A stretch of 25,594 nt of DNA from IMG/VR virus record IMGVR_UViG_3300001472_000151, positions 1 through 25,594 of that record; one strand, 5' to 3'. Made by a program: the position numbers and the translations under genes. This document shows positions 1-25,594 of the stretch, one piece after another; position 1 is the stretch's first letter; each line of letters starts with the position of its first letter. The notes beneath the pieces are model-generated. The model saw nothing but the letters and a program-made list of their open reading frames with translations, searched no databases and had not been told where the DNA came from. The DNA is from a virus.

Positions 1-912
1 CATAAAAGTTCTAATAATTATTTAATAGCCGCCGCTGTCGAAATTAATGCGGCCGCTAATACTTGTTCCGTTTATCCAACTGTTGATATACGAAGCGCAA
101 ATACGGCCTTTCACGATACTGCCTATTTTGATGATGACCAGCGTATTGTGGCAAGTTATGTCGAGCCGTCAGACAGCTATAATTTATTTGTCAATAGTTA
201 TTCTTTAAACGCAAATTTAAATAGTTTTACAATTGGTTCTCGAACTGGATTTGATACTGGCACGTGGACGGAAACCCAAGTTATGGCTGATCCTTTAAGC
301 AGTGATCGTAAGGGTTTTTTATTTTCTAGGGAATCTGACACTACTGGCTACACGCACTGCTGGGTAATCCAATGTTTTGACGGGGATATATTCAAAGGGA
401 CAGGCGTGGTGGTTAATAGTGGAGACAACGCGACTTATCTTGGTGCAGATTCAAATAGTAAAAATAAAGCATTGTTATTTTATACGACAGGCTCAACGGT
501 GAAATCTGTTCTCGTTAGCCGAGACGGTAGCACTATAACTGCTGGAACCCCAGCAACATCTCAAAGTTTTACTGGTCAGCAAAATGTTACTCATTACGAT
601 CCTGATGCGGCAACATTTATATGTTTTTCAAGAAACAATGCTGACGGTATTATAACTGCAAAAACATTTGCCGAAGAGGGCAGTAATAACACTTCATTTA
701 TTGGCATATCAGATGCGGTGACATCGAGTGGGAACACAGGGGCTGTCAAAGTTTTTAGCGGAATTAAAGCGGGGTTGTCTTCTTTAACACCCAATAGCAT
801 TTATTATGTGCAAACTAACGGAACGATTAGCACAACATCTACATCTCCCGCTGTTAAAATTGGCAGAGCCTTATCGACAACAAGCCTACAGCTTACGGAG
901 GCAAATACCTGA
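1..912 (+). CDS. Tail fibre / tail structural protein, C-terminal part (5' truncated by window)
   Basis: The reading frame is open from base 1, so this is the last 303 codons of a longer gene; the GTG at 148 is just an internal valine. The visible part is rich in Ser, Thr, Asn and Gly with short beta-type segments and no catalytic motif. Its C-terminus (residues about 255-300: 'GLSSLTPNSIYYVQTNGTIS' followed by a serine/threonine stretch and 'KIGRALS') is the kind of closing domain often seen in phage tail fibres and adhesins. The next gene starts on the stop codon (TGATG) and further fibre-like genes follow. Role in host attachment is inferred from this style and from context. Confidence 0.6.
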   Translation, partial: HKSSNNYLIAAAVEINAAANTCSVYPTVDIRSANTAFHDTAYFDDDQRIVASYVEPSDSYNLFVNSYSLNANLNSFTIGSRTGFDTGTWTETQVMADPLSSDRKGFLFSRESDTTGYTHCWVIQCFDGDIFKGTGVVVNSGDNATYLGADSNSKNKALLFYTTGSTVKSVLVSRDGSTITAGTPATSQSFTGQQNVTHYDPDAATFICFSRNNADGIITAKTFAEEGSNNTSFIGISDAVTSSGNTGAVKVFSGIKAGLSSLTPNSIYYVQTNGTISTTSTSPAVKIGRALSTTSLQLTEANT

Positions 913-1163
913 TGAAAACTCTTGTAGAAAATTCGAGCGGGTTATCGAAGTATATGTTTGAAGATGCCGAAATTGTAACAATGCTAGATGACTATATTAC
1001 TATTGGTGAACCTATTGAGTGGGTTATTGGATGTCATAATTCATCTGACTCAACTTTGTTCACAAATATTACGTCTCCTGATGATTGGTCTGAAAATAAA
1101 TATAAGTACACAGCAGATAATGGATGGGTTGTTGTAGAAGGGTGGGTTAATCCAAATGAGTAG
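912..1163 (+). CDS. Small tail-fibre-associated protein, unknown function
   Basis: An 83-residue acidic protein with no signal peptide or membrane segment, containing several Trp and Tyr residues near the C-terminus. The start ATG overlaps the stop of the preceding fibre gene, and its own end overlaps the next fibre gene by 8 bases, so all three are probably translated together. The 'SSDSTLFTNITSPDDW' segment looks like small proteins that sit between fibre genes in other phages, but I cannot name a family. It may be a fibre accessory or tip protein. Confidence 0.55.
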   Translation: MKTLVENSSGLSKYMFEDAEIVTMLDDYITIGEPIEWVIGCHNSSDSTLFTNITSPDDWSENKYKYTADNGWVVVEGWVNPNE

Positions 1164-1971
1164 AGCAAGAGATGTTGCTGATGGAGCCTTGGGAAAAATC
1201 GCTGGAACCAACGGACAAGTCCTAACCTCAAATGGCTCCGCTTGGTCGAGCCAAGCAGTGCCGACAGAATTGCCAGCGACTGGCTCCGATGGAAATATCC
1301 TTACTTCCACGGGTTCAGCTTGGGCGTCTGAAGCAAATCCATTGCCAGCGCATTCAACCGTTGGAAATGTTTTAACGTCAACTGGATCGGCTTGGGCAAG
1401 TCAAGCGGCGGCTGGTGGGGGTGCTTGGGAGTTATTACAAACAACTAAAATTCCAAGTTCAAATACTTCAACATCTTTAATCGCGTTTACAAATAAATTT
1501 ACCACAGATTATGACGTTTATCAGTTTGTTGGGGCCAGCCTTCAACCGACAAGTAGCGGTTTTTTATATTTGTATTCTAAATTATTAGATTCTAATGGAG
1601 GTGGAATTAATGGTAATTACGGATTCATAAATGAGTATAGTAATATAGCTTCTGGAGCAAACGGTTATCGCAGTCATACTAACAGTAATTTCACATATAT
1701 GCCTTTAAGTTTTGAAGGTCAGCGTAATGGAAATGGATACTCACAAAGTTTTATTTTAAATGTTTTCGACCCATTAAGAAATATTGATGGAAATTACGTT
1801 AACTTTCAAAGCCAAGGCGTTACAACAAACAACAGCCCTTTTCAAGTGTATACTTCTGATATTAGAGGGTGGTGGTTCCTCGATACAAGCACCAAAGGCC
1901 ACGGGCTTGAGTTTTTCTTTAGTTCTGGAAACATGAGCGGGCAAATTTCTTTGTATGGATTGAAAAAATGA
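1156..1971 (+). CDS. Tail fibre / receptor-binding protein with GN(V/I)LTSTGSAW repeats
   Basis: A 271-residue protein. The N-terminal third carries three copies of a 13-residue repeat (around residues 20-33, 46-58 and 70-82; consensus GNVLTSTGSAWAS) spaced by about 25 residues, a pattern typical of phage fibre shafts and adhesins. The C-terminal domain (about 88-271) is Gly, Ser, Asn and aromatic rich, like a receptor-binding beta domain ('SGFLYLYSKLL', 'GWWFLDTS', 'FFFSSGNMSGQISLYGLKK'). It overlaps both neighbours and is followed directly by a fibre chaperone candidate, which supports a role in host recognition. The receptor cannot be predicted. Confidence 0.65.
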   Translation: MSRARDVADGALGKIAGTNGQVLTSNGSAWSSQAVPTELPATGSDGNILTSTGSAWASEANPLPAHSTVGNVLTSTGSAWASQAAAGGGAWELLQTTKIPSSNTSTSLIAFTNKFTTDYDVYQFVGASLQPTSSGFLYLYSKLLDSNGGGINGNYGFINEYSNIASGANGYRSHTNSNFTYMPLSFEGQRNGNGYSQSFILNVFDPLRNIDGNYVNFQSQGVTTNNSPFQVYTSDIRGWWFLDTSTKGHGLEFFFSSGNMSGQISLYGLKK

Positions 1972-2246
1972 TAAAAAATATAAACGGTGTTGAAGTTGAA
2001 ATGACTACGGAAGAGATAGCAGAGCGAAATGCAGAACTGACAGAAACCGCAACGAAAGTAGCTGAATTAGAAAACACAAGGCAACGGACAGAGCGAAATA
2101 TATTACTTGCAGAAACCGACTATGCCACTTTGCCTGACTCGCCAGAAATGAGCGATGCGATGAAAGCTTATCGCCAAGCGTTGCGAGATGTGCCAGCGCA
2201 ATCTGGTTTTCCGACTACGATTATTTGGCCTGAGTTGGGGGAGTAA
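1968..2246 (+). CDS. Tail fibre assembly / tail assembly chaperone-like protein
   Basis: 92 residues: a charged helical N-terminal two thirds, then the pattern 'LLAETDYATLPDSP' ... 'AYRQALRDVPAQSGFP' ... 'IIWP'. This combination (ETD, YRQALRD, P-x-x-GFP, WP) is typical of the phage tail assembly chaperone / fibre assembly families encoded just after a fibre gene. The start overlaps the fibre stop by 4 bases (ATGA). Such proteins help fibres fold and trimerise and are usually not part of the mature virion. Confidence 0.65.
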   Translation: MIKNINGVEVEMTTEEIAERNAELTETATKVAELENTRQRTERNILLAETDYATLPDSPEMSDAMKAYRQALRDVPAQSGFPTTIIWPELGE

Positions 2247-2252
2247 CAGCTT

Positions 2253-4346
2253 ATGCCGTTAGTCGCAATCCAGCCACAAGCTGGCACAGTAAAAGACGCA
2301 TCTGAATATAGCGTTAGCAGTTATGTGGATAGCGAAAAAATACGGTTTCGATCTGTTCAAGGTGCTGGCGCACAACCGCAAACAATTGGCGGCTGGGAAT
2401 TAAAATGCACCGATACAGTATTAGGGAAAGTGCGCGGCGCACACCAATGGCGAGACAACCAAAGCAATAGTTATTTAGCTATTGGCAGTCATCGTAAATT
2501 AATGGTTGAGCGCGGAGATAACGTTTGGGACATAACCCCTTGCGAGGCTCCAGCATCTTTACCTAACAACCCTGTTAGCGTTACCAATAACGAAACGTCA
2601 ACAACGATTACAACAACAGGTAGCCATTATCTAACGATTGGCACATTTGTTTATATCACTGGTCTGACGGCAACAGGCGGTGTAACCGTTGGCGGTGGCA
2701 GTGGTAGCTTTGCAAGCAATCCTTTTGCTACAACGTTAGGCAGTACCATTGTGCAAGTTACGCTTTCCGCGCATGGTTTAAAGCGTGGTGATTTCGTAAC
2801 AATTAGCGGCGTTAGTGGCGCACAAAATGGCATACCTGATAGCGAATTAAACACGCAACACAGTGTTTATGTTACCAGCAGTTCACAGTTTTTTATTGAG
2901 ATAACAACGCCAGCTACATCTAGTGGAGCAACAGGCGGTACGCCAGCCTATGTTGCTTACAAACAGGCAGAAGTGGTTACAGTGCCATCTGCCACAACGT
3001 TTACGATAACAACGGCGCAAGGCAGTTCTACAGCCACAGGCGGCGGTAATAGCGGAAGTATAATAATAGAATTAGAAGCTGGTTTAGAAAGCAGTACAGC
3101 GCAAGCTGGCTACGGTACTGGTAGTTTTGGAATGGGCGTGTATGGCAGTGGGGGAGAGCAACTTACTTCTTATGACGCTAGAATATGGTGCTTGGAAAAT
3201 TACGGCCAAGATTTGGTTGCTGTGCCAAGAGGCGGCAATCTGTACCGTTGGCCTTTAAACAGAAGCCAAAGGGCGGCAGTAAATACTGCAACAGATTGCC
3301 CAACTGAAATTAATTTTATGACAGTTACTCCAGAGCAATATTTAATGCTTGGCGGCTGTAATGACGGCACAGGATTTGATGGATTGCTCATTATCTGGGC
3401 CGCGCAGGCACAGGGCTTTACAACAGGCGATTGGACGGCAAAAGCAACGAACACCAGCAGATCACTGAGGCTGGGCGCGGGATCACATATACAGAGCATG
3501 ATTCCATCATCTTTTGTTACTGTTGTTATGACAGACAGTTCAATGCACCAGCTAAGATTTTTAAAAGATACTGTATTTATTTATAGTCAAGACCTAGTGG
3601 CTAACGTTGGAATTATGGGGCCAAATGCTTGGGCAAAAGATAGCCAAACAGGTGGCTTGATGTTCTTGTCAGCTAACTGGCAGTTTTACACTTTTTTAAA
3701 TGGTCAGCTACAAGCAGTGCCTTGCCCTGTTCGTGATTTTATAAGAGATGCCGTTGTCACAGGAACACAACAAAGCAAGATAGTTGGCACAGGTATTAGT
3801 CAATATGGCGAGGGCTGGTTTTTCTATCCAGCTTCAAATCTGGAAGTAAACAAATACGTCATATATAGCTTTCAAACACAAACATGGGCGACAGGTACTT
3901 TTAACAGGACATATGCGTTAGACGGCGCAACGTTCATTTACCCGATAATGTTTGACTACACATACGGATCAGAAAATGCACAAATCTGGTTGCATGAAAA
4001 AGGTAACTCTGCACAAGGCGATGCGTTTGAGAGTTGGATAGAAGCCTCACCAGTTGATTTAGCAGTTGAGGGTGAGGGCGAGGTGACAATGGATGTATCT
4101 GGGATTGTCCCTGATTTTCAAAGTTTATCCGCTGGCGGTGATTTGTATTTATTAACAAAAGACAAGCCTAATTCAACAGAAATTGTTAATGGCCCTTTCG
4201 CCATTGGGCCAACGACAGAGCGTGTTGATGTTCGTGTGACAGGCCGACAATTGGGTTGGAAATTTGTTAGAAACGGTGCGCCAAATACTTGGCGGCTAGG
4301 AAAAATGAGATTTGATATCAACGCAAGCGGAGGCAGAAGGGATTAA
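2253..4346 (+). CDS. Large tail/neck structural protein (P22 gp10-like candidate)
   Basis: 697 residues, no signal peptide. The N-terminus ('MPLVAIQPQAGTVKDASEYS', then 'SEKIRFRS' and 'TIGGWE') matches the opening of large tail or neck proteins of short-tailed phages, comparable with P22 gp10-type stabilisation proteins. Residues about 110-290 are Gly/Ser/Thr-rich beta repeats ('TIGTFVYITGL', 'KRGDFVTISGVSG') that look like an inserted adhesion-type region. The rest is Trp- and Tyr-rich beta structure resembling a propeller. GGGGGAG lies upstream of the ATG. It sits between the fibre genes and the internal protein genes. The specific equivalence to gp10 is tentative. Confidence 0.55.
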   Translation: MPLVAIQPQAGTVKDASEYSVSSYVDSEKIRFRSVQGAGAQPQTIGGWELKCTDTVLGKVRGAHQWRDNQSNSYLAIGSHRKLMVERGDNVWDITPCEAPASLPNNPVSVTNNETSTTITTTGSHYLTIGTFVYITGLTATGGVTVGGGSGSFASNPFATTLGSTIVQVTLSAHGLKRGDFVTISGVSGAQNGIPDSELNTQHSVYVTSSSQFFIEITTPATSSGATGGTPAYVAYKQAEVVTVPSATTFTITTAQGSSTATGGGNSGSIIIELEAGLESSTAQAGYGTGSFGMGVYGSGGEQLTSYDARIWCLENYGQDLVAVPRGGNLYRWPLNRSQRAAVNTATDCPTEINFMTVTPEQYLMLGGCNDGTGFDGLLIIWAAQAQGFTTGDWTAKATNTSRSLRLGAGSHIQSMIPSSFVTVVMTDSSMHQLRFLKDTVFIYSQDLVANVGIMGPNAWAKDSQTGGLMFLSANWQFYTFLNGQLQAVPCPVRDFIRDAVVTGTQQSKIVGTGISQYGEGWFFYPASNLEVNKYVIYSFQTQTWATGTFNRTYALDGATFIYPIMFDYTYGSENAQIWLHEKGNSAQGDAFESWIEASPVDLAVEGEGEVTMDVSGIVPDFQSLSAGGDLYLLTKDKPNSTEIVNGPFAIGPTTERVDVRVTGRQLGWKFVRNGAPNTWRLGKMRFDINASGGRRD

Positions 4347-4348
4347 TT

Positions 4349-4942
4349 ATGCCAGCTTTTACACTACCACCAGCGTCATTAATTGCGGGGGTTAACACAC
4401 AAGGCCCAGCCCCAGTTAACCCAACTCAACATCAAAATATATTTTATACTGATCCAACTACTGGCGAAGGTTTAAATGTTGGAAATGCAGAAGATGCAGT
4501 TTCTAATTTTGCGATTGGTGGCAATCCGTTGAGTTATGGGCAAACGGCAAGTTATACAGGGCCGTCAGGCGATTTAGATAGCCCAACTATGCAAAATCCC
4601 GTTGAGGAATTAATGCCAATTGAAGAGGCGGTTGGGCAAAAAGGAATGTACAATATGGGCGATATTATGCAGTTAAATAACGCCGCACAAAAAGGCAATC
4701 CGTGGACAGCCCCAGATGTTTATTCGCTTTTTACTCAATTAGATGATGGCAGTTTTGATCTAGCACCACAAAGCGGAAATCCGTATAGTTATATGATGTA
4801 TGACGAAAATGTACCTTTGCATGATTTGAAATACAGAAGTGGTCAAAAAATAGGAAAACAAGGCGCAATGAGCCGCGCAATGGCTGGATTTTCTAGCCTT
4901 GATGAAATTGAGTCTTCTGGCGGCGATGGTAGCCCTGATTAA
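4349..4942 (+). CDS. Hypothetical virion-region protein
   Basis: 197 residues, rich in Pro, Gly, Asn and Gln and acidic at the C-terminus, without membrane segments or recognisable catalytic motifs. A good ribosome site (AAGGGA) precedes the ATG, and the stop overlaps the next start (TAATG). Position between the tail/neck gene and the GNAT-like gene suggests a structural or assembly role, but I do not recognise a family. Confidence 0.5.
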   Translation: MPAFTLPPASLIAGVNTQGPAPVNPTQHQNIFYTDPTTGEGLNVGNAEDAVSNFAIGGNPLSYGQTASYTGPSGDLDSPTMQNPVEELMPIEEAVGQKGMYNMGDIMQLNNAAQKGNPWTAPDVYSLFTQLDDGSFDLAPQSGNPYSYMMYDENVPLHDLKYRSGQKIGKQGAMSRAMAGFSSLDEIESSGGDGSPD

Positions 4943-5343
4943 TGATAAGACTAGAAGACGATATGCTAAGAAAGGCATGGCCTCAATTGAGGCCAATGAT
5001 TGAAAAAGCTAGAAAAAAATCACGCTGTACTGATCCATTTCTGGTCGAGGATATTTATCACCAATGCAAAATTCAAGATACGTTTTGTTATGTTACGGGC
5101 GAAGGTTCGCAAATTGACGGCGTTTTATTTTTACGGCCAGTAAATAATTTTGGTGATATTGAATTGCATATTTGGATAGGCACATTTCAATGTCCAGCGC
5201 AATTATCAGATCATATAGAATTTGTTGAAAACTTAGGGCGGCACTTGAAAGCGAAACGCATAACGTGTGTATCGCCTAGAATGTTTGACAAAATGTGGCC
5301 TGACGCAAAAGCAGTCAGCAAACGATTTCAAAAGGAGTTATAG
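4942..5343 (+). CDS. GNAT-fold-like phage protein
   Basis: 133 residues. The layout, with helical N-terminus, 'IDGVLFLRPVNNFGDIELHIWIG' type strands, then a helix ending in 'HLKAKRITCVSPRMFDKMWP', matches small GNAT-like proteins commonly found in phage structural operons. No clear acetyl-CoA pyrophosphate loop (R/Q-x-x-G-x-G/A) is visible, so acetyltransferase activity is doubtful. The start overlaps the previous stop and the next gene follows after 2 bases. It may be a minor virion component; that is inference. Confidence 0.5.
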   Translation: MIRLEDDMLRKAWPQLRPMIEKARKKSRCTDPFLVEDIYHQCKIQDTFCYVTGEGSQIDGVLFLRPVNNFGDIELHIWIGTFQCPAQLSDHIEFVENLGRHLKAKRITCVSPRMFDKMWPDAKAVSKRFQKEL

Positions 5344-5345
5344 TT

Positions 5346-5705
5346 ATGAGTGGTGGAAGTCAAACAACATCTTCAACGGTAAAATTAGACCCAAAATTGC
5401 AAGCCTTGGTTGATAGCATTTTAGACTATGCGCCAGCTACTATGGAAAGAGATTTTCCAAAATACGATCTGCCGCGCATTGCTAGTTTTACGCCTGACCA
5501 ATTGGGCGCATTTGATAAGACCCGCGCAAATGTTGGCAGTTTTGAGCCAGCCATGAATCAAGCCATGAACACGATGGGAAGGTTTGCGCAAGGGCCACGC
5601 ATACAAGGGTCTAGCGTCCAAAATGGAATGCCAACAACACAAAGGGCAGTGGCTAGGCAATTGCCAACATTGCCGCCGTTGCCGCCGCAAGGGGGAGTTG
5701 CTTAA
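5346..5705 (+). CDS. Internal virion protein, N-terminal-type fragment
   Basis: 119 residues beginning 'MSGGSQTTSSTVKLDPKLQA', followed by 'IASFTPDQLGAFDKTRANVG'. This opening is typical of longer phage internal proteins that continue with 'Y-NPY-x-x-V-D-x-Y' helices. Here that continuation is found in the next gene, which starts directly after this stop (TAA then ATG). AAGGAG lies 9 bases before the ATG. The last 35 residues are Pro/Gln-rich linker. I read it as the first half of a split gene, though it could also be an independent small protein. Confidence 0.5.
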   Translation: MSGGSQTTSSTVKLDPKLQALVDSILDYAPATMERDFPKYDLPRIASFTPDQLGAFDKTRANVGSFEPAMNQAMNTMGRFAQGPRIQGSSVQNGMPTTQRAVARQLPTLPPLPPQGGVA

Positions 5706-6857
5706 ATGTCGATAGAAGATGCGTTTAATCGTCAAAATTTAATAGATAATTTTGATGAGCAAGCTTATTTAGAATTGTATGGGGATGTTGCAACAGCGGT
5801 TGCCGATCCAAATAACCCTTTTACCATTGCGTCAAATGCTGATGCGGATGGAGACGGACAAGTAACTGGTCTTGATCATTTTTTAATTCATGGATTTTCT
5901 GAAGGGCGGCAAGCCCCATTAATTAATTCTTCTCCACCACCACCGCAATACACGCCAGAGACTCCACAGCCTGTTTATTCTCCTGACCCAGTGCCAGCGG
6001 CAGAAGCTTTGCCGTTTGCGCCGCCGCCGATAACACCAATAAATATGAATGTTATCGAAGGCGCGGATTTAGCAGAAAACTATTTTAACCCCTATCAGGG
6101 AGCAGTTTTAGACGCATACACAGACCAATTTACAAATGCTTTAGGACAGGCTCAATTGAGTAATAATGCACTTGCAACGGCGGCTGGGGCGTTTGGTGGC
6201 AGTGGGCAGGGAGTAGCCACAGCGTTAACAAATGAAGCGGCAATGCGTACATATGGCAATGATGTAGCTAACATTTTGCAACAAGGTTTTGACACGGCGA
6301 ATACATTCGGCGCACAAGATGCAAGCCAATACAACGATATGACAGGTCTTGGCGCACAATTACAACTACAAGGCGCAAATTTGTTACCTAGTGCGGCAAA
6401 TACGCAATCAAATTTGCAAAATAATGACGTACAGAATTTGTTAAATATTGGCGGCGCACAACAAGATTTAGGCCAGCAAAGCCTCGATTTAGCGTATGAC
6501 GATTTTATCAGAGAATGGCAATACCCAATGGAAATGCTTGGCTACGGCGCATCGTTAGCTTCTGGAGTGCCAACAGGCTCAACAACCATTGGCAGAACAC
6601 CAAGAGACTCAGGCGGCAAGATGTCTGGGGCTGGAAGTTTAGTTTCGGCTGGCGCAACGGCGGCTGGCAAATGCTGGGTAGCTAGAGAAGTATATCAAGA
6701 TGATCGATGGTTGCTATTCAGAGAATGGCTGGAAACAAAAGCACCAACTTGGTTGCATGATAACTATTGTCAATATGGTGAGCGTGTTGCTGAATATATA
6801 AAAGACAAACCAGCTATTAAACGCATTATTAAATTCTTTATGGATAAGGTGATTTAA
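5706..6857 (+). CDS. Internal virion / DNA-ejection protein with EF-hand-type loop
   Basis: 383 residues. Residues 15-68 form a 'YLELYGDVATAV ... HFLIHGFSEGR' module interrupted by a canonical calcium loop (D46, D48, D50, G51, V53, D57). A Pro-rich linker follows, then helical repeats ('YFNPYQGAVLDAYTDQF', 'AAGAFGGSGQG') typical of phage internal proteins, then a C-terminal domain starting 'CWVAREVYQDDRWLLFREWL' and continuing with 'YGERVAEYI'. That C-terminal block is a recurring module in phage ejection or tail-associated proteins. The preceding 119-residue gene supplies the usual N-terminus. Calcium binding is predicted from the loop only. Confidence 0.6.
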   Translation: MSIEDAFNRQNLIDNFDEQAYLELYGDVATAVADPNNPFTIASNADADGDGQVTGLDHFLIHGFSEGRQAPLINSSPPPPQYTPETPQPVYSPDPVPAAEALPFAPPPITPINMNVIEGADLAENYFNPYQGAVLDAYTDQFTNALGQAQLSNNALATAAGAFGGSGQGVATALTNEAAMRTYGNDVANILQQGFDTANTFGAQDASQYNDMTGLGAQLQLQGANLLPSAANTQSNLQNNDVQNLLNIGGAQQDLGQQSLDLAYDDFIREWQYPMEMLGYGASLASGVPTGSTTIGRTPRDSGGKMSGAGSLVSAGATAAGKCWVAREVYQDDRWLLFREWLETKAPTWLHDNYCQYGERVAEYIKDKPAIKRIIKFFMDKVI

Positions 6858-6858
6858 T

Positions 6859-8418
6859 ATGGCAATTCAAATAAACCCAGTAAGAAAAAGCGCAGACAAT
6901 CGCGGTGTTCGTGCGCCTCAAATTCAAAGCCAAGGGCGAATTTTGCAAGCCGCCGCGCCAGCCCCACCAAAAAACAATATCGCGCAGGGTGCGGCAGATA
7001 TGGTAAATGCCTTTAAAGAAAGCCGCCAGAAAGCTAATAGAGCAAAACTTGTGCAGGGTCTTGTGCAAGAAGATGACGCAACAGAAGCAGATGCGTTTGA
7101 TGCGCCAGCCGCCGTTGCGCCGACAATAGAGCCAGTTATAGAATCTGGTGGTTATGGAACGGCTGATGCTTTTAACGAAACGCCAGCCCCGCCACAAAAG
7201 ATTTCGCCAGCTACACCTAACGCAAGTAAATTAAGTCAGCTTAATATGCCAGATCAGGCAAAGTCTATTTTTAAAGAAATGGTTAAGTCTGGCGATACTG
7301 ATGGTGCATATAAAATAGCTATGGCTTTTGCTCTGAAGCCAGCTAAAGAATATACGTTGAGCGAGGGACAACGTGTTACGGACGCAAAAGGCAACGTAAT
7401 AGCAGAAGGCGCACCAAAATCTTTTGCGCCAACAAAGCCAACTAAACCAGTTAAGGCTTATAATAGAAAAACTGGTCAAGAACAATATGCTACGCCTGCG
7501 GAGATAAATAGTAATCCAGATTTACAAGCTAGTAGTCCATCAACTTCATTTACTGATGAAATGCAGGGGAAAATTGCCGCCGATATAAATGCTGGAATGA
7601 ATAAACAACAGTTAATAGAAAAACATGGTGCTGGCGCAGTTACTCTTTACGGCGATGAGCAGTTGAAATCACAACAGCCTAGAATTTTTGTTGAAGATGG
7701 TATTACAAAAAGACAAAATCCTAGACCATCAACATTTTTCCCACCTGTCCCTAAAGTTTCTTATCAAGAAAAACGCAGAACCGTTATTAATCCTCCTAAC
7801 AATAATAGCAATATGTCAATTATTGATTCTAACGCTAATAGTAATATGCCTATTATTGGCCCTAGTGCTGGCGCACCGCCACCAGCACCTGCAAATACTG
7901 GGCAACAGCGACCCCTAATTGAAGTTATTGAAACGCCAGTAATGCAAACCAATGTAGATAAGATACAGATGCAAAAGATTGGCGTTACAACAAGAGAAAC
8001 AATGGATTTGATTAATGAATATCGGGCGGCGGTTACAAAAGAAGGCCCTCAGATGTATGGTATGGAAGCAGAAGACCTAAAACAAAAACATACAGCACTG
8101 ACACTTAAACTGAAAGATTTAGCCGAATTAGGCGTATTAGCTGGGCCTGATTTAGATTTATTATACGATCTAATAACCCCACCTGATGATTTTCAGCTTA
8201 ATGCTCAAGACGCAATACCATTTAATGGTTATGACGGAACTAAAGTTATGCTTTCTCAATTAGTTCAAATGGAAAAACTTGTTGATAGCAAATTTAAAGC
8301 CGCAGAGTCGCAATATGGGCCTGTTGAAAAAAGAACTAGTGCTGTTAAACCTAATGTTTCAGCACCTAAACCTAAAGCGGATACGTCTGGTTGGAAAGTT
8401 AATTTAAAAAAGGATTAG
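6859..8418 (+). CDS. Internal virion protein, hypothetical
   Basis: 519 residues, mostly disordered-looking: Ala/Pro-rich at the N-terminus, with helical segments around residues 110-160 and 365-470. A 33-bp imperfect tandem duplication at 7804-7869 encodes NSNMSIIDSNA / NSNMPIIGPSA. The ribosome site AAGGTGA precedes the ATG, which lies 1 base after the previous stop. No catalytic motif seen. Position between two ejection-type proteins suggests a capsid-internal role, but the family is not recognised. Confidence 0.5.
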   Translation: MAIQINPVRKSADNRGVRAPQIQSQGRILQAAAPAPPKNNIAQGAADMVNAFKESRQKANRAKLVQGLVQEDDATEADAFDAPAAVAPTIEPVIESGGYGTADAFNETPAPPQKISPATPNASKLSQLNMPDQAKSIFKEMVKSGDTDGAYKIAMAFALKPAKEYTLSEGQRVTDAKGNVIAEGAPKSFAPTKPTKPVKAYNRKTGQEQYATPAEINSNPDLQASSPSTSFTDEMQGKIAADINAGMNKQQLIEKHGAGAVTLYGDEQLKSQQPRIFVEDGITKRQNPRPSTFFPPVPKVSYQEKRRTVINPPNNNSNMSIIDSNANSNMPIIGPSAGAPPPAPANTGQQRPLIEVIETPVMQTNVDKIQMQKIGVTTRETMDLINEYRAAVTKEGPQMYGMEAEDLKQKHTALTLKLKDLAELGVLAGPDLDLLYDLITPPDDFQLNAQDAIPFNGYDGTKVMLSQLVQMEKLVDSKFKAAESQYGPVEKRTSAVKPNVSAPKPKADTSGWKVNLKKD

Positions 8419-8424
8419 GGGAAA

Positions 8425-10644
8425 ATGGCTGACCAAACTGTTATTTATGAAGCAGAAAAAAATGGCTTAAAAATAGACGTTACTGTTCCAGTTGGTACTG
8501 ATCCAGCTACCATTGCGCCAAATCTTGATGGCCTTATAGATATGAAAACAGGTGCGCCGCCAACTGTTAGAGAATTTGTAGGCGGTTCTAATAAAGCTGA
8601 TAGATTAGATAATTTAAAAATTTCTTTAAAAAACTATTACGGAAAAGATATAGAGGCTCAACAAGATAACGATGGTAGGTTGTTTTTTACTAATCCAGAC
8701 ACTGGAACACTAACGGCCTATAATGAAGATAATCCAACGGTGCTGGGTATTCCAATCCCAACGGCTGGCGATTTAGCAAGTGTTGCCCCAGAAATAGCAA
8801 GAGGCGTTGGCGGTGTAATCGGCGGTGCTGTAGCATTGCCAAGCGCATCAGTAAGCGGCCCATTTGGCCCAGTAGCAGGCGTTGGCCTTGGGGCTTCTGC
8901 TGGTAAAGAAATCTATGATGTTGTAGCTGAACAATTTAGAGGCCGAAAGGACTCGCGATCTACACCACAGCGCATTTTAGATGCTGGCATTGTTGCTGGT
9001 GAGGATGCCGCTGGGCAAGTGGTTGGCGATAAAATAGGCCCACTTATTAAAGCTGGTTTTGGTAAATTAAAAAATACAACGGCTGGTCAATCTGCCGCGA
9101 AAATGTTGGAAGATTTTACAAAGGCTGGCGTAAAGCCAACCGCTGGGGCTGTAAGTGGAAAGAAATGGGTGCAAGCCTTGGAAAGCCTTTTGTCAAAAAC
9201 AATTGGTTCAGAGGGCAAAGTTAGAGGCGCATTAACGGAAACGTTTGATGGACTCAAAACAAAAGTCAATGAAGTTGCTAATCGATATAACCCACCTAAA
9301 ATGTCGGCTGGCGGTTCTGGTTACGATAAAGAAGCCACAGGGCAAACTTTATTGCGAGGCGTTGAACAAAGTATAGATACTTTTAAACAGCGCGGTAATG
9401 AATTGTTTAAAGTATTAGATCAATATGTGAAGCCAGATGCGCCTATATCTATAAATAATACGCAAACTATTTTAAATGATATTAACAACCGCATATCCTC
9501 AACAGCAACCGATCCAGAGCAAGCTAAACGATTAGTTGCGATTTTAGAGGATTCAACCGTTGCTAGATTTAGAAAGGCACTTACACAAACTGTTGAAGAG
9601 GTGGGCGAAAATGGCGCGGTTATAAAAACGCAACAGCCTCTTGCAGAAACTAATTATCAATTAATAAAAGAATTAAGAACTGACATAGGCAAAAAGGCTT
9701 TTGGCAGACCACCACCAGAAAATGCTAAAGAGTTAAGAGAATTATATTTTGCTTTATCTAATGATATGGGCGAAGCGGCAACACGATACGGCGGCGAAAA
9801 AGGAACAGCCGCATTTAATAGGGCTAATCGTTATTGGTCTAATTTTGCAGAGCGCAATAAAACGTATTTAGATCCGCTACTCAATGCTGAAAGCCAACCA
9901 GCGCAGATAATTAATAAAGCATTAGCTGGCACAAAAGACGGACATATTGCTATTCGTAAAATTAAAGTGGGTGTGCCAAAAGATGTTTGGGATACATTTA
10001 CTGGTTATAAAATAAGAGAAATGGGCCTAGCTAAAAGTGGCGGTCAAAATGTTGACGGCGATGCGTTTAGTGTTAATACATTTTTAACAAATTGGAACAA
10101 TATAAATCGTCGCGCAAAGGATGCGTTGTTTGGCACAAAAGCTGATCCGCGCCGAAGGGCATTAGATCGATTAGCAAGACTTGGTGGTTCATTAAAAGAT
10201 AGTCAGAATATGCTGAATACCAGTAACACATCGTTTTATAATAATCTGTTTGGTTATTTAACTGGTGCTGGAGGCTTGCTTGGCGGTGCGGTTACGCAAG
10301 ACGCTGGAACGGCTCTTACAACGGCTGGCGCAACGGCTGGCGGCACTCTAGCTATTAATAAGGCTTTAGGCACATTGATTACGTCACCTAAATTCATAAA
10401 CTGGTTAGCTAAAGCTGGCGAAGTAATTGAGAAGAGTCCTACTAGATTATTAGCGCATATAAATAGACTACCAGCCGTTGCTGTTGGTCAAGATGTAAGC
10501 GAGGATATTAAAGTTGCCTTATCAAGTTATGTAGATGCTTTGTCATCCAGCGGCTTGAATATGTTCCAAATGGGTACACAGCCAACGCAACAAAATATAC
10601 CGCCAAACCAGCAAGCACAGCCACCAGTATTGGCCACACAATAA
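8425..10644 (+). CDS. Large internal virion / DNA-ejection protein
   Basis: 739 residues. Two Gly/Ala-rich hydrophobic stretches (about 107-160, 'GGVIGGAVALPSASVSGPFG', and about 610-660, 'LTGAGGLLGGAV') flank a long helical middle with charged segments. This fits P22 gp16/gp20-like or T7 core-like proteins that leave the virion and insert into the cell envelope during DNA entry. No lytic transglycosylase or peptidase motif is visible. The C-terminus is Gln/Pro-rich. AGGGGAA precedes the ATG. It is the last gene of the virion block; the function comes from composition and position. Confidence 0.55.
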   Translation: MADQTVIYEAEKNGLKIDVTVPVGTDPATIAPNLDGLIDMKTGAPPTVREFVGGSNKADRLDNLKISLKNYYGKDIEAQQDNDGRLFFTNPDTGTLTAYNEDNPTVLGIPIPTAGDLASVAPEIARGVGGVIGGAVALPSASVSGPFGPVAGVGLGASAGKEIYDVVAEQFRGRKDSRSTPQRILDAGIVAGEDAAGQVVGDKIGPLIKAGFGKLKNTTAGQSAAKMLEDFTKAGVKPTAGAVSGKKWVQALESLLSKTIGSEGKVRGALTETFDGLKTKVNEVANRYNPPKMSAGGSGYDKEATGQTLLRGVEQSIDTFKQRGNELFKVLDQYVKPDAPISINNTQTILNDINNRISSTATDPEQAKRLVAILEDSTVARFRKALTQTVEEVGENGAVIKTQQPLAETNYQLIKELRTDIGKKAFGRPPPENAKELRELYFALSNDMGEAATRYGGEKGTAAFNRANRYWSNFAERNKTYLDPLLNAESQPAQIINKALAGTKDGHIAIRKIKVGVPKDVWDTFTGYKIREMGLAKSGGQNVDGDAFSVNTFLTNWNNINRRAKDALFGTKADPRRRALDRLARLGGSLKDSQNMLNTSNTSFYNNLFGYLTGAGGLLGGAVTQDAGTALTTAGATAGGTLAINKALGTLITSPKFINWLAKAGEVIEKSPTRLLAHINRLPAVAVGQDVSEDIKVALSSYVDALSSSGLNMFQMGTQPTQQNIPPNQQAQPPVLATQ

Positions 10645-10755
10645 CGGCAACAGTAGCCCAATGACCGCTTACAACAATAGCGAATAGGGTTAGATAGAAT
10701 ATCCATTCATATTTATTAAGCATCCAGAATCATAGCAAGGAAAAGGGGAAAAGCA

Positions 10756-11037
10756 ATGTTTCGTTTTGCCAGCATATTGCTGTGTTTTCTATTTGCCCAC
10801 AGCGCAAATGCCCAGCCTATACAATGTGAAAAATTTGCCCAACTCCACAGCGAATTAAAAAGCAAATATGTTGAAAAGCCAATCTGGAAAGGCAAATCAA
10901 AAAGAGGGCATTCAATCATTATTTATATGGGCAAAAATGGAGGCTGGACGGCTGTAATGCTAAAAAACGATCAAACGGCTTGCTTGCTAGACGCAGGGCA
11001 TAAGGGCAGTTATGCAAAGCTTGGGGAGCAAACATGA
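10756..11037 (+). CDS. Small secreted protein, unknown function
   Basis: 93 residues with a classic Sec signal peptide: positive start (MFRF), hydrophobic core 'ASILLCFLFAHSA' and a probable cleavage after NAQ or AHSANA near residue 19. The mature part (about 74 residues) is basic and contains two cysteines (near residues 24 and 76) that could form a disulfide. A purine-rich ribosome site (AAGGAAAAGGGG) precedes the ATG. It heads the lysis cassette and overlaps the next gene by 4 bases. A periplasmic role in lysis or exclusion is possible, but no family is recognised. Confidence 0.6.
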   Translation: MFRFASILLCFLFAHSANAQPIQCEKFAQLHSELKSKYVEKPIWKGKSKRGHSIIIYMGKNGGWTAVMLKNDQTACLLDAGHKGSYAKLGEQT

Positions 11038-11246
11038 TGGCTCCAGAAGAGCGCGACAGATTAGCAAGGGCTGAACAAGCGATAGTTGATATGCGCTCAG
11101 ATATTTCAGCAATAAGAAAAGATACGATGCAACTTACATCAGCGTTGAATATGTCGCGTGGCGGGTTTTGGGTGGCTCTAAGATTTGGCGGTTTACTTGT
11201 TCTTATATCTGGGGGAATCGCTTGGCTAATCGAAACGATGAAATAG
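11034..11246 (+). CDS. XhlA-like small membrane protein (holin accessory candidate)
   Basis: 70 residues: an N-terminal coiled coil (about 5-45, heptad-like 'RLARAEQAIVDMRSDISAIR') and one C-terminal membrane helix (about 46-66, 'WVALRFGGLLVLISGGIAWL'). This layout matches haemolysin XhlA-type proteins found in phage lysis cassettes. The ATG overlaps the previous stop (ATGA); a second ATG follows immediately. It lies next to other membrane proteins and upstream of the lysozyme. Holin-related function is inferred from topology and context. Confidence 0.5.
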   Translation: MMAPEERDRLARAEQAIVDMRSDISAIRKDTMQLTSALNMSRGGFWVALRFGGLLVLISGGIAWLIETMK

Positions 11247-11557
11247 AAACAGTTGGCGGCGGCAGTTATCATAATCATAGAATTGGGCAATGGTCTGAAT
11301 TTCAAGCCGCCGCATTTTTAACCCGTCGAAAATTTGAAGTTTACAGCCATCATGGACAATCAATTTGCGACTTGATTGCAGTAAAACGCAAAGGCTTACG
11401 TTTGCTCGTTCATTTAATCGAAGTGAAGCACAACAATCTTGAGTATGGAAACACTAATTTTAAAGATTTAAGAAAAGAACAAAAAATGTATGGCATAAAA
11501 TTATTAGTCGTTAATAGCGATGGGGCAGTTGTCCCGCATTTTGAATTGGAGAAATAA
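11222..11557 (+). CDS. Small PD-(D/E)XK nuclease
   Basis: 111 residues if started at the TTG at 11222, which is preceded by GGGGGA at a spacing of 5. The frame is also open upstream to an ATG at 11168, but that extension lies over the neighbouring gene and has no ribosome site. Motifs follow the PD-(D/E)XK order: E26 in 'GQWSEFQAAAFL', D50 in 'GQSICDLIAV' and E67-V-K69 in 'HLIEVKHN'. The fold is shared by restriction enzymes and Holliday-junction nucleases. A nuclease inside a lysis cassette is unusual; host-DNA degradation or a moron defence function are both possible. Confidence 0.65.
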   Translation: MANRNDEIETVGGGSYHNHRIGQWSEFQAAAFLTRRKFEVYSHHGQSICDLIAVKRKGLRLLVHLIEVKHNNLEYGNTNFKDLRKEQKMYGIKLLVVNSDGAVVPHFELEK

Positions 11558-11766
11558 TGGAAATTCAACTTACTGGCGCAAGTTATAAAACTCCAGCTTC
11601 TAACGAAAAATTCACTGATGTATGGACAACAACAGACAAAAATAATGTTGTTTTGCACACGCAAGCCCGAAAATTTATTTTAAGCGGCGATCAAGCTGAA
11701 AAACTCAGTATGTATTTAGCCGCTTGTGTTTTGGATTTAAGGAGAGAAAAAAATGCGCGGGATTAA
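11557..11766 (+). CDS. Hypothetical protein
   Basis: 69 residues, soluble, no motif recognised. The ATG overlaps the nuclease stop (TAATG), so it is probably translationally coupled to it. The C-terminal half ('SGDQAEKLSMYLAACVLDLR') is helical. It ends 14 bases into the next small membrane gene. A partner or inhibitor of the adjacent nuclease is conceivable, without direct evidence. Confidence 0.45.
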   Translation: MEIQLTGASYKTPASNEKFTDVWTTTDKNNVVLHTQARKFILSGDQAEKLSMYLAACVLDLRREKNARD

Positions 11767-11884
11767 AGAATTAGCCATTTCAATAAAAATCTGGTTTTGT
11801 AGTCAGCCAAAATTTGCACAGATAACAATGGTCGGTTTAGTTGCATTTGCAATAATTGCCTACGCAATGAGTTTGGTGACATGA
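11753..11884 (+). CDS. Small single-span membrane protein
   Basis: A 43-codon ORF starting at ATG 11753 with an excellent ribosome site (AAGGAG at 11739-11744, spacing 8). The protein has a basic N-terminal half and one membrane helix near the C-terminus ('ITMVGLVAFAIIAYAMSLV'). Its stop overlaps the start of the EF-hand holin candidate (ATGA), which supports it being real. Its place in the lysis cassette suggests a holin, antiholin or spanin-like role; the sequence does not discriminate. Confidence 0.55.
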   Translation: MRGIKELAISIKIWFCSQPKFAQITMVGLVAFAIIAYAMSLVT

Positions 11885-12156
11885 CTCCAATCAAAAATGC
11901 TGATTTAGATAATGATGGAATTGTAAGTACAGAAGAATTATCCGCTGTTGATGCCCACAACAAGCTTGAAGCTCAAACGAGAGTAGCAATAGCAAGTTTC
12001 ATTATTATGGTGGCATTTGCAACAGTGTTAATTTCTGGGCTTGTCCCTGAGTCACGCATTGTCAGCCTTGGGCCATTGATAAGTACGTTATTTATAGCCA
12101 AAGCTGGGATAATAGGGGCTTGGTTCGGGATGACAGGCTATATGTCTCGAAAATAA
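11881..12156 (+). CDS. EF-hand-containing two-span membrane protein (holin candidate)
   Basis: 91 residues. Residues 8-19 form a full canonical EF-hand loop (D8, D10, D12, G13, V15, E19), followed by two membrane helices (about 34-57 'VAIASFIIMVAFATVLISGL' and 61-88). The start overlaps the stop of the 43-residue membrane protein, and a 3TM-holin-like gene follows after 1 base. The size and two helices suit a class II holin. A calcium loop at the N-terminus is an unusual addition and might couple pore formation to divalent ions, which is speculative. Confidence 0.55.
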   Translation: MTPIKNADLDNDGIVSTEELSAVDAHNKLEAQTRVAIASFIIMVAFATVLISGLVPESRIVSLGPLISTLFIAKAGIIGAWFGMTGYMSRK

Positions 12157-12157
12157 A

Positions 12158-12616
12158 ATGGATATACTTGGTAGCCTTGTTGGTGCGGCATCTGGCGGCT
12201 TGTTAGGCGTAGCTGGTTCATTAGTTGGGAAAATTGCTAATTATTTTGAACTAAAACAAAAAATGAAGTTGGAAGAAATTCAAAACCAACATTCATTAGC
12301 TGTTATGGACAAACAAGCAGAATTGCAAAAAATGGCGCACCAAGGCCAATTTAAATTAGCCAGTTTAGAAACTGACAGCGCAAATTTAATTGCTTCTTTT
12401 AAACACGACGCAAGCTATGGCGAAACTTATAAATGGGCAAATTCCATATTACGGTTTATTCGACCCTTGCTTACTTTTAGCGTGGTTGGCGTGTTTGTTT
12501 ATGTTTATTTCAAATCTGAACAAATGGGGGATTTAGACACAGTTCAACGGATGAGTAACGAAATATGTTTTTTAACATCCACCTGTTTGAGTTGGTGGTT
12601 TGGGAGTAGAAAATGA
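12158..12616 (+). CDS. Holin-like membrane protein with central coiled coil
   Basis: 152 residues: an N-terminal Gly-rich hydrophobic segment (about 3-25), a charged coiled coil (about 30-75), then two C-terminal membrane segments (about 98-117 'FIRPLLTFSVVGVFVYVYF' and 133-148 'ICFLTSTCLSWWFGS'). The 'R-x-x-RP' before a helix and the closing 'WWFGSRK' are features of the three-TM holin type seen in phages and gene transfer agents. It overlaps the lysozyme start by 4 bases. It is the strongest candidate for the main holin here. Confidence 0.6.
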   Translation: MDILGSLVGAASGGLLGVAGSLVGKIANYFELKQKMKLEEIQNQHSLAVMDKQAELQKMAHQGQFKLASLETDSANLIASFKHDASYGETYKWANSILRFIRPLLTFSVVGVFVYVYFKSEQMGDLDTVQRMSNEICFLTSTCLSWWFGSRK

Positions 12617-13029
12617 GCGCATTTATTGAAAGACTATCTGAGCGTTTAGAGAAAGAGGAAGGATGTGAACTATTTCTTTATGATTGCCCCGCTGGTTACA
12701 AAACTTTAGGAATTGGCAGAAACGTAGAAAGTAGAGGCATCACAAAGGCAGAAGCCTTAACAATGTTAGAAACAGATATAAATGTAGTTATTTCAGAATT
12801 AGATAATACTTTCCCTTGGTGGAACGATTTAAGCGAAAACAGAAAAATTGCATTGGCTGATTTAGCTTTTAATTTAGGAATGCCAAAATTGAAAGCATTT
12901 GTAAAATGTTTGAAATATTTACAAGACGGTGATTATGAAAACAGCGCAATCGAATTGCTAGATAGTAATTACGCAAAGCAAGTGAGCAACAGGGCAAAAC
13001 GAAATGCAGAGTTAATTCGTGAGGGCTAA
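12613..13029 (+). CDS. Endolysin, GH24 (T4-type) lysozyme
   Basis: 138 residues. The opening 'EEGCELFLYDCPAGYKTLGI' followed by GR carries the GH24 catalytic set: E16 in EEG, D24 in YDC and T31 in KTLGIG, as in T4 lysozyme E11/D20/T26. The remaining domain includes 'ALADLAFNLG' and 'NRAKRNAEL', both usual in this family. There is no signal peptide, so export to the cell wall depends on the holins just upstream. It hydrolyses the peptidoglycan MurNAc-GlcNAc bond at the end of infection. The ATG overlaps the holin stop (ATGA). Confidence 0.9.
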   Translation: MSAFIERLSERLEKEEGCELFLYDCPAGYKTLGIGRNVESRGITKAEALTMLETDINVVISELDNTFPWWNDLSENRKIALADLAFNLGMPKLKAFVKCLKYLQDGDYENSAIELLDSNYAKQVSNRAKRNAELIREG

Positions 13030-13030
13030 A

Positions 13031-13195
13031 ATGGAAGGTTTTGATGCGTTAGATTTGCTAAATACAGCCATTGCCGCATTCGCGATATTGGGCGGCATGG
13101 CATATGCGATTATAAAAACAAAAATTGATGTAGAGCATTTAACTAAGAAGGTTGAAACATTATTCCAGCTTTGGAATGAAAGAAACAAAAAATGA
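13031..13195 (+). CDS. Small membrane protein with C-terminal helix, lysis-cassette member
   Basis: A 54-codon ORF starting 1 base after the lysozyme stop. One membrane segment (about 10-29, 'LNTAIAAFAILGGMAYAII') is followed by a charged amphipathic helix ('VEHLTKKVETLFQLWNERNK'). The layout resembles a small inner-membrane spanin or a holin regulator, but spanins are usually longer and no outer-membrane lipoprotein partner is visible. The tight spacing supports it being a real gene. Confidence 0.5.
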   Translation: MEGFDALDLLNTAIAAFAILGGMAYAIIKTKIDVEHLTKKVETLFQLWNERNKK

Positions 13196-13237
13196 TTTAC
13201 GTTTTCGTTTTGCACATGTTTAAAAAAGGACGATCTG

Positions 13238-13375
13238 ATGGAAAAAGAAATTACCGCTAGGTATAATGAGCGTTGTGAGTGTGACTGCGATAATTGCGTT
13301 GAATGTAATTGTGATCCATCCATTTGCAAGTGCAAAGGCCACCAGCGGCCCACAGATAAAGAGTGCAACGGTTAG
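13238..13375 (+). CDS. Metallothionein-like Cys-rich protein
   Basis: A 45-codon ORF with a good ribosome site (AAGGA at 13226-13230, spacing 7). It has nine cysteines at 13, 15, 17, 20, 23, 25, 30, 32 and 43, making CxCxC, CxxC, CxC and CxC clusters interleaved with Asp and Glu, plus one His (H35). Such density and spacing are typical of metallothioneins that bind Zn, Cd or Cu(I) through thiolate clusters; a zinc-binding knuckle is the main alternative. It is the last gene before attP and its stop codon lies in the first attP repeat, a usual place for a prophage-expressed moron. Metal binding is predicted, not shown. Confidence 0.55.
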   Translation: MEKEITARYNERCECDCDNCVECNCDPSICKCKGHQRPTDKECNG

Positions 13376-13385
13376 TGCAACGGTT
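13363..13385. repeat. attP arm repeat pair 1 (GTGCAACGGTT x2)
   Basis: Two perfect copies of GTGCAACGGTT, at 13363-13373 and 13375-13385, with a 12-base period. The first copy overlaps the last codons of the metallothionein-like gene. The same pair recurs at 13419-13440 and 13617-13639, flanking the tRNA-like core. Tandem direct repeats on both sides of a core are what arm-type integrase binding sites look like; Int binding is inferred. Confidence 0.75.
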
Positions 13386-13398
13386 GGCAATTTAGCAA

Positions 13399-13416
13399 TT
13401 CTGCGAAACCGCAGAA
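13399..13416. repeat. Perfect 7-bp inverted repeat inside attP
   Basis: TTCTGCG, loop AAAC, CGCAGAA. It lies between arm repeat pairs 1 and 2. No T-run follows on either strand, so it is not a standard terminator. It could be a protein site (IHF/Xis neighbourhood) or a 3'-end structure for the late transcript. Confidence 0.45.
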
Positions 13417-13418
13417 AA

Positions 13419-13440
13419 GTGCAACGGTTGGTGCAACGGT
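13419..13440. repeat. attP arm repeat pair 2
   Basis: GTGCAACGGTT at 13419-13429 and GTGCAACGGT at 13431-13440 (the last base of the second copy is A instead of T), again with a 12-base period. It is identical in arrangement to the other two pairs and lies about 70 bases from the tRNA-like core. Confidence 0.75.
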
Positions 13441-13509
13441 AAAACTTAGCTAAAAAACATCAAAACTATGCAAAACTGGGCGGGAAATGGCAGAAAACCT
13501 AGCTTACAG

Positions 13510-13563
13510 TGGTGACCCCGACAAGATTCGAACTTGTGACCTACAGATTAGGAATCTGTTGGC
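13510..13563 (-). other. attP: attP core: 3' part of tRNA-Arg(CCT)
   Basis: Read on the minus strand, this gives the anticodon arm (stem ACAGA/TCTGT, loop TTCCTAA, anticodon CCT), a 5-base variable loop (AGGTC), the T arm (ACAAG/CTTGT with TTCGAAT) and the acceptor strand ending in CCA. The 5' half of the tRNA (acceptor 5' strand and D arm) is missing, so it is not a functional tRNA gene here. It sits directly beside the integrase stop codon. Integration into a host tRNA-Arg(CCT) gene, restoring its 3' end, is the natural reading. The exact crossover cannot be placed without the host sequence. Confidence 0.85.
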
Positions 13564-14697
13564 CTATTCTTTTAACTTGTTGTTTTTACTGCGTAAGTTA
13601 TGTGGTCGGGGGAAAAGTGCAACGGTTGGTGCAACGGTTGACGCATTTTTGTCTGTTGTAAGGCCAGACGTAAAAGTGCTTAACGCTGGTTCATAAACCG
13701 CATAATGCTTTCGATAAGTGTCAATCGAAATATTAAAATGGTCACAAATCTGGTCGCTGGTATTTTTGCCTGATCGTACAGCGTGGGTTATTGCAGTTCG
13801 TCTAAGATCGTGAGGCGTTAACTCTGGGAAGCCAGAACGTTGTGCAATCGTGGAAAATGATTGTTTCAAATCAGCAATAGGCTGGCCTTTGTTTTGTATT
13901 ACATGGTCATCACTTATCTCTTTTGCTTTCCATTCCTGATACATCCCCAAAAGCAAATTAAAAATACCGCTAGGTATAATTATACGGCTTCTTGGCTTCC
14001 TTCCAAATTTGCGCTCTCCAGCAAAGTTAATTTCATTGTTGTTAAAATCAACATGACCAGCGTTTTTATTTTTGTGCCATCGTAATTGCAGTATAGCTGT
14101 TTTGCGCTGGCCTGTTTCTAAAGCAATTCTAATAAATTGATAAGTGTGCTTGCTGTTAGATTGTTCTGCTGTTTGCAAAAACAAATCTATATCTTTTTGG
14201 CTTTCTAAATAATTTTCTCTTGGCTCATGCGATTGAGATAATTTGAACCTTGGCACAGTATCAATAATTTTGCTTTCGTTTGCGGCGTAGTTAAAAGCCG
14301 CTTTAAATATACGTTGATAGCCTACCGCCAGTTTATCGTGAATTAAATCTGTGGTGATGTTTTTAATTTCCACATCTCTAAAACGCTCACGAATATACTT
14401 CGCATCCGTTAAATATTTTTTGCGGTTTTTTTGGTTTTCTGTTTTTGCAAGCACACGTTCAACGTAATTTACTATTATTTCATTAACTGTGTGCGCTTGA
14501 TTGCTTTGTTGTTCTTGCTCTAACGTTTCATTAAATTCTTTTAATTTTTGCAAAGCTATTTTGTTGTCACTAGTATTCGTTCCTCTAACTCTTGTTCTTT
14601 GCGCGAGAGTATCCCACCAAACAATTTCAAATTTGTTGGTTGCTTTTCCGTTTTTTCGCCGTTTGCGAATGTATGCGCCGTCACGCCTTTTTGCCAT
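13564..14697 (-). CDS. int: Tyrosine-recombinase integrase
   Basis: 377 residues. An N-terminal arm-binding type domain (about 1-55: 'GAYIRKRRKNGKATNKFEIV') is followed by a core-binding SAM-like domain (about 65-150) and the catalytic domain. Catalytic residues: R198 in 'ETGQRKTAIL', a Lys in 'GERKFGRKPRS' (230 or 234), H296 and R299 in 'HDLRR', H320 in 'CDHF' (usual LGH altered) and nucleophile Y332 in 'RKHYAVY'. It carries out integration and excision at the adjacent tRNA-Arg attP. The gene stops exactly at the tRNA remnant, and its 3' end contains an arm repeat pair. It is the last gene of the leftward operon. Confidence 0.93.
   Translation of the reverse strand: MAKRRDGAYIRKRRKNGKATNKFEIVWWDTLAQRTRVRGTNTSDNKIALQKLKEFNETLEQEQQSNQAHTVNEIIVNYVERVLAKTENQKNRKKYLTDAKYIRERFRDVEIKNITTDLIHDKLAVGYQRIFKAAFNYAANESKIIDTVPRFKLSQSHEPRENYLESQKDIDLFLQTAEQSNSKHTYQFIRIALETGQRKTAILQLRWHKNKNAGHVDFNNNEINFAGERKFGRKPRSRIIIPSGIFNLLLGMYQEWKAKEISDDHVIQNKGQPIADLKQSFSTIAQRSGFPELTPHDLRRTAITHAVRSGKNTSDQICDHFNISIDTYRKHYAVYEPALSTFTSGLTTDKNASTVAPTVALFPRPHNLRSKNNKLKE
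13617..13639. repeat. attP arm repeat pair 3, inside the integrase 3' end
   Basis: GTGCAACGGTT at 13617-13627 and 13629-13639, 12-base period. It is embedded in the integrase coding sequence, where it encodes the TVAPTVA segment close to the C-terminus. With pairs 1 and 2 it brackets the tRNA-like core. Confidence 0.75.
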
Positions 14698-14852
14698 GAT
14701 AGATTAATAAATTCCTCTACTGACCAACGCCAATAACGTTTTTCTCCAAGCCAACGATGCGTTTTTATTTTGCGTGGTATCTTTGTTCCTAGTGCGACAC
14801 CAAGCAACTCGCATACTTGTTCGTAGGTGATCGGGATTCTATCGTCAATCAT
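14556..14852 (-). CDS. Excisionase-like winged-helix DNA-binding protein
   Basis: 98 residues. The N-terminal half has a MerR/AlpA/Xis-type fold: helix 'ITYEQVCELLGV', then a basic recognition region 'IPRKIKTHRWLG' and a wing 'EKRYWRWSVEEFINLS'. Small proteins of this type directly upstream of int are usually recombination directionality factors or AlpA-like regulators. The last 47 codons overlap the first 142 bases of int in another frame, a much longer overlap than elsewhere in the window; the C-terminal tail may be the overprinted part. Xis function is inferred. Confidence 0.6.
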   Translation of the reverse strand: MIDDRIPITYEQVCELLGVALGTKIPRKIKTHRWLGEKRYWRWSVEEFINLSWQKGVTAHTFANGEKTEKQPTNLKLFGGILSRKEQELEERILVTTK

Positions 14853-14912
14853 TTTTCGCTTAACGCTTTCATAATTTGGAATAACGCATTCAATCGTTTT
14901 TGCCGATATTGT

Positions 14913-15242
14913 TCACTCAGGCTCACGTTTTTTTCGTTTAGGCTCACGTTTTTTTCGTTTTTCTTCTTTGAGAAAAGCATTTTGAGTCTTGTCATATAAC
15001 GCTGATTTTTCTGTCATTGTGAGTGAAAAATATGGGTGCGGTTTTGTCGGGTTATCTTTTCGCCGCGCCCAAATTTCAAAAGAATCAAAACCTTTGCGGC
15101 GTGTCACCATAAAATAAGTGCCGTTATCATGGTTAATTCTGGCTTGCCGCAATTTTTGATTTTTTGACGCATCCCAGCCTTTTGAGCTATCAGTAGCTTT
15201 TTTATCAGCTACTAATTCCCATTTATGTTCGATATTTTTCAA
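14913..15242 (-). CDS. Hypothetical basic protein with duplicated KRKKREP tail
   Basis: 109 residues, starting at a TTG that overlaps the stop of the 30-codon ORF upstream. The body ('GTYFMVTRRKGFDSFEIWARR') is beta-rich and basic; no family recognised. The C-terminus holds two copies of a 7-residue unit (KRKKREP) produced by a 21-bp tandem duplication. A nucleic-acid-binding role is plausible from the charge only. Confidence 0.5.
   Translation of the reverse strand: MKNIEHKWELVADKKATDSSKGWDASKNQKLRQARINHDNGTYFMVTRRKGFDSFEIWARRKDNPTKPHPYFSLTMTEKSALYDKTQNAFLKEEKRKKREPKRKKREPE
14920..14961. repeat. 21-bp tandem duplication
   Basis: Two adjacent 21-base units (14920-14940 and 14941-14961), each GGCTCACG, seven T, CGTTT, then one variable base (A or T). 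They are in frame inside the 109-residue gene. Probably recent slippage, as the copies are almost identical. Confidence 0.8.
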
Positions 15243-15331
15243 TGTGCCGCCATCACTAAAAGACCTTGAAAAACTCCCATAAATGTAAGCCCAATAATTA
15301 TGCCAGCTACTATATAATCAATTGTTTTCAC
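15239..15331 (-). CDS. 30-residue single-span membrane protein
   Basis: Starts with GTG at 15331, preceded by GAAGGGA at a suitable distance, and ends in a TTGA overlap with the next gene. The protein is almost one membrane helix ('YIVAGIIIGLTFMGVFQGLL'). Coupling on both sides supports expression. Function unknown. Confidence 0.45.
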   Translation of the reverse strand: MKTIDYIVAGIIIGLTFMGVFQGLLVMAAH

Positions 15332-15437
15332 GAATGTTTCCCTTCTTTACTGCCGCTATTGTTTTCATATGCCACGCTAAACTTTCCAGCGTGGCTTGAT
15401 CCGCATTGTTAATTTCTTTGACAAGCTCTTTCTTCAA
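15318..15437 (-). CDS. Small ORF between SSB and the 30-residue membrane protein
   Basis: 39 codons from a TTG at 15437, just after the SSB stop, to a TGA inside the next ORF. The peptide starts 'MKKELVKEINNADQATLESL' and is helical and charged. The start codon has no clear ribosome site; an internal ATG at codon 24 follows a hairpin. It may be a real coupled micro-gene or just a spacer. Confidence 0.3.
   Translation of the reverse strand: MKKELVKEINNADQATLESLAWHMKTIAAVKKGNIRENN
15371..15395. repeat. Perfect 8-bp stem-loop
   Basis: GCCACGCT, 9-base loop, AGCGTGGC. It lies within the early leftward transcript downstream of ssb. No T-run follows on either strand, so it is more likely an RNA processing or stability structure than a terminator. 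Confidence 0.5.
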
Positions 15438-15438
15438 A

Positions 15439-15885
15439 TCAAAAAGGGATTTCGTCATCTAAATCACCGTCAATTGGGCCATCATTTAATTTTTTTAATG
15501 CTGGCGGCTGATAGCTTTCGACGGCGGCATCTGCTTTATTGCCAAGCATCGTTAATTCGCCTCTGTAGCGTTGCAAGACAACCTCTGTGCTGTACTTGTC
15601 CACGCCATCTTTATCTGCCCATTTTCGGGTTTGTAATTGCCCTTCTAGGTAGACTGTAGACCCTTTACGCAAATATTGTTCTGCAACTTTTCCCAACGCT
15701 TCATTAAAAATAACGACACGATGCCACTCTGTTTTTTCTTTACGCTCACCACTATTTTTATCTTTCCAACTTTCGCCAGTGGCTAACGACAACTGCACGA
15801 TTTTGCCGCCATCGTCCATTGTGCGCACTTCTGGATCACGCCCCAAATTTCCTACCAACGTTACTTTATTTACGCTACCCGCCAT
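15439..15885 (-). CDS. ssb: Single-stranded DNA-binding protein
   Basis: 148 residues. The OB-fold covers about 1-108, starting '[20 protein letters not shown]' and including '[20 protein letters not shown]', '[16 protein letters not shown]' and a YSTEVV strand. The acidic tail ends DDEIPF, the standard interaction tip for recombination and replication partners. It coats ssDNA during phage replication and recombination. AAGGA precedes the ATG. It is in an operon with the annealing protein and exonuclease. Confidence 0.95.
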
Positions 15886-16073
15886 TATTTTTTTCCTTTT
15901 GAAAGTTTATGTTTTTTAGTTTTATGTAAATTTTTTAACCAACTAATTTGATGAATAGATGCGTTAAGTTTTGCGGCAGTTAACAAAGCTTTATTACTTG
16001 CAACATCTAATTCGCGTGTATTTGTTGCCGCATTGATTAGTTGTGCCGCATCAAGATATTGTTCTTCTGTCAT
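15885..16073 (-). CDS. Hypothetical protein between ssb and annealing protein
   Basis: 62 residues, helical, with a Lys-rich C-terminus ('[17 protein letters not shown]'). The ATG overlaps the upstream stop (ATGA) and the end touches the SSB start region. No family recognised; the basic tail would suit nucleic-acid contact. Confidence 0.5.
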
Positions 16074-16765
16074 TCTGCCGCCTGCGCTTGGGGTTGATAT
16101 TGTCTGTAAAGTTCTTGATATTTTTCCACAAATTGCTTTTTGTCATCGTTTGACAAACCAGCAAATTCGCTAGAACCTTTGATAGCTTCTTTATTACTTA
16201 TTAATGCCTCAAGGTTTTGTGCTTGCGACAATTGGGCGCAAAGCGTGTCTAATACAGAAATAGGTTTTTGCTCTAATTGTGCTTTAACGGTTTTTGCCTG
16301 TGGCGTTGGTTTTGGCTCTTTTATGGCATCGTCTGATCTGCGCTGTGCCGCTTCTGCTTCACTATCAGTTAATGCAATTTCACTTTCAGAATAGAAAAAC
16401 CCTTGTAAATTTAACGCCTCTAAAATTGCGCGATCTACGGCTCTTTTATATGCCATCATAGCGGGATAAGCATTTTTGTTATTTGCTGGGTCTGCCTCTG
16501 CGACAGAGCAATAGGTTTGCTTGTCTTTAGTTTCCACCATAACAAAACAAATGCTTTTGTTACGTTCTGCAAAAAAATCTAACTTAACACTTTCTGGCAC
16601 GACTCTAATTTGTTGTAAGCCAGCGATCTGTTTTAAATATCTGTGTTTAACAATATTCATACCGCTTTGTTTATGCAACCAAGTAGCTTCACCAATTTTT
16701 ACATCATCGGGTAAATATTTTTCCAGTCGTGCATCTGCACTACTTAACGGCGTGTTTCTAGCCAT
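16070..16765 (-). CDS. Putative single-strand annealing protein
   Basis: 231 residues. The N-terminal domain (about 1-125) has alternating strands ending in 'NAYPAMMAYKRAVDRAILEA'; 'A-x-KRA-x-x-RA' helices like this are shared by Rad52/ERF/Sak-type phage recombinases and related annealing proteins. The C-terminal half is Gln/Ala-rich and disordered ending in a helical 'KKQFVEKYQELYRQYQ' segment. It lies between ssb and a YqaJ-like exonuclease, the normal place for an annealing protein in a phage two-component recombination system. The exact family is not certain; the call is mostly from position. Confidence 0.5.
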   Translation of the reverse strand: MARNTPLSSADARLEKYLPDDVKIGEATWLHKQSGMNIVKHRYLKQIAGLQQIRVVPESVKLDFFAERNKSICFVMVETKDKQTYCSVAEADPANNKNAYPAMMAYKRAVDRAILEALNLQGFFYSESEIALTDSEAEAAQRRSDDAIKEPKPTPQAKTVKAQLEQKPISVLDTLCAQLSQAQNLEALISNKEAIKGSSEFAGLSNDDKKQFVEKYQELYRQYQPQAQAAE

Positions 16766-17684
16766 GCCGCACCTTCTCTTTCTTTTCCTTAAACATTATG
16801 TGACCAGCACGATTGCGTTCCATCCACAGTTCTTTACAGCCAGCCTTTTGTGCGGTTTCTGGCATAAACGCTTTTGCATTTTTCTTAACCGTTTCATGCG
16901 CCGTGTGGTCAACTTTTGTTTTAAGATATGCCTCACGAAAAACAGACCATTCTATAGCTGTGTTTGAGCCAAGGTTTTCTTCATTTGCCTCATCCCAATC
17001 AAGAAAGTCTGTTGCCGCAACTTTTTGCTTTGTTATTTCTTCTATAGTTATGTGAGGCGGCTCAATGTCATTAACAACAAAATGCACATATTGTTGTAAC
17101 TCTTTGAATATTTCCATTTGCCGCAATGGTTGGGCTTCTATTTCAATTTTATCCCATTTTGAATTTCCATAAATTACAGACAATTCAGACCGCTTGACTT
17201 CAACCCCTAAACAAGAGGATGCGGCGAACATTTGCATTTGCATCTGTGGTTCATAACGTTCAATAAAACTATTGCGATTATAGCCGCCACTATAGTTATT
17301 GATGTTTGTATGCTTGCAGTCTACCAGCACAATTTCAGCGGTTGTAGGATCAGCAAAAATCCTGTCAGGATGCGTGTTTAAAAAAGGATGGTCACGGTGC
17401 TGAAACTCAATTTCTGGCTTGTCTCTCCAGATTTTTTTCCACTGCGTCATGTCAGCAAATTCAATGCCTGTCTGTTTTTCATACCATTGAGCGTTAAAGT
17501 CTTCTGTATATGAACCCAACTGCACTGCCAGTTTATTTGACAAATCCTCTGGCTGTTGACGGCCAGTATCAATTAACCATTCTTGATACATTCCATTGTC
17601 TTTGTGGTAATGTATCGCCGCATATTTTGTCGCGCCTACGGTAAAATTTTTAGGCGTTTCAATGCGCTTAAATGGGCCAAGCAT
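16758..17684 (-). CDS. YqaJ-like exonuclease (PD-(D/E)XK)
   Basis: 308 residues. Motifs in the YqaJ/lambda-exo order: E61 in 'LGSYTEDFNAQWYEKQTG', D107 in 'HPFLNTHPDRIF', D122-C-K124 in 'IVLVDCKHTN' (Asp where many members have Glu), then 'YEPQMQMQMFAAS' with the usual Gln motif. It would resect dsDNA ends so the annealing protein can load. It overlaps the annealing protein gene by 8 bases, and the ATG overlaps the stop of the 62-residue gene upstream. Confidence 0.75.
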   Translation of the reverse strand: MLGPFKRIETPKNFTVGATKYAAIHYHKDNGMYQEWLIDTGRQQPEDLSNKLAVQLGSYTEDFNAQWYEKQTGIEFADMTQWKKIWRDKPEIEFQHRDHPFLNTHPDRIFADPTTAEIVLVDCKHTNINNYSGGYNRNSFIERYEPQMQMQMFAASSCLGVEVKRSELSVIYGNSKWDKIEIEAQPLRQMEIFKELQQYVHFVVNDIEPPHITIEEITKQKVAATDFLDWDEANEENLGSNTAIEWSVFREAYLKTKVDHTAHETVKKNAKAFMPETAQKAGCKELWMERNRAGHIMFKEKKEKVRHG

Positions 17685-17872
17685 TACAGATACCCTTTAA
17701 GCTGTAGGTATCGTGTGGACTCTTGCACCATGCCAATTTGTTTTAACTCATTAGCTGTGTCTTGAATTGCTATTTCAAGCATATCTTTTTCTTGCTGAAT
17801 TTCTAGCAATTGGTCTTTTGACGCACCTTCTAAAAATGCGTCCTTTACCTTTTCTTCTGCTGATTTTTCCAT
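17684..17872 (-). CDS. Small helical protein, first gene after promoter PL
   Basis: 62 residues, highly charged and helical throughout ('SAEEKVKDAFLEGASKDQLL', 'EKDMLEIAIQDTANELKQIG'), probably a coiled coil. The leader has the ribosome site TTTTTGGAG. It stops on the exonuclease start (TAATG). No family recognised; a regulator or partner of the recombination enzymes is possible. Confidence 0.55.
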   Translation of the reverse strand: MEKSAEEKVKDAFLEGASKDQLLEIQQEKDMLEIAIQDTANELKQIGMVQESTRYLQLKGYL

Positions 17873-17905
17873 AAAAAGACTCCAAAAATTGAATACAATA
17901 TTTAG

Positions 17906-17934
17906 AATCTATATTACTTCAAGTAATTTAACAA
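17906..17934 (-). promoter_or_regulatory. Leftward early promoter with ATTAC-N5-GTAAT operator
   Basis: On the minus strand: -35 TTGTTA (17929-17934), 17-base spacer, -10 TAGATT (17906-17911). The spacer holds a perfect 15-bp palindromic frame ATTAC-TTGAA-GTAAT (17913-17927). The same layout recurs at 23318-23346 and 19239-19267. Likely the repressor-controlled promoter of the recombination and integration operon. Confidence 0.6.
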
Positions 17935-17953
17935 ACAAAAAATTAATTGCAGT

Positions 17954-18076
17954 TTAAGATTTTTCTTTCAAAAAAAGGTCGATTTCTTGTTCTATGATTG
18001 CTAACCGTTCTAATGTCCAATTATCAAGAGCGTCATTTTTGAGGTCAGCTATAGCGTTTTTGAGGTTTTCAGACAT
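17954..18076 (-). CDS. 40-residue helical protein
   Basis: ATG at 18076 with a strong ribosome site (AGGAGA, within GATAGGAG at 18084-18091 on the opposite strand). The peptide ('MSENLKNAIADLKNDALDNW') is charged and helical with no Cys or membrane segment. It lies between the rex-position gene and promoter PL, on the same strand as both. Function unknown. Confidence 0.5.
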   Translation of the reverse strand: MSENLKNAIADLKNDALDNWTLERLAIIEQEIDLFLKEKS

Positions 18077-18083
18077 TTCGTAT

Positions 18084-18158
18084 CTCCTATCGAATCATAA
18101 TTTACGATAAGAAATAAAAAAATACATATCTAAGTTTGGTAGCAATATTTGATAGGAG
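18084..18158. repeat. 8-bp inverted repeat that could hide the 40-residue gene's ribosome site
   Basis: CTCCTATC at 18084-18091 and GATAGGAG at 18151-18158. In a minus-strand transcript running out of the repressor operon, the first-transcribed copy is CTCCTATC and the second is the GATAGGAG ribosome site of the 40-residue ORF, so they could pair. The inner sequence also contains TATCG/CGATA near 18089-18106. Confidence 0.35.
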
Positions 18159-18159
18159 T

Positions 18160-18936
18160 TTATTTACGGTCTTGCTTTTTTAAATCAACGCAATAGTCCA
18201 CAATATCCATTGTGTGGCCTAAGTCGTAAAGCCAGCGATCTCTTTCCTCGTTCCAATGCCGTTCATTATTAACGATTTTTTGCGACAGTAAATTTGCTCC
18301 ATCGACAACTGATTTGATACAGAAAACCATTCTTGCATTTACACGGCAGTAATAACGTCGTTTGATATTACCTTTTGACGGCGTGAAAGAATTTAGCGGC
18401 GCATTTAAATTTTCGTCAGCTTCAGCATTATAGGTGTGTTGTTTCAACAACCCTCTTAAATGGGTTTTCCCCGATTGTTGCACACTTCCAATTAATGACA
18501 TCTGATCAATCAATTGAGTTTGTGACGGTAATGTATTTTCATTTTCTGTTTCTTGGGAAAGATAAGTTTTAAACAAAATCTGTGCGGCTATTGCTCCCCA
18601 AGTCAGCCCAACCGCAAACCAACTATCAATTTCGCGCTGGTCATAAATATTTTCGGCCCTGCCTAATAGCCAGTTTGAGCGATGCCGCCGAACAGATTCT
18701 GATGGAATTAAATTACCGCTAACTATTTCACCTTCAGAATTTAAAAATTCATTTGTCGTAAAATAATTGCTTTCCCACGGACATGACGAAATTGGAAAAG
18801 CATAAGTATCATCAACAATTTTGGTAGCCATTTCCCATTTGGCTTTTACCCTAGGCTCCAACCGCGACAAATCTGTACGATGTTGCGTGTAATACTCTTG
18901 AAGTATGCGTGAGTTACTTGTGCGGTCGTTGCTCAA
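18160..18936 (-). CDS. Unknown protein in rex position, co-transcribed with repressor
   Basis: 258 residues. The start overlaps the repressor stop (ATGA), so it should be expressed in lysogens. There are several Trp residues ('WEMATKIVDD', 'CPWESNYF', 'SNWLLGRAENIYDQREIDSW'), a mildly hydrophobic helix at about 105-125 ('WFAVGLTWGAIAAQILF') and a charged helical C-terminus ending in KKQDRK. No known nuclease, kinase or NTPase motif is visible. By position it corresponds to lambda rexA: a lysogenic conversion or superinfection-exclusion gene is a reasonable hypothesis. No family recognised. Confidence 0.55.
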   Translation of the reverse strand: MSNDRTSNSRILQEYYTQHRTDLSRLEPRVKAKWEMATKIVDDTYAFPISSCPWESNYFTTNEFLNSEGEIVSGNLIPSESVRRHRSNWLLGRAENIYDQREIDSWFAVGLTWGAIAAQILFKTYLSQETENENTLPSQTQLIDQMSLIGSVQQSGKTHLRGLLKQHTYNAEADENLNAPLNSFTPSKGNIKRRYYCRVNARMVFCIKSVVDGANLLSQKIVNNERHWNEERDRWLYDLGHTMDIVDYCVDLKKQDRK

Positions 18937-19232
18937 TCAAACCAAGGCGAACCGTCAAGCATTGCTTTTGATGCGCTTGATAGCCCCTCTCTGTTGCCAG
19001 TTAAGAGAAAGTCAGTAGTGACGTTAAACAATTTAGAAAAAGCTAACAGCTTCCTACCGTCACAACCCTTGTGGCCTTTTTCAATGCTTGAAATATGGTT
19101 TGGGACAACCGAAACTTCGCTGGCTATTTCCATCTGTTGTAGGCCGTGAGTTTCACGCAACCGCTTTAGCGTAATGCCCACCTTTTTGTTAAGGGCCGCA
19201 ACTTCTTCTGAAATTTGGTTTTTTGTCAACAT
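18933..19232 (-). CDS. XRE-family repressor (CI analogue)
   Basis: 99 residues from the ATG at 19232. The frame is open to 19286, but that longer form would include the promoter. The HTH covers about 18-73: 'LKRLRETHGLQQMEIASEVS', then 'VPNHISSIEKGHKGCDGRKL' and 'LAFSKLFNVTTDFLLTG', typical of HTH_3/XRE repressors. A short C-terminal tail replaces the large peptidase domain of CI, so induction by RecA self-cleavage is unlikely. It is divergent from the Cro-like gene and its ATG sits at the predicted transcription start. Confidence 0.85.
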   Translation of the reverse strand: MLTKNQISEEVAALNKKVGITLKRLRETHGLQQMEIASEVSVVPNHISSIEKGHKGCDGRKLLAFSKLFNVTTDFLLTGNREGLSSASKAMLDGSPWFD

Positions 19233-19238
19233 AGATTC

Positions 19239-19267
19239 TATGTAAATTACTTTTTGTAATCTGTCTA
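19239..19267 (-). promoter_or_regulatory. Repressor promoter with ATTAC-N5-GTAAT operator (leaderless)
   Basis: On the minus strand: -35 TAGACA (19262-19267), 17-base spacer, -10 TACATA (19239-19244). The operator (19246-19260) is again in the spacer. The predicted start is at or next to the A of the repressor ATG at 19232, and there is no ribosome site, as in lambda PRM. Suggests autoregulation. Confidence 0.5.
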
Positions 19268-19279
19268 GGAAAAAAACTC

Positions 19280-19308
19280 TTGGCAAAACACACTTATTGT
19301 AATAAAGA
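19280..19308 (+). promoter_or_regulatory. Rightward promoter for cro/replication operon, with operator half-site
   Basis: -35 TTGGCA (19280-19285), 17-base spacer, -10 TAAAGA (19303-19308). It includes GTAAT at 19299-19303 followed by AAAGATTC, matching the right half of the other operators; the left half is not conserved. The predicted start is at the Cro-like ATG (19315) with no ribosome site. Confidence 0.5.
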
Positions 19309-19314
19309 TTCTTT

Positions 19315-19548
19315 ATGACAATTCAACACAACAATAGCAATCTTTGCCTAGCATCTAAAATTATAGCTACGTTAGGCGGTGTCACAAACTTATCGCAAAA
19401 AGTTGGGGTAAGCCAATCCGCTGTTAGCCATTGGTTAAATCGTGGCATCCCTAAAAATTACCTGATGAGGAATAAGCTAGAAGCCTTGTTGATGGCTGAA
19501 GACCAGATCAATCCTATTGAGTTAATTAAGGAATTGCGCGATGGCTAA
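19315..19548 (+). CDS. Cro/YdaS-like HTH regulator
   Basis: 77 residues. HTH at about 20-45, 'GGVTNLSQKVGVSQSAVSHW' followed by LNRGIPK, the YdaS/Cro signature. It is first gene of the rightward operon and divergent from the repressor, the normal place for Cro, which would turn down both promoters and favour lytic growth. No ribosome site precedes the ATG, which falls at the predicted transcription start. It overlaps the next gene by 8 bases. Confidence 0.8.
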   Translation: MTIQHNNSNLCLASKIIATLGGVTNLSQKVGVSQSAVSHWLNRGIPKNYLMRNKLEALLMAEDQINPIELIKELRDG

Positions 19549-19861
19549 AAGCAAAGCGGCGCGGCTTGGCTATGCCGATGAGATGAAAGTGCGTGACCAG
19601 CTAATTAAATTTGGCATAGATGCGGTGCGTGTTGACAGAAGGTTGGGGCAACTAGGCGCAGACCAATCTTGTGATTTGCTTTTAAAATATCCGAATGGGC
19701 AACAGAAGCCATTAGAGCAAAAGCGAGTCAAAGGCGGTTTTAAGACTATCCGTAAATGGCTAGACGGTGCGCCAGAGGGTGCGTTGTTGACGGTGACAGA
19801 GCCAAACAAGCCGACACTTGTTATTTCCACAATACAGACACATGGCGAGGTGGTGAAATAA
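19541..19861 (+). CDS. PD-(D/E)XK nuclease-like protein
   Basis: 106 residues with E14 in 'YADEMKVRDQ', D45 in 'GADQSCDLLL' and E59-Q-K61 in 'PLEQKRVKGGFK', spaced as in small PD-(D/E)XK or Holliday-junction resolvase-like enzymes. AAGGA precedes the ATG, which lies inside the end of the Cro-like gene. The end overlaps the replication gene by 1 base. Position in the replication operon suggests a role in branched or damaged DNA processing. Confidence 0.55.
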   Translation: MAKSKAARLGYADEMKVRDQLIKFGIDAVRVDRRLGQLGADQSCDLLLKYPNGQQKPLEQKRVKGGFKTIRKWLDGAPEGALLTVTEPNKPTLVISTIQTHGEVVK

Positions 19862-20730
19862 TGTTTATCCAGATACGAAGCCTTGAATTGCCATCATCTG
19901 AAAAATTAACGCTTTTTGTTTTAGCAACACACCTACCTAACATTTTCCCTTCTACAACATTAATTGCAAATGAAACAGGTTTGAGCCGTAGAACCGTCCA
20001 AACATCATTAAATAATTTGAAGCAAAAAAAGATCATATCATGGGAAAAAACGAACGGCGCAAATAGATATAAAATACTAATTGAAAATGATTCCGTTGTG
20101 CAACCATTGCACAACCATTGGGCAACCACTGCACAACCGTTGGGAAATGATTGCACAACCGTTGAGCAACCATTGCACACTAAGATACAAAGTAAAAAAC
20201 AAAGTAAAAAACAAATTAAGAAAGAAGAAAATTTTAGTAAGGAATTTGATCTTTTTTGGGATGCTTACCCAAAAGTCAGGTCATCGAAAAAATCAGATGT
20301 ATCAAGATTAATAGAAAGAGCATTAAAAAACGGAACCTCTATAGAAAAAATATTAAGTGATTTAGAGCAATTTTTAGAAACAGTGGATAAGCCTAAATAC
20401 ACTCCAAAGCATACCAGTTGGTTGAATACGATGATAAATGATGGTCAATGGAATGAGGAATTTTACAAAGGTAAAATTGCTAGGCGAGTTAGTGCTATTG
20501 AAAAGCTTAAGGAATATTGGGAAAAGCGGAAATTTGGCAGAAAAGAAGTTTATGAAACAGAGTCAGCTTTAGAAATTGAAAGGCAACGTATCGAAACAGC
20601 TTGGAAAGAAGCAACAGACGAACAGAAAAAAGAATTACGACAATTAGCCCCAGAGGGCGTAACGCTCCCAAAGTTTGAATCGACAGTTGTGCATTTTAAG
20701 ACGCAACCAACGATGAGGGCTGTTCAATGA
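19861..20730 (+). CDS. Replication initiator with HTH domain (lambda O-like)
   Basis: 289 residues when started at the ATG 19861 (TAATG junction); the longer frame from 19756 overlaps the nuclease in another frame and lacks a ribosome site. The winged-helix N-terminus (about 10-65: 'STTLIANETGLSRRTVQTSL') binds DNA. Residues 77-106 are a Gln/Pro/Thr-rich linker encoded by eight 11-bp iterons, so the origin probably lies within the gene as in lambda O. The C-terminal half has the phage-replication pattern 'FDLFWDAYPKVRSSKK' ... 'YTPKHTSWLNTMINDGQWNE'. Confidence 0.75.
   Translation: MFIQIRSLELPSSEKLTLFVLATHLPNIFPSTTLIANETGLSRRTVQTSLNNLKQKKIISWEKTNGANRYKILIENDSVVQPLHNHWATTAQPLGNDCTTVEQPLHTKIQSKKQSKKQIKKEENFSKEFDLFWDAYPKVRSSKKSDVSRLIERALKNGTSIEKILSDLEQFLETVDKPKYTPKHTSWLNTMINDGQWNEEFYKGKIARRVSAIEKLKEYWEKRKFGRKEVYETESALEIERQRIETAWKEATDEQKKELRQLAPEGVTLPKFESTVVHFKTQPTMRAVQ
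20090..20177 (+). repeat. 11-bp iterons, candidate replication origin
   Basis: Eight units with an exact 11-base period, starting at 20090, 20101, 20112, 20123, 20134, 20145, 20156 and 20167; consensus CAACCRTTGCA or CAACCRTTGGG. Units 20101, 20112 and 20167 start CAACCATTG, 20134 and 20156 CAACCGTTG, 20123 CAACCACTG; the first and 20145 units are degenerate. The period puts all sites on one face of the helix, as in iteron origins. AT-rich DNA (about 20181-20250) follows. Confidence 0.75.
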
Positions 20731-21209
20731 GGGTAAACGTTTTTCCACGGCACGATAACGAACCGCCACGCCTACAAATTTTTGAGCAAAATGATCCAAT
20801 TGCAAAAGTTGATTATGAATTAACAAACGACAAACTCACAATGCTTATTAAAAAATTAGTTGATCAACTTCCTGACCACACACCAAAAAGCGCAAATGTT
20901 TATAAAACAGAAGAAAAATTAAAACAATTGGTGGTAGATGAATTTGATTTGCAAAGCGGCGATTTGTGGAAACGTACAAAAAATCGAAACATCGTACGAC
21001 CAAGACAAGTTTTAATGTACCTACTTAAAAAACATTGCAAATACAGTTCGTCAGAAATAGCAAAAACAATAGGGTTGCAAAGAACCAACGTTATTTATGC
21101 AGTTAACCAAGTTGAAAATTTATTGACGTATGGTGACAGAATTTCTGAACACATAACGGTAATTGAAGAAAATTTACAAAACTGGCAAATGTTTAAGGCG
21201 GTTGCATGA
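20727..21209 (+). CDS. DnaA domain IV-like DNA-binding protein
   Basis: 160 residues. Residues about 67-130 match DnaA domain IV: 'LVVDEFDLQSGDLWKRTKNR', then 'IVRPRQVLMYLLKKH' and 'SSEIAKTIGLQRTNVIYAVN' (the DHTTV-type signature replaced by RTNVIYA). There is no AAA+ ATPase domain, so it could bind DnaA-like boxes but not act as full DnaA. It follows the initiator gene (4-base overlap) and precedes a methyltransferase. It may bind the adjacent iterons or compete with host DnaA. Confidence 0.7.
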   Translation: MRVNVFPRHDNEPPRLQIFEQNDPIAKVDYELTNDKLTMLIKKLVDQLPDHTPKSANVYKTEEKLKQLVVDEFDLQSGDLWKRTKNRNIVRPRQVLMYLLKKHCKYSSSEIAKTIGLQRTNVIYAVNQVENLLTYGDRISEHITVIEENLQNWQMFKAVA

Positions 21210-21736
21210 GGTTACCTCACGGGTACGCATTTTCCAGTTACCCCAGATTTCAAGACGATCATTATCCGACTATTGATACTAGGTGCATACTTGCGTTGCG
21301 GGGCACTTGGATACTTGAAACGCCAGCAATCGACGTATGCCACGGCAAAGAACCCACGCCATTACTGCCAGCAACTAATGGTGATTTAAACGATGTTTTC
21401 CAACATCCACAAAAATGGAAAACAATTATAACAAACCCACCTTACAAAAGGCCGTTGGTAGATAACATTCTTGATGAGTGCCACAAGCATTTAGATGAGG
21501 GTAGAGTTAATATGTTGTGCATCTTAATGCGAACAGCCTTTGACCATGCCAAGACACGCCAGCACCTGTTTAAAAGCCCTCACTATGCAGGGCAAACTAA
21601 AATGCTGTTTAGGCCCATTTGGATCGATGGCGAAATAAAAGCCCAACCTATCCACAATTACGTTTGGCATGTTTTCAGAAGAGGTCATAACGGCGAACCT
21701 GTTGTTCGTTATTGGGAGCCGCATGAAAAAAAATAA
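21206..21736 (+). CDS. DNA adenine/N4-cytosine methyltransferase-like
   Basis: 176 residues with the amino-methyltransferase motif IV 'TNPPYKRPL' (NPPY at 77-80). The SAM-binding part upstream ('TWILETPAIDVCHG') is short and lacks the usual FxGxG, so the protein is compact or divergent. The C-terminal half ('MLFRPIWIDGEIKAQPIHNY', then WHVFRRGH) resembles phage DNA methylases. Likely modifies phage DNA against restriction or marks replication. It overlaps both neighbours (4 and 14 bases). Confidence 0.65.
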   Translation: MRLPHGYAFSSYPRFQDDHYPTIDTRCILALRGTWILETPAIDVCHGKEPTPLLPATNGDLNDVFQHPQKWKTIITNPPYKRPLVDNILDECHKHLDEGRVNMLCILMRTAFDHAKTRQHLFKSPHYAGQTKMLFRPIWIDGEIKAQPIHNYVWHVFRRGHNGEPVVRYWEPHEKK

Positions 21737-22223
21737 AAAACAATTGTTAGATTTGCCAGATGTGCGTGAACCCTTGGAACGTAGCCAGCATAGCCCAGTT
21801 GACGAAATAGATTTCAAACCCAAAGGCGGCAAAGCGGTTCAACGGGTGCGGCGAGTTAGATATGAGCATCCGTTAGATGTAATCTGGCATCGCGCACAGA
21901 TTACAGACAAAGCCCATGAGGCGGGTATGCGTTTTAGGTCATTGTATGAGCGTTGCACTTTTAAAAGCCGTGTGACGGCAAGATACGGAGCTACAGTAGG
22001 CGTTGGCGGCGGCTTTGATGAGGAAATCATTGCAAGGCAAGAAATAAACAACGTTTTAAAAAATTTAACAAGGCGGCAAGCGGCGGTAATTATTGGCGTG
22101 TGTGGCCATGCCGAATTTCCAACAGTATGGGCAAGGCGCAAAAATTGGACTCCGATGGCTGATAGCGCACAAGTGATGTTGCGGCAAGCGTTAGAAGAGG
22201 CTGTGCGTGTCTGGAAATTATAA
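21723..22223 (+). CDS. DUF6456-like protein (candidate late regulator)
   Basis: 166 residues from the ATG at 21723; a longer frame from 21669 would overlap the methyltransferase more. The C-terminal 120 residues follow the DUF6456 pattern of alphaproteobacteria and their phages: 'AHEAGMRFRSLYERC', a variable linker, then 'RRQAAVIIGVCGHAEFPTVW' and 'ADSAQVMLRQALEEAVRVWK'. The N-terminus is basic. It may be a regulatory DNA-binding protein; a late activator or antiterminator role is inferred from its position before the late leader. Confidence 0.55.
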   Translation: MKKNKKQLLDLPDVREPLERSQHSPVDEIDFKPKGGKAVQRVRRVRYEHPLDVIWHRAQITDKAHEAGMRFRSLYERCTFKSRVTARYGATVGVGGGFDEEIIARQEINNVLKNLTRRQAAVIIGVCGHAEFPTVWARRKNWTPMADSAQVMLRQALEEAVRVWKL

Positions 22224-22695
22224 CCACAAAAGAACAATGGAAAATGAGCAAGATGCTGTTAATGAGATGGCAATTGCAAAAACGTTAGCCGCCAAATGGC
22301 ACTGCCAAATGGAAAAAAACGCTAAATTTTCAACATTTGATTATGTGGCGATGCGCGAAAAAATAATTGTCGCTTTTATAGAAATGCGTTGTCGATCTCA
22401 CAAAATAAACGTTTACCCAGACGTTTATATAAACTTAAAAAAATTATTGGAAGCGCATTTAATTGAAAGCGCAACAGACACAAAATGTTTTTTTGTAGTT
22501 CAATTTGCGGATTGTTTAGCATATTGCCGTTTAAATAAAAAATTACAAATTACCAAGAGTTCGCCCAAATGGAACACTAGGATAGCAAAAGCTGGGTACA
22601 AAGACACAGAAGAGGTTGCGCTTATCCCTATTTCTCAATTCCAAAAAATACATTGCGTTGGGCCTCGCTCATTATCTCAAGTAAATCAACGATAG
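22207..22695 (+). CDS. Hypothetical early protein
   Basis: 162 residues from the GTG at 22207, which has GAAGAGG at a spacing of 6; an ATG at 22237 would give 152 residues but has only a weak purine-rich stretch before it. Helical, with several Cys residues ('CQMEKNAKFSTF', 'MRCRSHKINVYPDVYINLKK', 'CFFVVQFADCLAYCRLNKKL'). No family recognised. The last 68 bases overlap the convergent HTH gene. Confidence 0.5.
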   Translation: MSGNYNHKRTMENEQDAVNEMAIAKTLAAKWHCQMEKNAKFSTFDYVAMREKIIVAFIEMRCRSHKINVYPDVYINLKKLLEAHLIESATDTKCFFVVQFADCLAYCRLNKKLQITKSSPKWNTRIAKAGYKDTEEVALIPISQFQKIHCVGPRSLSQVNQR

Positions 22696-22825
22696 CTAAA
22701 TATCTACCGTTGCCGCGATAAAATGCTTTTTGAAAACTACTTGTTGTCACGCCTAATCTTTCAGCTAATTTTTTTTGTTTAATTTTCATATTAGCTAAAC
22801 GTCTAGTTGCGCCAGCATTTGTCAT
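22628..22825 (-). CDS. Small HTH protein of reverse-strand two-gene insert
   Basis: 65 residues with a Cro/XRE-type HTH: 'MKIKQKKLAERLGVTTSSFQ' followed by KAFYRGNGRYLAIVDLLEIM. The ATG overlaps the stop of the 120-residue gene upstream (ATGA), so the two are one unit. It is convergent with the 22207 gene. Small DNA-binding proteins downstream of an unknown partner often serve as antitoxins or as regulators of a moron. Confidence 0.6.
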   Translation of the reverse strand: MTNAGATRRLANMKIKQKKLAERLGVTTSSFQKAFYRGNGRYLAIVDLLEIMSEAQRNVFFGIEK

Positions 22826-23184
22826 TTGCTTTTTTTAATTTTTCCATAAAAAAATTGTAGCTTTTGTTTTTGAAGCCAGTAAAAACTTTCATCAGCTTTG
22901 TACCATTCATACATTTCCTCTGACCATTCTGACTCAGATAAAAAACGTTCTTTGTCTTCAAAAAAACCAGTTTTAAGTTCTTCTCTTAAAATACTTATCA
23001 TCCCATAAAGTGCGCCGCCAAAGCTACACAACACATTAGATTTTGATGATTGCCAAAACAATGTAAGAGGTGCGTAAAAAATAAAACGCCAACCGCTTTC
23101 ACTGTTGGAAGAATGAAGCGTAACGCCGTTGTCCTCGCAGATTTTACGCAACCGTATAATAGTCTTTGGCTCTTTATCACTCAT
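22822..23184 (-). CDS. Unknown protein of reverse-strand insert (candidate toxin or moron)
   Basis: 120 residues, starting at ATG 23184 with ribosome site TTTGGAG, a context (TTTGGAGAAATT) identical to the leader of the divergent 23380 gene. It has aromatic-rich strands ('SGWRFIFYAPLTLFWQSS') and a helical C-terminus with many Tyr/Trp ('EMYEWYKADESFYWLQKQKL'). No enzyme motif is visible. It precedes an HTH gene and runs against the surrounding early genes, which suggests an accessory unit expressed independently. Confidence 0.5.
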   Translation of the reverse strand: MSDKEPKTIIRLRKICEDNGVTLHSSNSESGWRFIFYAPLTLFWQSSKSNVLCSFGGALYGMISILREELKTGFFEDKERFLSESEWSEEMYEWYKADESFYWLQKQKLQFFYGKIKKSK

Positions 23185-23226
23185 TTCAATTTCTCCAAAT
23201 TAGTTATGCCCATTGCCCTGATTTGC

Positions 23227-23272
23227 AAAGGGACAAATCCCTATAAGTATCGTTAATAGGGGAATGTCCTTT
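23227..23272. repeat. Large imperfect inverted repeat in divergent promoter region
   Basis: Arms AAAGGGACAAATCCCTAT (23227-23244) and ATAGGGGAATGTCCTTT (23256-23272) with an 11-base loop. Four T follow on the plus strand. It could be an operator for the 22628 HTH protein, a weak terminator or an RNA structure. It shares the words GGGACA and TGTCC with the nested repeat at 23945-23988. Confidence 0.5.
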
Positions 23273-23317
23273 TATAATTGCATTGCACAGAAACAGCAAT
23301 AGTGATGTTTTTAAGGC

Positions 23318-23346
23318 TTGATTAATTACTTCTAGTAATATAGACT
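23318..23346 (+). promoter_or_regulatory. Rightward promoter with ATTAC-N5-GTAAT operator
   Basis: -35 TTGATT (23318-23323), 17-base spacer containing ATTAC-TTCTA-GTAAT (23325-23339), -10 TAGACT (23341-23346). Box positions relative to the palindrome are the same as in the leftward early promoter at 17906-17934, and both leaders share TTTTTGGAG. Likely repressed in lysogens; drives the 23380-23931 genes. Confidence 0.6.
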
Positions 23347-23379
23347 CCAATCAGTAATTAATTTTTGGAGAAATTAAAA

Positions 23380-23583
23380 ATGACTATTAACAAGATTTTA
23401 ACTGAAAGCATTTATTCTGATGACATTAAATATTGGCGCAAAAGAGTAATTCAAAATCCATCTTTGTTACAAGAGGCAGTTGAGTGTGGGATGACTGTGC
23501 AAGACATGGAAGAATATTCTCAAAACATTAAAGATTATGATGATTGGGCGGCAGTTAAATATGGCAACGGAGCCTTTAGATGA
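23380..23583 (+). CDS. Small hypothetical protein
   Basis: 67 residues from ATG 23380, with GGAG at 23367-23370; the apparent earlier TTG at 23365 lies inside the ribosome site. Acidic and helical ('TESIYSDDIKYWRKRVIQNP', 'MTVQDMEEYSQNIKDYDDWA'). First gene after an operator-containing promoter. The stop overlaps the next small gene (ATGA). No family recognised. Confidence 0.55.
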   Translation: MTINKILTESIYSDDIKYWRKRVIQNPSLLQEAVECGMTVQDMEEYSQNIKDYDDWAAVKYGNGAFR

Positions 23584-23678
23584 AGCGGCTAATAGAGGAT
23601 GTAATTGGTGGGCTACTTGTACTGGTAGCCCTGCCTGTTCTGGTTTATTTCGTTGGTGTTGCGGTGGGGATAAACTGA
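23580..23678 (+). CDS. 32-residue single-span membrane protein
   Basis: Starts on the stop of the preceding gene and ends 1 base before the next ATG. After 'MKRLIEDVI' it is one membrane helix ('GGLLVLVALPVLVYFVGVAV'). The tight coupling on both sides supports it. Early phage membrane peptides often affect superinfection or host membrane functions; no specific evidence here. Confidence 0.55.
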   Translation: MKRLIEDVIGGLLVLVALPVLVYFVGVAVGIN

Positions 23679-23679
23679 G

Positions 23680-23931
23680 ATGCGAAAATATTGTTTATCA
23701 GATGTGCGTGTCGCCGCGCATGAAGAAACGACCCTGCAAGACGTTGTAGATAACGCATTAGAATTGCGAAAAACAATCAAAGAAGCGCACAATAGCTCAA
23801 CTTGCATCGACACAAAAAACTGGTTAATTGCAATTGATGACGATTTAGTGAATACAATTCAGCAAGGCAAAGAAATTGTTGAGGACAAAACTGATCGTTT
23901 AAATGTGATGATTGAAGACAATTATTATTGA
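23680..23931 (+). CDS. Hypothetical acidic protein before late leader
   Basis: 83 residues, helical and acidic ('TTLQDVVDNALELRKTIKEA', ending 'IEDNYY'), starting 1 base after the membrane peptide. It is the last gene before the structured leader, a place where lambdoid phages carry the Q antiterminator. However it is shorter than Q and has no basic RNA- or DNA-binding region, so a Q role is only a weak possibility. Confidence 0.5.
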   Translation: MRKYCLSDVRVAAHEETTLQDVVDNALELRKTIKEAHNSSTCIDTKNWLIAIDDDLVNTIQQGKEIVEDKTDRLNVMIEDNYY

Positions 23932-23944
23932 TGGAGAAACTAAG

Positions 23945-23988
23945 GTGTCCCAAATGTCCCCGCACTAGGGAATGGGACAGTGGGACAC
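23945..23988. repeat. Nested inverted repeat GTGTCCC/TGTCCC
   Basis: GTGTCCC (23945-23951), then TGTCCC (23955-23960), a 13-base loop, then GGGACA (23974-23979) and GGGACAC (23982-23988), giving two stacked perfect stems. No T-run follows on the plus strand. Candidate terminase or regulatory recognition site, or an end-of-transcript structure for the 23380 operon. Confidence 0.6.
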
Positions 23989-24040
23989 TGCCCACGAACG
24001 TAAGCGAACGTCTACGCACAACATATAGCATAATTAAGGG

Positions 24041-24068
24041 TTGACGGAAAAAAGTCATACTGTATGTT
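24041..24068 (+). promoter_or_regulatory. Late promoter candidate (PR'-like)
   Basis: -35 TTGACG (24041-24046), 16-base spacer, -10 TATGTT (24063-24068). A perfect CATAC-T-GTATG palindrome (24056-24066) overlaps the -10 and may be an operator. Transcription would start near 24075 and meet the terminator at 24176-24210 unless antiterminated. Confidence 0.55.
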
Positions 24069-24083
24069 GTTCTCACGATTAAA

Positions 24084-24147
24084 CTTGCGCCCTGCGGCCA
24101 ATTTCTCCAAAAATTGAAAGTCTTAACTTTTTAGCCGCTGGCGCGAG
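24084..24147 (+). ncRNA. Structured late-leader RNA (composite hairpin)
   Basis: CTTGCGCC (24084-24091) pairs with GGCGCGAG (24140-24147; one G-U), and GCGGC (24094-24098) with GCCGC (24134-24138); an inner AATTT/AAATT stem is also possible. It lies between the promoter and the terminator, like the lambda 6S/PR' leader. An RNA product of about 130 bases is predicted but not shown. Confidence 0.45.
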
Positions 24148-24175
24148 TTGATCGACCATTCCTACTCCCTAAACT

Positions 24176-24210
24176 AAACGGCTGGCCTTCGCGCTGGCCG
24201 TTTGCTTTTT
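24176..24210 (+). terminator. Rho-independent terminator before terminase operon (tR'-like)
   Basis: Stem AAACGGCTGGC (24176-24186) with GCTGGCCGTTT (24193-24203), loop CTTCGC, two wobble pairs, followed by GC and five T. It stands only 11 bases before the next ATG, so it would block late expression unless RNA polymerase is modified. Confidence 0.7.
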
Positions 24211-24221
24211 GAAGGCGTTTT

Positions 24222-24410
24222 ATGGACGACAAAAATAAAATGCCAGAAATTGGAGCAGGATCAGTCGCAATTTACGAACGAAAAGACGGCACATTTCTTG
24301 TAGTCGAATTAACAAGATTTGACGTTGATGAGCAAGATCAAGCAGAGAAATACGCCGCGCTTTTGGCTGGTCAGGACATCTTTGAATGGCATAACGGCAC
24401 ACTCCATTAA
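24222..24410 (+). CDS. Small hypothetical protein, first gene of late operon
   Basis: 62 residues, starting 11 bases after the terminator with only a weak ribosome site (GAAGG). Beta-strand N-terminal half ('AGSVAIYERKDGTFLVVELT'), acidic helix in the second half. No family recognised. Directly precedes the terminase small subunit. Confidence 0.5.
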   Translation: MDDKNKMPEIGAGSVAIYERKDGTFLVVELTRFDVDEQDQAEKYAALLAGQDIFEWHNGTLH

Positions 24411-24445
24411 TGAAAAACAATCAAATTGAAATCAAAAGGTGACAT

Positions 24446-24829
24446 ATGCCTAGAGGTGGCCCAAGGCCAAACAGCGGCAGAAAAGCTGGTACAAAAAACA
24501 TCAAAACAAAAGTGATTGCAGAGCGTTGCGCTGAAGAAGGCATAACGCCGTTAGAGTATATGCTTAACGTTATGCGTGATCCAACACAGGAGTTTGATAC
24601 TCGCATGGATGCGGCGAAATCTTGCGCTCCATATATGCACCCTAAACTTGCATCAGTTGAACAGAAAATTGAAGCAGAGGTAAACGGAACAATCTATGAA
24701 TGGCTCACAGGAACAATGGCAGACATTGGGCAAAGCGTGGCAGACGAATCCAGCGATGTTCGTAGAACAGGCACTGGGAGCAACGCCAGAGATATGGCAA
24801 CAGGAAGCACTGCAAAGTCTATGCACTAA
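24446..24829 (+). CDS. Terminase small subunit-like protein
   Basis: 127 residues. The N-terminus 'MPRGGPRPNSGRKAGTKN' is the usual basic start of small terminases, followed by 'GITPLEYMLNVMRDP' and 'RMDAAKSCAPYMHPKLASVE', a pattern characteristic of phage small subunits that bind the packaging site and recruit the large subunit. The C-terminal 40 residues are low-complexity Ser/Thr/Gly and overlap the large-subunit gene. AAAAGGTGA precedes the ATG. Confidence 0.8.
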   Translation: MPRGGPRPNSGRKAGTKNIKTKVIAERCAEEGITPLEYMLNVMRDPTQEFDTRMDAAKSCAPYMHPKLASVEQKIEAEVNGTIYEWLTGTMADIGQSVADESSDVRRTGTGSNARDMATGSTAKSMH

Positions 24830-25594
24830 TGACCGCATAGCCGTTAGATCAGGCCACGGCGTAGGAAAGTCAGCATTTAGTGCTTGGGTGATCCTCTGGT
24901 GGATGTATACCAAATCGCCAGCAAAGGTTGCTGTGACGGCTCCTACAAGCCACCAACTGCAAGATATATTGTGGTCAGAACTTGCGACATGGCACAGGAA
25001 AATGCCTAAAGAGTTGCAAGAGTTATTTGAACTAACTGCAACACGATTTTATCTAAAGGCCCAGCCTGATACATCTTTCAGCGTTCCAAGGGTAAGCCGT
25101 CCAGAGAAGCCAGAAGCGTTTCAAGGCTTCCACAGTGATAATATGTTGTTCATCATTGATGAAGCATCTGGGGTTGATGACGTTATCTTTGAAACAGGGC
25201 AAGGCGCAATGTCGACCAAGGGCGCAAAGACGCTGATGGTTGGCAACCCTACCAGAACATCAGGCTATTTTTACGATGCGTTTAACAGCCATAGATCAAA
25301 GTGGTGGACAAAGCGTGTCAGTTGCGAAGACAGCACCAGAGTTGATCCAGCTTTTATAGATGAAATGGCATTTAAGTATGGCGTTGACAGTGCCATCTAC
25401 GCTGTGCGTGTGCTTGGTGACTTCCCAGAGCAATCTGATGACGCAATCATTTCTTTATCGCTTTGTGAAGCGGCAATAAGGCGTGACGTTGATGTATTAG
25501 AAGGGCAACCAACATGGGGCGTTGACGTTGCCCGATTTGGCGATGATGCAACTGCATTAGCAAAGCGCAAACGAAACACATTGCTAGAGCCTGT
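24696..25594 (+). CDS. Terminase large subunit, N-terminal part (runs off right edge)
   Basis: Open from ATG 24696 to the window end (299 codons); ATG 24756 is an alternative. The ATPase domain has 'RSGHGVGKSAF' (Walker A, GKS at 57-59), 'LFIIDEAS' (Walker B, D155-E156) and the coupling motif 'MVGNPTRTSGYFYDAF'. The nuclease domain begins with 'GVDVARFGDDATAL', the first acidic residues of the RNase H-like site. It translocates and cuts DNA during packaging. It overlaps the small subunit by 134 bases. Confidence 0.92.
   Translation, partial: MNGSQEQWQTLGKAWQTNPAMFVEQALGATPEIWQQEALQSLCTNDRIAVRSGHGVGKSAFSAWVILWWMYTKSPAKVAVTAPTSHQLQDILWSELATWHRKMPKELQELFELTATRFYLKAQPDTSFSVPRVSRPEKPEAFQGFHSDNMLFIIDEASGVDDVIFETGQGAMSTKGAKTLMVGNPTRTSGYFYDAFNSHRSKWWTKRVSCEDSTRVDPAFIDEMAFKYGVDSAIYAVRVLGDFPEQSDDAIISLSLCEAAIRRDVDVLEGQPTWGVDVARFGDDATALAKRKRNTLLEP

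Follow-up and report, generated by a model that had tools for sequence, protein, structure and literature searches.

A cysteine-rich peptide gene behind the lysis genes of a temperate marine phage: a candidate late metal-thiolate peptide and its relatives in IMG/VR

The closest described systems are the bacterial metallothioneins (BmtA/SmtA and the Pseudomonas metallothionein; PF02069), which are small, cysteine-rich proteins with CxC motifs and a histidine ligand, as is the phage-encoded peptide considered here. SmtA ends in CxCH, as does the core of the canonical members of the phage family. Bacterial metallothioneins often have histidine among their ligands (PMC10612145), and the metallothionein of Pseudomonas fluorescens (PflQ2 MT) is Zn3Cys9His (PMC7387436), close to the eight cysteines and one histidine that are conserved in the phage peptide. 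However, the phage peptide has no PF02069 match, its core cysteines are packed into 20 residues, and it has a phage late operon for its surroundings instead of an adjacent smtB-type regulator gene. With the eukaryotic metallothioneins (PF00131, PF12749) it shares CxC/CxxC clusters, a cysteine fraction of about one third in the core and a core free of aromatic residues, but it matches neither profile and has a His ligand and fixed Asp, Glu and Pro residues. The third comparison is with the small late-module genes of the HMO-2011-type phages (HMO-2011, HTVC033P and the Roseobacter CRP phages), with which most assignable carriers of the gene share TerL, lysozyme, TerS and portal; ten HMO-2011-type GenBank genomes (nine isolates and one metagenome-derived), scanned around TerL, nevertheless lack the peptide, and therefore no cultured carrier was found here.

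The window, by which we mean the whole stretch of DNA that was analysed, is an IMG/VR record of 25.6 kb. The features around the cysteine-rich gene are as follows.

11881..12156, + strand: small membrane protein, candidate holin by its position (phrog_27150, unknown function)
12158..12616, + strand: probable lysis gene (phrog_6637, with a weak similarity to holins)
12613..13029, + strand: lysozyme (endolysin; Pfam PF00959, E 9e-14; phrog_7)
13031..13195, + strand: small membrane (TM)/coiled-coil protein, with relatives near the cysteine-rich gene in L127, L130, L131 and L195
13226..13230, + strand: AAGGA ribosome-binding site, 7 nt 5' of the ATG of the cysteine-rich gene
13238..13375, + strand: cysteine-rich peptide gene, 45 aa, with homologues in L126-L131
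13268..13342, + strand: conserved core, residues 11-35 (ERCECDCDNCVECNCDPSICKCKGH), eight Cys and His35, with invariant Cys/His and codon-position bias
13358..13384, + strand: arm-type direct repeat, copy 1 (a GTGCAACGGTT pair)
13364..13375, + strand: last codons of the cysteine-rich gene (Cys43-Asn-Gly-stop), which the first integrase arm-type repeat provides
13414..13440, + strand: arm-type direct repeat, copy 2
13510..13564, - strand: attP core, consisting of the 3' portion (anticodon stem through CCA) of what is probably a tRNA-Arg(CCT) gene, as read from the sequence
13564..14697, - strand: tyrosine integrase (PF00589, phrog_1), absent or different in other carriers of the gene
13612..13638, + strand: arm-type direct repeat, copy 3

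The translation of the open reading frame at 13238-13375 on the + strand is MEKEITARYNERCECDCDNCVECNCDPSICKCKGHQRPTDKECNG, with nine cysteines at positions 13, 15, 17, 20, 23, 25, 30, 32 and 43. When the window was simulated 150 times with a first-order Markov model, one simulation attained eight cysteines within 20 residues, and this density on its own is modest evidence, only marginally beyond chance, so that the reality of the frame had to be decided by its conservation in relatives. L126 proved to be the same phage (100% identity), whilst the other relatives are all distinct from the window, with identities of 79% (L127-L129), 73% (L130) and 76% (L131, core only). The core peptide of the window is 84% identical to that of both L127 and L130, and the neighbouring proteins are more diverged than this (35% for the TM protein in L127 and 50% for the lysozyme in L130). 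Over the 25 core codons compared between the window, L127, L130 and L131, variable sites fall 4, 2 and 19 times at codon positions 1, 2 and 3, that is, at 19 of 25 third positions against 6 of 50 others (Fisher p = 5.6e-8); dN over the core is 0.05-0.10, dS being saturated except in a single pair, and the other forward frames of the locus contain stops in most relatives. The gene is thus confirmed as real, with its core under strong selection, and the 45-codon frame and ribosome site described in an earlier note on this DNA both stand.

That note had also drawn attention to nine clustered cysteines. All nine are present in the window; however, Cys43 is missing from L127, L130 and L131, its codon lying within the first arm-type repeat, whereas the frame, the eight core cysteines and His35 are kept in all four sequences. 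Cys43 is accordingly best regarded as outside the conserved, and presumably the functional, set of cysteines. Among the outcomes that the note had named as counting against its reading, this loss of one cysteine out of nine is the only part that was borne out. The ligand pattern that four distinct phage lineages share is CxCxCxxCxxCxCxxxxCxCxGH, eight Cys and one His spanning 23 residues. A further candidate with a like cysteine spacing, in L040, was rejected as it has no usable start codon and a long open reading frame lies on the opposite strand. Two other observations concern the DNA of the locus. A 20-nt repeat with the palindrome WTACCGCTAGGTAT occurs inside the cysteine-rich frame (13251-13264) and again inside the integrase gene (13964-13977), and these are the only two WTACCN4GGTAW sites in the whole window, where 0.08 would be expected; the first copy is common to the window and L127, and L130 has a 12-base in-frame gap there. 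The three paired GTGCAACGGTT repeats at 13358-13638 surround the attP core and one of them supplies the last codons of the gene, the recombination site thus writing the C-terminus of the peptide.

Profile searches and structure prediction, both proposed in the earlier note, yielded neither a metallothionein profile match nor a confident fold. No credible match to the peptide was found in Pfam, NCBIfam, PHROG or PDB sequences. There was no match to the prokaryotic metallothionein profile PF02069 at E up to 10 for the window or up to 1 for the family, and nothing in the window matched the eukaryotic profiles PF00131 and PF12749 even at a one-genome E-value. The zinc-finger-like segment that lies between the two CxC clusters of PF02069 is absent by inspection, there being no room for it since all the core cysteines fall within 20 residues. 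Weak Pfam matches to DUF1652, DUF3648, Peptidase_M55 and Synapsin_C were judged to be chance, and a weak resemblance to phrog_27696 (unknown function, 44 positions), touched by 3 of 32 family members, was not significant (E 0.13). The AlphaFold2 model from 32 sequences has a mean pLDDT of 60, a pTM of 0.27 and no regular secondary structure; such a model would neither support nor exclude any reading, as the lack of secondary structure is common both in metallothioneins and in poor models. Broad-sense metallothionein traits are nevertheless present, namely small size, richness in cysteine, a CxC/CxxC arrangement and Cys/His ligands under selection, and the best reading is of a peptide that would be metallothionein-like in design and outside the metallothionein families tested.

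The peptide is not confined to the close relatives of this phage. A scan of IMG/VR with the pattern CxCxxCxxCxCDP returned 66 stretches with more than 50 clear members, and a second, which fixed only the cysteines, one Val/Ile/Met position and the histidine, returned 65 stretches with 32 distinct cores, all of one kind; matches to a bare-cysteine pattern were mostly low-complexity among those listed. About 65 contigs beyond the first relatives were thus found to carry a sister, or canonical, form, CxCDSCxECxC[DN]PxVC[RK]CxCH. In the second scan the cysteines, the hydrophobic position and the histidine are conserved by construction, but the other residues were not demanded and are almost as constant: D in 32/32 cores, S in 31/32, E in 31/32, D/N in 32/32, P in 30/32 and R/K in 31/32. 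The window, L127, L130 and L131 form a CxGH subtype, in which there is an extra upstream cysteine and a glycine replaces the last cysteine of CxCH, the ligand number being eight Cys and one His in both subtypes. A definition that embraces the two, CxCxxCxxCxCx3[VI]CxCx[CG]H with D-S/N, E and [DN]P between, fits the window. The claim that such genes are uncommon on phages was therefore mistaken for this type of peptide, and the family is apparently undescribed and widespread in marine phages; no paper on a phage-encoded metallothionein was found in the part of the literature that the search covered.

Members range from 32 to 104 aa. An in-frame head, YYRxYYxxR, precedes the core in 27 of 57 members and a C-terminal tail, FKxxxDFE, follows it in some, the window having neither. 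Heads of the form MGYYRxYYxxR with varied synonymous codons occur in L145, L146, L147, L155, L172, L174, L189, L195, L202 and others, and in L149, L173 and L188 the YYRxYY head is on a separate upstream open reading frame. The DNA upstream of the core had been considered as a promoter-like element, an idea which was dropped as the varied synonymous codons mark a translated YYRxYY head. Tails of the FKxxxDFE or TLVRDFE type are seen in L149, L152, L161, L170, L177, L194 and L138, and L146 and L156 have a parallel tail, MFKMENID; among the loci scanned, such tails are confined to this family. In L223, L224, L226, L227 and L229 a second cysteine cluster (LCACDDAEEGQLCEC) stands before the core, the two lying at the end of a longer open frame with no clear start.

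Most assignable carriers are of the HMO-2011 type, their TerL sharing as much as about 80% identity with that of Puniceispirillum phage HMO-2011, and in these the gene occupies a constant position, in a group of small genes that precede lysozyme, TerS and TerL. Between L131 and Pelagibacter phage HTVC033P the TerL identity is 58%. The 35-kb contig L195, from a relative of the window phage (lysozyme 91%), carries the canonical form (MTEEKKCACDSCVECGCDPEVCRCDCHTKQTGVDEE) at the same place, directly after the lysozyme and the small membrane protein. In isolate phages, tblastn gave nothing credible for the peptide of the window, for the L131 protein or for two canonical members, although the low-complexity filter may mask the cysteine core. 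In prokaryote genomes no relative was found by the A1 search and the CxGH pattern; the sole match, a His/Cys-rich open reading frame from the Halanaerobiaceae, was rejected as low-complexity.

What might such a peptide do? A metal-thiolate cluster is the best explanation of eight invariant thiols and a histidine whose number is kept through a ligand swap, and the cluster itself may be considered well supported by this pattern of conservation. The earlier suggestion of a metal-thiolate peptide thus gains from the strong selection on the Cys8His set, as would be expected, but not from any match to a metallothionein profile. Inspected by eye, the 45 residues show no signal peptide, and the peptide is therefore presumably cytoplasmic and reduced. 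From the sequence we infer metal binding, the identity of the metal, late expression and the role of the peptide: a small acidic protein would be expressed late, its gene being the last of the lysis/late operon, and its eight cysteines and one histidine would wrap a metal, most likely zinc and, by ligand count, about three ions. The metal-loaded form would then probably buffer zinc and the thiol state of the dying host, or else act as a module, held by zinc, for a late phage protein, with buffering slightly ahead. Taken as a whole, a late phage metal-thiolate peptide, with zinc as the likely metal and either of these roles, is in our judgement the probable answer, though not by a wide measure.

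The second of these roles deserves consideration on its own, as a zinc-folded adaptor in which the metal has a structural part and a specific late partner, be it a host protein or one concerned with packaging, assembly or the timing of lysis, is bound by the fixed Asp/Ser/Glu/Asp-Pro/Val surface. Because the non-cysteine residues are so strictly conserved, this would be a near-equal alternative to metal buffering, although taken singly it is still a tentative proposal. These residues are nearly invariant though the scan did not demand them, a constancy uncommon in a simple metal sink, which would count against buffering; together with the heads and tails, the fixed Asp, Ser, Glu and Pro go beyond what such a sink would require and argue for a specific partner, and the YYRxYY heads in about half of the members suggest a partner-binding role. 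The constant neighbourhood beside TerS/TerL and lysozyme points the same way. However, the form in the window has neither head nor tail, eight cysteines in 20 residues exceed the need of a one- or two-zinc finger, and the peptide has no predicted fold and no relative in the PDB. An iron-sulfur peptide, in which the CxxCxxC of the core (Cys17-20-23) holds a redox cluster, is improbable: this spacing is indeed found in all members, but it is followed by CxC where ferredoxins have CxxxCP, no Pfam profile of the ferredoxin type matches the peptide, and there are more cysteines per 20 residues than one cubane needs.

The position of the gene bears on a further proposal, that it is a moron at attP which raises the metal tolerance of lysogens; this follows the suggestion of the earlier note that it may change their metal tolerance or redox state. 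The gene does lie between the lysis genes and attP, whose core adjoins the integrase and is flanked by the arm-type repeats. However, it was not correct to place it wholly outside the lysis genes, as it is the next gene on the same strand after the lysozyme and the small TM protein, with a gap of 42 bases, and it adjoins this pair in the window, L127, L130 and L195. No terminator of its own was found for it, and as for a promoter of its own there is only a consensus match, at chance rate. The gene is therefore placed at the end of the late/lysis operon, as part of the late module and not of attP, because it is kept without an integrase (L130 and L195), with a different integrase (L127-L129) and beside lysozyme and terminase in HMO-2011-type phages; its place behind the lysis genes would imply late expression. 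The L130 (33 kb) and L195 (35 kb) contigs gave no integrase match, and although they may be incomplete, each spans the locus without a break and without an integrase. The link to attP is not supported by this distribution, a benefit to lysogens found no support, and a lysogeny moron is very unlikely. The chance origin of the frame, for which the density reached in simulation left some slight room, is refuted by the codon-position test, with the conservation and the family of about 65 contigs also against it, and can be dismissed.

The broadest form of the preferred reading, that the metal-thiolate peptide belongs to a widespread, undescribed family of marine phage Cys8His peptides which hold about three zinc ions and manage zinc or redox state late in infection, in HMO-2011-type phages and a temperate lineage, is possible but is advanced tentatively. 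The interest of the family lies in its wide distribution within a dominant marine phage group, and its two subtypes illustrate how a ligand can shift along a cysteine cluster with the ligand number kept. If the peptide is a zinc-folded adaptor, it would mark an unknown late step common to otherwise different phages. If the peptide binds metal, the HMO-2011-type phages, a dominant group in the ocean, and the temperate lineage would bring their own late-module metal-thiolate protein into a sea scarce in zinc and other trace metals, and the handling of trace metals by viruses during lysis would become directly testable.
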